Assembly (NCBI GenBank): GCA_000733355.1
Contig: JNVV01000009.1
Location: 1,069,605 to 1,133,604 of the forward strand
Length of the DNA stretch: 64,000 nucleotides
Direction of reading: 5' to 3'
Source of the DNA: Falciphora oryzae
Taxonomy: Eukaryota > Ascomycota > Sordariomycetes > Magnaporthales > Magnaporthaceae
Numbering within the stretch: position 1 is the stretch's first letter; every line of letters begins with the position of its first letter. Of the stretch, positions 1 to 64,000 are shown piece after piece. Both the position numbers and the translations under genes were made by a program. The notes beneath the pieces were generated by a model. The model had not been told where the DNA came from. It did not search any database and was given only the letters and a program-made list of their open reading frames with translations.

Positions 1-416
1 TGTATATTGCATTAGGCGGCCGTTATCCCGTTTGGCCCGGCGCTCGTTACGTTACGGTTGCCTTTAAATTTTTGTCGCGTTATTGATAGCATTTAGGAAT
101 TTGGACGCGGTGTAATTAGGCCTTTTGTATGGGGTGTGGCGGTATGGTTTTCGTCGCGAGGCTGCAGTAAAGGGCACATTTTCCTGCCGGTTTGGGGTTA
201 AGGGTTTTATCGGCGTGCCGAGAACCACAATCTCGTCCGCTATGCGCTCTGCCGGGACGTCGCCCATATCTTCGTCCTCTTGTTAATTAGGGGAGAGCGG
301 ACGGGATTCCGTATATTCCAGTGGGTATGGTCGTATGTGCTTGTTTCGCTATCACGCCTTCCGTTATGTACAAGTGTTATAGAAACGCTCACAGTAAGAA
401 GGAGATGGAGTTATAG
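1..416. other. AT/GC-mixed intergenic sequence, nothing recognised
   Basis: I see no coding region, tandem repeat or transposon terminus here. The only nearby recognisable object is the 5S fragment that follows. Confidence 0.5.
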
Positions 417-430
417 CAAAAAGAAAAAGC

Positions 431-480
431 AGAACATATAACACCGAGGATTCCCCAGTGGTCACCCACCTGAGTACTAG
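431..480 (-). rRNA. 5S rRNA 3'-half fragment
   Basis: Read on the minus strand, the stretch contains TAGTACTCAGGTGGGTGACC followed by a GGGAATCC core and a TGTTATATGTTCT end. This is the conserved 3' half of eukaryotic 5S rRNA, including the internal box C promoter region, and it is followed by T-rich runs (417-430) resembling a Pol III terminator. The 5' half is missing: at about 480 the sequence switches into a repeat that recurs near 55.2 kb. It is therefore a truncated, probably non-functional copy. Dispersed 5S genes and pseudogenes are normal in filamentous ascomycetes. Confidence 0.6.
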
Positions 481-483
481 TTC

Positions 484-610
484 GGCCCTTATATGTTTTG
501 GTTTGTAGAAGTTTTGGGAGAAAATGGGATTACAGGCGTTCAGAAACGGACGCCTTTGATTCCATTTGCTCCCGCCTCGCCGTCCCACGAACGTATCTCT
601 GCCGCCACCC
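484..610. repeat. Dispersed repeat shared with 55213-55345
   Basis: About 130 bp shared with 55.2 kb: both copies contain GCCCT.ATATGTTTT, then GGGAGAAAA, then AACGGACGCCTTT, then a region ending near GCGTATCT. In this copy it abuts the 5S rRNA fragment. No terminal repeats are evident. It may be a short non-autonomous element or the end of a larger one. Confidence 0.45.
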
Positions 611-954
611 CTGCACACAATTAAGTGTTAGCCAAAGATGCATAACTAGCCCTCCTTGGCGATTTTATCTTATCCAATAGGATTACCAGAGTGGCTTAGT
701 TTGTATTTCCACCTAATAAGCGCGCATCCTTTATCAGACTTAAAATGGCCCTTATCCATCCATTCGCACGATGCTGTTCAACTGAGTGAGCTGAGTTGAC
801 CCTTTCTGTTACAACCGTGGTGTGCCGGTAAGGCAGAACGGAGAAGAAAATAGGGCAAACGTTGGTAGGCCTCGCTTACGCCGTAGATACTCTGATTTAC
901 CGCACCTCGTACGTGGTGAACAACGATCGTTCTGATCTGTAGGCTTGTAACCGT

Positions 955-1050
955 NNNNNNNNNNNNNNNNNNNNNNNNNNNNNNNNNNNNNNNNNNNNNN
1001 NNNNNNNNNNNNNNNNNNNNNNNNNNNNNNNNNNNNNNNNNNNNNNNNNN
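955..1050. other. Assembly gap (96 N)
   Basis: Run of N. Any translation across it is meaningless. The sequence on each side (611-954 and 1051-1264) shows nothing I recognise. Confidence 1.
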
Positions 1051-1264
1051 ATACAGAGATGCCCCTGATGCACGGGCCAAGTGCCCCGTGACAAAGGCAC
1101 GACCCGATCCAAAGCTCGTCGGCGCTCGGGATCACCGATCCCGTGCTCCGCCTGCGCCCCAGTGCCTCCCGGATACCCGTGCACCGATTTGAACCAACAG
1201 CAAAGGACCCCTATAGTTGGGAATAAGGGTTACTTGAACGCACGGGCTAAGCGGCAAGGGCCGC

Positions 1265-1640
1265 GAATAAGATAGAGGATTTGATCTCGATGATCTCGAA
1301 GAGATCACCGTAATCATAATCGATTTATGTGATTACGACAAGATCAAGTTGATCACTAAGACTGGGAGGATATCCAACATATCCTTAAGGACTGGGACAC
1401 AAGTATAAGAACGGCAAGGCCCTCCCTGTAATAAATAGCATTTCTCTTGATCATCTTTAGTGATCAATTTAAGTAATCCAAGCACCTTTGGTATTCGCGA
1501 CAGAACGACCACATTCAAGCAATACGTGACGATAGAGCGATAACGAGAGTACTGCCCAAAGATCCCCCTACTTACCTTCTATAACACAAACCCCAGGTTC
1601 TGTACCTATCCCTTTTTGGCGCGGTAGGAAGCGGAATCGT
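1265..1640. repeat. Degenerate LTR, family A
   Basis: Matches the solo LTR at 8944-9428: shared blocks include GATCTCG.TGATCT, TATAAGAA near 1405, GATCATCTTTAGTGATCAAT, AAGTAATCCAAGCACC, GAGTACTGCCCA and GGAAGCGGAATCGT at the end. The 5' terminus cannot be placed and no target duplication is visible, so this is an older or truncated copy. It also shares the segment AATCCAAGCACCTTTGGTAT with the copy at 21.3-21.4 kb. Confidence 0.55.
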
Positions 1641-1717
1641 TAAATTGCACCGCTATTGTTACTGCTTCGCCACACCGGGCTACTTCTATTTAGTACAAGA
1701 ATCAAAGGCCAGACTGT

Positions 1718-4700
1718 CTACCTAGCACAAGAACCAAAAGCCGACTGGCATCCCGTGCCGCAGTACGCACTCGTGCTCCCACACCACCCCCACTCGGAAC
1801 AGCAGTCTCCAAATGCAGATCCGGCGCACGTCGCCCTGTCGGCGCTGTTGGAGCTGCACGCCCCGTCAAGGGAGACGCGTGGGCCACAGGACCCGAATCC
1901 GGCCTGGCACCCGGGGGCGCCGCAGTGATCGCCCGTGTTTCCGCACCATCCCCACTCGGAGCAGCAGTCTCCAAACCCAGACCCGGCGCAGGTGCGCCCG
2001 TTGTCGCCGCACTGGCCGTCGGTGCTGGCCGGTAGGCCGCCACTACCGCCCGCACCACCGCCGCAGTTGCCGTACGCGCGATCGCACGTTTCGGGGGCGC
2101 AGTACAGCGGGCCGGACCCACACTGGCCGTCCCAGTTGCAGCAGTCGCCAAAGGTCGAGCCCGCGCAGGTTGCGCCGATGAAGCTGTTAAAGCCGCAGCT
2201 GCCGTCCTGCGAGACGGGCGCCTTGTCGGGGACCGGGTCGCACCGACCGTACTCCGCGTCGCAGATTAGGTGGCCGCAGTTGGAGGGCGCGGAGCCGCAC
2301 CAGCCCCAAATGGAGCAGCAGTCGCCAAAGGGCGTCCCGGCGCACGTCTTGCCGCTAGCGTCGGGGCCGCAGGTGCCGTCGGTCGAGGACTCGGGGTTTG
2401 GCAAAGGAGGGGCCGAAGACGCAGTCGTCGGGGTCGCGGTCGGGGTCGACGGGGTCGAGGACGCCGAGGGCCCGGGCGCCCCCACGGACCCCAGGACGAT
2501 TTCCGTCATATACGTCGACCTGGACACGGACTCGTACATGGACGTGAATATGACCGTGTTGCCGGGCCCCCACGGCTCGGGCGTGTAGGTCGCGTTTGCC
2601 AGCGTAATAGTCGAACCATTGACCACGGTGGTGAAGCTCGGGAGACTGGGCGCGGCGCTGGTCGTCATCGTCTGGCGCTTGTCACGCGGCGCTGGGCGAC
2701 GGCCATGATCGTTTGTTCCCTGGTCATTGGCGTCCAGGGCAAAAAACTCGGTGCCAGACTGCCTCTTGGCCTTCCACGGAGTCCAACCCTGCGGGCTCCC
2801 GAAGATATTCCTATGGCCGAGAAACTTGCACTGTACCTTTGGGCCTCCGGCAGCCACAATGGCCCTTTCGACACACCCATCGGAGATGAAAAAGGGCAAG
2901 TTGAACCGCACATCCGCCGCTTCGACCGAGCCGGGCCACGGTTTCCAGTTCCACCCCGTTAGCGCGCCACACCCCCGCTCCTCCGACTCCAGGCGCCTGC
3001 TCGCGTCGTTGACCCAGCCTACAATGCCTACGGAGAAGGTGTAATAGATGGCATCCTGAATTATGTATTCGCAAGAGGCGTCCGCCCTGGTGGGTATCAC
3101 CACGGCCGTGGTAGTGGTCGACTGGACGGTCGTGGTGGTGGTGGCGATGACGGTCACGGTCTCGGTCAGGCCGTACTCTGTCAGGGTGAAGCCGGAGCCG
3201 TCGTAGCCGGGGGGGTTGGTCGGGAAAAAGGCCATGGGGATCGTCCGGCCGCCGACGACGGTTATGTCGGCTGCTGCCTCGGCCGAGGCGGCGAAGACGT
3301 CATCTGGGTTCAGGGTGCATTGGGGGGAGCCCGGCGTCGTGGTGTACTTTGTGTCTTGACCGTTGCAGGCGGTGCTCGTCACGCACTGGGTCTCGGTTGC
3401 CCGCGTGGACGCCGTCATGTACCACGCACTGTAGCTCGTGATAAGGTACGTGCAGGCCGACGCGGTCACAGGCCTCTCGCAGCTGTTGGAGACGTCGCCG
3501 CCGCCGGGACCCTGAGTGTTGCCGCACCCGCCGGGAACGAGACAACCCGGGCCGCCGCAGGAACCCAGGGGGCAGGGAGCCGAGCAGCCAAGCGGGCCGC
3601 AGCCTCCGCCGCAGCCGAAGATACCGCAACCGCCGTCGCAGCCAAACGTACCGCAGCCGGGGGCACAGCCAAAGGCGCTACAGTCGCGCGTACCGCATCC
3701 TGAGCCAGTGCACCCTTCGGCCGAGGGAACGCGGGTCGGCAGGACGGTTACGGGTGGCAGCGGGGTCGGCGGGTCGGGATAGTCGACCGAGAAGGTTGGC
3801 TGGGGTTGAATGGTGACGGGGAAAGGTTCCGAGCGGAATGTGACCGGGGGGATGATGATCAGGGGCACTAGTGTGTCGGTGGAAGTGGTTGGCGTCGGCG
3901 TCGTGGCGGGCAAGGTGGCGTGGTTCGGGGGCAGGGTGTAGACGAATGCGGACGGGGTGACGCTCTGGACAGGGTTGATCTTGGCGCGTGCCGTGTCGGT
4001 CGGCTGCAGCGTTACGGGGTGGAGAGAGACGGCGGTGATGGTGAAGGCTGGGATGGGAATCGTCCTCGTTACGACGTAGACGCCGCCGGCTCCAGACGAC
4101 AGGAGCGTTGTTGTTAGGGGCGGCCATGTCGACACGGTATGGGGCGCAGGGAGGGGCAAGGGCGGCAAGGCGATAATGCAGGGAGGCTCACAGCCCACCT
4201 GCGGCTCAGGCGAAGACCAGATGCTGGGCGGCGGGTACACAATGTTGGCCGAGGCGCCGCCGACTCCGGCGCTGTCGCCGCTAAAGTCCTGCAGGTCGAT
4301 TGCCCAGTCGACGATTCCTCCAAAGCCGAAGGTCTGGTACACCAACCTACGGTCTGCCTTGAGCTTGTCGTCCATGAATGCGGCCCATTGCGTATCATCG
4401 TAGACGGCAATGTCGGACTGGCTGTCGGCGTCGAAATAGTACGAATACGACGAGATGGGCAGGAGAGCTCCGCTCTCAGACTTCCAAGTGCCCCTGCCCG
4501 AGAGGATAGCCTTGATTTCGGCATTGGCGACGTATCCAGCCGTGCCCGTGCATGGGCCGGGATACGCCCCGGATGCTCCGCCCGTATAGGTGCACATGGG
4601 GCCGGTACAGCCCGGCGTCGTCATCTGAAACGACCTCCCGTAGCTGGACACGCCGACGGCGATCTTGCTGGCCGGCACGCCCGCCTTGGTGATCATGGAC

Positions 4701-7303
4701 AAGGCCGTGAGGGTCTCGGTGATGTTAACGTGAGAGCGTAGACAGTTGCCGGCCGGGCAGCCGTCGGTGGCCCACTATCCGCCCGGACCGCAAGTTAAGT
4801 TAGCTATGTAATAGATACCGAATATTAAAGGCCCTAAAACGGCTGAAGGTCCGGTTTTAAACCTTACCTGATTACTATAGTCCCATTGTCCATGGAGATC
4901 GTACGTCATGTAAACAATGTAGTCGGCCAGGGCCGCCATCTCCTTGAGGTGGTAGCCGCGGAGGTACCAAAAGGAGGCCGGGGCGCAAAAGGAGACCGAC
5001 TTGGACGCAGGCACTGCGGCTCGGAGCTTTCGGAAAAAGGTGAGGTAGTTGGCCGCATCCTCGGCCGTGCCAGCGGGGATTCCGGGTATGTCTGGCGCGG
5101 CGGGGTCTAATGGTACAAAAAGAGTGAGTTGGTACGTGAGCGAGTACTGAGAGTACCGAGTGCTAATACAAGAGGCACGACAAGAGAGAGGTTTCTGCTT
5201 ACATTCCCAGTCGATATCGATGCCGTCCAGGTTATGCTGCTCCACAAAGGACGCTACATTGGCGACAAAGGTATCCTGGTTGCCCGGCTTGACGGCGTCC
5301 CGAAAGATGAAGTAGGTCGCCAGCTCGGCCGAGAAGCTCCAACCGCCCAGTGACAGGATCTTCTTGGGCCCGGTCAACTCCAGGAACAGCTTCCACTGGA
5401 CATCGATGTGACTGACGTCGATGGCGTAGCTCGTCGTAACGTGGCCAAAGGCCAGGTGAATGTGGGTATACGGCGTCAGGTCCATGGAAGATATCTTCTT
5501 GTTCAAGCATGGCCGATCCAGATTGTAGGCCTCAAAGTAGCCTATGCTCATGCTCCGGGCTGGAGGCGGCCCAATGACAATGTTTGTTCCACAGTTTGAA
5601 ATGCAGCCGTTCTCTCCCGGGGCTGCTGTTCCAGGCGCACCTGTCGAGGACCGCGAAATGGTGCAGAACTCCTTGGTGGTTCCGCATTGGCCGTGCCTGT
5701 TCTGTTTGAGTGACAGAAGCTGAGGTTAGTACTTGCTCGCACTTGGTTGGGCGCCTAGGCGGTATCAGGTAGCCCGGACAGGTGGTACAGGGGAACATAC
5801 ACAACAAGCATTGAGAGGACACTGATTCAGGCTGGCCAAGTCAACACCCGGTCCGGGCTGGGCAGTTCCGGGCTTCTGCGGGCCACACACAGCATTGGCA
5901 ATGGGCGCTGGCATCGGAGGCGACCCGGTGCTCAGGCAAATGTTCTGGAGCGCCTGAAGGCCCAGGCAGCCCATCCATCCCCAAGTCCGAGTGTTGAAGC
6001 TCTCAAGCTCGACGACGGTCAGATCGTTAGACGCTGCAATCGAGGAGCATGTCTTACCGCCATCGACAAAGTACGAAAAACAGGTCCCGTCCGCGTTCTG
6101 CCGCGGGCGGACGCTGGGTATCGTCCCGGCCGAGCAACACACCCGCTGGCCCTCCTGCAGGGTCGAACACAGGGCGCTGCTTGGGTTGTACTCGGTGAAG
6201 GTCGCGGGCAGGATGCCACACTTGGCCGCCAGGAGTTCGCACGTGTCCCCGGAGACGACCTGCCTGGTCACGCAGTCGGCTCGCCGGGTCAACGTGCTCG
6301 ACGAGTTGCGGAGGGTGAACGGCGTCGTCGTGTTTCCAGCAGCAGCAGTGGCGGCAGCGAGATTGGGGATCTCCAACGTAACTTCCTGCCACGTCTCCGT
6401 CTTGTCGTGGGACGTGACGCATTTGCCCGACGCCCAAGCGGCGACGGCATCCTGCACGAGTCCCACATCGCGGCTTCCGCTCGCCGCAATGCCAAAGCTG
6501 TATTCAGAACTCCTCCCGCCGTCTTTGGAAGCACATAGCTGCACGACCACGCTGCCGGAGAAGCCGGTACTCTTCATCTTGGCCATGAACTGCGGAAACA
6601 CCTCTGCCGCCATGTCCCGGACCCGGGCTCCCGCGAAGAGGCCAACGGCGACCGATTTGGAGTATGCGAACAAGGTAGTGGCGGTGGGCATGTCGCTAGT
6701 GTCGGTGTTGTCGTGGCTGGCGCAGTTGGACTTGGACAGCAGGGCGGCGGCGAGCTGGTTGGACGCGGCTTCGAAATCTTCCCATGTTGCCGGCGTGGCG
6801 GTCTCATTGAAAGCCAGCTGCAATGTCTCTTGAACCTGGGTCAGGCTGCCCTCCTTTGCCTTGGGCAGACACGAGACTTGCCTAGCTGGTTCCTTGGCCG
6901 TGAGACTGGCAGTGCAGGCGCGAATGGTTTCGTCGTTGCGCAGCGAGTTGAAGAGACTGAAGCCCAGCAGCATGGTCTCGTTGCACATGGACAACCGACC
7001 CAGTCGTGAGTACAGAGTCCAGTTGCCCGGGTTCAACCCAGAGTCACTGCATCCAGCAGGGCAGGGACTCAGCGCCAGCTGGACGAGTTCCGGTGCAAGG
7101 AGGTCGTTGTTATCTAGATCTTCGCCCAGGGCTGCTGCTGCTGGCACGGCAATCATGGTCTCGACTGGATGCGCCGCCAGGTATGAGATCATCTTGTCCG
7201 AGAGGCCCTCCATCGCCGTGGCCTGATGGGACAGCATCATCGCTATGATCGCTGCTGCCCCCGCAGCCTTGGCCGGGATGGCCGGCCGTGGTAAGAACCA
7301 CAT
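1718..7303 (-). CDS. GH18 chitinase with LysM and CBM18 domains (class V subgroup C, killer-toxin alpha-like)
   Basis: Four exons: 7303-5801, 5701-5203, 5106-4868 and 4774-1718. All introns are GT-AG (99, 96 and 93 bp) and phases agree, giving about 1,765 aa. Order: signal-like N-terminus with hydrophobic segment (residues 10-30), a long Cys-containing region, two LysM domains (about 344-391 and 402-457), a CBM18 motif split by intron 1 (NQCPLNACC then GQCGTT), a GH18 domain from about 552 with catalytic DGIDIDWE (Glu about 667) followed by YP across intron 2, Thr/Pro-rich linkers, a Gly/Cys repeat tract (about 1095-1175) and four C-terminal CBM18 repeats (SEWGWCG-type cores). It should be a secreted or wall-bound chitin hydrolase. 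The family resembles the yeast zymocin alpha subunit and is linked to interfungal antagonism or wall remodelling. No Hce2-type partner gene is adjacent. The frame is intact. Confidence 0.9.
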
Positions 7304-7700
7304 TTTCGTATGTGTGAAAAGAGAATATAGGGCGCTAGCCTGTAATGTTCTCGGGAGAATGAGAAAAAAGACTTGAAATAAGCCTGCTTATTGGTGAAAG
7401 AAAGTAAAGGTGTGGCCAGCCTTAGGCTTGGGTACGGAAAAATGACAAGAAGATGGAAAGAGAAGCTTTAATTGGAATCGACTCATCATGGTGTCGAAAC
7501 TTGGGGCCCGTTTCCTTACACCCTCTCTGCCTTCTGCCTCCTTTTTTGCTCTATCGTCGTGTGTCCATTAGTACTACCTCGTGTAATACGTGACCCTTTG
7601 AAGCAGGGACTGATATGATCAATCGAAACCCCAAGTACAGAGTAAGCAGAACTGCACGCTTTGACAAACTTGGCGGTCCCGCTAATTCGAACTTGTTCCT
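7304..7700. promoter_or_regulatory. Upstream region of the chitinase gene
   Basis: About 400 bp between the chitinase start codon and a solo LTR. It should hold the chitinase promoter. I see no clear TATA box; purine-rich runs lie around 7360-7470. The LTR sits at roughly -400 and could influence expression. Confidence 0.35.
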
Positions 7701-8068
7701 TGCAACACCCCGGCCGGCGTGTCCCGCCGTGGGGCCGGTTCCTCCCGCCCTGTCAGGTAACTCCACACCTAACAGTGGTCAAAGTCCTGAAGGATTCTAT
7801 TGACAGCACATATCATGTCACGACCAGGGTATTAGCCGAACTTCCCGAGTGGAGGATGGAGGGACATGGTCTGTTAAGAGCGAGCCTCCTGGTGTCCTTG
7901 GAGAAGGGGATAGGAGGGCAAGCTATCGTTTTTTGTTTTGCTTCTTGTCTAAAAGTTGGATCTCAGTTTTGATATTGTCGTATCGCCGAATTGACGCAGT
8001 GTGCCCAGAACCTCCGAGGTCTCCCCGTGAGACCCCTTCTTAGCGCTTAGCAGTGCACGACCGTTACA
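7701..8068. repeat. Solo LTR, family C
   Basis: Begins TGCAACACCCC and ends CCGTTACA. It shares with copies at 18.7, 21.5 and 54.6 kb the blocks GCGAGCCT, GGCAAGCTA.CGTTT and GAACCTC.GAG.TCTCC. Flanking 5-mers TTCCT / TTCTT differ by one base, consistent with an aged target-site duplication. Confidence 0.65.
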
Positions 8069-8943
8069 TTCTTCCGGCGATCTGGCGAAGCTGTAACGAT
8101 TCCGCTTTCCTACCACGCCAAATGGGGATAGGCACAGAACGCCAGGGGTTTGTGCTCTGAGGGTAAGTAGGGGGATATCTGTGATATGTTGCTATTGGTG
8201 ATATCACAGCTATCGCCTGGATGTCACATGGCGGTTCTCCTTTCTTATTGCCTAAGGTTTCCAATTCTTCCCGAGTGGGGTTGTCTCCGTGTTCCATTCT
8301 GCTCTATTTTTGGCAGGTCGGGGTGGCGGTCGTAACAGAAGCCCGGCATAATTATGTACGGAAAAATTTCGTACGGGATGCCCGCGCGCCATAATCTAAT
8401 ATTTTATTCCTTTCAAGTGAATTTGCTCTGGAAGGCGAGCAATCTAGGTGATTTGCCTACTGAGCTAGTAAGTCTACAACGTATGTCTTCTAAATTCCAA
8501 GTACGTCTCAAAACTCCACCCAGATTCAGGTCCTTGTCTTGGAGCATCTCATTTGCGGAATTTCCCTTCTCCCCACAAATGTACTGACGGAATTCAATCC
8601 TATTCGGTCCCTATCTAATAATCATGCGTGCTTGCTACCATCCACTCCAAGCGCAATCCACTATCCATGTTAGGGTCTAGGACCCGTTGTGAAGGATCCG
8701 GCTTAACCCGGATCTGGCATCGCCGCTCGGAATTCGCCACCTCGCGCGTGGCTGCGGCAACGGTGCAAGGATCTCGATCCCCTTTTCAAAAGCCCAATTC
8801 TCCGTCCGCCTTTTGGATCCTTCTTTCCCTTCCTTTTTTCCCTATAGAAAATAGATTCCTTTTGGTCATACCTGTGCGTATTGCATTTTGGCTTGAGCCT
8901 TTTACAATCCAGGCTGGAATTAGTAGGTATCCAGTCGGCCAGT
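8069..8943. other. Intergenic, nothing recognised
   Basis: No convincing coding sequence. Pyrimidine-rich tracts near 8800-8860. It separates two solo LTRs. Confidence 0.4.
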
Positions 8944-9428
8944 TGTTACGACCTTTGGGATACTGCCGCGGCAAGGCGGGAAGAAGAACAAAGGGGAAGA
9001 AACCCCGCAGCCAAGGCGGAGGCCAGTCCAGACGCATGGACCATGCATCACGGGCCAACTGATAAGATAACGAGGCCAGTGATCTCTTCAATCCGTCCGT
9101 CTTTCGACAGATCAAACAGATCAACGGAGAATTGATCTCGGTGATCTGTCAACGACGCGGCATATCACAAAGATCACTGAACAACGGGAAGCAAGCCCAG
9201 GTATAAGAAGGACCAATCTCTCCTCCTGTAATTAGTACTTCCATTGATAATCTTCAGTGATCAATCGAAGTTATCCAAGCACCAGACCGACCACAACCTA
9301 CCCTTCACGTGACTAAAGCGACATCGGGAGTACTGCCCAGTGCGATATCCCTCCCTACCTTCTGAGAACACTAACAAGCGAGCTCTGTGCCTATGCCCTT
9401 CTGGCGTATAGGAAGCGGAATCGTAACA
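8944..9428. repeat. Solo LTR, family A, with CCAGT target duplication
   Basis: Begins TGTTACGACC and ends GGAATCGTAACA, so the termini form a short inverted repeat TGTTA...TAACA. The 485-bp element is flanked on both sides by CCAGT (8939-8943 and 9429-9433), a perfect 5-bp target-site duplication as made by retroviral-type integrases. Contains TATAAGAAGG near 9201. Internal coding sequence is absent, as expected after LTR-LTR recombination. Confidence 0.85.
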
Positions 9429-9786
9429 CCAGTCCACAATTTATTTGTTATTGCTTGCTTGGCAGCAGACTCAATAACCACCTCCATCGACCTGTGTGGG
9501 TAGGTTATTAGAATGTAAGCACAATTGCTTTGCTCTTAATCTCTCTGCCCCTCCGTAATATCCGGGGTGATAAGTTTACCCATGTACCTGCAGTTGAACG
9601 ACCTTCTGTCCTCCCGTAAAGTTGGCAAAGTCGCTCTTATAACTATGCCTCGAGAAGTTAACCATTTGAATGTTCCCTTCTCTTATCTCCTTCTTCCCAT
9701 CCTTACGGCAGTCACTCCTTGGATCCTTTTCTTCATCTTCATCTCACCATAGTCCTTCGTTTTACTTGGTACCTAATACCCTCAGG

Positions 9787-10288
9787 ATGAAGTTCTGGAC
9801 CGTTTTAGCTCTTGCCGCCTTGGCTGCGGCCGTTCCATTCCGCAATGGCACCACCGGGCTACAGAAACGTAACGGGGCGCTGACGCATATTGGGTGGCGT
9901 CAGATGAACACGGTACGTGCCTCCCATGGACCTGTTTATCACGGAGACTGAGCTAACGGCGTCCCCGACTGCTTCTATGCGCATCTAGGGAGAAATGCAA
10001 GCCATCGAGGCGAATGACGGCAAAGCAGTACAGTCTACTGGGCACGGGGGCAGGCAGATCGGCTCGGGAGTCTACATAACCGCAGGGTTTCAAGAATTCC
10101 CCCAAGACGCAGACGACAAAGAACTCTGGGACTGCGCCGTCACCGTGGATGTCGCTACCTGGGACGGGCTGAAGAAGGCTTGGCTCCCAGAGTTCTTTGA
10201 GTTTCCCGAAGATCGTGAAAAGCAGGGGGATTCATGCAAAGCGCTTACCCTGTGGTATCCCCGAAACGGTAAGTCCTTTTACCCTTAA
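9787..10288 (+). CDS. Small secreted protein, possibly a truncated ADP-ribosyl-fold protein
   Basis: Exon 1 (9787-9912) encodes a signal peptide (MKFWTVLALAALAAAVP); a 76-bp GT-AG intron (9913-9988) precedes exon 2. The product continues with a segment holding GHGGRQIGSGVYIT and a Trp-rich block, ending at TAA 10288, about 135 aa. The Gly-rich turn followed by GVYIT resembles the fold core of ADP-ribosyltransferase-like secreted fungal proteins, but this is weak and I would not assign activity. A GTAAGT at 10269 just before the stop, and an ORF-like stretch around 10420-10490 (MYEILGADAMALIISWNPEA), suggest that the gene once continued downstream; the obvious splice does not keep frame. It may be intact and short, or decayed. 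Confidence 0.5.
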
Positions 10289-10412
10289 CCCTACCCTCTA
10301 CCCTACTTTCTACCCTACTTTCTACCCTACCCTCTATCCTACCCTCTACCTTACCATCTCCCCTACTCTATACCCTACCGTTTGCCCTATACCCTGCCCT
10401 ATCAGTGCTATA
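10269..10412 (+). repeat. Degenerate pyrimidine-rich minisatellite
   Basis: Imperfect 10-12 bp units such as CTACCCTACTTT and CTACCCTCTA repeated about ten times. It looks superficially telomeric but lacks regular CCCTAA units. It lies where an intron of the preceding secreted-protein gene would be expected. Confidence 0.6.
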
Positions 10413-10739
10413 CCCTTTATGTACGAAATACTGGGAGCTGACGCTATGGCCTTGATTATCAGCTGGAATCCGGAGGCGCTACCTGTCCCTCTTGGATGCT
10501 GCGGCTACACTCGACAACACCATCCTCATGTCCGTCATCAGGGGTTTTGCACCTATACGCCAGGCCTTGATCCCGCCGGCCGTTATTGCTACTGGCCAAG
10601 TCTTCATGAAGCAGTGTGCCCAGAGAAAGTCCCCAAACAGCCCAGTTCTAGGTAGCAAGATTGGGAACGCTGATTGGAACGTTGAGAGTCTGCTTGGCTG
10701 GGGGTTGGAGTCGAGCGCCTCAACAGTTGCCTGATGGCT

Positions 10740-11391
10740 ATGGGATTGTAGAGGAGGCCGCTTTGCTGGCCGCCTGGGCAGGCATGCGAGAAAGGCCGGA
10801 GTCGCTATCCAAGATAATGTATAATATACAATTTAGGCGGACAGTAAATCCTTTACCTTCTCCCTTGCCCTCTCGCAGGGCTACCCGGCAGGTTTTCAAC
10901 CATATACAAAGGACAGCTGGGTGATACACCAAGCCGGCCAACACAAAATCTCCGGCCACGGATGGCTGGCGCACCCTGCGGAAGTTTTCGACGGCGAGGC
11001 GGAAGGGGCCCGGATGGGCCTCCGCAAAGCCGTCCAGACCTTCCGTAACTGCACTTTCTACTTGTGCCTGGACAACACCTCGGCGGCTAACGGCTTTTTA
11101 AGCACGGTCCCGGACAGCTCACAAGGGGCCTTTAAAGAAGTCCATGATCTAATGGAAAAGCACCCGGTACACGTCCGCTGGTCTCCAGGGCATACGGGTA
11201 TCCCGGGGAACGAAAAGGCGTATACGAAAACAAAGTTGGGATCGGCTTTGCCGATACCCCAAAACCTCGAGCCAACGGTGGCCGGAGTTGAAGCTTTAGC
11301 CCGGAAATCAGCCCGGGACTCCCGCAACGCATGGTTTAACAGCAACCTTCTGGCACGATATATAGCCATTGGCCTACCGCCGGTACCATAA
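10740..11391 (+). mobile_element. 5'-truncated LINE fragment, RNase H end
   Basis: The clean part (10921-11391) encodes a retroelement RNase H: an EAEGA glutamate block, CLDNTSAANGF with the third acidic residue, and WSPGHTGIPGNEKAYT, where the usual Asp of NEKAD is Tyr. A C-terminal helical region follows. Upstream sequence is out of frame. The fragment is immediately followed by the start of a second LINE, so either one element inserted next to another or two copies lie head-to-tail. Confidence 0.7.
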
Positions 11392-12769
11392 TAAATACCC
11401 GAAACACTACAACTGTTAAGCAGCAGCTGAATCGGCCGCCCAAGCAGCACAGCCAGTGGACGCTGTCATGAACGACCAGGCCACCATATCAACTACGGGC
11501 AAACGAACCAGAACACAGTCAGACACAGGGGCCATCCGCCAGTTCTTTACGCGCATCCCTCCCCCAACAAGCAAAAACGACAGCTGCATAACGGTTTCAA
11601 CGCAAGCGACCCCCTCCGAGGGCGCACAAACACACTCTGAGCCCTCTACTCATGAATAGGAGGTCCTTGCATACCCCACAACGCGCGGAGCTCACAATAG
11701 CGTGGGCTAATGTAGGCAAAAGACAGGTGCCACACCTGAGCCTACTAGAACTGTGCCACCAGAAAAAGGTGGACATCATCAAAATCCAGGAGCCATCATG
11801 CTATTTGAAAACAAGGACCCAAACACACCCAGGTTACGATCTATTTGCACCTGCAGACCACTGGAATGCAGAGGACTGGGACGACCTTCTGGGGATGCGG
11901 CCCAGAGTGCTTACCTACGTCCGAAAAGGCGCAAGACTCTGGATCTCGCAGCAACGCCCTACACAAACGCGAGACGCACTCTGGCTACAAGTCAACGGTG
12001 TACAAATCCTGCATGTATACCGAAAGGCGGCGAACAGAGAAGCGCTCGAAATAGTACTCAACATGACACCGACGGCGCCCACAATGGTGGGAGAAGATTT
12101 TAACCTCATCGCACAAGCATACGAGCCCAGATGTGCCGACGCACGAGGGGGAGAGGAACTAACCCGCTGGGCCGAGGGCAGCGGCATAAAGTACACTGAA
12201 GAGATCGGCGTTCCCACGCACGAGGCAGGAGGAATCCTCGACATGGTCTTCTCCAACGTGCCCTTCACCACTACAACGGTCACAGAGCTACACACCGGCT
12301 CCGACCACCAGACGCTACTCACCACACTTCCTACTAAAGGAGAACAGCGCCCAGAGCCCATAAACTATGCGGCCCTGGAAGACAAACTTGGACTGTTTGG
12401 TAGCCTGGTGGGAGTAGGCGTTTCGTCACTACCAGACCCCGAACAAGCAGCAGACGGACCGGCGCTTAATGCGTGGGTGGAGGATTTCAACTTCATGTGG
12501 CAAAGCGCCCTCAGCGTTGGGTGCACAGCGGCCAGCAAACGGGGTCGCTCGGCACCTTGGTGGACACAGAACTGTCAGATCCTGTGGAAAGCATATCGGA
12601 CCGCCCGTCGGGCGGCTGGCCCACACACCGGGGCTACCCGAGAAAAGAAGGAGTATATCACAGGGATACGGAAGGCAAAAGCGGAATATTAGCGCAAAAT
12701 AATTAATAACATAACGAATGACAAACAGCTATGGGACATGGTAGGCTGGCACAAACTGGCACCTAACCT

Positions 12770-12996
12770 NNNNNNNNNNNNNNNNNNNNNNNNNNNNNNN
12801 NNNNNNNNNNNNNNNNNNNNNNNNNNNNNNNNNNNNNNNNNNNNNNNNNNNNNNNNNNNNNNNNNNNNNNNNNNNNNNNNNNNNNNNNNNNNNNNNNNNN
12901 NNNNNNNNNNNNNNNNNNNNNNNNNNNNNNNNNNNNNNNNNNNNNNNNNNNNNNNNNNNNNNNNNNNNNNNNNNNNNNNNNNNNNNNNNNNNNNNN
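12770..12996. other. Assembly gap (227 N)
   Basis: N run inside the LINE between endonuclease and reverse transcriptase. It probably marks a collapsed or unresolved repeat. Confidence 1.
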
Positions 12997-15901
12997 CCTC
13001 AATCCACGACCCACTTGCCAAATCAAAGACATTGCAAAAAGGAGTGCTGGGCCGCTTCTCTAAAGGAGATGACCTGGCAGAAGACCCTCTTAACGTGTGG
13101 CTCCCGGAAGAAGGCAAAATACAGTGGGATATGGCAGTCCCTCTGGAAGAGGGGGAAAAGGCCTGCATCGGGCTGCAAAGCACGTCTCCAGGAACAGATG
13201 GCATCACTCTCCGCCTGCCTAAAGCCTGCTGGACGAGCATCAGCGAGCTAATACGCAAGCTCTATCAGCGATGTCTGGAGCTGAGCTGGTTCCCGACACC
13301 GTGGAAGCAGGCAAAAGTTGTCATGCTCCCCAAAGTAAGGAAAAAAGACAGAACCAGCGTCAGGTCCTGGCGGCCAATTGCCTTACTATCGTGTCTTGGC
13401 AAAGGGCTGAAGCGAATCTTTGGCAGGCGCATAGCTTGGGCAGCGCTCCAGAACGGAATCCTCAGTCCTACGCACGGAAGAGCACTCCCACGTAGGTCTG
13501 CAACAAATCTGATATGCGCTCTCATGCACGACATAGAAATGGCCTTGGCAGACAAAAAGGCAATCACGATAGTAACGAGTAATGTGCAGGGGGCGTTCGA
13601 CGCCCTATTCCCTAAACGCCTGCTAAAAGAGATGAAAGGGCTGGGCTTCGACATCCGGCTCCTACATCTCGTAGAAAGCTTCCTAGCAGATCGCAAAGCC
13701 CGGGTCCGTTTAGAAGCAGTCACTACTAAGTACAGCCACCTTAGCTGCGGTACACCACAGGGGTCACCCGCATCTCCCGTGCTGTACATGTTATACCTGG
13801 CAGCCTCAGTCAAGGCTAGAGGCAGCTGGAGATTTGCCTACGCGGACGACATTCTAAACTGGAGGGCCTTATATTTTCTGCAACAGAACGTGCGTAAATT
13901 TAAAGAAAACATGGAGGAGCTGTACCAACGAGGAGCTGAGAACAAAATCACCTTCGCACCAAAGAAGACGGAAATGATTCACATCACACGCAGCAGAACC
14001 GGCGGAAATCCGGTCCTGCAAGTCAACGGCAAAACGATCCAGCCCATAACGACGGTCTCCAACAACCACGCAATGTCCAAAGTCCCAGGCCTGCGCTGGC
14101 TCGGCTTCTGGTTCGATAGGAGGCTTTCAGGCCGTCGCCACGTGGACGGAAGAAGCGCCAAGGCCATAGGGGTGGCAAGGCACATCCGCAGCCTAGCAGC
14201 AGTAAGGTACGGCCCACCAGCGGCCTCGTTGCGAAAAGCAGCAACTGCATGCGTTTTATCCTCTATATAATATGCAGCAGAAGCATGGTATAACCCGAGG
14301 AAACGAAAGCGGGGCCTACTAGCGGCCATTAAACGCCCACTAGTGCACGCAGCTCGAGCAGTGCTTCCAGCCTGGAAAACAGCCCCAACAATAGCCATCC
14401 TCCGAGACGCTGGGCTCCCGTCAGCACAAGTTGCCATGCAGCACCAACGTCTAAGATACGCATTCCATCTTCGTTTGACAGACGTAACTCACCCGTTATA
14501 CAGGCGGCAATACAGATGCATGATAGAATGGGGCCGCAACGCCGGCCACCTTTAATAACCAGCTTCCCAGCTGCTGGACGCCGAAGCAGTTTTCCCACCG
14601 CTAATCCGCACTTAACTGCTACCGCCCCGGTACACCCCCGGGTCCCGCAAAAACCTAACAGGAGGGAAAAGCAAAAAAGAAGTAGCAAAAAACTTCAAAA
14701 GGTGGTATGCAAAGCTCGACCCGGACGAAACAGCCGTTTTTACCAATAGGTCAGAACAATTCGACAAAGATACCGGCGAGCATTTAGTCGGATACGGATA
14801 TGCCATTTACAGAAATGGCCAGGAAATTGCACAAGGCTTGGCAGCACTGGGCGGACCCTGCCATGTTTTCGATGCCGAAACAGTCGGTGCGCTGCGTGGT
14901 TTCGAAGCAGCTGCTCCGGACCCAGGGCATAAAATATGGATGTGTATAAACAGTACCTTAATTATACGGGGCCTTAAAGGAAACGCATCCCTATCGTCCC
15001 AGTGGGCCTACATCCGCTTCCACGAGCTCGTTAGCGAATTTACGAGCAAAAATGTGGAGGTAAACATTTTATGGTGCCCCGGGCACCAGGACATAAAAGG
15101 AAACGAAAAAGCAGACCGTTTGGCAGATTAGAGAGCCAAAGGATTGGTAAACCCCGACCCTCGCGCCCAAGTGGCGGCTATTAGCGGCATCCGGTCCAAA
15201 CTTCGAAAGGCCGCTCAGGAGGCCAATACGCAATGGTGGCAAGCCCAGCCAAAATCAGACAGATACGGCCGATGGAACCTGACTTATACGCCTACAAAAG
15301 AGCCGAAAGAGTAAGACCTTCCACGCCAACTCCTGGGGCACTATCTGGCCATGCGGACAAGGCACAGAGATTTTTTAGGATACCACATCCGCTTTAAACA
15401 CCAGGACGCACGCACGCGGTGCCCATAGTGCAACAACAGCACGGTACCAAACCATTTGGTCCATTGCCCAAACAGCCTTAAAAAGTGGCAAAAATGGCCA
15501 AACGGACCCAACAGGCGCCCAGACATAACGGTTCGGCGAAAATACCTCTACAAAACACTGGCACACCCTCAGGCTTTTAAGCAGTTTGAGGCCGAAACCG
15601 ACCACTTCACCCTCCTACCGCGTGAATAACGCACCGTACCCGCCCTAGTGGATACCCCTCGCCCGCAACAGCGGGAATAAAAAGACGGCGTACGACGCCG
15701 AAAGCTGGTTATACCTCTGCAGGAGTATAAGTTGCAGGGCCGCAGCAGGCACCAAATCCCACACTGCCACGGGCCCGGCCCGTGGTGGTCGATCCGCTAG
15801 ATAAACCCATATAGGCTAGAATAGCGCGCCGTGATGCCCCACGTGCGGCTGCACGCACGGAGAACCGGCCATGCCGTCGCTCCGCGCTGCCCGGCGTTAA
15901 T

Positions 15902-15904
15902 AAA

Positions 15905-15947
<43 letters not shown>
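15902..15947 (+). repeat. (CTA)n microsatellite, LINE tail
   Basis: About 14 CTA units directly after GCGTTAATAAAC. Position and polarity make it the 3' tail of the LINE rather than an independent microsatellite. Confidence 0.8.
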
Positions 15948-15960
15948 GTACCGGGAAACA

Positions 15961-16614
15961 TTGTAACGGCTAATAGCCGCACGTACTGGCTACGGGGACT
16001 TTAACTGGTACCACCGAAAATTCGGACACAAAAACGACAACTCGTACCGCTATGGCAGAAACAAATCCCCCTCCCACCCTGTATTTTGCAGGCTACCTAG
16101 GGCGTTGGAAAACAAATGGCCAAAAACGAACACTGCCCCGGCCTTCGACAAGCCGGGATATTGGAAATAGCTACTTCAAAAGCCTTTCATTTTTGCCAAA
16201 TTCGTTAAAGCCATCAACTACTATACTATCGCTGGGCGATAGTGACGGGGTCGCAAAGGGCTACATCCAACCTATGCCCTTTTCCTTTTCCTTCCCTTTG
16301 TAACCTTTCCCTTTGTTTTGTCACTTTATCCGGGCCAACATTAGGCTCGCTAGTCCCCTGCACATCTGGCCGGGCCTAGAAGTGGTCCCGAGGACCTCCC
16401 CGTCCAAACCCGGCCTTACCCCTTTTCCGGCACACCCGCCGGCCGATAGCACCACTACCACCCGCAACGCGTACAGCGTCCCGGCGTTTATACGCCCTAT
16501 AGCCAATTGCCCGCTCATCAACAAAAAGCGCCCGAATGCGGCCCGACCCCCGTGTGCCCTCGGGTTTAATTTGTTAGCCGCCTTGATAGCAGCACTATAG
16601 CCTGGTGTAAACAA
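15961..16614. other. Probable transposon-derived spacer
   Basis: No convincing gene. The 3' portion leads into a second LINE 3' UTR that is split by the Fot1-like element, so part of this stretch is probably older LINE sequence. Confidence 0.4.
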
Positions 16615-16665
16615 GCTTAGGTAGCGTTAGCACGTCGTATGCCCCTTGGGAGGCAGGGACTGGTA

Positions 16666-18524
16666 AGTCGGAGGGTCGGGTTCCGCACCACCCCCTGTTC
16701 CGCACCATCAAAAATCATGGATCTGGATCAAGGCCACCTCCGTTCAGCTTTATTTTTCATGCTCTATCAAGCAACAACAATACAACTCTCTGCATCAGAC
16801 TGCTCGTCGTCTTCTGTTGATTCCGAAGATACCTCAATTGGATCCTCAATTCCACCTCTTTCCCGGTAAACAGCCCTCAAAGATACGAAGCTTTCGTTGG
16901 GATCCGGCACAACCTTCCTCCTTTGAACTTTGCGTAGACCTTCCAGCTCGGCCTCCTTGCTGCTTAATTTTTTATTATAGAGGTAGCCAAATCAAGGCTC
17001 CTTTCCTCATAGGCCTTTTGGACCTTCCGGAACAAAAGCCGGCCCGTAGATCCAATAAGTATCAGTTTTTCCAACTGACGGACTTGACCACGGATATCTT
17101 GGCTTTTTTTTGGGGGTCTTCCAGGCCACCTGGGAGGTCCCCTCTCTTATCCCCTGACTTTTCGTGACCGCCCTCGCTATAGGGGTATCTTCTGTGGCCT
17201 TTTGCGAGGCCTCGTCATCACGCGGCCGGACGAGAAGCCTGCTCATAAGAGGTTTGGCTATATTTACCGGCCACAACCCCGACGCCTGCCACCCTGCCCT
17301 AAAACACGACTAACCAACGTAGCTTGCCGAGCCTGTTGATAGCTGCGGAGAAGATAACGCTTCCCGACTACCGTAAAGGTGCAGAATTGGGCCAAAAAGC
17401 CTATCTGACGTCTGTAGGCCTGCTTGAGAGGTGAAAAAACAGATAGGTCAGGGGGCTGCAAAAGGTGTGACGTGTGAGGGGGTAAATATAACAAAAATAT
17501 GTCGTTATGCAGGCAAAGAGATATAAAATCAGGCGTGATGTGGGATCCGTGGCCGTCTAGTATCAATAAACGAGGTTCAGGGGGGTAGGTTGGGTAAGGG
17601 GTAAAAAGACCTCCCGCAGCCACTTGACGGCCGTTTGGTTGTTTGTCCAGCCGTTGTCTGTTGCATGGAACGCCCAAGCGTCTATTTCATCAAATCCTGG
17701 CGTAAACCATTGCGTTTGCACTGATTTTCCTTTGAAAATGATGAGCGGAGGCAAGGCTTTACAGTCCGCAGAGACGCACTCAAGCATAGAGGTCCAACCA
17801 CGGCTTCCGGGCCCTTTTCTTTGCAACAAACGCATCCCCTTGCGGCCAACAACTAGGCCGTTGTATCCCAAACCTTCCATAATACCCATTTCGTCTGCGT
17901 TATATCTGTTGGCCGGCTTGATAGCCTGAATTTCCGGGATCTGGAGCCTCCGCCACCAACCCGTGATTATCTCTGTAGTAGCGCCGTTAACGCGGCAGTT
18001 TCGATAGCCCTGGCACATCCAACGGCCAGATTGGGATTCCGGCGCAAAAAGGCGCGCATCCAACGCCTCCCGAGAGGTACAGGGTCGTCCGTAGGCTTAG
18101 CGATAGTCCCTGCAAGATATCGTATCTCTTTATGGGTTGGTAGAAGGCCCAAATCTGCCTGAATACGTACCTAACGAGCCAGATAGCCTTCCTCAGCAAC
18201 GCTTAAGCGTTGCTCATCTTGGTGGGCGATAGCACGTGGGAGCGCGCCGTGAAGTCGTCGGCGGAGGAGGTCCCTTGTTATCCCAAATTCTCTCGAGGCG
18301 GCTCGAATTGACAGCCCTCTGGCGATAGCCTCAAGGGCCGCCTCAACGTCTAATTCAGACTCTGTCATAGCCACGTTTCTGGCGATAAAAATGATATATT
18401 TTTTACGGAAGCAAGATGCAAGACGCCCCTAATATATCACTGAGAGTCATAGGGGTGATGTGCGCAGAAGGTTCTGTGGGTCTGGTGCGAAACAGGGTGT
18501 GGTGCGGAACCCGACCCTCCGACT
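16666..18524 (-). mobile_element. Pot2/Fot1-like (pogo, Tc1/mariner superfamily) DNA transposon
   Basis: 1,859 bp with about 42-bp terminal inverted repeats starting AGTCGGAGGGTCGGGTTCCG at both ends (two or three mismatches), flanked by TA target duplications (16664-16665 and 18525-18526). Size and TIR length are close to Pot2/Fot1 elements. The single gene is on the minus strand. Its decay is described in the transposase entry. Confidence 0.9.
17264..18374 (-). pseudogene. Fot1/Pot2-like transposase remnant
   Basis: N-terminal psq-type helix-turn-helix (GLSIRAASREFGITRDLLRR), then a Tc5/CENP-B-like DNA-binding region (about 18150-18000, RRWMRAFLRRNP), then the DDE catalytic region: YNADEMGI, LLILDGHGSH and QPPDLSVFSPLK supply the three acidic residues. 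The frame is broken by a TAG near 18170 (probably Trp originally) and by frameshifts near 18000 and 17580, so no full-length product is possible from this copy. The catalytic residues themselves are retained, so an active relative in the genome could still mobilise the element through its TIRs. Confidence 0.85.
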
Positions 18525-18710
18525 TAGATCCCGACTAGAACGACGTTAAATAAACTCACTCACTCACTAACGCAACACCGGCAAGATAGACGGGACTCCT
18601 CAGGTACTAAATCTATTGGAATATGAGCTGGGGGGATGGTTCAATATTCCTTGTATTGCTTGGTTAAGGACTAAAGTGCCTATGTAAGGTGGGGGAGGGG
18701 CTGGTCTTAT

Positions 18711-19032
18711 TGTAACAACCCGTCCTAACGACAAAGAAAGGAGGGTTACTAAGCCCAGCACAGCAACAATCAGACGCTGCAGGGCGCTGACGGACGTTGT
18801 TAGACGCTGACTCCAGCGTGCGCCTAAACACCCCAGTACAGACGATAACGGGGTTTATAAGAGCGAGCCTCACAGGGGACCTGGGGAAGAGGGAACCGGG
18901 GAGGCAAGCTACCGTTTTTCTTTGTGAAATATACTACCTACCATCTGAAGAGAATACACCGAGCCGCTGAGTGCACTGAACCTCTGAGATCTCCACGCGA
19001 GAACCCCCCCTTCCAGTGGGTAGCGCGTTACA
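18711..19032. repeat. Solo LTR, family C, with CTTAT target duplication
   Basis: 322 bp beginning TGTAACAACCCG and ending GCGCGTTACA, flanked by CTTAT on both sides (18706-18710 and 19033-19037). It shares GCGAGCCT, GGCAAGCTACCGTTT and GAACCTCTGAGATCTCC with the other family C copies. Confidence 0.85.
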
Positions 19033-19085
19033 CTTATATACATAAGTAATAGCCGGTATAGCTCGTGCTTTTATCTTAACAAAAT

Positions 19086-20438
19086 CTATTTACCTTTTGG
19101 TACCCTCGCAGGTGGTTTAAGCTCGAAGCTAAACTCCTTGGAACATTTCGGACGCATCCATCTGGCGAAAAGCTGCGCATTTTCCACCAAAATACGCCTA
19201 AACACCTCACCCCGATCCTCGGCATCAGAACCAGTCGACCGCACATATGGCTTCATAGCCGTCAAAGCCTGCCTGATCCACTCCTTGGCCCGGGTCTCGT
19301 CCTCGAGCCTGCCCGCCTGGACCAAACGCCTCTTAAGATCCTCCACGCCGCTCTCTCGCCGCTCCTCTCCACCACCTTCAAAAGCGAGCTTCATTACTGC
19401 TAGGAGTATGTGCGACCGTATAGAATAGTCCAGCTGGTCGTCCTCCACGCCCTCCGTCTCTTTAACCGCGACGGCCGCCATAAAGGCAATCGCCTCGTCA
19501 CTCCCCAGCTCCGGCTCCCACCCCCTGGCAAAAGCGCAAAGGCCCGTACCGCCCAGCGGTTCGTACCAAACTTCGCTTTGCCATTTTCCGTCCAAGTCAG
19601 GTTCGAGGAACGGCGCGTCGGGCTCGGCGGCGGCGGCGGCCCAGCGTTCGGGCGAATAGTGCCCCTCCCACTTCCACGGATCGTACAGGCCCGTCGCAAC
19701 CTCCATACCGTAATCGGCGGGCCTCCACGCCCATCCGTTTCTGGGGCGGAGGCGCTCCTCTGTACTCGGCTCATCGTGCCCGTGGTCGAGCCAAAAGCGC
19801 GCCTGCGTCTCCGAGTAGGGCTGGACTTCGGGATGGTCGCTCCGTAGGCGCGAAATGGTCTGGCGGAGAGTGGAAAGCGCCAGCTGTTTCATGGTTTCGA
19901 AGGGGAGGGTCGGCTGTGCCATAATGGTGCGAAAAACTTCGTGCTCCCAACGGGGCAGTTTTGTGATGTGGCCGCCGGCGGTGGTTTTTTTGCGCGCTAG
20001 TCCGAGGGTTCCGTCCGAATCCGGTAGGTGTCGTAGATCTGGGAGGCGGTAGAAGCGGGCGGATACCGGTTGTGCGAGTAGGCCGGGCGAATAGTACTGT
20101 TTCCATACGTTTTGGTCGACGAGCTGGTGGTATTCGCGATAAAAGGTATCAAAGTCAAACTCGGGCCATTCGTCGACACCGTCATAAAAACGCCAAAAAC
20201 CGGCTGCTATTTGGGAAAGGTAAAAAATATCAAAAGTGCGGTTAAACTTAAAATTTCCTTGGCCAAAAGACCAGCCACGCACATGTAGCTGGTCGACGAT
20301 ATTAAAAACGCTTTCATCGTTGCGAAATAAGCCCTCATCCACGTAAATAAACGCAATTCGTAGTAACTGATCGTGCGTCTCGACCGGCAGCTCGCCGCTC
20401 TCGACTCGAACACGGTACTCTCTTGCACTTGTAGTCAT
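19086..20438 (-). CDS. Hypothetical protein, uninterrupted, embedded in repeats
   Basis: About 450 aa from the start chosen at 20438 (MTTSAREYRV), where A at -3 gives a good eukaryotic context; an in-frame ATG at 20516 would add 26 basic residues of poor quality. I do not recognise the family. Visible features: an aromatic-rich N-terminal half (repeated F/Y/W around residues 40-120), Trp-rich centre (WAWRPADYG, PWKWEGHYSPERW), an Ala run, and a charged helical C-terminal third rich in Glu and Arg. No signal peptide, membrane segment or recognised catalytic motif. It has no introns and no stops although it lies between LTRs and decayed transposons, so it is either selected or a recent arrival. 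It could be cargo of a larger element. Confidence 0.6.
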   Translation of the reverse strand: MTTSAREYRVRVESGELPVETHDQLLRIAFIYVDEGLFRNDESVFNIVDQLHVRGWSFGQGNFKFNRTFDIFYLSQIAAGFWRFYDGVDEWPEFDFDTFYREYHQLVDQNVWKQYYSPGLLAQPVSARFYRLPDLRHLPDSDGTLGLARKKTTAGGHITKLPRWEHEVFRTIMAQPTLPFETMKQLALSTLRQTISRLRSDHPEVQPYSETQARFWLDHGHDEPSTEERLRPRNGWAWRPADYGMEVATGLYDPWKWEGHYSPERWAAAAAEPDAPFLEPDLDGKWQSEVWYEPLGGTGLCAFARGWEPELGSDEAIAFMAAVAVKETEGVEDDQLDYSIRSHILLAVMKLAFEGGGEERRESGVEDLKRRLVQAGRLEDETRAKEWIRQALTAMKPYVRSTGSDAEDRGEVFRRILVENAQLFARWMRPKCSKEFSFELKPPARVPKGK

Positions 20439-20719
20439 AGTCGGTTTGTAATGTGCTTGGCGGTGTTTGGAAATTGAACGAGGGATTTGGATGGTGCGAG
20501 AGCGAAAAGGCACCAACGCTTCTCGAGCTTAGTGGAAGGTTTTGGGCCGAGGGGTTCTTGCGGTAGGGCAGCAGATCACGTGGCTTGGGCCCGCTTTGGA
20601 TCCTACGATCCTGTTATCGCTTGGCCGATAAGGACCAAGCCTGGATATAACACGGGCCCGGGGAATAAGCCGGGAAGGCTCGCGATTATCGCTAGGGCCA
20701 GCCCGGGACGTTCGATCCG
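20439..20719. promoter_or_regulatory. Upstream region of the 19-20 kb gene
   Basis: About 280 bp between the unknown gene and the interrupted family A LTR. It presumably holds the promoter. No clear TATA box. Confidence 0.3.
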
Positions 20720-21480
20720 TGTTGCGACCGTTGTTCCGATTTTCCAAAAACAAGGCGGGCGGGTGTTACAATCACGGGTCTGCTCCTAGGGTACGGTACA
20801 CTAGGGGAGTCAAGGACAGTGCTGGTTCAATTGATCTTTAGGTGACTGGGGACGCTGGAATCAATCCGTGCATTGCTTGCTCCAAGGGGTTACCTCAGAA
20901 GCTAACTTAGGCTGACTGATGCAGAAGCCTCAGTCAAGAACTATCTAGAACGCAAGGAAATCTTTCCTTATATACTTGGGGCTGGTCCTGCCAATCCAGG
21001 TGCTATGTCTGCTATGTCGCATAGCAGACATATCACTTTTGTGACCACGTGATGTCACGTGACCCGTAGTGCGGGGTCACCTTCCTTCCTGGCCTTGGTC
21101 CTGGCCGCTTCCTGCGGCCCTTCCCTCCTGGCCAGGGTCATAACAGCGGGGGCACAAAGAGGACCCCGCCACCCTAGGGAAGAAACTCAAGGCGGCAACC
21201 GCCAGGCGTGTCACGTGGTCAAAGCCGATAAGATAAGGAATGGTAGACGCGGTGGAATCATCTACCACGACGACCACGAAAGAATAGGAGGAGGAGTCGG
21301 ATATAAAAGTAAAGGGCTTCCTCCCTTGTAGTTAGCATTTATTTTAATCATCTTCAGTAATTAATCTAAGTAATCCAAGCACCTTTGGTATTCGCAACAA
21401 AACAGCCATAGCAAGCAACACGTGACGTGAGTGATGTCACGGCCCGGCACAATGGTCCCGTGTAATCTGCCAAACAGACC
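20720..21480. repeat. LTR family A copy, interrupted by a family B LTR
   Basis: Starts TGTTGCGACC (20720), breaks after AAGGCGGG at 20763, resumes at 21146 and continues with GGGAAGAAACTCAAGGCGGC, GCCGATAAGATAA, TATAAAAG (about 21302) and AAGTAATCCAAGCACC. Homology to the 8.9 kb copy fades after about 21430. A short (AG)n run follows at 21483-21498. Confidence 0.7.
20764..21145. repeat. Solo LTR, family B, nested, with GCGGG target duplication
   Basis: 382 bp, TGTTACAATC...GGTCATAACA, flanked by GCGGG at 20759-20763 and 21146-21150. It lies inside the family A LTR, so family B transposed later. It contains TATATACTTGG near 20970 and a CACGTGATGTCACGTGAC palindrome. A longer relative is at 51336-51891. 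Confidence 0.85.
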
Positions 21481-21502
21481 TTAGAGAGAGAGAGAGAGTT
21501 TA

Positions 21503-21836
21503 TGTAACGCCCCAGAGGACAAGAGGCCCCGGGCCTCCCTGGTGGCGATCGGACCCTGTTGACGGACCTGCCACCCCACAGACCACAGTGATCAGACGCT
21601 GTAGGGCCTTGACCCCAGCGTGTCTCAGCACTCCAGTAGAGACGATGGAAAGGACGGGACTCTGCTCATAAAGGGCGAGCCCGGAAGATCCCCCGGAGGA
21701 AGGGGACCTGGAGGGCAAGCTACCGTTTGATGTTTTGTGCTACCGCTATTTATCTTGAACAAGAATCAGAACTGCTGAGTGACCTGAACCTCCGAGATCT
21801 CCCTGCGAGAAGCCTTCTACGGCACAGCACGTAACA
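21503..21836. repeat. Solo LTR, family C
   Basis: 334 bp, TGTAACGCCCC...GCACGTAACA. Flanking 5-mers GTTTA / AGGGG do not match, so the duplication was lost or the copy arose by recombination. Read on the minus strand its end forms the C-terminal codons of the neighbouring truncated gene. Confidence 0.75.
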
Positions 21837-22531
21837 AGGGGTGTCTGTCCCAGCCATGATGAATCGCTAGAAGATTCCTGGGATCCGGCGACTGGGGTGC
21901 CGTTTGGGAGTGGGCGTTGTTGCTCGTTGTGCTCGTGGGTGGCGGCCGCCGGTCGGGTATCTTGGTTGGATCGTCGTTTGCGTCGCCGTTTGCATCGATG
22001 GTCGTGCTGTTTCTCATGATTGTGCTGAAGGTCGTGCTGGGTTCGATGGCGTCGGATGATTGGTTTGGGCGTCAAGGTTGGTCTGCCCATGGATTGTCCC
22101 ATAGAGATTCCTCCAGGGATATCCTGTCTTGTCAGTGTGTCAACCCCAGCCACAAAGATGACAAAAAGTAAAACTTACGCATGTCCCGGTTTGGGGAGGT
22201 CCTGGACGCCGAAGCCCATTGCAGCTACGTCTGCCGCAAGCTGGTAGATGCGCTCAGCGACCTGTCGCTTCTGTGGATCGACCAGACCCTGAGATCGAAG
22301 CCATGTTTCGATCGACGCTTCCCCTCCCCTCAAAATCTCATCAGCCCAGCGGTAGCCTTCACCCTCTTGAAAGGTGACGAGTTCATGTGCCATTATCCAT
22401 TTGCGAGCGTAATGAGTTGCGAGCTCGTCGAACTTTTTAATAATTTTGTCGTCGTTGGAAAGGATCTTGCAGTTGAGGCGGGCGCTGTTACGGAACTCCG
22501 ATGATAGTGAGACAGGCGGTGCGTTCGGCAA
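21746..22531 (-). pseudogene. Hypothetical gene truncated by an LTR
   Basis: A minus-strand ORF starting at 22531 (MPNAPPVSL) runs to a GTAAGT donor near 22179; a short intron ends near 22147 (ACAAG) and a Gln/Arg/His-rich second exon continues in frame. The last roughly 30 codons are sequence of the family C LTR (21503-21836), so the original 3' end was displaced by the insertion. Exon 1 is helical, with HELVTFQEGEGYRWADEIL. I do not recognise the family. The HEL-V pattern is not enough to call a metallopeptidase. The predicted chimeric protein may never be made. Confidence 0.4.
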
Positions 22532-23891
22532 GAGGGGGGGGGGAGCTCGTTGTGTATGTAGATGGTGGACAGCTCGGGTCCAAACACACCAGGGGATCCC
22601 CCTTTTGCCGCGGAAACTGGCGATCGGCTGTCCACAGATGAGCTAGCAGATGTTAGTTATGCTAGGGGAGCAAGCTAAGAACGGGAGGCCATACATACAT
22701 CTGCAGAATTGTTAAGACACATGATGGCGCCCGGCCGCCCGGCCGGTCTAATGTGGTTGAGATGTCATCTGTTTGTGTGAGGGATGAAACAGGTGGTGGG
22801 AATTCTGGATGTGAATTTTCCGTTTGGGATCCAGACGGCCTCTTTCAAAGGGCTCCCCTCATCTACATCATTTTTCTCCTACCAAGCTCCGCTTTATTTA
22901 CATGCATGAGTGTCCGGAGCCAAAAAAAATCCGGCTGTGGCTACCCAGCGTTTGTAACGTCCTCTGCCCTGCCTATAGTCTCTGGCCGGGGCGGAGACCG
23001 AAATGATGACTATGGACCCCCATGCCAGCCGTAGCTTATGGCTGAAATCCTTACGCTGAATTCCGGCTCACACCAAGTTCGTGCGGCCAAGGGGAGAGGT
23101 TAAGGACCGACACCGGGACTTGCCTTGCATGACCGCGTCCCGCAGCCTCGGTGGCCTATCTCCCTAGCTAGGAGGACTCGCACGAGGAGCCTTCCCGTTC
23201 GTTGTATTTAGAACATAAGCCACCCTAACTTGCCTGTCATCCCGTGCGGTCTTGGTGAGTCGACGGGATTTTCATCCGGCCGGTCGGAGAAGGAGAGCGG
23301 CATATCTTCTTTCTCCCCCCACGAGTGGAGACCCTCCTTCTCGGCCTCCACTCGATATGGGCATCGGTAGCCTCGGTGTCCTCAGTTTGCCTTTCATAGT
23401 TTTTACCATAGGTCCGGATTGGCGGGGGCGGCAGCGGTAGCGCTCATAGTGCTTTTTTATGGCTGTAAAACGGGCCGCCTCTCATTCGTTGCTGGGGTTG
23501 GCGGAGTCCTGCGCGGTTCGGGGCAGCGCGCATCCTGAAATCAGGTGTGTAGCAAACGGACCACAACAGAGAGGGCTTGTGCGTGATCCGTTTGTTCGCC
23601 ATATGTAGAGCCAAATCTGAGCAACCCTGGCAACTGTGGCTTGGTCCCGCTGGTGTTCGAGGAGACTTCGGGGAGGAATCACGGAATCGCTATGCCGTCG
23701 TGTCGCATACGCGCAGTGCCCCGCCCCTATTCCTACCTAGGGCCTTATGGGTGGCAGATTGCATGGCGGCGCGAGATGGCACCGGTGGCGCGAGATGGCA
23801 CGGTGGCGTTCCCAGGCTCCTAATTCACGTTGCTTCCAGCGCAAGGCTCCGTCGCTCTGCGCACCGTGCTTTCGCTATTTGATCTATGTTC
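22532..23891. other. Long spacer without recognised genes
   Basis: Contains a CCCGGCCGCCCGGCCGG palindrome near 22732-22748 and several short ORFs without domain signatures. I see no terminal repeats. Confidence 0.4.
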
Positions 23892-23893
23892 TA

Positions 23894-25755
23894 ACGTGGT
23901 TCATAAGCGAGTCGGACACCCAAGCGAGTCGGACACTTTTCGACGCGACACGTCGCGTCAACTTCCCATTCGAATATTTCAATACATACGCAATGGATTC
24001 GCTCCCGAAAGAATCCAGAGTGATCCTTGCCGTTAAGGCAATGGAAATTGATTCGAAACTTAGCATGCGTGCTGCAGCAAAGCTTTACAATGTCCCCATT
24101 TCTACGTTGAGCGACCGACGCCGCGGCAAACCTGCTCGATGCGACAGCGTGCCCAACTCCCGGAAATTGACGGAATCCGAAAAGGAGGCGCTTGTCAAGT
24201 ACATACTTGAACTGGATTCTCGCGCATTCCCTCCCCGGCATTCTGGTGTTGAAGATATGGCCAACCGACTGCTCGCCGAACGCGACGCGGGCGCCGTCGG
24301 CAAGAACTGGGTCGCGAACTTCGTTAAGCGCCGCGTAAAGCTCGGCACGCGCTGGATTCGAAAGTACGACTACCAAAAGGCCAAATGCGAAGATCCCAAG
24401 CTCGTTTTTGCCTGGTTCGACCTTGTACGGAATACTATCGACAAATATGGCATTCTGGATAACGACATCTACAACTTCGACGAAACCGGTTTCCTTATGG
24501 GCATGATCGCCGCCGTTATAGTTATTACAACATCGGAAGGCCGCGGTAAAGCAAAGCTGGTCCAACCTAGCAACCGGGAATGGGCTACGGTTATCCAAAG
24601 GGTTAACTATTGCGGTTAGGCGATCCCTCCTTTTATTATCGTTAAAGGGCAGTACCACCTGGCCAATTGGTACTTAAAAACCGACCTTCTACGCGATTGG
24701 GTTATTTTAACGAATGCTAACGGGTGGATTACGGACGAGCTCGGCCTGAAATGGATCCAGCATTTCGATAAACACACTATATCGCGTACAAAAGGCACCC
24801 ATCGTTTGTTAGTGCTGGACGGCTACGATAGCTACCATTTAATAGATTTCAAACTTTACTGCCAGGAACATAACATTATTACGCTTTGCATGCTTCCGCA
24901 TTCGTTTCATTTCCTTTAACCGCTTAACGTTAGGTGCTTTAACCCGCTAAAAAAAGCGTACGGTCGATAAATCGAAAACCTAATAAAGTCGCACGTTAAC
25001 CACGTAACCAAAATCGAATTCCTTTCGGCGTTTAAAGCGGCATTTTTTAACTTTATAACCGAAAAAAACATCCAAGGAGGTTTCCGAAAGGCTGGCCTTG
25101 CTCCTTTCAATCCGGATTCGGTCCTGGAAAAGCTGGATGTGAAGCTACGGATTCCAACTCCCCCGAAGGAGCTTTTAAGCGACGCCGAACCTTGGACCTT
25201 AAAAACGCCGCGGATAGCTAAGGAAGCAACTTCGCAATCCGAACACATTAAAATTCGGATTTCCAATTACCGGAGCAGTTTTCCGTTACCTATGCTAGCA
25301 GCTGTGGACCAATTTGCAAAAGGGGCGAATTCGATCATACATCAAATAGCCCTCCTTAGGGCCGAAGTTACTTCGCTACGTAAAGCGAACGAAACACTAA
25401 ACAAACGCCGGAGGGCCAAAAAAACACGTGTTCGATTCGGAGGGTCACTTACTGTAAACGAAGTACGAGATGTTCTGGACCAGCAGGAGCTGGATGGACA
25501 GCTACAACAAAAAATGCGCGACCATGGGGGTCAGGAAAGGAGGGCGACGATAACTCGTCGGCGATGTGGCACTTGCGGCAAAACCGGACATAATGCGCGC
25601 ACCTGCCAGGAGGATGTAGAAATGTAGGATGTATACAGTTCCGAGTAGTTTAAATGGATTCCTGGCGTTGTTGGGTTGGCATGCGCGTCGATTGACCGGA
25701 GGTCGGGTGCGGGTGCGCGACTCGCTTGTGTGCGCGACTCGCTTGTGGACTACGT
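23894..25755 (+). mobile_element. Pogo/Tan1-like DNA transposon with duplicated TIR motif
   Basis: 1,862 bp flanked by TA (23892-23893, 25756-25757). The left end ACGTGGTTCATAAGCGAGTC and the right end (reverse complement) ACGTAGTCCACAAGCGAGTC are inverted repeats. Inside each TIR the motif AAGCGAGTCG.CAC occurs twice in tandem, giving two potential transposase-binding sites per end. It carries one transposase gene (next entry). Confidence 0.88.
23993..25627 (+). pseudogene. Pogo-type transposase with zinc knuckle, RIP-mutated
   Basis: One continuous frame from ATG 23993 with three in-frame stops and no frameshift. N-terminal psq helix-turn-helix (SMRAAAKLYNVPISTLSDR), CENP-B/Tc5 HTH region, then DDE core: YNFDETGFLMG (first Asp present), LLVLDGYDSYH (second Asp present, neighbouring His replaced by Tyr), and L.PLNVRCFNPLKKAYG, where the usual Gln is a TAA stop and the third catalytic Asp is Asn. 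A C-terminal CCHC knuckle (CGTCGKTGHNARTC) is intact. All three stops and the Asp-to-Asn change can be explained by C-to-T in CpA (or its complement), the RIP signature. Not functional. Confidence 0.88.
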
Positions 25756-25757
25756 TA

Positions 25758-28133
25758 GTTATATGGTGATAGAAAAGGAACTTGTTTGCCTGCGCGGGAA
25801 TGGGGGTAGGTTTAACCGCGTTATCCACCGACTTCCAGGTGCCGGAAGGTTGCCGTTATGCAGGCACCCCTACTCCTGCTTTTCCCTAAACAAAACGGGT
25901 ACTAAAAACATAAATGCAAAGTATCAAGACAACAAGACCACACACAAGCGCTGTGATGGCGGCAGGTACTGGACCTGCCGCTAAGGATGCGCAGGCTTCA
26001 TGATCAAAACCTGCTGACACTGAAAGCAAGTTAGCTTACACTTAAAGCAATCAAGGATGCGCTTACCTTGATGGGCTGTGCTATTCATCTTTGGTTCTTG
26101 TAGTTCTTTTTTGGGAAGGCGATGTTTGTGCCGTGATGTGATGGTGCGTGACTCGTCATCGAGACCTCCTTATGGAGAAGGGGGCCTTTTTAAACGCGGC
26201 CTTGGCTACACACTCGGGAAGATCAGCGTGCCGGGTCGCATCCTTGCAGAATTCGTCCCGTAATCCAATAAATCGTGTCCATTACGGAGTAACTTGCTTG
26301 CACCGCTTTCAAGGCGAGCTGCAGGGGGCTTGCGCTGTCCAAATCTATTGGTCACCCCCTCGAAGTCGCTTGTGTGGCTTGCGTCGTCGCTGTGTGGGGG
26401 CCAGGGTCAGATGTTCTTTCGGGTGCGATATGCAGGCCTCCTTCAATCCAGCCACTCTTTTCCTATTTGAGTGCTACCCGGTCACCATCCTCTTGACTGC
26501 GGTTGGGTGCCCGATCTCCAAATCGAGAATAAATCCCCAGAATCTATCCCTGGTGAGATTGCTTGGTTGGCCAGGGGTGAGAGAAATATAAGTCATACCG
26601 GCTTCGTGGGCCACCAGCTCCAATCGGAAGTTGGAAAGACCTTGACGCAAACGCTTTGTTGGCTAGTGTCGGCTTGCGCCATGGCGGCGGTGAGAAAAAG
26701 CCAGTGTGCTTCAAAGTGAGACCATCCGCAACAAGACCAAGCCCCCATCTTCACGCCTTCGAATATGAAAACGGCCTAAACATACCTTGTTTCCCAGGCA
26801 AGCAGCACCTTGGGGATTCAGCTGCTTATCGGACGATTAAACGGGAGAGCTATCTTTTCGCGCGGATCCGAGGCAGCCATCGCAATCATGTAAATTTTGG
26901 GCCGATCTCCTTGCTATCGCTCTTGGTGGTTCTGAGTCTTATTTGTTTTGGCCTGTACACTACACCAGGCAACCAGGGATCCCCCTGGTTCTGTTTGCCC
27001 TCTTGGATCTGCCGCAGCAAGCGTTGTGGGGCATTTTTTGCTTGTGTTTTGGGTGACGACCCAGCCGCGAAATCACACTGTGGTCTACTCTGCGACCCTC
27101 AGGGCCCTGCCACCCGGCCCAGTTGCATGATGTACTGCGCACCCCGATGTCCGCACCCGCCCCACTGCTTTTATCAACTCTGGCACGCCGCAACTGGTCG
27201 CTCGCATGGTCCCACCTGCATGCACACCCCTCCCTTCCCTGCTGAAATGGGATCAGTTGGTTACATCGATCAACCGGGATCACCGCCTAACGGCACCCTT
27301 GACACAATTTGACGGATAGGAATGAGACGCTAATCGATTGCCCGCAGCTGCAAGGGTTACAGAGATCGCCCCCACCAAAGGAACTCCCGCCAATTCAACC
27401 GCAAACAACGCAACGGAGGCTTTCCGGAAAGCGCATTTTATTGGTGGGCTATGCCGTTACCCAACTGCAAGGTTGCATTGCACCTGCTGTCCAGTTTTGT
27501 CTACAGCCGGGATGATGCCGATATTTGTGATGTTGAGGGGATTTCTACATGCAATTAAGCGGAGCCTGATTTAGGATTACATGACCAGTCGCGTTCATCC
27601 GTGCATCCAAGGTTTGGGAGGCTCAGCTTCAACGCTATCGCGGATCAAGAGCGGCTACCGGCAAGGTGGGCCGCCCGGCTGCACAAACCCGCGGTTTAGC
27701 CCGCTATACCCGTGCTAGGCCTGATGCAGCTAGTCCTGACCAAAAACATCACTGAAAGGTTTTGTTGGCTTGGAGCCAGTAGGAAAGCTGACGCTCGTAC
27801 ATGGGCGACAGGGGAGATGAAGATAGTAACAAAGTAATCAACGGGCAAGAAACCCGGTCGGGCAGACCCCACCGCAGAGCGAGCATCCACCGCAACCTGA
27901 CGACCGTCGTTCCCGTCGTTTAAATCGTTGGGTAGCCGTCAACCAAAACAGCCATATCTCCGAATTTTAACTTTTTATGCCAGGCCAAAGTGTTCTTGTG
28001 CACCGGAAACGAGCAAGCGGCATCCCTCGATTCCTCTCCTGCTTTGGAGGCGCGCGTGTGAGGTGAAGACAACCTAGCGTGGCCGCCATCACCCTCTTTT
28101 AAAATTCCTTCCAGGCCAGAGGATCCAGATGCC
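25758..28133. other. Long AT/GC-mixed spacer, includes promoter of the 28.1 kb gene
   Basis: About 2.4 kb without a recognised gene. An ORF at 26656-27312 (218 codons) has a single hydrophobic segment and many Cys/Pro/His but no family signature and unconvincing composition; I leave it unannotated. The last few hundred bases should contain the promoter and 5' UTR of the downstream gene. Confidence 0.4.
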
Positions 28134-29445
28134 ATGGACGCGCTCAAGAATATTTCAGGCAACATTCCAGACTGGCTGAGGCGCCTCCAGGACCTGAGCG
28201 GCCAGATCAAACAACGCCAGATCGAGCTGGCTAAGTTCGCCGAGGCGAACGTTTCTCCGTCCCTAGCTGGCGACCAGCGGTCCATCCACTCGATTAAATC
28301 CCTAAGGAACAAGGGATCGACCGAATCTCTAAGACCTACCGACGAGCCCCCAGAGCGGCATTTGACACCAGAAGATGAAGGCACGGGAGCAGCTCCGACT
28401 CCTAGCCCCGGACCGGTCGCTTCTAATGTCACTCCGACGCCCGCACCAGAGCCTGGAATAGTGAGCTCTGCAGCAGGTCCAGAAGCATCAGCCGCAGCAA
28501 GACAACCGCAAGACACGCCGTCATCACCAACACCCGCAGAGCCGCCTACGGCCACGACCGCGACCCCCTCATCACTACAACCACTCGTTAATGGGACGTT
28601 GTCACAGCAGAAACAAGCTAGCGACACGGAGGCTACAGAGGCCACAGAGGCTACTAGGGCTCGAGCACAGGCGCTCGTGCGGAAAAGGATACGGTCCGAC
28701 TCGGTTATTTCGGCCGAGGGCGTGGCGGTGTCTTACCGCAGCAAGAACATGGTGCTGGTTTACTACGACAGCTACGTACAGAGCTTCTTCGAGGAACTCG
28801 TCAAGTTCGTCTCGGGCTCGCGGAACCTGATGCGCAAAGCCAAGATGGCCGCCAAGGTCGCTCACATCAAACGCATGGCCGAGCTGGAGATGAACGGGTA
28901 CAGCGACGACGACGACGGCCAAGAAGGCGAGCTCAAAACCGACGACGGGCCAATGCTGGCCGCCGACCCCGCACCGCTGCTGGCCGCCGCAACGCCGCCC
29001 ACGATAGCGGCGACGGAACTGGCGGCGCAGAAGAGGGAAGGTGACGGTGACAGCGACGAGGAGGAGCTGTCGCCGTTCAAATACATCAGCACGAGGCAGA
29101 TGCACGTCAAATCACGGTTGGGCCCCGGCGGCGCGGCCATGCTCAGGCCGTCGTTCGCCAGGGCCTCGGCGCGGGGCCCCTACGGCGGCAGGCAGGCCTG
29201 GCGCGGCCATGATGTCGGGGGGCCTGGTTGCCAGCGCGTTCGACACGCTTGACAGGGGCCTCGAGTTAGTGCAGTCGACGTGCGAGCGGGCGGCCCACCA
29301 GTTCCTGCGCGACGGCGACTGCGACGACGAGATCACAAAGATCAAGCGCCGGCTCGCCGAGACCAAGGAGCTGGCGGCCGCCGAGCTCGAGCGTAAGCTC
29401 AAGGAAGGGCCCTTGGCCGGGGGCCTGACGCTCGAGGCTGCATGA
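28134..29445 (+). CDS. Conserved ascomycete protein of unknown function
   Basis: Starts at ATG 28134 (MDALKNISGNIPDWL). The N-terminus is a helical, Gln/Glu-rich segment with IKSLRNKGSTESL; a long Pro/Ala/Thr-rich disordered linker follows; then the conserved core YYDSYVQSFFEELVKFVSGS and NLMRKAKMAAKVAHIKRM; an acidic stretch; and FKYISTRQM. After about 29150 the frame changes and the expected C-terminus (FDTLDRGLELVQSTCE, HQFLRDGDCDDEI, coiled-coil end) is read one frame over to a stop at 29445. Either a very short intron (for example 29150-29195, 46 bp, GT-AG, frame-keeping) or a single-base indel in a GC-rich stretch explains it. I recognise the pattern as a widely conserved Pezizomycotina protein without known function. 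Probably a native core gene. Confidence 0.75.
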
Positions 29446-30200
29446 GCGAGAGTCTTGCTTGCACCCCACCCCTTGGGCTGAGGAGGCGGCTGGTCGAAAA
29501 CAACTACAAGTATATCGCTGCTATGGGCTGCTCGTACCGGCTGTCTTTGATACGGTTTGCTCGCGTTTCGTCGGCACGCCAACAGCCCTTGCCCTTTATT
29601 GAAAGAACGGCAAAGAGCTTTATATTTTGTCTTTATTTCATTCAGGGGACCACACGTTTGGTCTCTTGTTCTCATTTTTTCTTAACCAACAGTTTGCATA
29701 TCAGTCGTTTTGCGTTTGCTATGCTCGAGTTTATTTCGTTTCACTTTTTTTTGTTTAACTATTTCGAAGCGTAATTTGAAAAGAAAATTGCAACGTGGGA
29801 TACAAGTCAGGAAATTTGTATCTTCTCGCCTTTTGGCCTAGTTAGTGGGATTGGGCTTAGCTAGATATGCCAGCCGTGACAGGGCCTGGCAAATTTCACT
29901 GGTTCGTCAAGTGCACGGATGGGAAAAGGTGGCCAATGGCCACCTTTTTTCGTCCGTGCGCTTGACAGTGGGTAGCCCGAACCGGCCCTGGTCACGTGCT
30001 TACGTGCACGCCACGCACAATCTAACGATGGCCGGCGCGTCTCCCATGTGTAGATAGATTCCTTCCTTACGGAACAACAGAGATCATACCTTAAGCCCTA
30101 GGGCGCCGCGCACCCGTAATAGTGGGGCTTTCCGCAAATCTGAACTAATTACAACGCCCCTTTCCTTCACCCGCTCTGTCTGATCGAACCTGCTCTGATC
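29446..30200. other. Intergenic region between convergent genes
   Basis: 3' flanks of the unknown gene (+) and the JmjC gene (-). Contains T-rich stretches (29660-29760) and an inverted pair around GTGGCC/GGCCAC near 29930-29945. No gene seen. Confidence 0.5.
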
Positions 30201-33200
30201 CTAATTCTGCAGCAGCCCGAGAACCCGGTCGATGATACGCGTCGCATCTGGTCCTTTGCGATCATGGGTTTCTAAAATCATGGTACAAAATTTTTTGCCC
30301 ATAGATGCAAAGGCTTTGGCTTTCGGGTCGCGGTCGAGGATCGTATGCACTTCTCTCACTTCCTCATCTGACAGTCTTTCAATATGTCCCAGGGCAGCAT
30401 TGGAACCACCACAAGACATAAGTGGCACCCAGTCCACACCTATTTTCAAAAACTTGCGCTGTCGTTTCATCTCGGTGCTCCATATGCTTGGCGGGGGGAT
30501 TTTGCGAAGGCCGGCTTTGAGATTGTCGATAACTTCTCGTGGTAGTTTTATTACCTTCCCGTGTTTGTCATACATGCCCCCAGGCACATCGTCATACACC
30601 TTTTTGAGGCCGTGGGCTTTCAGCAAAACACCCACTATCCTGGAAATGTCTGCGTTTTCCTCGAAATGCCACCCAAGGTGAAAATACTTGTATGCCTCAA
30701 GCGTGGTATCGTCGGGTTGGAGTTGCCTTTTGGCCAAGGTTTCCAAGGGGCGAGAAGAGTGCTGTTCTTTCCATAATTCTGTGTACCGCCTGATTCGCTC
30801 TTTTGCTTGTTGACTAGTCAATTCCTTTGCTATGGCCTGGGGAGATGGAGTCGTATTTTTCTGCTTCGCTGGCCGCTCGTCTTGAGACTCATCTTGCTCG
30901 CCCTCTAGCTCGCGTGCGGAGCGTTTCTTTGTCTGAGGACTCCTTGGGGAGCCCGTGGGATTCTTGGCAGACGCAGGGCGCAAAGTGGCGATTTGCCTTG
31001 AAGACTGCCGTAGGGCAGAACGAGCCTCCTCATCAGCCCGTTTCGGACGTGACGACAGCTGATATTTCCCCACATGTTCAAAGTCCCAGAGCTCCTCTTC
31101 TTTTGCGAACCAGAGACCGCATTGCTTGCAAACTTTTGTCGCGGCTTCGGGCACTAGCAAATCGCCAGGCATCAGGAAATTAATGGCTGTGGCGAATGAC
31201 GGGGTCCTGTTGACGACCATGTGGTACTGTCCCGGCCTTGTGACGACCATCGTGCCGGGCTGGGCGCTCAGTACCTCGAATTCAATGCCTGCCGCACGGA
31301 GTGTAGATGGCCCAATGAGCAGGTTGTGGTGGCGGAGCCATTGGTCGCAGTCGAGACTGCTGTAACGGCCCCTGACGTATGCTTCGAAGGCTCCCGTAGA
31401 CTCTGGCTTGATTACAACCCATATCTTCTCCCCGGAAAGGTTGATATTGGCGGACCGATAGTGCGCGTCTTCGCGATGGAAGCCGGTGGCCGAAAACGGG
31501 TGACCGATGTGTTCATAAGGAGTAGTTACGCCGGCAACCTCCCAGTCCTGCCTTGAATCGCCTCGCTCTTCGGCTTTCTGCCGCCGCAGCTCCGCCAGCT
31601 TTGCAAGCTTGCCTGGGTGGAGCAGGCCGTTGAACTGCTCTTTGCGGTTTGTACACTGAGGCCCGACGTAGTACCCGATGGCTCCCTCAGGGGGGTTGGC
31701 GCAAATGTCGTCAAGGAACTCTTTAGGGCCCTCCTGGGGCACCGTATCGACGAAGTCCGGCACATTGAAATCGCCTTCCGGGTTGGCGAGATATACCCTG
31801 CACGTGCCCCGTTCGTCAAGGCTGTACGCCACACCGAACAGATCCCATCCCTGATCCGGCTGTTGAATCTTCTCCTTCAGTTCGGCCGAGGTAGGTGGCG
31901 ACAAGCCCTCGATGCGGATCATGCCGCCGACTGAGGGCCCGAACTGAAGGAGAAGATTCTTGGCAAAGTTTGGTCCCATGTCGTCAACGTGCATAGACGG
32001 CAGAGGCGGTTCTGGCGGAGAATTTGAAGGAAGCGGGCTGCGGCCAGACGTGGTCGAAGTCCCCCCGGCTGCCGTGATTCGGCCGTTGGGAAGGCGTGTT
32101 CGGGATGGCCCGGCCTGCGGGGCGAATTGAGCCGAAGTGAAATGGGCGGCCGACTGGGGAGACTGGGGAACAGAGCCGTCGCTTGGAACGCCTTCGACCA
32201 TGGCTTTATCTCCGTGCTGGCCGGCAGATCCCGGCGGGGGACCCGCGGCAAAAGGGCCCTCGGCTATAGCTGTTTGCGTGTCGGCAGACGTGGCCTCCCC
32301 GTTGTAGCAGTCGACCCAGTGTTGCAATAGCATTTCGAGATAAAACCATCGCACGGAGTACTCGTCGCAATCGGGAATTGTTTCCCCGAAGTAGGATCGA
32401 ACGGCCGTCAAACATTGAAGCAGACAGGTGTTGCCGGTATAGTCGCCAAGCTGGATAAATAAGGTTAGAAAATATCGACCAAGTTTCGAGGGGCTCTCCT
32501 TACCTTGTTTTGGGAGTCTTCCAGTTCAAACTCCAATTCTTTCTCACAATCCTCTCGCAGCCTGTCTGCCATGTTTCGGTCCATTCCCCAGTGCGTAAAC
32601 TTCCCCGACTTCTTCCCCGATCTTCCCTTTCGTCCACCTCTGCTTTTTCCCTGCAAGTTTTCCACCGTTTCCTCCCTCCAGTCGACAATGGCCACAACGA
32701 AATGATTAGGCTTGCCCCCCGAAAGTTGGAGCTCATCCTCAACATAGCAGAGAATGACAGCAAAGCGTCTATTCTCCATTTTACTGAGCGCACCAGCAGG
32801 AATCGGGTGGTCAATCACCGGCCATGATTTCATGGTGCCAACTTCATGGAACACCCCGGCCCTCATGAGCTTCCCAGGTTCGAACTGGTCAACCCCCTTC
32901 TTTGGGAAATGCGCGTTTCCCCACTTAACCGCGTTGGGAAGCCTGGCTTCGTAGGGCCCCCTAAACTTGGGCTTCTTGAGAAGTGAACGCGGCTTTTGCG
33001 GTTCCGAGGTTTCGAGGTCAACCACAGGGTTCGTATTGGCGTCTAAGGGAGGGCCGGCTGTATCCTGAGAGGGACTATCGGGGGGGCTGCTGAGGGCACT
33101 GCTAGAGGTTGAATGTGCTCCGAGATTGCTGCCTGGGGGTGCGTCGTCGGCGGCGTCGGGCATATCGATGTCGGCTGCATCTTGGGCGTGAACATCGCCC

Positions 33201-34012
33201 AGCGGTGAATTGATCGGGAGGAAACCTCGAGGGGTTTCTCGTCCAGAGCCGGGGTCGACCTCAAGTGGTGCGGGTTTTGTTGGAGGTGCATCCGGCTGGC
33301 TTTCGCCGGGGTTGCTGGAAGTGCTGGAAGTACTTGCAGAATCGGTGGAGCCGGCGCTACTCTCTTGCTCGCTGCTCGCCGTCGATGACGCAGCCGAGGA
33401 TGACAAGGGGCCCGGTGCAGGTGCCCCAGAGACTGCATCTAAGTCGATAGTTAGCTTTTGTTTGGAGGTCGCCTGCCTGATGTGCTGCTCACCAGTCCCG
33501 GCCGTAATTTGTTGACGAAGCTCAAGTTCGGCCTGTCTCTTGGCCTTTTCAGCCTCCTGTTTGAGCCGCTCCCTTTCGGCCTTTAGTTCGGCTAGCTCGG
33601 CCCGGAGATTCTCGACCTCTCTGGCGTGCTGTTCGGCCAGCCGTCTTTCGATGTTTTCGGCACGCTGCTCAGCCCGCTTACTGGGCACAGCTGTACCTTG
33701 CTGCGCCTGCCGTCTAATCTCTTCAGCCTGCTCCTCGGCCTGCCGTCTAATCTCCTCAGCCTGCTCCTCGGCCTGCCGTCTGATCTCCTCAGCCTGCTTC
33801 TCAGCCTCCTGCCGCTGGGCATTCTTCTTGGCCTCCTCTTTAAGCCTAGCGATTTCGTCCCTCAGTTCCCCGATCGTTGTGTCGCGGTCGCGGGCGCGGG
33901 CGCGACTTGCTACTTTGCTTTCAAAGTATTCCTTGGCCTTAGGGTTGGAAAGGAGGACTGCTCTGACATCGTCAGGCGCGTCATGGAAAGGATCGCTAGC
34001 TAGGGCTGCCAT
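30201..34012 (-). CDS. Large coiled-coil protein with C-terminal JmjC (cupin) domain
   Basis: Two exons: 34012-32504 and 32450-30201, separated by a 53-bp GT-AG intron with a CTAAC branch site; 1,252 aa. Start MAALASDPFHD at 34012 is preferred over an in-frame ATG 41 codons upstream because the extra residues look non-coding. Residues about 30-190 are a charged coiled coil containing tandem QAEEQAEEIRR repeats; 190-360 is Ser/Pro-rich and disordered; a basic conserved block follows; the JmjC fold lies about 650-940 with GFHREDAHYRS (Fe ligands His828, Glu830), WVVIKPE, and PGQYHMVVN (His913). A CKQCGLWF motif follows the barrel. JmjC proteins are Fe(II)/2-oxoglutarate oxygenases, often histone lysine demethylases. 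Nuclear chromatin function is an inference. It is a large uninterrupted gene amid repeats. Confidence 0.8.
33700..33835 (-). repeat. In-gene tandem repeat encoding QAEEQAEEIRR units
   Basis: Three near-identical 33-bp units inside the coiled coil of the JmjC gene (CAGCCTGCTCCTCGGCCTGC on the plus strand, repeated). The unit is 11 residues, three helical turns, so copy-number change lengthens the coil without changing frame. Confidence 0.75.
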
Positions 34013-36000
34013 CGCGTTAAGCCGGGCGGTCGAGGATCGAGCGGACAAGGTCGTCGGCGAATTGCCTCGGTCGTTGGGACTCGTTCCTAAACTGATTTTA
34101 ACGGTTAGACGGAAGATCTGGCATTGGGAGGACACGAGGGGAGTACGACTGGATGTGAGACGGAGACTCGGGTGAAGGTGCGAATACGGGCACGAGAAAC
34201 ATCAGGTTTGCGCCTGACAAGCAGAAAGAAACATGAAGCCTGCTCACCATCAAGGGACACAAAGAAGGCGGAGGCCGCGCACGATAAGGAGCGAGCTTGT
34301 GACTGACAGTCTCGCTCGGGAAGCCGATAATTCTCCGGCAGGACAATGCTACAAAGCAAGTTTGCGTTTTGCTGCTGGTCGGCCTGAGCGACCTCGTTGT
34401 ATGTCGTGGGGTCGAAGCGCAATTGGGGTGGCTCGTGGTCAAAGAGGGACGAGGCTGGTGCCAGGCAGGGCTGGGCTGGATGAGTGCGTGCGTGCGTGCG
34501 TGCAGCCCCGGCCTCGCTTGCCTGGTGGGGGGCCGTCTCGTTTGCGCAGCGAGGCGTTCTAAAAGCGCAACAAACGGGCGCCTTCAAAGACGGACAGGTG
34601 GAGGCGGTAGCGACCGAGGCAGACAGGCCGACAGCCAGGAGGGTGCTCGAAAGGGATTGATTCGAGACACGAATAAAGCCCCAAGTGCCCTGGCCTCTGC
34701 GCGCGGGGCAGCGTCGACAATCGGTGGGCGGTTGAAGCGTTCGGTATCTCGCAGGCCGGCTCAATCGAGCGAGCGATGCTTGAGTTGAAGAAAGATTCGC
34801 GTGACGTAGGGCAGCTGGCCACTTCAATGCGGACTACGTGCGAATTTGTGGCTGAGGCGCTTGGTGATTGGTAGGGCTTTGGCAGCGCCGGGCAGCGGTT
34901 ATGCATAATTTGTGGCTAACGTGGCTTAGCGGAACGCGTTTTGTCGCGAAAAACCTGAGGATGAAATTTATCACACTGTGTTCGTCGCGTCAACACTGCA
35001 TCCCAACGCGAATCGTCGCGCAAACTCGCACGCCCAGTTTGGCGGGAACTTTGCGATACCTGGGTGCAAACAATTAAACATATGCATAATTTAAACGCTT
35101 GCATAGCGGATTACGCAAATACGATAGAGGGGGAGGGGTTGTCGACCAGCCATTGCTGCAGTATAGGACAATATAAACCGGATTAAAAGGCTTCCTCTGG
35201 GCCCAAATAAACGTGCGCAACCGAAACGCCCCTCAATTCGAGATGCGCACGTTAATACCCGTCCGGGTTCCATTTATAAAAGGTTGGAAGTCCAGTGAAG
35301 GGGCTGATGGTGTGTCAATGCAGGTCTTCTTGCTTGATGCAGCGTCGTGGATATCACCGTTCTTTTTCCACCCTAATAAGTGCTTGGCACGTAATTGTCG
35401 CGCATCTTGGGCGCAAACGATTCAAAATATGCATATTTAAATAATACTGTAAGGTTTTAGGTGTATTTGGCCGCCAGAATCCCGTTTCCACGATAGTTGC
35501 AAGCTTGGGTCCCCGCGAACATAGCTGAATGCGACTAGCAAAAATGAATTCCGGCAGACGCATAGATAACATTGAAGTGACTGGCAGGAAAGGGAGGCCA
35601 GGTCAGATGCCGCCTGTCACGATTGCCGCTGGGAAAAGAGACTGGCTTCAATATACCCTAGGCTTGAGGCTATCTAAAGCTGAAGAAGGAAGCTAGGAAT
35701 CGGTGCAAAGCACCGGGTTGACTGGACGGGGTTTTCTGTGGGTAATTGGACGCACGGGCCACGAGGCAAGTGACCCCCAGTGCCCTGGCTTTGGATGGGG
35801 TGGAAGCCCGCGAGGGCCCGCCACGCCATAACAGGGTGTCTCTTACGATGAATCTGGTCAAACGTACCGGTCCTAGCACAGCCGCATAAGCGGCCAGACT
35901 GCACTTTTCCTATCTGCCACCTTGAGCAGTGCCTCAAGGCACCCTGTACCATACCACCGAGAACCGGCCCGCCAGACAGGGGCCTCGGGATGCGGCTTGT
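34013..36000. other. Spacer upstream of the JmjC gene
   Basis: Holds the JmjC promoter at its left side. Two short related segments at about 35050-35090 and 35410-35445 share GCAAAC.ATT.AA.ATATGCATA, followed by TTTAAA. A GTGC/GTGCGTGC microsatellite lies near 34485-34503. ORFs here (for example about 240 codons on the minus strand, 34105-34827) lack family signatures. Confidence 0.45.
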
Positions 36001-36009
36001 CATGCAAGT

Positions 36010-36190
36010 GCTTAAGGCCGATACTGGTCGGCTGATGGGCTTGTTCTGCTAGCTACCGTGACAGCAGTTGGTGAGCTAGACCCTGTATCTAGAACATCTG
36101 GTAGTCGCTAGCACGTCTTATGCCCCTAGGGAGGCGAGAGTGAGGCAGCACTCGCTACAGACGTTAAATAAACCTAACCTAACCTAACCT
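36010..36190 (+). mobile_element. 5'-truncated LINE 3' end with (CCTAA)n tail
   Basis: Contains GCTAGCACGTCTTATGCCCC (shared with 16627-16645 in diverged form), GACGTTAAATAAAC and a tail of four CCTAA-type units ending at 36190. 5'-truncated LINE insertions with AATAAA followed by a simple-sequence tail are typical of target-primed reverse transcription. The tail abuts the last codon of the minus-strand gene at 36191, whose TAG stop (36189-36191) uses tail bases. Confidence 0.7.
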
Positions 36191-36914
36191 AGCCCTTCTC
36201 AAGATAGGCTTTATCGACTTTCTGTATTGAAAACCGCGAGAAGTGGATTTTGCGATACTGCACTGCGAAAACCTGCTCACCGGCGGCCGTATACCCAACC
36301 TCCTCAGCAGAACCGCTCGTCAAAGATAAACTACCGCCGATATCGAGGTCCGACCCTAGCGCCAGCACCCCCCCTGCAGCAGCGATTACAGCTGCGGGCA
36401 CGGCAACAGACGCGTCGAGCTTGGTCTTGTGGCAACGCGCTAGACCAACGCGAGCGTCGGTCAGCGTCTTGAAACCGCACACGAGGTAGACTTTGCTGTA
36501 TGGGCGCTGGGATTCCTTCTCCAACCAGGTGCGCACATGGGTCTCCTGACACGCAGCGCTAAAGTAAGCGCTAGCGTTGCGCAGCTGGTGAATGACGCAG
36601 AGCGGGGCGGTGATGGTTTCTAAGCGTGTGGGTGCGGAGTTTGTGGCCGCAAGCAGTTTGAGCAGGCTCAGCCCCAGTCGTGTGCCCCGTGTGCGCTCAA
36701 GCACAATGTGGAAATTTTCGAATCGTTGGGTAGCAACGTCGGGTTTGAAGGAGGGCGTGATGGGATATATAGCGTCCAGTGATTCGTCGCCGGGGCTTTG
36801 GGTAAAGGGCTGGCAAAAGTCTTGGTCGGAGTATTTGGGGTCCAGAACGAGGCGGCCTAGCTCGATGGACCCCCGGGGGATGGGACGGTTGAGCAGGAGG
36901 CTTGCGATTGACAT
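36189..36914 (-). CDS. Candidate fungal gasdermin-like pore-forming protein, C-terminus cut by a LINE
   Basis: 241 aa from MSIASLLLNRPIPRG (36914); an upstream in-frame ATG at 36989 adds 25 poorly conserved residues. Visible pattern: an IELGRLVLDPKYSDQDF start, an amphipathic central part (TRLGLSLLKLLAA), AYFSAACQETHVRTWLE, then KVYLVCGFKTLTDARVGLAR with alternating polar/hydrophobic residues, a small-residue Val/Ala/Gly hairpin-like stretch (about 170-195), and AAGEQVFAVQYRKIHF. The alternating YLV...FKT...V strands followed by a polar loop and a GEQV-FAVQYRK strand resemble gasdermin N-domains; this is inference. Length is near that of RCD-1-type fungal gasdermins. It is divergent from a TPR-CHAT protease 1.5 kb away, the usual partner type. 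A related decayed copy lies at 42.3-43.1 kb. The stop coincides with a LINE tail, so the natural C-terminus is probably lost. Could alternatively be an unrelated fungal family. Confidence 0.55.
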   Translation of the reverse strand: MSIASLLLNRPIPRGSIELGRLVLDPKYSDQDFCQPFTQSPGDESLDAIYPITPSFKPDVATQRFENFHIVLERTRGTRLGLSLLKLLAATNSAPTRLETITAPLCVIHQLRNASAYFSAACQETHVRTWLEKESQRPYSKVYLVCGFKTLTDARVGLARCHKTKLDASVAVPAAVIAAAGGVLALGSDLDIGGSLSLTSGSAEEVGYTAAGEQVFAVQYRKIHFSRFSIQKVDKAYLEKG

Positions 36915-38406
36915 GGCGCAGCGGTTGCCAAAGTGTAAGATGGAGATGTAGAAAAACCATTCAGGGGCAAATTGGGTCGGAAAAAACATGGAATTGCTTC
37001 TTTATGGAGGCCCGTAGTGGTGGCAATGGCCACGTGTCGCTGCAGAATACTTTTTACAGTTTCCGCCCGAAACCGCCTCAAATGATCAGCATGCGTCTAG
37101 AAATTTCTCCTTGCCGCCGAGCGTGGACAGAAAATCGGAGGCATTTAGGCTCCTATCAGCGTTATGTTTTACACCGGGTACAAACCCCGGCGTCGGTGGT
37201 GGGCTCCGGTCCTGTAACGGACAACACCGACGTTGTGGGTTGAGAGAATTAGCGCCCTCGCTAATACACGGCGGCCACCATCAAAGCAGCGACAGTCCTA
37301 CGCCGCGCTCAGAAATGTTACGGGGTTAACGGCGCTTGGGGTTACAGCAGGAGGCAGAGTGACTTTGTGGTACTTTACCTTCGCTCGTTGCGAACGCGAG
37401 ACCCCGGGCGCTTGCAGGCATGTAAATCCGAACATGAAGCGTTCTCGCGGGTTGAGTAAGCTCTTGGGCGAAGTTTTGGAATAACAACCCCGCCCCCGTT
37501 TTGCGTGAAGTGCCCAAGGCGATTGGCTGCTTTCGGGCAGCTTTCCGCAAGAAATTCTGCGAGCAAGTTGAAACGCGGCTCCGATGCTGGCCAACAGTCC
37601 CGAATTTCGCAGCAACTAAACCCGTCTGCATTTGGTGAGGCATTTACAACTAGAAATATTGGCTAACGGCCATCGAATCATTCCACGCCTTAGTTATTGC
37701 AACCACTACATTACAGTGGCGTAGCATTCCTGACTGTTCGAGGCAAAATTTGAGCGAGGCGAGGCTGATTGAGTGGACGGCACAGCCCAGCTAACAATGC
37801 CCAATCTGCAGCACTATAGGAACTTGGAGCTGGAGGACGTCGCTTATCCACCAGTGGTTGATGTTATTGGCATGCTGCCTTCTGAGAAATACTTCGGGCG
37901 TTTGCACGCTATAAACCCAGCCGTCGGGGATGTTAGAACCAGTGAGCTTCCAGTAATCAGCGGAAATACAACCACATTCCCCTAAGGCGCATCGCAAGGC
38001 AACTCGTATCGCAAAGGGGATGGGCCTCCAGCCAAGGCCTGCCCGGCCGTGCCGGCCGGGGAAGCCGCCGGCCCCTCGTTACAAACCCTAGGGCCGATTT
38101 CGAGGAGGCCTCCAGTGCTCGGTAAGATAGCTTCCGAGCACCTGTATATAAGGGCAGGAGTTCTCCCGCCCTATAGCTGCATCTACCTTAGAAGGCAGAG
38201 GTTTATCAAGCATACAGTCTACTGCACGCACTCCTTCTTTGCCACAACTCGGTATAAGACCAGATAAGCCGTGCCAACATATTCTCCCAAGTTCGACGCA
38301 TCTATCTGCCTCACCAACGCTTCCGGAAGCCGTCTTTGCCATCTCACTGCCACGAACGATTAAACTCGAACACCTTAACCCTGCACCTCACCTCCTGTCT
38401 CAGACC
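36915..38406. promoter_or_regulatory. Divergent promoter region between gasdermin-like and TPR-CHAT genes
   Basis: About 1.5 kb shared by two head-to-head genes. A TATATAAGG box with GC-rich palindromes lies at 38142-38156, 250 bp before the TPR-CHAT start codon. The 15-mer CCTGTATATAAGGGC also occurs at 49018-49032, so this promoter may derive from an LTR-like element. No convincing ORF in between. Confidence 0.45.
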
Positions 38407-41400
38407 ATGACTTCGGAGCGTTCAACCGCATTGGCATCCGGCTACCGCATGGACGGCATGGAGCTGTTCCACATCGAGGCGGAGATGACCTCTCTCCTTA
38501 ACGACATGAGCGACGAAGACCTTCATTCTTTCGCCGAGTTGCAGGAAGATCCCGCGAGTGATGAACAGATCGAATTGTACATCTACGCCTGCTTCATTGC
38601 CTTCAAAAGGTTGGCCTCAGTGGAACACCTCGAACAAGCTGTTCAGCGAGCAAAGGAATGGGCCGCAGGTACGCCTACCGACCACCCGGACCGCACCCGG
38701 CGATCTCACATTTTCGACATGATGTCGGCCTGGGTGCGCTACATATTCGAAAGTACTGTACCTATGCTTCCGGAAGTTATGTAAGTCGCAATTTCCCAAG
38801 CCCTTCTAAGTGGGATGGCTGCAATGTTTTAGCTTAAGTATTGCTTGTATAATGCCAACGGTAATGGGGTTAGCTGGAAATGGCAAACCGTTAACGCGTT
38901 ATATTTATTAGCCAAGAGTTAATGTTTGGCGAAGCCAGCATTACCCAAGCAGTAAGACTGGCGAATAATTACCAGCAAACGGGCCGTTTCGAAGACTTAG
39001 AAAAGGCTATCAGGATTATGGAACGGGCAGTAAATGTCGGAAGGGGATTTATTCCGCCTAGCATGTTGGGCAGCCTTGGGGGGATGCTCACAATGCGATT
39101 CGAACGGACCGGATCAATGGACGACCTTAATCGCGCTGTCGAAGTTGCCGGCATAGCAGTGAACGACACACCTCAAAACCATCCAAACCGAACTGCTTAC
39201 TTAAACGATCTCGGAAACTCGCTTGGCAGGCGATTCGAACGGACCGGATCGATGGACGACCTCAATCGCGCCATCGAAATTGCCAGTATGGCAATGGATG
39301 CCACACTTCAAAACCACCCCACCCGAATTATTTGTTTAAATAACCTTGGAAATTTGCTTGGCAGGCGATTCGAACGGACCGGATCGATGGACGACCTTAA
39401 TCGCGCCGTCGAGGTTGCCAATATGGCAGTGGATGCCATACCGCAAAACCACCCCACCCGAGCTCGTTATTTAAGCAACTTTGGAAATAAGCTTAGCAAA
39501 CGATTCGAACGGACCGGATCGATGGACGACCTCAATCGCGCCGTCGAGGTTGCCAGTATGGCAGTGGATGCCACATTTCATAACCACCCCGACCGAGCTG
39601 GCTGCTTAAGCAACCTTGGAAATAGGCTTGGCAAACGATTCGAACGGACCGGATCAATGGACGACCTTAATCGCGCCGTCAAAGTTGCCGGTATGGCAGT
39701 GGATGCCACACCTCAAAACCGCCCCGACCAAGCTGGCTATTTAAACACCTTTGGAAAATGGCTCGGAATGCGATTCGAACGGACCGGATCAATGGACGAC
39801 CTTAATCGCGCCGTCGAGGTTGCCAGTATGGCAATAAATACCACACCTCAAAACCATCCCGACCGGATTGGCTGTTTAAACAATCTCGGAAACTGGCTTG
39901 GCAGGCGATTTGAACGAACCGGATCAATGGACGACCTTAATCGCGCCGTCGAGGTTATCGGTATAGCAATAAATACCACACCTCAAAACCATCCCGACCG
40001 AATTATTTATTTAAATAATTTTGGAAATTGGCTTGGTAGGCGATTCGAACGGACCGGATCGATGAACGACCTTAATCGTGCTATCGAGGTTACTGGTATG
40101 GCAGTAAATGCTATACCTCAAAACCACCCCGACCGAGCTGGCTATTTAAACAGCTTTGGAAAATGGCTTGGCACGCGATTCGAACGGACCGGATCGATGG
40201 ATGACCTTAATTGTTTGCTTTCGTCGTGCAAAGAAGGCTGGCTTTGCCATACTGCCCCCCCGTCTACTCGCATTCGACTAGCTCGGCGTGCCGCCAACAT
40301 CCTCGCATTACAACGAAACTGGGACGAATCAAGCCAGCTGCTGCAAAAAGCTGTAAAACTCCTGCCCACTGTGAGCCCGCGGTTTTTAAACCATACCGAC
40401 AAGCAGCATATGCTTGGAGACTCTGCAGGCCTGGCTTCGATGGCGGCCGCCACGGCCCTAAATGCGGGAAAGGAGGCCTCTCACGCTTTGCAGCTTCTTG
40501 AATTCGGTCGCGGCGTTATTGCTGGTTTGCTAATGGACATGCGTGGAGACATTTCCGATCTCAAGCGAAAGTATCCCAGTTTAGCGAACGAGTTTATCGT
40601 CCTTCGAGACGCATTAGACTCGTCGGCGGACCGATCCACTTCTGCAAATTCTAGCGATAACACATCTTCGTGGGAATCGCAAGCAAAACGACGTCGTGAC
40701 GCAGACCAGAAATTTAGCGACCTCATCACCAATATTCGTGCTCAGCCAGGGTTTGACGGCTTTCTTCGTCCACCTACTGCAAGCGAGCTGATGGCCGCAG
40801 CCAATCCAGACCCTATCATCGTCGTTAATCTGAGTCCATATCGCTGCGATGCGTTCCTGGTCCAGTGCGACCAGATCAGGGTCCTGGAATTGCCTGGTCT
40901 AACGATGAAGGAAGTCCAAAAACAAGCCCAGGGTCTTCGATCTGCTTGCGCAACAGGCTCTTCCCACATGGCATTTCTGCTAGAATGGCTCTGGGATACC
41001 GCCGCTCGTCCTTGTCTAGACGCGCTCGGTTTCAAAGACCCCGTTTCTGATGACAACTGGCCTCGCGTGTGGTGGATTCCTACAGGACTCCTCAGCCAGC
41101 TGCCACTTCACGCAGCGGGACGACACGTTCGAGGTTCTGCCGAGACAGTGCTGGACAGAGTTATGTCGTCATACGCCTCGTCGGTTAAGGCATTAATACA
41201 CGGACGCCAACACCCTATTCGAAAATCCGCCGGGCCATTCTCTGATTGTGCTCTCCTGGTTGCCATGCACGAAACACCAAATCTGTCGGGCAACAGAATC
41301 CTCCCGTTTGCTGCAAACGAAGTAAAAATGCTAAAGAATCTCTGTCGTGAGCTCCAATTATGGTCGCTCACACCGATTCTGCGCAAGGACAATGTGCTCA

Positions 41401-42005
41401 AATACTTGCAGACGTGCAAGATATTCCACTTTGCCGGCCACGGGCAGTCGGACCCGGCCGAGCCTTCACGAAGCTGTCTGCTTCTCGAGGACTGGAAAAC
41501 GAGCCCGCTCACCGTGGGAGACCTCCGCGACCACAAACTCCAGGAGAACGGGCCGTTTCTTGGATACCTCTCGGCCTGTTCGACCGGAGCCAACGAGGCG
41601 GTACACCTCGCTGACGAGGGGATCCATCTTGTTAGCGCCTTCCAGCTCGCGGGCTTCCGGCACGTGGTGGGAACACTCTGGGAGGTTTCGGACAAGCACT
41701 GTGTTGACGTGGCGAGGGTGCTTTATGAGACCCTGCGGGACGAAGGGATGACGGATGAAGCGGTCTGCCGGGGACTCCATCGCGCGGTTCGCGCGCTGCG
41801 TGACGGGAGGGTCGAGAAGAAAGGAGAGATCAAGAAGGAAGGGGAGATCGAAAAGAAAGGGGAGATCGAGAAGGAGGGGGAGGTCAAGGAGGAAGGGGAG
41901 ATCAAGAAAGAGGATGCGAGAAAGGCTTTTTCTATAGTTCCTGGGCTTGCCGAAGAAGGCTTCATGAGTAGTTACTGGGTTCCCTATGTCCACTTTGGTG
42001 TATAG
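38407..42005 (+). CDS. TPR-CHAT protease (caspase-like CHAT domain with tetratricopeptide repeats)
   Basis: Exon 1 38407-38780, intron 38781-38911 (131 bp, GTAAGT...TTAG), exon 2 38912-42005; 1,155 aa in frame. Start MTSERSTAL (38407) follows a good context. N-terminal helical region (1-150), eight full 45-residue TPR-like repeats (about 190-550; each GSMDDLNRAVEVAxMA...NHPDRxGYLNxFGxWLGxRFERT) plus a ninth partial one, further TPRs, then a CHAT domain with catalytic FHFAGHG (His968) and YLSACSTGA (Cys1014). CHAT proteases (separase/caspase clan) act in bacterial and fungal cell-death systems, and the repeats serve as sensor or oligomerisation surface. A Lys/Glu-rich insertion (EKKGEIKKEGEIEKKGE) sits in the C-terminal part of CHAT. 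Catalytic residues and frame are intact, so it is probably functional. Likely partner: the adjacent gasdermin-like protein. Confidence 0.88.
39096..40210 (+). repeat. 135-bp in-gene tandem repeats (TPR units)
   Basis: Eight complete units with 135-bp spacing plus a partial ninth; each starts CGATTCGAACGGACCGGATC and units are close to identical at nucleotide level, including synonymous sites. This indicates recent unequal exchange or conversion, as in repeat domains of fungal NLR and incompatibility genes. Confidence 0.92.
41810..41912 (+). repeat. 18-bp minisatellite inside the CHAT domain coding region
   Basis: About six units of GGAGATCAAGAAGGAAGG type encode the charged EIKKEG/EIEKKG tract. 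It is unusual inside a catalytic domain, placed between the catalytic Cys and the C-terminal strand (VPGLAEEGFMSSYWVPY). Probably a surface loop. Confidence 0.8.
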
Positions 42006-42319
42006 GAGTTATTCGTGTCAGGAGGGACACATAGGTTAGCGGAAACTTAGCTTTTTAGAAGCTTTTTTAATGCCCACCCGTTAATGGCGGTATCGCGCAA
42101 AGTGCTGTCAGGAGTAAATGGCTGTCCTGGTTTAAACGCAGCACAGCCAGCCAGAAGTGGTTGGACCAGCTTCGCGTGCGGAGTCTCAAGCGAGCCAAAC
42201 AATGGCTCTCGAAATGCCTACGCTCTAAGCTACGATTCCGCTGCTGCTTGCTTCCAAACTCGTCGTTTAAGCCGGGCTTGCTGGTGAGTAAAGGCTCCGG
42301 CATTTCGCTATCGTCGGGA

Positions 42320-43128
42320 GTAGCGTCCTTAGCGCCCGATTCCTCCCCAGCCCCATCCTGCTAGGCCAGCTGATCGTAGACCGCAAGTACCCTAGCGAGG
42401 GCGCATGCCGCCCCACGCTGCCCTCTGAGTCCCTCGGCGCCGCCGCTGCCACCACGCCGTCACCCTGCCACATCGTCACCAGCACCTCTAAAGTCTTCCA
42501 CCAGGTGTGGACAGCACTCGCAGCGCTCGCCTCGGCCTCGCCCTCGCGGACATCCTCTCCGCCTCTTCGCTTCCGCCTCCACCTCCGTGAGCCTCTCCGC
42601 CCCGCTGCTCGTGTCCAAAGCAGTCGAGGACCCGCAGTTACTTCCGCAGGGCGTGCCGCGAGGGCTCCGTGCGCGCCTAGCTTGAGACGCGCCTCCGTCG
42701 GTCATTGTCCCGTGCGTACCTCGTCAGCGGGCTGCGCACCCTGACGGGCATGTGGGTCGACGCAGCGCAAAGGCGGGATGCCGAGCTCGGCACCGCAATC
42801 AAGGCGCGCGTATGGCTTTGTCTCGGCGGCCGCGGCCGGGCTCCCACAGGTGGCGGTGGATGGCCACACCGGCTTAGCGAGCGTGGCGGTGGCACCAGAC
42901 GTGGTGACAGCGTTGTTAGGTGCTCGCCATCCAAATGCGGCCCGAGTCCAGAGAGGGAATCGATGGAAGTCGGCGCTTATGCTGCGGGACCAGTGGGCAG
43001 CGGAGAAGAACAGCGTAAGTGTGAATCTTGCTGGTGAAATTCGGTCCGAAAAACTGCTGGGACAATCTGAAAGCTTCGAATTAGGCGGTGAGCAGGTCTT
43101 GTTCCAAATCGAAAGGGGACGCTCCTGA
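42320..43128 (+). pseudogene. Decayed paralogue of the gasdermin-like gene
   Basis: Collinear fragments in shifting frames match the 36.2 kb protein in order: ILLGQLIVDRKYPSEGACRP (versus IELGRLVLDPKYSDQDFCQP); KVFHQV then STRSARLGLALADILSASS (versus RTRGTRLGLSLLKLLAATN); YFRRACREGSVRA, TAG, LE (versus YFSAACQETHVRTWLE); SRAYLVSGLRTLTG (versus SKVYLVCGFKTLTD); and ELGGEQVLFQIE near the end (versus AAGEQVFAVQY). There are at least two in-frame stops (near 42588 and 42679, the latter TGG to TAG) and several frameshifts, so it is not translated whole. It lies 315 bp downstream of the TPR-CHAT stop on the same strand. It shows that the block once held two copies flanking the protease gene. Confidence 0.7.
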
Positions 43129-43137
43129 CGGCATGGT

Positions 43138-43165
43138 CGCCACGTAGCATAATATATATGCTACG
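43138..43165. other. Short palindrome GTAGCATA-ATATATATGCTAC
   Basis: Near-perfect inverted repeat between the decayed paralogue and the metacaspase-type gene. It could form a hairpin. Function unknown. Confidence 0.4.
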
Positions 43166-43372
43166 CAGGCAATTAGGGCCAAGCAAAGCGGTAATTTGGG
43201 GCACGCGCTCGGCGGGGTACATCACCAAGCAGTTAACTCAATATAAGGCAGATAATAAGCATTAAAAAGTGGCTCGTTGGACGACTAGCCCTCTGAAACA
43301 ACCAACCGCAACCAATGGAGACCACTGGATATTCGTTGTAGGCAACCAGCCGTAGCATACCGAATGCCTCAC

Positions 43373-45648
43373 TCACTTCCATGGCTCATCACCCGGTTTC
43401 ACCTGGAACAACAAATCCAGTACCTGCCACTCCATAGACCCCGCCGTTGAGGGTGCCGCCCCGAACGCCCTCCTCCTGGGTTCTAGCCTCATGAGGAGCT
43501 GTCGGAAATCCTGGGACCAGTCGCCCCCACGCGCCCCGCGCAAGTGCATTCTCTCCACCTCGTCCAGGCTTTCGATCTCCAGGGCACTCAGTGAAAGAGG
43601 GACCGGCGACGCAAATGCCTTTAGCCGATCCACTACCTCCCGGCCGTCTTGCGCGGCGGCGAGACGTGTCTCGGGCTCCGCTTGGAAGCCAACAGACCAG
43701 CAGAAGTCCTGGCCGGCCCCGATCTTAGAGTTTTCCTGGCCCACAGAGGGACACACCTGGTGCACACCAAACTCGGCGCCGCAGTTTAGAACAACCAGAT
43801 ACAGGTCTTTATCGGTGTTGTTGTGGAACGTGATCTCCACCAAGGACTTCTCCTCCACCTCATATGTGTTGTACTTTACTTTCGTCTGGAGACGCGAGGC
43901 AGGGTGGCAGAGCCCCATGCCGGCGAGCTCAGACTTGCGGGCCGGTTCCACGGCGGTGATGGAGATTAGAGGCGACGAGGTGCCCACGTATGGATCAGAC
44001 AGGCCTCGCGTCATGGAAAACCGGGCCAGGTGCTCGAGACGCCGAATCAGCGCGTCCAGGTCCTGCTTTGAGGAGGTTGCAGGCAGACGAGACAGGTAGT
44101 CGTTAAAAGCCGGCGTAAATGTGCCCCACACGTCGCTAATGATGAACTTCCCATCCTTTATGGACACGGAGAAAGCGGCATCATCATCGTTGCCTTCATC
44201 AGCACCTTTCAGCTCAAGCCAGGTCCGCCCGCCCGCCTCGTTCTGCGGCTGCCACACTTCCCGTATGCGTTCAGCCACTTGCTCCGCGCCGCAGAAGCGT
44301 ACTGCAAATCTCTTGGCGAGGGGCAGTTTCACCAGCAAAGCGGAACAGCCCGGGGAAATGTGTTCGAGATCGTGCTTCGCCTGCGCTACGAGGACAGCGG
44401 ACGATTCACGCGCCTCAACGCGGAAAACGCGGACGTGACACGCGACTGCGTCGTCCGTAAAACCGAGTCCAGGGTCGCGCCCGTACTTGAGGATGGCGTA
44501 TTCCGAGTCTTTCTCAACGCCGTGCACTTTTGTAAACAAAGTTGAGTTAGTGAATGCCTCTGCCTTACGCAAGAATGACCTAACATCGAGCGAGGATGCG
44601 TACTTTTACCGCCATTCAAGATAACGGTCTGGTCCTCGAGCGCTTTAGCAGGGTTTAACTGCGTCCTCGACACCACGTGTGCGTTGACACGCGAGCGCAC
44701 CGTGCTACTGAAGAAGGAGCGCTTCCAGTCACCAAATATCTGCGGTGTTTGGTTGTACCGGTTGGACTGGATGTTGCCGCGGATCCGCTCGAACAGCGCG
44801 TCGGAGGACACCTGCAGCGGCCCGTTGCGCAGGCTATGTAGCATCCAGTACGTGAACAGACCGTGCTGACCGTTGTGCTCGACCGCCTGCTGCGTGTCAA
44901 GACAGGCTGCCATAACGACAAAGCCCCGAACGGACGTGAACCAGGACGGCTGACTGGCCCAGTGTGCGATGCGGCACATCGTCGCCGGGTCGGGCACGTC
45001 TGCCTCCTGGTCCGACTCGTACACCCCGGATACGCCCCTGAACCTAACGAGCTCGGTTCCGCCGTCGACGCCGCGCAGTGCACCGCCCGAGTAACAACAG
45101 TCGAGGCTCGCCGTGACGACCAGACCCGCGCTCGCCATCTCCTGCATTAGCACGGCCAGCTCGAGATCGCGGAGGTATCGCCCCCCATAGAGAATGTCGC
45201 TGGGTACCAGGGCTTCGTCTTTGTCCGAACGCGAAGGGTCGGCCTTTCTGGCGTCGGCAAACACGGTGGTCGCACGTGCGCCGTGGCCCGAATAGTGGAT
45301 GTAAACTAAATCGCCCTTCTTGGCCTTTTTGGGGATGCGGCTTAACGCTTGCACTATGGACTCGTATGTCGCGTCGGCGTAGCTTCGCCTGTCGAGCTCC
45401 CTGATGTACCGCGCATTTGGCCGAGGCGCGAGGAGCTTGTCGATATGGTCGGGCGGCACGCCGAGCACGTCGACGAGGTATTCCTCGACGGCGAGGACAT
45501 CGTTCACGCAGCCTTCCAGAGGCTCATACGACAGGTTGCGGCCGGCGCCATCAAACCGCCGGGTCGTAGGAGCCTTTCCCTCAACGAGGTAGTGCTCTAC
45601 CCCAATCAGAACCGCCCACTTGTCCGGTTGCTGGTGAGGAGGCGACAT
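43373..45648 (-). CDS. Caspase-like (peptidase C14, metacaspase-type) protein with C-terminal extension
   Basis: Exon 1 45648-44610, intron 44527-44609 (83 bp, CTAAC branch, GT-AG), exon 2 44526-43373; 730 aa, frame consistent. Start MSPPHQQPDKWAVLIG at 45648 places the p20 strand right after the N-terminus. Catalytic His122 in YIHYSGHGA and Cys185 in SLDCCYSGG; other conserved parts are GCVNDV and the basic-residue-binding loop SDKDEALVPSD. After about residue 330 comes an approximately 400-residue extension with no domain I recognise, Trp-rich and probably beta-structured (FHNNTDKDLYLVVLN resembles a DUF4384-like fold often attached to caspase domains). The product is a cysteine peptidase, in metacaspases usually specific for Arg/Lys. 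It neighbours a CHAT protease and two gasdermin-like copies, consistent with a cell-death role. Confidence 0.85.
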
Positions 45649-46907
45649 GGTGATCGCTGAAGTGGGCTTGCTTCTTGGTGCTAATGAATGGCGGTAACCA
45701 TACCAGCTAAGCACACCATCGAAACCTGCGCACTCCCACTCCTCTTTATGTGCAGTGAGGCTCTGCGCTGACGCGGAATGGCGGCCAATTAAGTGCGTCG
45801 CCCAAAAGAGCCGAGTATTTGATTCATCTCGTTCGACGGGGACCCTTTCGCACGCAGCGACAGCATGTAGATGGTGCCTCCAATGAGCAAAGGAAAGTAC
45901 CAGGGACCTCCCGCGACTTGGTATTCTTTCTCGTACCTCTGCCAGTCATGTCACTGCCGAGACAGGGGGAAGGCTGGAGCATCCGGGTATATGCACAATA
46001 GGTGCATGTGGCCTTTTGTTTCGCGACTTGGTGCTGCAGTGTGCTGAGCGATTGCAGCTTCAAGCACCAAGGCTGTCATTCGTTGGACCTCTCGGGAGCT
46101 GAGCTTTCGGTATGGAGGCCTCCAAGCGCGTCGAGACACGACGCGAGACTTGCGGCTTTCATGGCGTCATGAGTCTACCAGTAAACGGCCGCCACATGCC
46201 CCAGCCTGGTGTATTCGTTGTTAATCCCTGCAAATTTGCTCGAATAAGGCATGTGTTGCCCAGCGATAGCGTTCGGCGGCATGTTGGGGCGGACCATTCG
46301 CGGCTGAGAGTGGGGCTGTGGCATGCGGGGTGCGTCCCCTGGGCCAGCCTGGTTTTGTCGGGACCCAAACTGCTAGCCGTAGCGTCCTAGGCGGCCGCCT
46401 TTTAGGTGCGTCGTGCTGAAAGGCAGCGGTGCTGGCAAACGCCAGCCGCGTCGGCAGCCAGGCGGTGGCCAAATCGAGGGCCGTCGAGGTTCTTGGCGGC
46501 TGGAGCCTGGAGCTTCTCGGCGGCTGCACGCTCACAGCTTGTGGAAAGCCAGTCCGCTCATGCGGCTCTAGTACCCCTCCCATGCTGGGCGTAGGTCCCA
46601 CTCTTGCTGGCTGCGACCTTTTCGGCGGCACACATGTGTTCCTTGCATGCAGGGCTCGGCTACCAGTTCAGCCCCTTGCGCTGTTGCTGCCCACATCCAA
46701 GACAATTCTTGCCTCGGCGCTCATATCGCCCGAGAAGGTTGTTCTGCTACTGTGATGAACGACGGGTTGTGCAACACAAAAGGGCTCTGGAGTGTCGACC
46801 TATGGTACTGTGATATACGTCTCCCTTGTCCTTGACAGGGCCCATTCCCAGTCTTCCTTCTCCCGCCTTGTCCTTCGATCCGGCCCAGGCTTGCAAGTCG
46901 GCTCGCC
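45649..46907. other. Spacer with metacaspase promoter, no gene recognised
   Basis: About 1.25 kb. The left end should contain the promoter of the caspase-like gene. ORFs up to 136 codons exist on both strands but overlap each other and show no signature. A GGC-rich, GC-skewed stretch occupies 46400-46560. Confidence 0.4.
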
Positions 46908-47969
46908 TTAGCCGTGGCTAGGCATCACGTCGGGCAACAGGGGCATCAGCTCAAGCCGGCGACCAGGCGGCGACCGTTCAGGGCCCCAGGCAATGTCCTC
47001 CTCGCGCCACATCCGCATCAGGGACGCACTCGCGTCGTCGACGAACCGACTCTCGCCCTCGCTCTCTTTGATAATCTCGAACAGCCTTGCGTTCCAAAAC
47101 GTCCACCGTTCGGGGCCGAGCCCGGATCCTGGCGGGACCGTCACCCCGGCGTCCCTGGCCCTGCGGCCCAGCCCGCTCAGCTCGGCGGCGAGCGGTCCCG
47201 GCATGACGGCCGCCGCGTCGTCACTGAGGCGAAGCAGCCGGGCGGCGGCATGGCGGACAAGGTGTCTGAGGGGCTCGAGGTCGGGCGCGACGGCGCCGCC
47301 GGCGGCCGCCGGGGCCTCCTCGAGCGCGTTGCGCATCACGACCAGGGCGCACACAGCGAGCCCGTCGCCGCCGACGCCCACGGCGAGCAGGCGGCCGAGC
47401 AGGGACGCCAGGCCGGCGCGGTGGGGCCGGGGCATGGCCTGCCACCCCGCAAAGGCGGCGGCAAAGTCCTCCGCCAGGAACGGCATGTCGGTCCAGGCGC
47501 GGGCGCCGTTGGACAGGGCCGCAACGCGCCCGTCGCCCTCGATGTTGCTGGCTGTCGTCCCCGGCTCCTGCTGGTGCTGGCCCCCGTCGTCGCCGCCGAT
47601 CTTGGGGCCCACCGCGGCCGCGCGCAGGACGTCGCCCCTTGCCCTCGCGCTGACAAGCATCAAGACAAGCTCGGCGTGCTTGAGACTGTCGGGCGGCCAC
47701 GTCTTGCCGGCCGCCATGACCCCGTACCACAGGTCGTGGAAGCCCTGTTCGAACGCGGCAAGGTCCGGCGGCAGGCGTGCGGCCATGCTGGTGAGCGCGT
47801 CAATCTTGCTCTCGATCAACAGCGCCAGTCCGCCCGACTCGTCGCCCATCAGCGCGCCCGCGTCCATCTCGGCTCGGACAATGGCCGAAAAGAGCTCGCG
47901 GCGCTCGTGGGGTGGCGCCGAAGGGCCGAGTGCCCTCCACTTGAGCAGGAGAGGGTCGTTTTCCTTCAT
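46908..47969 (-). CDS. DUF3632-like protein
   Basis: Single exon, 353 aa from MKENDPLLLKWRALGP (47969); an ATG ten codons upstream (47999) is also possible. All-helical, Ala/Leu-rich protein with an N-terminal PLLLKWRALGP block, a central conserved segment (CALVVMRNALEE) and a C-terminal ERWTFWNARLFEI motif. This arrangement fits the fungal DUF3632 family, which has no known function and is often found in expanded copy numbers in accessory regions. GC content is much higher than in flanking DNA. No frame breaks. Confidence 0.7.
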   Translation of the reverse strand: MKENDPLLLKWRALGPSAPPHERRELFSAIVRAEMDAGALMGDESGGLALLIESKIDALTSMAARLPPDLAAFEQGFHDLWYGVMAAGKTWPPDSLKHAELVLMLVSARARGDVLRAAAVGPKIGGDDGGQHQQEPGTTASNIEGDGRVAALSNGARAWTDMPFLAEDFAAAFAGWQAMPRPHRAGLASLLGRLLAVGVGGDGLAVCALVVMRNALEEAPAAAGGAVAPDLEPLRHLVRHAAARLLRLSDDAAAVMPGPLAAELSGLGRRARDAGVTVPPGSGLGPERWTFWNARLFEIIKESEGESRFVDDASASLMRMWREEDIAWGPERSPPGRRLELMPLLPDVMPSHG

Positions 47970-48410
47970 GGCGTGTGGGGGGCCGATGCGACTGTGCAAA
48001 TCGTACGCGGGTAGACCGTAAAAGAAGAGGTTCGGGAAGGCAGGTATGCCCGCTGATTAACTCAGGGCACCCGATAGGTGGCCATGGGGATTGAAATACC
48101 TAGGTAGACAAGGTGCTTGGAAGACGAGCGTTGGGCACCAGACCTAGGCAGGTAGGTAGGTAGGTACATGCCAAGGCCCAGGGAGGCCTCCAGGGACGCA
48201 GCCGCCTGGCGCCCACGCCGGCGGGGCTGTGCGGCAACATGAAGGCTGTGCTATTATTGGCAGAGCCAACAGCACCAACTGGACGGTACGAGTGCAAGCG
48301 CCCTCGCCGCTCATCACCAAAGTCTTGGTCACATTTGATCTCACTGCTGCCAACTTCCCATTCTAATTCCCTACATACCATTGCCCGGGCACAAAAGCAC
48401 AGCAGCGATC
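47970..48410. promoter_or_regulatory. Divergent intergenic region, DUF3632 gene / secreted-protein fragment
   Basis: About 440 bp. Contains a GGTAGGTAGGTAGGTA microsatellite at 48149-48165. No TATA box evident. Confidence 0.4.
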
Positions 48411-48726
48411 ATGTCATGTCACTCCATCATTGCGACACTCCTTCTGGCCGCCGTGGCACCGCACGCCTCCGGCCAGACGCGAGGGAACGATCCCTTTCAG
48501 TATTCAGCGGTCTGGCGTGGCGGCCCAGGCGGGAACTCCAGCTTTACCGACATGCTCGTCTGGGACACGCTTGCGATGCTGCCGGCAAGCAACCGCTCTG
48601 TCAAGTTCAGGCCCTTTAAGGGGATAGAGCACCCGCCCACAAAGTACCTGCCGAACCAGACCACCGCCAGGATCTCCAGCTTCTGCGTTGCCGCCCTCGC
48701 CATGAAGGATGTGGCCTACTTCCCGG
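48411..48726 (+). pseudogene. 5' fragment of a secreted-protein gene
   Basis: ATG 48411 opens a frame with a good signal peptide (MSCHSIIATLLLAAVAPHAS, then GQ) followed by about 85 residues with Asn glycosylation sites (NSS, NRS, NQT). The frame runs on to a stop at 48761, but from about 48727 the DNA matches a different gene in another frame (NACHT remnant), so only the 5' part of the original gene remains. I do not recognise the family. Confidence 0.5.
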
Positions 48727-48850
48727 ACGATGCTGCTCTGTGGCATCATCGAAGAGCTTGAGCTCGCCCCCGACACCAAGCTTGCGTACTTCTTCCTCCA
48801 GGCCGCCGACTCTTCTTGCCCAAGTCTTTGTCCGTGCTCTATGCTCTCCT
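48727..48850 (+). pseudogene. NLR NACHT-domain remnant
   Basis: In frame from about 48727 the translation reads RTMLLCGIIEELELAPDT followed by LAYFFLQAADSSC. Fungal NACHT NLRs have a Walker A ending in KTMLLCGII-ELE and, about 15 residues on, a YFFCQATDSR-type strand. Here Walker A Lys is Arg and homology ends after about 40 residues. It is therefore a small fragment of a STAND NTPase gene, joined to the secreted-protein fragment. Confidence 0.55.
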
Positions 48851-49733
48851 CCATCCCAATTTACCTTAAACCTTGCTTACCGGATAAAAGGGGTTACTAT
48901 TGGTCTATATATGCACAGGATATCCAGCGGTACAGGCCCCGGAGGGGCCCTGCACTTTGGGTAGGCCTTAGGAGGGCACGTGCCTACCACGTGCCCTAAA
49001 GCGTGGGCACCCAATAGGCCTGTATATAAGGGCCGGGCTTTGGCCGGCCCCTGTCACAGATAGATCTTTTCCTTTTCATGCAGAATAGAACCGATTCAAC
49101 CACAAGTCGGATCTGCATCACCAGGAACGAGGCCCTCTACTTTGGAGGGCGCGTAGCCCGTGGCTACAGGAGAGCCAACCGACAGTTACTGCATTTCATT
49201 CTACTTTTGGGGAAGGGGAAGAGGTAGCTCCCTGCAGACTTGCCGTTTAAAGCAGCAGGTGATGATCGCATCGCGAATGCTCCCTTTTCGGCAGGTAGCA
49301 GTTCTTATGGCCTTGCGGCAGCACCTTACGCCTGGATTTTATATTGCTATAAATGGGGCTCTTTAGGGTCACCGGCCCTTTGTTTTATACGTGTGCATGC
49401 ACTCGTTCCAGTTTCACTTTTGAAATTTGCGAACCCTGAACAGCTCCGTCTCCGTCGGTCCATAGGGAAATGCTTCCTTCTTAAGCCAAATCGAAGGCTT
49501 GTGACCATGCAAGTCGATACCTTGCGCCAGAATCCTAACACCGTGAAGGAAATGAACTACCAGCTTTTCAGTGTTCTGAACCTCTGCTTAGCGGCTCAGC
49601 ACTTATCTGGCAGAGTAGGCAACTTGACCGAAAGGGGCCCAAAACACTAGGAGCTCGGGACTAATGGCAGTTCTCACAGCTCTCAAGCGCCAGTTTGCTC
49701 CGGACGCTGGTAAAGCCGCCAAGCGCTTGACTA
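48851..49733. other. Spacer with possible LTR-like promoter
   Basis: Contains GGGCACGTGCCTACCACGTGCCC-type palindromes near 48975-49000 and CCTGTATATAAGGGC at 49018-49032 with a following GCCGGGCTTTGGCCGGC hairpin. This resembles an LTR promoter but I cannot find both ends. No gene recognised up to 49733. Confidence 0.4.
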
Positions 49734-50077
49734 AGGGCGTGTACGGCACTAATTCCGGTTTACAGTTTATCCATACAAAATTGATAAACCGCCCACAAAC
49801 CAGTTGATAAATTTGGTTTAAACTTTGCAGCCCTTGTGCAAATCCTCCCCAAAAACCCACGACAAGTACTATCGCCCCAAGCCAACGAGTCGCGTTGATA
49901 GCGCCCCTGTTGTGCACTGTTTCAAGCCCCTGAACAGGAACCCACCTGCGAAACAGGTCCAAAAATACTTCCAAAGGCCTAAGCGTTGCTTTCGCTTGCT
50001 GGAATAAGCTTATTTGGTATCCATAAACCAGTAGGGGGGCCAATAAACTTGTAAACCGTTAGTGCCGTACACGCCCT
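49731..50077. mobile_element. MITE 1 (about 345 bp)
   Basis: Ends AGGGCGTGTACGGCACTAA and its inverted copy TTAGTGCCGTACACGCCCT: 19-bp perfect terminal inverted repeats. The interior shares CCAACGAGTCG.GTTGA and CCCCTGTTGTGCACTGTTTC with MITE 2. No coding capacity. The target duplication is unclear, so the superfamily is not assigned. Confidence 0.85.
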
Positions 50078-50327
50078 ATGTCATGACCTAGAGATATCAG
50101 GGGCAGAACCCGATTAGGTAAGCGTGTGGAGCGCACGCTCCTCCTCCGGAGCGTCCCCTTGAGGGGACGCCCCAGTGGGGAATCTAGCTCCTCCACACTT
50201 GGAGGGCAAGATTCAGCAACGTCAATACAGAGAGATGATCACTGACAACTCGCTACTTTCTCTTGCGCCTTGGACGCTGTGAACCCAGTCCTTCCTGGTA
50301 GAGGAACCCCAAGTCACGACACCCTAA

Positions 50328-50668
50328 GAGGCTGTTTGGCGGTAACTTCGGTTTCCAAGTTTCCCATACTATTTTTGACAACCGCTAGGAAACCGGTTTG
50401 CAAATCCAGTTTAAACTTTTTGGCCCTGGTGAAAATCTCCCCAAAAAACCCACCACAAGTACCATCGACCCAGGCCAACGAGTCGTGTTGACAAAGCCCC
50501 TGTTGTGCACTGTTTCAAGCCTTGCAACGGAACCCACCTACGAAACAGGCCCAAAAATACATGATCGGGAATAGGGGGGGCCCCGGCGTTGTCTCCATAA
50601 GCTTATTTAAAGTTGAAAAACCGGTAGGGGCGCTAAAAAACTTGGAAACCAGCAGAAACAAACAGCCT
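50328..50668. mobile_element. MITE 2 (about 340 bp), related to MITE 1
   Basis: Ends AAGAGGCTGTTTGG at the left; the right end is its imperfect inverted copy (CAAACAGCCTCTT). Further inside, GGTTTCCAAGTTT appears in inverted orientation. The interior (about 50420-50530) is clearly homologous to MITE 1 but the termini differ. GAGGCTG-type ends would fit a hAT-like element, but I see no 8-bp duplication. Confidence 0.75.
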
Positions 50669-50919
50669 CTTCTACTACACGTGCATCATGTTGCTGGAAG
50701 CGTTCGAAATCAGCCCTGAGCCGGAGCCGGCTAGGACGGACCGGCTGGACCACATCCGGCAGCGGGCGGCAGGCGAAATGTTCGAAAAACTTATTTATAA
50801 TGCCGCATTATTTCCTGACGAGTAGTCCGAACATATAGGTTGGCTGTGGAAGAACTTTCGCTGTATTTGGAATATGGGGGAAATATGCAGAAGAAATGGA
50901 GAGGGCATGGAGGAGGGGT
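50669..50919. other. Short spacer, nothing recognised
   Basis: An ATG at 50686 opens a 45-codon acidic ORF (MLLEAFEISPEPEP) without known relatives. It may be the 5' end of a decayed element. Confidence 0.3.
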
Positions 50920-51139
50920 TATGGAATGAGGCCATGAAAGAGGCCATAAAACAGATTTTGGAGAGCCATGGAACAGGTCATGGAAAGGGGCCATGGAAAA
51001 AGGCCATGGAAAGGAGCCATGGAAAAAGTCGATGGAAAGGGGCCATGGAAAAGGCCATGGAAAAGGCCATGGAAAGGAGCCATGGAACAGGTCATGGAAT
51101 AGGTCATGGGAAGGGGTCATGGAAAAAGGCCATGGAAAG
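50920..51139. repeat. 12-bp minisatellite (GGCCATGGAAAA)
   Basis: About 16-18 imperfect copies of a 12-bp unit, variants GGCCATGGAAAA, AGCCATGGAACA and GGTCATGGAAAG. Open in several frames on both strands because 12 is a multiple of three; the resulting Gly/His/Lys/Trp-rich translations are artefacts. It ends exactly where TGTTACGACC (family A-like LTR end) begins. Confidence 0.9.
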
Positions 51140-51335
51140 TGTTACGACCAGAAGCCAGCATGGGGGTCGGCAGGCAGGACGCCACGGAGGGAAGGGCCTG
51201 AGGAAGACCTCCCAACCCCGCACCAGAAATCACCCAAGAGACTATAGATCACGTGACCAGACTCTGTGGATCTGTCGCAGAGTACCAGATCCAAGGGGCG
51301 TAGCGAACATAGCACTTGCTATGGCAGCATAGTAA
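51140..51335. repeat. Possible family A LTR fragment
   Basis: Starts TGTTACGACC like the family A LTR and continues with a diverged GGAGGGAAGGGCC...CCCGC stretch. Only the first tens of bases are convincing. It is followed directly by a family B LTR, echoing the nested arrangement at 20.7 kb. Confidence 0.35.
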
Positions 51336-51891
51336 TGTTACAATCAGGGGTTCTGCTCCTAAGGTAGGGCGCCTCAGGGGTGGACTGTGAGAGCCGATAG
51401 GTAGGCCATTCAAAGTGGGTAGGTTGGGTTGTATTAGGAAGGATTGCAGGCCCAGGCCGGAGGCCTGGGGCGCAAAGATATCTGTGGTGCCTGGTGGTGC
51501 CTCGTCACGTGACCTCTCCAGGCCTCCTACCAGCCATGACAACTGGGGTGCTAGAAGGTGACTTCTGATTGCTTGCCCTAGGGGATACCTAGAAGCTAAC
51601 TTAGGTTGACTGATGCCGAAGCCTCAGTCAAGAACTATCTGCAGTAGGGGAATCCTCCCCCTTTATATACTTGTGACCTTTCTATGTGTTGGCTGCGATA
51701 TGTTTGATCAGTAACATATCAAACATATCACTGTCGCTGAGGGTGATATGTTTGATCAGTAACATATCAGACATATCACCCGTTTGTCACGTGGCCAGGA
51801 GTGCGGGGTAACTTCCGCCTGGTCGGGGCTGCCTGCCCCTGTTAGTAGTCCTTGCCTGCCGTCCTCTCTTCCTGCAGCCACGGTCGTAACA
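51336..51891. repeat. LTR family B, long variant
   Basis: Begins TGTTACAATC and ends CGGTCGTAACA. It shares GAAGCTAACTTAGG.TGACTGATGC, CCTCAGTCAAGAACTATCTG and TATATACTTG with 20764-21145. It is 174 bp longer, mainly through extra sequence after the 5' end and a duplicated ATATGTTTGATCAGTAACAT segment (about 51700 and 51750). No matching flanking 5-mers. Confidence 0.7.
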
Positions 51892-52264
51892 CTAGGGGCC
51901 GGGCTAGGACAGGGCCAATCACGTTGCCGAGCGGATTTCGCTCGACAAAGCGAAAATCGCCTGGCCGAAGCACCGCCGCTAAGACGTCGCCCCCGGAGTG
52001 GCCGCCATCTACTCGGATCCCTCACGCAACTTGCGGTACGGAAAAAACCAGCGCTCGGCGTAGAATCGGACCAACCTTGGGCCGTTAAAGGAGTGGTCCG
52101 CGTGCTTCGATGACAAATGCTCCCACCTCGCTTTTAGGAAGAGGGACTCGAGTTAGCAATCTGCTAGGAGAAAGTGCAGGGGTCCTATAACAACTACGGG
52201 AGTTTGCAAAGAACCAGCCGATATTTTAAGAAGAGAATGAAATAAAAAATGAGATTGAACGATA
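51892..52264. other. 3' flank of the HET gene, no gene seen
   Basis: About 370 bp between an LTR and the HET-domain ORF stop. Nothing recognised. Confidence 0.4.
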
Positions 52265-54133
52265 CTAAACTAGACAGGCAGCACAGAACTGGCCCTTGTC
52301 CAGGTTGCCAACCCCTAATACATCAATTAGCCCATTATCGCCAGGCAGAGCTGCCGGGAAGACACAAAGTGCTGGGCCAACGACCTTCGCTTGTGGAACT
52401 CCCTGTCGTGCATTTTCGTCCATTGGGATAGTCCCGTGCTGGAAACATTGCTTCCCCGTCGGTTTAACAACGAGCATTGTTATGGCGTTGATAGCCGTCT
52501 CGCTCTCGCGCGGGAAAATAAACGGAGCATTAGAACGCCGTTTAGGATACCACAGCGGCACCAACATGTCGCCAACCTGCGTCTCTTTGGGGCCAAGGCT
52601 GTAGCCCCGAAAAGCCTCAAGTCCCAGCCCCAGCGGAGTCAGAACCAGTAGAGAACTGCGTTGCAAAAGGGAATGCAGATTCCTCAAAGAGTTTAGTATT
52701 TTGGGGTTCGGCCGCTTCAGCAGCTTTTGGCCGACCTCGGCGAGGAAATTGTCGAAACATGGCGTTTTGAGAGCCAGTTTTGTTTGTTCCGCTTTCGGAT
52801 AATCGAATTCTATTACCAATTCGATAAGGGACGAGAGCGTGAGGATATGCGTGGTTACATCGGGAACCTTGGTAAACAGCTCGCGTAAAACTGCTATCAC
52901 CTGCTCCGCATTTTGCTCCTTGTCGTTTGGCAGTTGCAAAAGGCTTTTTGCGAGCGTAACTTTATAAGCGTGAGGTGTCGTAGTCCGGGCGTCCCCGTAA
53001 ATTTGGAGAGTGTCGTGGTGGAATCCCAAGGTGGCAAGTGCAGGGTATCCGGGAGAGTTGGGATATTGTTCTGACGTGTCCACATTTTTGCGGCTGGAAT
53101 GATATGGGAGATCCCGTCGTCGAGTTTTTCTCCAGTCAGGAACCCACGAAGGATAAGAGCAACCCGGAGGTGCCAATAGGGGGCCAAATTCGAACAAGTG
53201 TAATAGCATCTGCAGCCTGACGTCGTTGCCACCAGTGCTTAGCATAAACGAGGCAGCTTTTTTATACACCTCAAGCCAAGGGGCGGTGCAGTTTATCGAA
53301 AACCGACTTTCTTCCCCGACGAGACCGAGGAGGGCGCCAATGCGATCTTTGTGCTCGCGGCAATCAGCCTCGTGGAAGTTCCATAACAGCTCTAATATGC
53401 TCGGACTACCCGACGGGATGCTCAAGTTTGCTGTCATTCTTATCGGGTAGTCCGACATACTGAAGTTCTGGAATTTCCTTGCAGCCAAAACAAGCACCGG
53501 GAGGGGGATGGAATAGTTGCCGCAGTGAACGGTAGCCTCACGAGCAAGGCACGCCTCCTGAATAACCCAGCGGCGTGAGAACCAAGGCTGCTGGAAGAAG
53601 TCGTATATAGCTCTAACTCCAAATTGTGGTCCATAATGGAAGTACTTCTTGAGAAGGGAGACTAGACGGTGTGATATTTGGGATGGCGTGGCTTGAGGAA
53701 TGCGGCTGGACTCCCAAAAGAATGCAAACACCTTGGGAATTACTGCGTTACTGGGGCCAACCCAAATGTGGACGCTTTTTGCTTCCTGGTAAATGCGCCC
53801 CATCATGGGAATTTGTTGAGCCTTTTCGATCTCGTCGTTTTGATTGAGACATATGGCGTCGATCCATAGGTAGCACGGTTTGCGAGGTGTCCGAAGATGG
53901 CGCAAAAGCGCGTCAACGTTTGATGTGATGCGCAGGTACGAGGTGTCGTCGCCATCGTGGCTTACTTCCAAGGTCCGCGTCAGTTTCGGCTCGCCCCATG
54001 CGTACGATATGGCATGGTATTCGACGTGCCGGGCCGAGCGCGGGCGTTGGATGCCACAGGCTCGTACCTCCATACAGATTTTGGAAATATATCGCTTCGC
54101 AAACCACCGGCTGCCAATGCAACAACACTTCAA
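52265..54133 (-). CDS. HET-domain protein, apparently 5'-truncated
   Basis: 622 codons without introns or stops. The HET domain begins at about residue 38: EYHAISYAWGEPKLTR, then LRTPRKPCYLWIDAICLNQND, EKAQQIPMMGRIYQEAKSV, and FSRRWVIQEACLAREATV. The C-terminal half is variable, with aliphatic helices. HET proteins mediate heterokaryon incompatibility and cell death. The first about 37 residues are not HET-like: they are the antisense of a recognisable NLR C-terminus (54015-54343, plus strand). So the true 5' end (start codon and first exon) seems to have been lost in a rearrangement at about 54020, and the present ATG at 54133 is fortuitous. The long open frame means it may still be expressed, or the event is recent. 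Confidence 0.75.
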   Translation of the reverse strand: MKCCCIGSRWFAKRYISKICMEVRACGIQRPRSARHVEYHAISYAWGEPKLTRTLEVSHDGDDTSYLRITSNVDALLRHLRTPRKPCYLWIDAICLNQNDEIEKAQQIPMMGRIYQEAKSVHIWVGPSNAVIPKVFAFFWESSRIPQATPSQISHRLVSLLKKYFHYGPQFGVRAIYDFFQQPWFSRRWVIQEACLAREATVHCGNYSIPLPVLVLAARKFQNFSMSDYPIRMTANLSIPSGSPSILELLWNFHEADCREHKDRIGALLGLVGEESRFSINCTAPWLEVYKKAASFMLSTGGNDVRLQMLLHLFEFGPLLAPPGCSYPSWVPDWRKTRRRDLPYHSSRKNVDTSEQYPNSPGYPALATLGFHHDTLQIYGDARTTTPHAYKVTLAKSLLQLPNDKEQNAEQVIAVLRELFTKVPDVTTHILTLSSLIELVIEFDYPKAEQTKLALKTPCFDNFLAEVGQKLLKRPNPKILNSLRNLHSLLQRSSLLVLTPLGLGLEAFRGYSLGPKETQVGDMLVPLWYPKRRSNAPFIFPRESETAINAITMLVVKPTGKQCFQHGTIPMDENARQGVPQAKVVGPALCVFPAALPGDNGLIDVLGVGNLDKGQFCAACLV

Positions 54134-54343
54134 ACATATCTACAGCATAAAAATGTAGATATTAAAGGCATCGGCATCAGTATCGACAAAGCATGGATCA
54201 CCTGGAATGGGCAAAATTTGCTATGGCTGCCCGCTGAATACCGACCACGGAGTTTGGCCGCATCAAAATTTGCAATGGCTATAGGGTGCTCCTCAGGACG
54301 GGTATTATTATTCCAGGTTGTAGGTGATATTCCTACTCGTTAG
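54015..54343 (+). pseudogene. NLR (NACHT/NWD-WD40) C-terminal remnant
   Basis: Plus-strand frame ends ...LDATGSYLHTDFGNISL, then GIGISIDKAWITWNGQNLLW and LPAEYRPRSLAASKFAMAIG, then CSSGRVLLFQV near the stop. The order 'LHTDFG ... W..W.G...LWLP.EYRP ... IGC.SGRVL' is the typical closing segment of fungal NACHT/NWD proteins after the WD40 repeats. The rest of the gene is absent upstream, where a HET gene in opposite orientation takes over. It is a 3' relic. Confidence 0.72.
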
Positions 54344-54646
54344 AAGGAATTTCCTTAAATTAATCTCTTCTTTTCTCATCACTTTGCCCTAAACCGGGTC
54401 ATAAGGGGACAAATAGTTTTATAAGTTTGCGCTGCCCCCAAAGAATATTTTAGACTCGCCTACCAGCGTCCCCTATCAGCTGACAGTGGCGAAACAACCT
54501 TTGCCACAGCACGTCAGCACGTCAATGTAAACAACCAATTCCAAATAAAGGAGTCGGAATGACGTAGGGTGCCTCGTGCATTTGCTAAGCCAGTATGTAA
54601 AAGCATATGGTAATTGGAGGAGCAGAAAGAAGTTATTCAGGGTAGA

Positions 54647-54915
54647 TGTAACACCCCACGAAGCAGACCCCTTGCAAGCAGGCGTCATGGACACCCTCAG
54701 CCACCACAAGATCGATGATGGCTACTTTGGCACGATCTCCAAAGGGTGTATATCAAGGAGGCGAGCCTACAGGGCTCCCGCTGGAAAAGGACGGGAGGAC
54801 AAGCTACCGTTTCTGTATTGTCCCACTCACTACTTGAAGCTAGAATCGAACTGCTGAGTGACCTGAACCTCTGAGATCTCCTAGCGAGAACCCTTCCACT
54901 GCACAGCACGTAACA
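54647..54915. repeat. Solo LTR, family C, with GTAGA target duplication
   Basis: 269 bp, TGTAACACCCCACG...GCACGTAACA, flanked by GTAGA at 54642-54646 and 54916-54920. It shares GCGAGCCT, CAAGCTACCGTTT and GAACCTCTGAGATCTCC with other family C copies. Confidence 0.88.
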
Positions 54916-54920
54916 GTAGA

Positions 54921-56151
54921 GTTGAGCCCTACAGGGCCAGGCGAACAGAGATGCTGATATCCCTGTGTCCTGGGCCACCAACGTGGACCCGCTACCCCAC
55001 TCCTCCATCTGTGATCTAAGGCCCCACTGGCCGTGGCTTCTTGGTGGAGAACTTAGGGTGGATACCATGGTTAGGCCTCCATTGGCCAGATCAACAATGA
55101 TGTTCAGCGCGAACCACAATCGCTCTCCTTATCTCCAGCGGCCTTGATTAACAATCAACCTTTAACCAAAACTATCATTGGCCAGCTGCTCGGAATCCAA
55201 TTGCTCTCTACTAGTCAATTAAGCCCTCATATGTTTTAGTACTGGGAGAAAAGGCTTCGTAAAATGGACGATTTTCCCTCCAAAAACGGACGCCTTTACT
55301 CCCGCACTCTAACCACCGTTCAAAGGGCGTATCTGATGTCTCGAGCCCCTGGATCGGCGTGAGTCACCGTTTTCAAATTCCAACCAATACCAGTGGCCCG
55401 TGGCCCGCCCAAGTCGCAGATGGAGACCTAACCGTAGCATTTCCCCGCCTCACCCTGCTCAGTGACGCTTAGCACCCACCCTATTAGGAAGAATGCATGG
55501 CAACGTCCCCTCGCAACCAACGTCGCCTTGTATTCCGGTCAACGTTAGGCGATGTATGCCACGGACGAGGAGTCGACCACGCAGCCAGGATGGGGGACGA
55601 GTGCAGATTGAGCTCAGGGCCCGGTTTCTGGCACCCCCTCCACTCCATTCTTTCGGCGTCCTTGATTAGGCGCCCGGTTTCTGGCACCCCTCCATTCATT
55701 CCCCCGACGTCTAAACGACCGCTTCCTTCACGCATTGTCGCGCAGGTGTCGTTGGTGGCCCTGCTGCCTCTGCCGTCTCTGCCGCCTCTGCCTCGCATCT
55801 GCTGCTGGGACATGGGGTTTCAATCCCACGTCCATCGTCCATATGAGGTCGCGACCGCCCAACGCTCGTTCCCACCGTTCGACAGTTTTGACCCTCCTCT
55901 TCAACCTAATCTTCTCAGCGCTCCTTATTCGCCTGATCCTGCCCGTAGCTATAATGCCGCCAAGGAAAAGTGCAGAGAAATTCCTCCGCGGGGAGGGAGA
56001 GAAAGGCTCTGAACAATGCAATAAGGGAATGAGAAAGTGTGAACGTACTGTTAGCCTTTGGAAACAGTGCGTCCCCACCCCCACCCCCACTTTTTTCTCC
56101 CAGCGGACGTGATTCCTAGCCGTGGTTCTGTTAACACTTTAACCATCCAGG
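54921..56151. other. Spacer with dispersed repeat
   Basis: Contains the second copy of the 484-610 repeat at 55213-55345. A direct duplication GCGCCCGGTTTCTGGCACCC / GGGCCCGGTTTCTGGCACCC lies at about 55618-55690. No gene recognised. Confidence 0.45.
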
Positions 56152-57148
56152 TCCAAGAGACCGAGTCAGCTGTGGGGGAACGATTGGGTCGAGTTTGAAA
56201 AGCCGGCGACGAAAGTCCAATGGAGGGATTTTTGCCGCTCGCATTTTGCTTGCCCTGATGAGCTGTCCGCCCAGTGCGACCTCCTCGTCTACGGCGGAGT
56301 GCTTGCCACTGCCGGCTACTGCGTGTTCTGCATGACAGATGAATCGCAGGCACCCGAAGCGCGACTCCGTCAGTTCTTGGATAAAGGTCCATGGAAGGAA
56401 CATGTCCACCGCCATTACGAAAGATACGTCCAAACTGTCGACGATGGAAAGTCGGTGGCATCCCCTCAATGTGGGATCCGATATGATGCTACCTTCGACT
56501 CGCCATCGTCCCCCAAACGCCATGTATCCCAATCCAGAGACAGAGATGCTGGAATGGGCGATATTTCTAGTTCGCCATCTTCTCTGGACAACGACGGAGC
56601 AGAGGAATTATCTACATTGATTGTAAGCAACATTCCATTGACCGAACAAGATCTATTACTAACGACAAAAACTACAGGATCCCGGAAAACTTATAGGACA
56701 AAGTTGCGATTTCCCAAGTTCGATGTTATCGGCTTACGATCCGGCGAGCGACGAGTCCTCTGGCCTCGCCCCGTTCCCATATGTGGACCCCGCAGAGATA
56801 TGTCGCCAAGAGAGGCATGGTACGCCCCTCCAAGTGTGCAGCAGCCCAGGCGTTGGTGGCGGCAACAGTCACCTAGCTGGCTTTACCAATGATATGCCCC
56901 AGATCACATTGGATGGTAATCTCCTCGGAGCTAATTACGACGGCAACAATGATAACGAAGACCTACCGCAACTCAACTCCGACGCGCTGCCTCTCGCGTC
57001 GAGCTCTCTACATGATTCCCCAATTGATGGCGGAAGAAAGACGCGGATCAAGTTGATCACCCACAAGCGACGGACATCTGAAAGGAGCGATGGCAAAAAG
57101 GAACCACCTAAAAAAAAGATTAAAATAATCCTTAAACTTGGTAGCTAG
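56152..57148 (+). pseudogene. C-terminal part of a large fungal zinc-binding protein
   Basis: Open frame with KVQWRDFCRSHFACPDEL, LLVYGGVLATAGYCVFCM, LRQFLDKGPWKEHVHRHY and FDSPSSPKRHV, then an intron (56621-56679; GTAAGC, ACTAAC branch, CTACAG) and an in-frame second exon ending in a basic tail (KKEPPKKKIKIILKLGS). The C..C...W..H....H arrangement followed by a second C2H2-like element is typical of the C-terminal region of large fungal proteins annotated as C2H2-type or, in part, FluG/DUF3435-domain proteins. No N-terminal part or start codon is visible, and Cys/His spacing in the second finger is incomplete. It is a fragment, or the last exons of a gene whose 5' end was lost. Confidence 0.45.
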
Positions 57149-58329
57149 GCTCTGTGGAATGTACTTTATTTTGCTACATTTCGTTAACTACAATAGTTCG
57201 AATTTATCCTTCTGCCTATATTTTAATGACCCTGTCATGGATAGCGTGCATGCGCAGGTGGGCTTCGTAGAGTGGAATGCCAACTTGAGCAGTAAAACCT
57301 GGCCTTGCCCAGAATGGTACTGCCACCTCGGCCAGGGATTGGAAGAGGAGGTGTCGCGCCTGCAGGAGCAGTAAAATATGGGGCCGTCCCCCAGATGTGC
57401 GCAGCGTGGTCTTCCTACGGACGTAGTTCGTCAGAGCTCCGCGCGGGATGGTAGCGGCGTTCGCGGCGCTGAAACTACGGTTGGTCGTTGTTGTAACAAT
57501 ATTGGCGACTCTGCGGGGAAGGAGGGTCATCGGCAAAGTTTTCGACCTAGGACGGCAGCAGCGGCGGGGGAAACGGCGGCGATGGTGGCCGCCGACCCGG
57601 TGCATCTGGACAGCATCGCCCGAAAGCACGTTCGGTAGGTCCTCGTCGGCGTGCTTTGGGGAGTGGTGTCTGTGCAGGGCACCTTTGGCAGGAGAGGTAC
57701 ATAATGGACTGTTAGGGCGCCCAGCCACAATTCAACACACTAGTTGTGTCAAATGACGTAGAGTGACATGGCACTTGCGCCTGACGCACAGGCTACAAAC
57801 AACTCGTCTCGCAGACTGATCAAAACAAATTGCTCCACATCCAATTCGACGCTCCCTCCTTGTTGATCTTTGTCGAGCGACGTGGATATGCCGCAATAAT
57901 TCTCTAGCCCGTCGATTCAAGCCCGCTATGCCTTTGCGGCGACTGTCGTCGCATCGTCCCTTGGCTCGACGCAGTCCAACCAAGCGCAGACAAGCCAGTG
58001 CCCGGCAACACTGTAGGCAAACCATTGGAAAACACAGCCGACGAGCCAGCGCCAGAGAACACGTTGCGACACATTAGAGCGATGCCGCCTACTCCGCCAG
58101 ACGATGTTGGCATTGCAGCTGGAAGTCCCACTTCGTGCTCCGTCACCTCTTGAAAGGAGAAGGCTCGACCAGGATAGTGCAGTCACTGGTGACGCTCCGG
58201 ACGAGGTTGCCATCACTTTGTCCCACCTGCCGGACCCATTGGATCGCCGAGGCCGGGCAGGACGACAGGGATGCAGCAGCACCCCAGCAGCAGCTCGCGC
58301 TGTTACGCTTAATCGACCGTCCCACCTCC
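57149..58329. other. Spacer, nothing recognised
   Basis: About 1.2 kb. Short ORFs on both strands overlap each other without family signatures. Confidence 0.4.
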
Positions 58330-58863
58330 GTCTCGATCATCGCGGTCCGGTGCCAGCTCTCGACAGCCGCTGCAATCAAAGCCCTCCCTCCCGCCAGGGA
58401 CACCAAATCCTCCCAAGCGATCCACGAGTCCGATCAATCGCATCGATCAGCTCCGGAATCTAGTTCCTCCCGTCGAATACGTTCGGTCAACGAATCCGGA
58501 CGCACAGTTGCCACAAGATGTACAGGAGCTTCTCGAGAACATCAGAAGGATTGTCGACCACCGCTCCGGCTTCGTGCCGCTTCTGCCCGCGACCTGATTA
58601 GGACGAAAGTCACAGCCGCATATCGGTCGCCTTATTTTTGGGCTCCTGAAGCAGGGAACAGCCAGCTGTGGACACCGGATTCGGTATTCGAAGCGAGACA
58701 GATGCAGACATTTAGTACGCCCTCCAGCCGTCCTGCGAGCGAACAGGGAGCTTATAATGCTCCGCAAAATTGAACACAAAGCAGCCGAGGCGCTCCGGAT
58801 GGGCTACTCCGAAGCCGTCTGGAATACATACGTACACTGGTCGCTTCTGGAGCTAGCGGCATG
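58330..58863 (+). pseudogene. Remnant of a PD-(D/E)XK nuclease-like fungal protein
   Basis: A plus frame without an early ATG reads SLPPGTPNPPKRSTSPINRI, then PQDVQELLENIRRIVDHRSGF, and ends KAAEALRMGYSEAVWNTYVH, WSLLELA. The ending 'SEA-WN..VH..LLELA' and the disordered Pro/Ser leader are typical of the N-terminal half of fungal PD-(D/E)XK nuclease-like proteins. The catalytic part should follow but is not seen; a pectate lyase remnant starts within a few hundred bases. Stops precede the fragment in this frame. Confidence 0.4.
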
Positions 58864-58904
58864 AGGCCGTCGTAGTGTTGCCGTCGAAACGATCACGACG
58901 GCAG

Positions 58905-59990
58905 GTATCGTGCCCAAGTGGTGGCCAGCCAGGGGAGGCGAAAGTGGCTTCGGCTTCGGCGCCGCGGCACCACCTTCCACAGCATCCTCTGCAGCATTCT
59001 CCGCCGCATCCTCCGCCACCGAATACGGTGAAACAGGGACAGGCATCGCAACTACAGCGGGCGGCAAGATGGTCGACTTCGCGTTTGACTGGCACTCGAT
59101 GAACCACCCACAACCGGCGTCCTGATTACAGTGTCCTCGAAAAAAGGGTAGGGGAGGTCGTCCGCGCGCTGACTCCATTGGGGCTTGCCAGCGATTCGAT
59201 CGACCGTGGAACAGGAGCAGCGAATTGGTCGATTGAGGCCACAGGTTGGTCGCACACGTCAAGGGGAGTATCACCGGCAACCAGACGGTGGGCGTATCAC
59301 AAGACCATCATCGGCGCCGCCCGCTCGTCCCTGACCGGCGTTGGGCTGCAGGTCAACGACGCAAAAAAACGTCATCCGCAACATGAAGATTTCCAAGGTC
59401 TCCGCGGACGGCGCCGACGCCATCACGACCCAGAAATCGACCAACGTCTGGGTCGACCACTGCGAGCTGTCGTCGGACCGGGACCACGGCAAGGACTTCT
59501 ACGACGGCCTGCTCGAAATCACGCACGCGGCCGATTCTGTAACTGTATCCAACATGCACTTCCACGACCACTTCGAAGTCTCACTGGTCGGGCACTCGGA
59601 CACCAACGGCATCGAGGACACGGGCAAGCTGCACGCCACGGACGCCAGCAACCGCTGAGCCGACATGGGCTCGCGCCTACCGTCGGTGCGCTTTGGCACG
59701 GTGCACGTCTTCAACAGCCTGTTCAGCAACGTCGAAAGTTCGGGCGTCAACACGCGCATGAGCGCCCAGGTGCCCAAGTCCTCCGTCTTCGGGTCGGCCA
59801 AAACCCCATCGCTTCGCCCGACAGCGATACCAAGGGTGGCGCCGTCGTCAAGGACGTGGTCCTCAGCGGCCGCCAGGACACCTCCCCCGCCGGCAACCTG
59901 ACCGCGGTCGCCTATCAGCACAGCCTGCTCGGGTCCACGGCCGTCAAGGACGCCGTGACCGCGTCGGCCGGGCAGACGCTGAGCTTCTAG
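58905..59990 (+). pseudogene. Pectate lyase (PL1) with frameshifts
   Basis: Collinear PL1 segments: GSITGNQTVGV, HKTIIGAARSSLTGVGLQVN, VIRNMKISKVSADGADAITT, KSTNVWVDHCELSSDRDHGK (catalytic-region VWVDHC.LSSD), DFYDGLLEITHAADSVTVSN, HFEVSLVGHSD, then GSRLPSVRFGTVHVFNSLF, SGVNTRMSAQ, and a C-terminal GSTAVKDAVTASAGQTLSF. They lie in different frames. Breaks: one extra A in a run of seven at 59362-59368, one TGA at 59656-59658 where Trp is expected, and one missing A near 59803-59806. PL1 enzymes cleave polygalacturonate in plant cell walls. Two of the breaks are homopolymer length changes, so sequencing error is possible for those, but not for the TGA. N-terminal secretion signal not identified. 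Confidence 0.8.
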
Positions 59991-60026
59991 GAGTCGGTGC
60001 CTCGGCACACGCGTGCCTTGACGGGC

Positions 60027-60310
60027 TTAACAGGAGCGGACGTATGCCGCGATGTCTCTGTCGATGTTCTCCCAATGGAACTTTCTTTTGATCAACTCCA
60101 CGGTCTTGTGGATGCCAAAGTGCCCGGCTCTGGGGTCATCATAGTGTTGAGACAGAATCTTGGCCCTCGAGGCCCCTTGTGCGGGAATGGCCATCCGCTC
60201 TCTGTAATACAGGACGTCGTCCTTATTCAAATAATAGCCCTTCTTGGCTCCGGCGCTGTCTTTAGCCACGGCCTTCAGCGCGACGATCCCCTGGTCCTTT
60301 GCCTGCAGAC
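60027..60310 (-). mobile_element. Ty3/gypsy integrase zinc-domain fragment
   Basis: Minus-strand translation contains LSQHYDDPRAGHFGIHKT, followed by VELIKRKFHWENI and AAYVRSC, the H-H-C-C integrase N-terminal pattern of Ty3/gypsy polyproteins. Preceded by a short region resembling the RNase H-integrase linker (GYYLNKDDVLYYRERM). The frame ends right after the second Cys block. Fragment only. Confidence 0.8.
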
Positions 60311-60906
60311 TCCAGACTAAGCGATATAATATCGCGCGGCTGGGTTCATCGGCCCCTTGGCCTCCTCGATGTGCAAGAGGTACGCGAGGAGCGACTCCTT
60401 GTGCGCACGCCCGTAGTCCCGGTCCGTCCCCATCCATGCGTATCGCACCTGCCCGGCCGCCCCCAGCCCCCAGCCGGCGGAGGCGCCTGGCTGAGGCTAG
60501 TCAGTCCCATTGGCAGAGGGCGGCCAACCATAATTGATAGCCAACAGTCTCGCAATCTCGTGATGCCTCCCCCCTCCCGTGGGCTTGAGCCACCTCCCCA
60601 CTGCAACCACTCCGAGGCGCCGCCGGATCGTGCACGTTTGGCGGGAGGGCAAGGAGGGATGGGTGCCTATACTGGTTTGATAAATGAGCAGTTGGCGGCA
60701 GGCAAACCATGTCTTCGCCCAGCTTGGCTATTTAACGTATTTCCTATCCCCCCCCTTCCGCAACTCCAAACCCGACATCGTTCGCCGGTATCAACCATGG
60801 CATACGTCAAGGCCTTTGGAACTCTACAAGCCAGACGTAAAGGATCCTCGCACGACAAAGGTCGGAACAGACGCATCTTGAAGCGGCCTCACCCTTCAGC
60901 ACCACC
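60311..60906. other. Spacer
   Basis: Contains the rest of the decayed gypsy segment and the 5' flank of the next ORF. No other gene recognised. Confidence 0.4.
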
Positions 60907-61512
60907 ATGTCCTCAGCTACTATATCTTTGTCCGATCCCAGCAGCCCGGTCGATCTCAGCAAGCCGTTCTCGGCGGAACACGATCCGATGAGGTCAACCT
61001 TGGACGACACTCCGCCTCAGTCCGAGATTTCCTGCACGACACTTGACTATCGCACAACCCAGACAAACCCTAGAGGGGGGAACATATCCACGACAACGCT
61101 TCAAGGCCCGTCAGGAGGAAGCCCAAATATAGTCGTCAAAGACGTCTATATGGGCGGGGGAGACGGGAATTCGCCACGATTTATCGTCGGCTTTGCTTCA
61201 CCTATCTGGCAGAAGGCGAAAGACCTGAAAGATGAGAAGTGCTTCACAGATTTCCTTCGGCGGTGCGTCGGCTGGAGGCACTTCTGGCAGTTAAGGGATA
61301 TGAGGGGAATTCCGTACTTCCCACCGGGTCCCTTGCCCGGAAAACTCTCGTATAACAAAGATATCGGCATGAAATTGGTGGACGAGGAGTGGATGGTTTA
61401 TGTTGAAGCTGAAACGGATGTAGGGCCGAAAGATATTCTAGACGCAAATATGGTGGATGCTGTTGCAGAGTTCTGTGAGAAGAAGGACGACTGGACCGAC
61501 TTATTTCTTTAG
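60907..61512 (+). CDS. Hypothetical protein, 201 aa
   Basis: Single-exon ORF from MSSATISLSDPSSP. The N-terminal 90 residues are Ser/Thr/Pro-rich and probably disordered; the C-terminal 110 residues look globular, with aromatic clusters (GWRHFWQLRDMRGIPYFPPG) and an acidic end (EKKDDWTDLFL). No signal peptide or known motif. The ATG context (ACC ATG) is good. A real but unrecognised gene is plausible; so is a fragment. Confidence 0.45.
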   Translation: MSSATISLSDPSSPVDLSKPFSAEHDPMRSTLDDTPPQSEISCTTLDYRTTQTNPRGGNISTTTLQGPSGGSPNIVVKDVYMGGGDGNSPRFIVGFASPIWQKAKDLKDEKCFTDFLRRCVGWRHFWQLRDMRGIPYFPPGPLPGKLSYNKDIGMKLVDEEWMVYVEAETDVGPKDILDANMVDAVAEFCEKKDDWTDLFL

Positions 61513-62398
61513 GACTAGGACGAGATATCAATCATACTTCCGTACCGGGCCTGCAGAACACCTGGCTGACCTGAGCAGTTGCCTATCGCTAAGCGCCGTA
61601 GAAAGTGGGCAAGACAGCCAGCTGAACCCTCGCCGCCGTGTCCTCGCTTGCTTGTGCTTTCAACTGCCCGGTATCTCGAGACAAGCTGATTTGGAAGCAT
61701 GCGGGGGGTTTCCGCTCCGGAAACGGAATGTATTTGTGATCCAGGCACAATTCGCACGTCATCCTCCCAGGGCCATCTTTCAGTCGCCCAAAATGTAGTG
61801 CAAATAACCTTTATTTTTGTCCGTTGGTGAGTCGCATCCTTACCCGGCTATTCAAAGGCTGCCGACGCGAATCTGGCCGAATTGTCGGCCCTGGTACTGG
61901 CTGTGGCTTAGATTGTGAAGTGGCGACCGCTACCTGCTCGGCGTATATATCTCGTCTGTTTGTCTCAGAGCTGCTTGAGAGATAGGGGATGCCATCAATG
62001 TCGGAGCTTTCGGAAGCGGTACGCATTCTTGACCTGTACTTGTGAGCTGGCTCCCTGTCCGACTATTTCGAGGGCTGCCAGCGCGAAGCTGGCCGAGTTG
62101 TCTGCCCTATATGAGCGTACTGGCTCTGGTTCAGATCGCGAAGTATCGACCGCTAGCTGCTCGGCGTGTGCAGAGCCGTTATTGACGACAACAGCCGCAA
62201 AGCTTTATGACAGTGGTCTCGTTCACGAGCAAATCATGGACCTGAAGATGGTAAATACCCCCCTGGTTACCGCTTCACCAACTTGCAAGCCGTTATACGA
62301 GCCCAACCCCGCTGACTTGCTGTGTCAAACAGAGCCACTAGCGTGCCGAAAGGCAGGCCGGCATCTTGGACTCGAGCAGTCTAGCCCCGCCTTAGCTA
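61513..62398. other. Spacer with internal duplication
   Basis: Two related segments, 61830-61950 and 62040-62170, share CGAA.CTGGCCGA.TTGTC.GCCCT, GTACTGGCT.TGG and GAAGT..CGACCGCTA.CTGCTCGGCGT, so a roughly 210-bp tandem duplication is present. No gene recognised. Confidence 0.5.
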
Positions 62399-63744
62399 CA
62401 CCAAATGTATCAATAACGTCGCCGCCATCCCCGGCGACCCGCTGCACACGTTCAGGTGCAAGAACACCCACGCCCCATCGGCTCCCCACGCGGCAACGCC
62501 GCCAGCGAGGTCGGCAGGCCGGAATTCGGATCGGTCCAGCCCCAGGTGGAGCTGTTCCAGGGCGCGTCCTTCATCGAGATCCTGCCCACGGCCGTCGGCT
62601 TCCTGCCGTCGCACGGCACGCTGAGCGAGAACTCGCTGTGGCGCGAGATCCGCGGCTACAAGCACTACATGCTCATCGGCAGCGAGCAGAGCGGGCACGG
62701 CGTGCAGATCTTCGACATGACTAAGCTGCTCGCCGTCACCGACGCCGAGGCGCCCAAGCAGTACGGCACCGCCGACCTGACCGGCCACTTCATAGGCCTG
62801 CTTATCGGCGCCAGCCACAACGTCCTGGCCAACGGGGAGGCTGAGTACGGCGTCGCGGTCGGCGCGCGCCCCCGCACTAGCGGCTGCATCGGCGGCCTCA
62901 TCTTCTTCGACCTCAAGGACCCTCCAAGCCGACGCCCATCGCGTGCGACCCGCAGGACTCGTACGTGCACGACGCTCAGTGCGTCATCTACCGCGGTCCG
63001 CACGCTAAGTACGTCGGCCGGGACATCTGCTACGGCTACAACGAGGACACGCTCACCATCTACGACGTCACTAACAAGAACGCGCCCAAGATCATCTCGC
63101 GCACCTCGTACGAGGGCTTCAGCTACACCCACCAGGGCTGGCTGCTGGACGTGAACAACCAGGAGTACCTGCTTATGGACGACGAGTACGGCAAGGTCCC
63201 CGGCCCCGGTTTCGACCAGCACCCCGTCACCTATATCTGGGATATCCGCGACCTTAAGCACCCAAAAACACCGGTCTTTACAAGACCACTCGGATAAGTA
63301 GCCAATAAATCCAGACTGGGATAGCCTACAAAGTAAAACATGGTATGTAATCCCTTCTCCCAACAGCGCGGTATCGACCACAACCAGTACGTCATCGACG
63401 GCTACTCGTACCGGAGCAGCTACACCAGCGGCCTGCGCGTCTACAATGTCTCGTCGGTGCCGCAGGACCCCACGGGCGGCAGCGTGCGAGGTCGCCTTTT
63501 TCGACATCTACCCCGAGGACGACAGCGAGCCGGGCGGCGGCGCCGTGCAGTTCAGCGGCATTTGGGCCAGCTACGCTACTTCAAACCGGGCTTCATTTTC
63601 GTCAATACCATCGAGCGCGGCGCCTTTGTCATCAAAATGCAGAAGAAGGACCGCTGCGAGCCCCAGGGCTGCAGCCCCGACAACTTCCTGCGCGCCATGC
63701 GCTCGACGTCTGTCTCGGGCCGCCTCAAACTGCCTAAGCGGCGG
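62399..63744 (+). pseudogene. Regulatory-P / LVIVD-repeat secreted protein with frameshifts
   Basis: Collinear fragments in shifting frames: KCINNVAAIPGDPLHTFRC; SLWREIRGYKHYMLIGSEQS, GHGVQIFDMTKLLAV, SHNVLANGEAEYGVAVGARP, GGLIFFDLKDP; QDSYVHDAQCVIYRGPHAKY, DICYGYNEDTLTIYDVTN, SYTHQGWLLDVNNQEYLLMD, PVTYIWDIRDLKHPKTPVF; and after an intron-like gap RGIDHNQYVIDGYSYRSSYT, LRVYNVSSVPQDP, EVAFFDIYPEDDSEPGGGA, FKPGFIFVNTIERGAFVIK. These repeats are typical of fungal proteins named regulatory P domain-containing or choice-of-anchor B proteins (LVIVD beta-propeller). Indels near 62470, 62917, 63489 and 63581 break the frame. Function in fungi is unknown; proteins of this type are secreted. Confidence 0.8.
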
Positions 63745-64000
63745 TGTAATGATAGAGGGGGTTTGCATTTGCAATGCGCTGGGCAACATTTGTAGTCGAT
63801 AGAAGATATATTTTAATATAGAAGACCATTATCGTCAATACTGCCCGGGTACGTTTCTTTGCTTTGCTGTTGGATGCTTTTTGCGCGCGCCTCCCAGGCC
63901 GTCCTCATTAGTGGAGGTCGTGGCTGGAAGAGGGGTGTATATCGAGGGTAGGGGGGCAGGACGACTACAAACTCACCGAACTGGGGTTCTTAAGGCCCTA
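63745..64000. other. 3' flank of the LVIVD remnant
   Basis: AT-rich stretch (63800-63840) that could include the old polyadenylation region. Nothing else seen. Confidence 0.4.

Follow-up and report, generated by a model that had tools for sequence, protein, structure and literature searches.

A damaged copy of a recurrent gasdermin-like, TPR-CHAT and C14 protease gene cluster, probably for cell death, in Falciphora oryzae

The locus

The window examined is a stretch of 64,000 nucleotides from the genome of Falciphora oryzae (50 Mb in 123 contigs), a relative of the take-all fungus whose nearest kin, judged from matches of the 241-aa protein described below, is Gaeumannomyces. We find four genes or gene remains, from left to right: a gasdermin-like gene (copy 1, − strand), a TPR-CHAT protease gene (+), a decayed second gasdermin-like gene (copy 2, +) and a C14 caspase-like gene (−). 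All four had been proposed in a sequence-only reading of this DNA, and reading frames, Pfam and tblastn place each of them where it had been put.

Copy 1 (36192..36914, −; stop codon 36189-36191) encodes 241 aa, 93% identical to a G. hyphopodioides protein and 91% to a G. tritici protein, both full length. The frame had been taken as a gene, but it is incomplete: its relatives are longer (274–325 aa in 43 of 49), the full-length ones extend about 50–65 residues past its end, and the break coincides with the end of a repeat. It stops after YLEKG, corresponding to residue 240 of the relative P0008, which has 59 further residues; besides the C-terminal tail, the truncation removes P0008 residues 241-250 and a modelled strand at 255-266. 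The repeat (35615..36191, +) is dispersed, with 40 genome matches including itself; its telomere-like (CCTAA)n end falls precisely where the gasdermin frame breaks off, and the two longest of its other matches stop at window position 36191. We also considered that copy 1 might end in an intron, and rejected this because the break lies where the repeat ends; moreover, none of the 12 matches of a whole-genome search with the family is a near-identical copy of the missing C-terminal part.

The TPR-CHAT gene has two predicted exons (+): the first (38407..38780) from its frame, a splice signal and tblastn to other copies of the cluster, and the second (38912..42005) carrying the TPR and CHAT Pfam matches. 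The predicted intron between them (38781-38911, GTAAGT...TTATTAG) is the best-looking of 11 frame-keeping splices, and given this single intron the 1155-aa product is open throughout. The TPR array (39095..40211, +) comprises 8.3 units of 135 bases that are 84% alike, with clearly variable residues at four of 45 positions; the motif occurs two to seven times in the seven relatives counted. In fungi, arrays of nearly identical repeats are a mark of non-self recognition proteins, and the TPR-CHAT protein is a candidate sensor. Its CHAT domain (40980..41807, +) scores above the Pfam cut-off (E 5.8e-33), and window CHAT is 87% identical to G. tritici RB597_010314 over residues 480-1036. A Lys/Glu-rich tandem repeat of 18/36 bases (41812-41908) lies inside the same gene behind the Cys motif.

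Copy 2 (42355..43119, +) is collinear with almost the entire family sequence (best tblastn E 1.5e-12 within the window), and its matches fall in two frames and contain stops. Its score of 59.7 bits compares with 25.0 bits for the best of 200 shuffled versions of the stretch in which dinucleotide composition was preserved. Collinearity and shuffle control together bear out the pseudogene suspected at 42.3–43.1 kb; on this sequence evidence copy 2 is a relic.

The C14 gene (45648-43373, −) has a predicted 83-base intron (44609-44527) and a 730-aa product, with the catalytic part in exon 1 (44610..45648) and the C-terminal part, with a weak DUF4384 match, in exon 2 (43373..44526). The Pfam C14 match, in the frame 44386-45648, is above cut-off (E 5e-18). 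A frameshift at the break was rejected: the break resembles an intron, with GT...AG borders and an internal CTAAC, and after splicing the product aligns full length with a 732-aa relative. Identity to G. tritici RB597_010313 (P0074) is 90.6% over its length, and RB597_010313 and RB597_010314, the matches of window C14 and CHAT, are consecutive locus tags. Both proteases keep the catalytic His and Cys claimed for them, in FHFAGHG and YLSACSTG of CHAT and in YSGHG and DCCYSG of C14; among C14 relatives the His is present in 75 of 75 and the Cys in 74 of 75, with one gap. Conserved Asp residues presumably shape the C14 substrate pocket. Among the matches listed are three bacterial C14 relatives (P0126, P0131, P0140) with C14 and CHAT in one chain, as checked for two of the three.

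Both proteases look intact, and neither gasdermin copy looks fit for regulated killing. Two executioner copies had been read here, and both are present, but one lacks its C-terminal part and the other is a relic, so that a locus still holding a whole executioner gene is not supported.

Recurrence of the cluster

In the F. oryzae genome, the gasdermin family is found at eight loci (12 matches, the two window copies counting as one locus). Five of these have, within 1 kb, a C14 gene in tail-to-tail orientation, together with a CHAT match no more than about 10 kb away: the window, C78 (68-78 kb), C59 (170-184 kb), C53 (152-160 kb) and C9 (287-293 kb). The combination of two protease types, which had been called unusual, is therefore the commoner state of the family in this genome. 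The chance of C14 at five of eight loci is about 2.6e-12 if the loci are independent, though they are probably old duplicates. The partner searches covered C14 and CHAT; a protease gene was found within 10 kb of the gasdermin at these five loci, and rather than a single S8 or CHAT partner there is C14 as a second, nearer partner beside CHAT. The three loci without C14 count against a three-part cluster. At C78 gasdermin, C14 and CHAT all look whole, while the gasdermins of C59, C35 and C61 have stops inside the match. The CHAT copies at the five loci keep both catalytic motifs in three cases, only the Cys in one and neither in one, a further point against the three-part reading. C61 was rejected as a sixth CHAT-linked locus: only TPR and linker match there, and a CHAT profile search of its contig gives no match.

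Some other genes were seen near these clusters. JmjC-domain frames lie near two of them, in the window (30201-32525, −; E 6.1e-17) and at about 61.5–64.1 kb of C78 (L021; E 2.6e-17), with mutual identity of 32% over 126 aa. Roughly 4 kb separate the gasdermin of C59 from a sacsin-domain frame (L023 3-2657, −; E 1.1e-10).

For other species, consecutive locus tags were taken as neighboring genes and contigs of equal size as one contig, and the 34 of 49 gasdermin relatives on contigs above 5 kb were counted. Locus tags give at least nine gasdermin/C14 pairs, eight consecutive and one two apart. These are from G. hyphopodioides (RB595_004078/004077, 010508/010507, 004099/004098, and 003838/003836, two apart), G. 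tritici (GGTG_13926/13927), Penicillium thymicola (VN97_g9786/9787), P. manginii (N7533_012909/012910), Fusarium sp. DS 682 (IL306_013446/013447) and Diaporthe australafricana (Daus18300_014297/014298). At least ten further pairs are on contigs of equal size, six of them below 28 kb; the other four are on long contigs and share the contig only. In all, at least 19 of the 34 relatives have a C14 partner among the matches listed (best 120 of 156), and 15 have none among them. A CHAT gene is the third member in at least three clusters (RB595_010506, N7533_012907, IL306_013445) among the matches listed (best 120 of 2460). The synteny check that had been suggested, for CHAT neighbors in other ascomycetes, does find them, with C14 as the commoner partner among the matches listed.

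Gasdermin and C14-partner distances correlate over 19 pairs (Mantel r 0.79, with 0 of 9999 permutations as high), a result that partly reflects species relationship. Exchange is also apparent. Copy 1 is closest to RB595_004078 (93%), yet its C14 neighbor is of the same type as RB595_003836 (88.6%), and close to RB595_003836 stands RB595_003838, an 87% relative of copy 1; two gasdermins are 88% alike and their C14 neighbors just 43%. Because of these mismatches, executioners seem to have moved or been converted between clusters. In the window, a first gasdermin may have decayed before a second was cut by the repeat.

Neighborhoods in F. oryzae and in other species support the proposal of an executioner/protease locus. 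We think it probable that the locus represents, in damaged form, a recurrent gasdermin/TPR-CHAT/C14 cell-death cluster, with proteolytic gasdermin activation the most likely mode of action; the C14 fold and motifs also count for this three-part reading, as do the bacterial C14 relatives that carry CHAT as well. CHAT alone might instead activate the gasdermin, C14 having a separate or modulating task. This we judge rather unlikely: a P. anserina gasdermin is indeed activated by a TPR-bearing CHAT protease (in the cited part of PMC12881547), and ten of the 15 CHAT matches in the F. oryzae genome lie away from the gasdermin family, so that CHAT and C14 can occur apart, but at five loci it is C14, not CHAT, that is the closest neighbor, and gasdermin/C14 is the commonest pair in other species among the matches listed. 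There is a still smaller chance that the linkage is that of a defence island, in which gasdermins sit among C14 and CHAT genes whose defence tasks are different ones. In the 10 kb fetched at each place, the C14 gene of C58 has no gasdermin beside it, and the gasdermins of C35 and C17 have neither protease; against this reading stands a tail-to-tail order that is conserved between paralogs and in other genera.

Predicted fold and C-terminal tail

The family had been called gasdermin-like, with structure prediction proposed as the check. Run on the family, prediction gave a gasdermin N-domain fold, which bears out the assignment at the level of a model, while Pfam and PDB sequence searches with the family gave no gasdermin match. 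Foldseek E-values are modest (best 5.9e-3), which counts against the three-part reading, and the model cannot be relied on in its middle part (residues 162-202).

All 45 aligned relatives have an acidic C-terminal tail, and 43 of them have Arg at the position of P0008 residue 250. The tail after this Arg is of 39-56 residues (median 44; median 4.8 kDa) with a charge of −6 to −22 (median −12), against a median of +3 for the part before it. The 30 positions preceding the Arg contain on average 7.6 Lys and Arg together, and the 30 following it 0.6. The conserved Arg and acidic tail are a candidate switch, and C14 may cut at the Arg.

It is very doubtful that tail-less copy 1 is a working, cleavage-independent gasdermin like RCD-1: apart from the missing end its frame is intact, and it is about as long as RCD-1 (244 and 257 aa; cited part of PMC12881547), but the loss stems from the repeat end and extends to residues upstream of the tail and to a modelled strand. 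That the family is some other beta-rich pore former, or the fold match false, is highly improbable, with gasdermins at Foldseek ranks 1-20 and VIA-align ranks 1-23 and fungal RCD-1 first by Z.

Proposed mechanism and related systems

If the locus is a damaged three-part cluster, an intact one might work as follows. The TPR-CHAT protein would sense a signal through its repeats; CHAT, C14, or both in series would cut the gasdermin at or close to the conserved Arg and so take off its acidic tail; and the freed part would enter membranes and kill the cell. More tentatively, fungi may run a complete caspase-gasdermin cascade, in which a repeat-bearing CHAT sensor would activate a dedicated metacaspase-type C14 enzyme, which would free the gasdermin from its acidic tail by cutting after the near-invariant Arg. 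At the window, copy 1, coming from another cluster, would have replaced the decayed copy 2 and then been lost to the repeat.

The cited passages describe S8 and CHAT proteases as partners of fungal gasdermins, with CHAT cleavage shown in Podospora (PMC12881547, PMC10197012, PMC10989679). The het-Q1/het-Q2 and P. anserina TPR-CHAT pairs described there resemble the present cluster in gasdermin fold, nearby protease gene, TPR-CHAT partner and short tail. Here, unlike in the Podospora clusters, a C14 metacaspase-type gene is the nearest neighbor and a third part. HET-Q1, as described, is cut at Phe238 and loses 40 C-terminal residues (PMC10989679), whereas here the acidic tail follows a near-invariant Arg. 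RCD-1 of Neurospora crassa is described as working when two alleles meet, rather than through cleavage (PMC12881547). Bacterial gasdermins, in the passages cited, likewise lie beside caspase-like proteases including C14 and CHAT, and are cut after Leu or Arg (PMC9612521), but these systems are operons and the tail is about 20 residues, against about 44 here. Metacaspases are reported in the cited text to cut after Arg or Lys and to be calcium dependent (PMC13304501); the C14 protein here differs in being about 400 residues longer at its C-terminus and in having a gasdermin neighbor. For Aspergillus fumigatus, the cited part of PMC11138114 describes a CHAT gene that controls incompatibility.

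The review passages, as distinct from the primary survey, name no C14 partner of fungal gasdermins. About 17% of partner proteases are given as cysteine proteases "among which" CHAT (cited part of PMC12881547), which leaves room beyond CHAT, so C14 partners may be hidden within that survey. Relative to these passages, C14 as a recurrent third partner of fungal gasdermin and CHAT would be new.

Reviews, in the parts cited, ask for the substrates of death-related fungal proteases. A trio with a near-invariant Arg before an acidic tail names a candidate enzyme, substrate and site, and therefore makes this question simply testable. The clusters appear to turn over through decay, repeat insertion and partner exchange. 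If the proposed mechanism is true, metacaspase-type enzymes of fungi would have a genetically linked death substrate, like caspase-1 and GSDMD, and C14 enzymes and gasdermins would be joined in fungi as in animals and bacteria.
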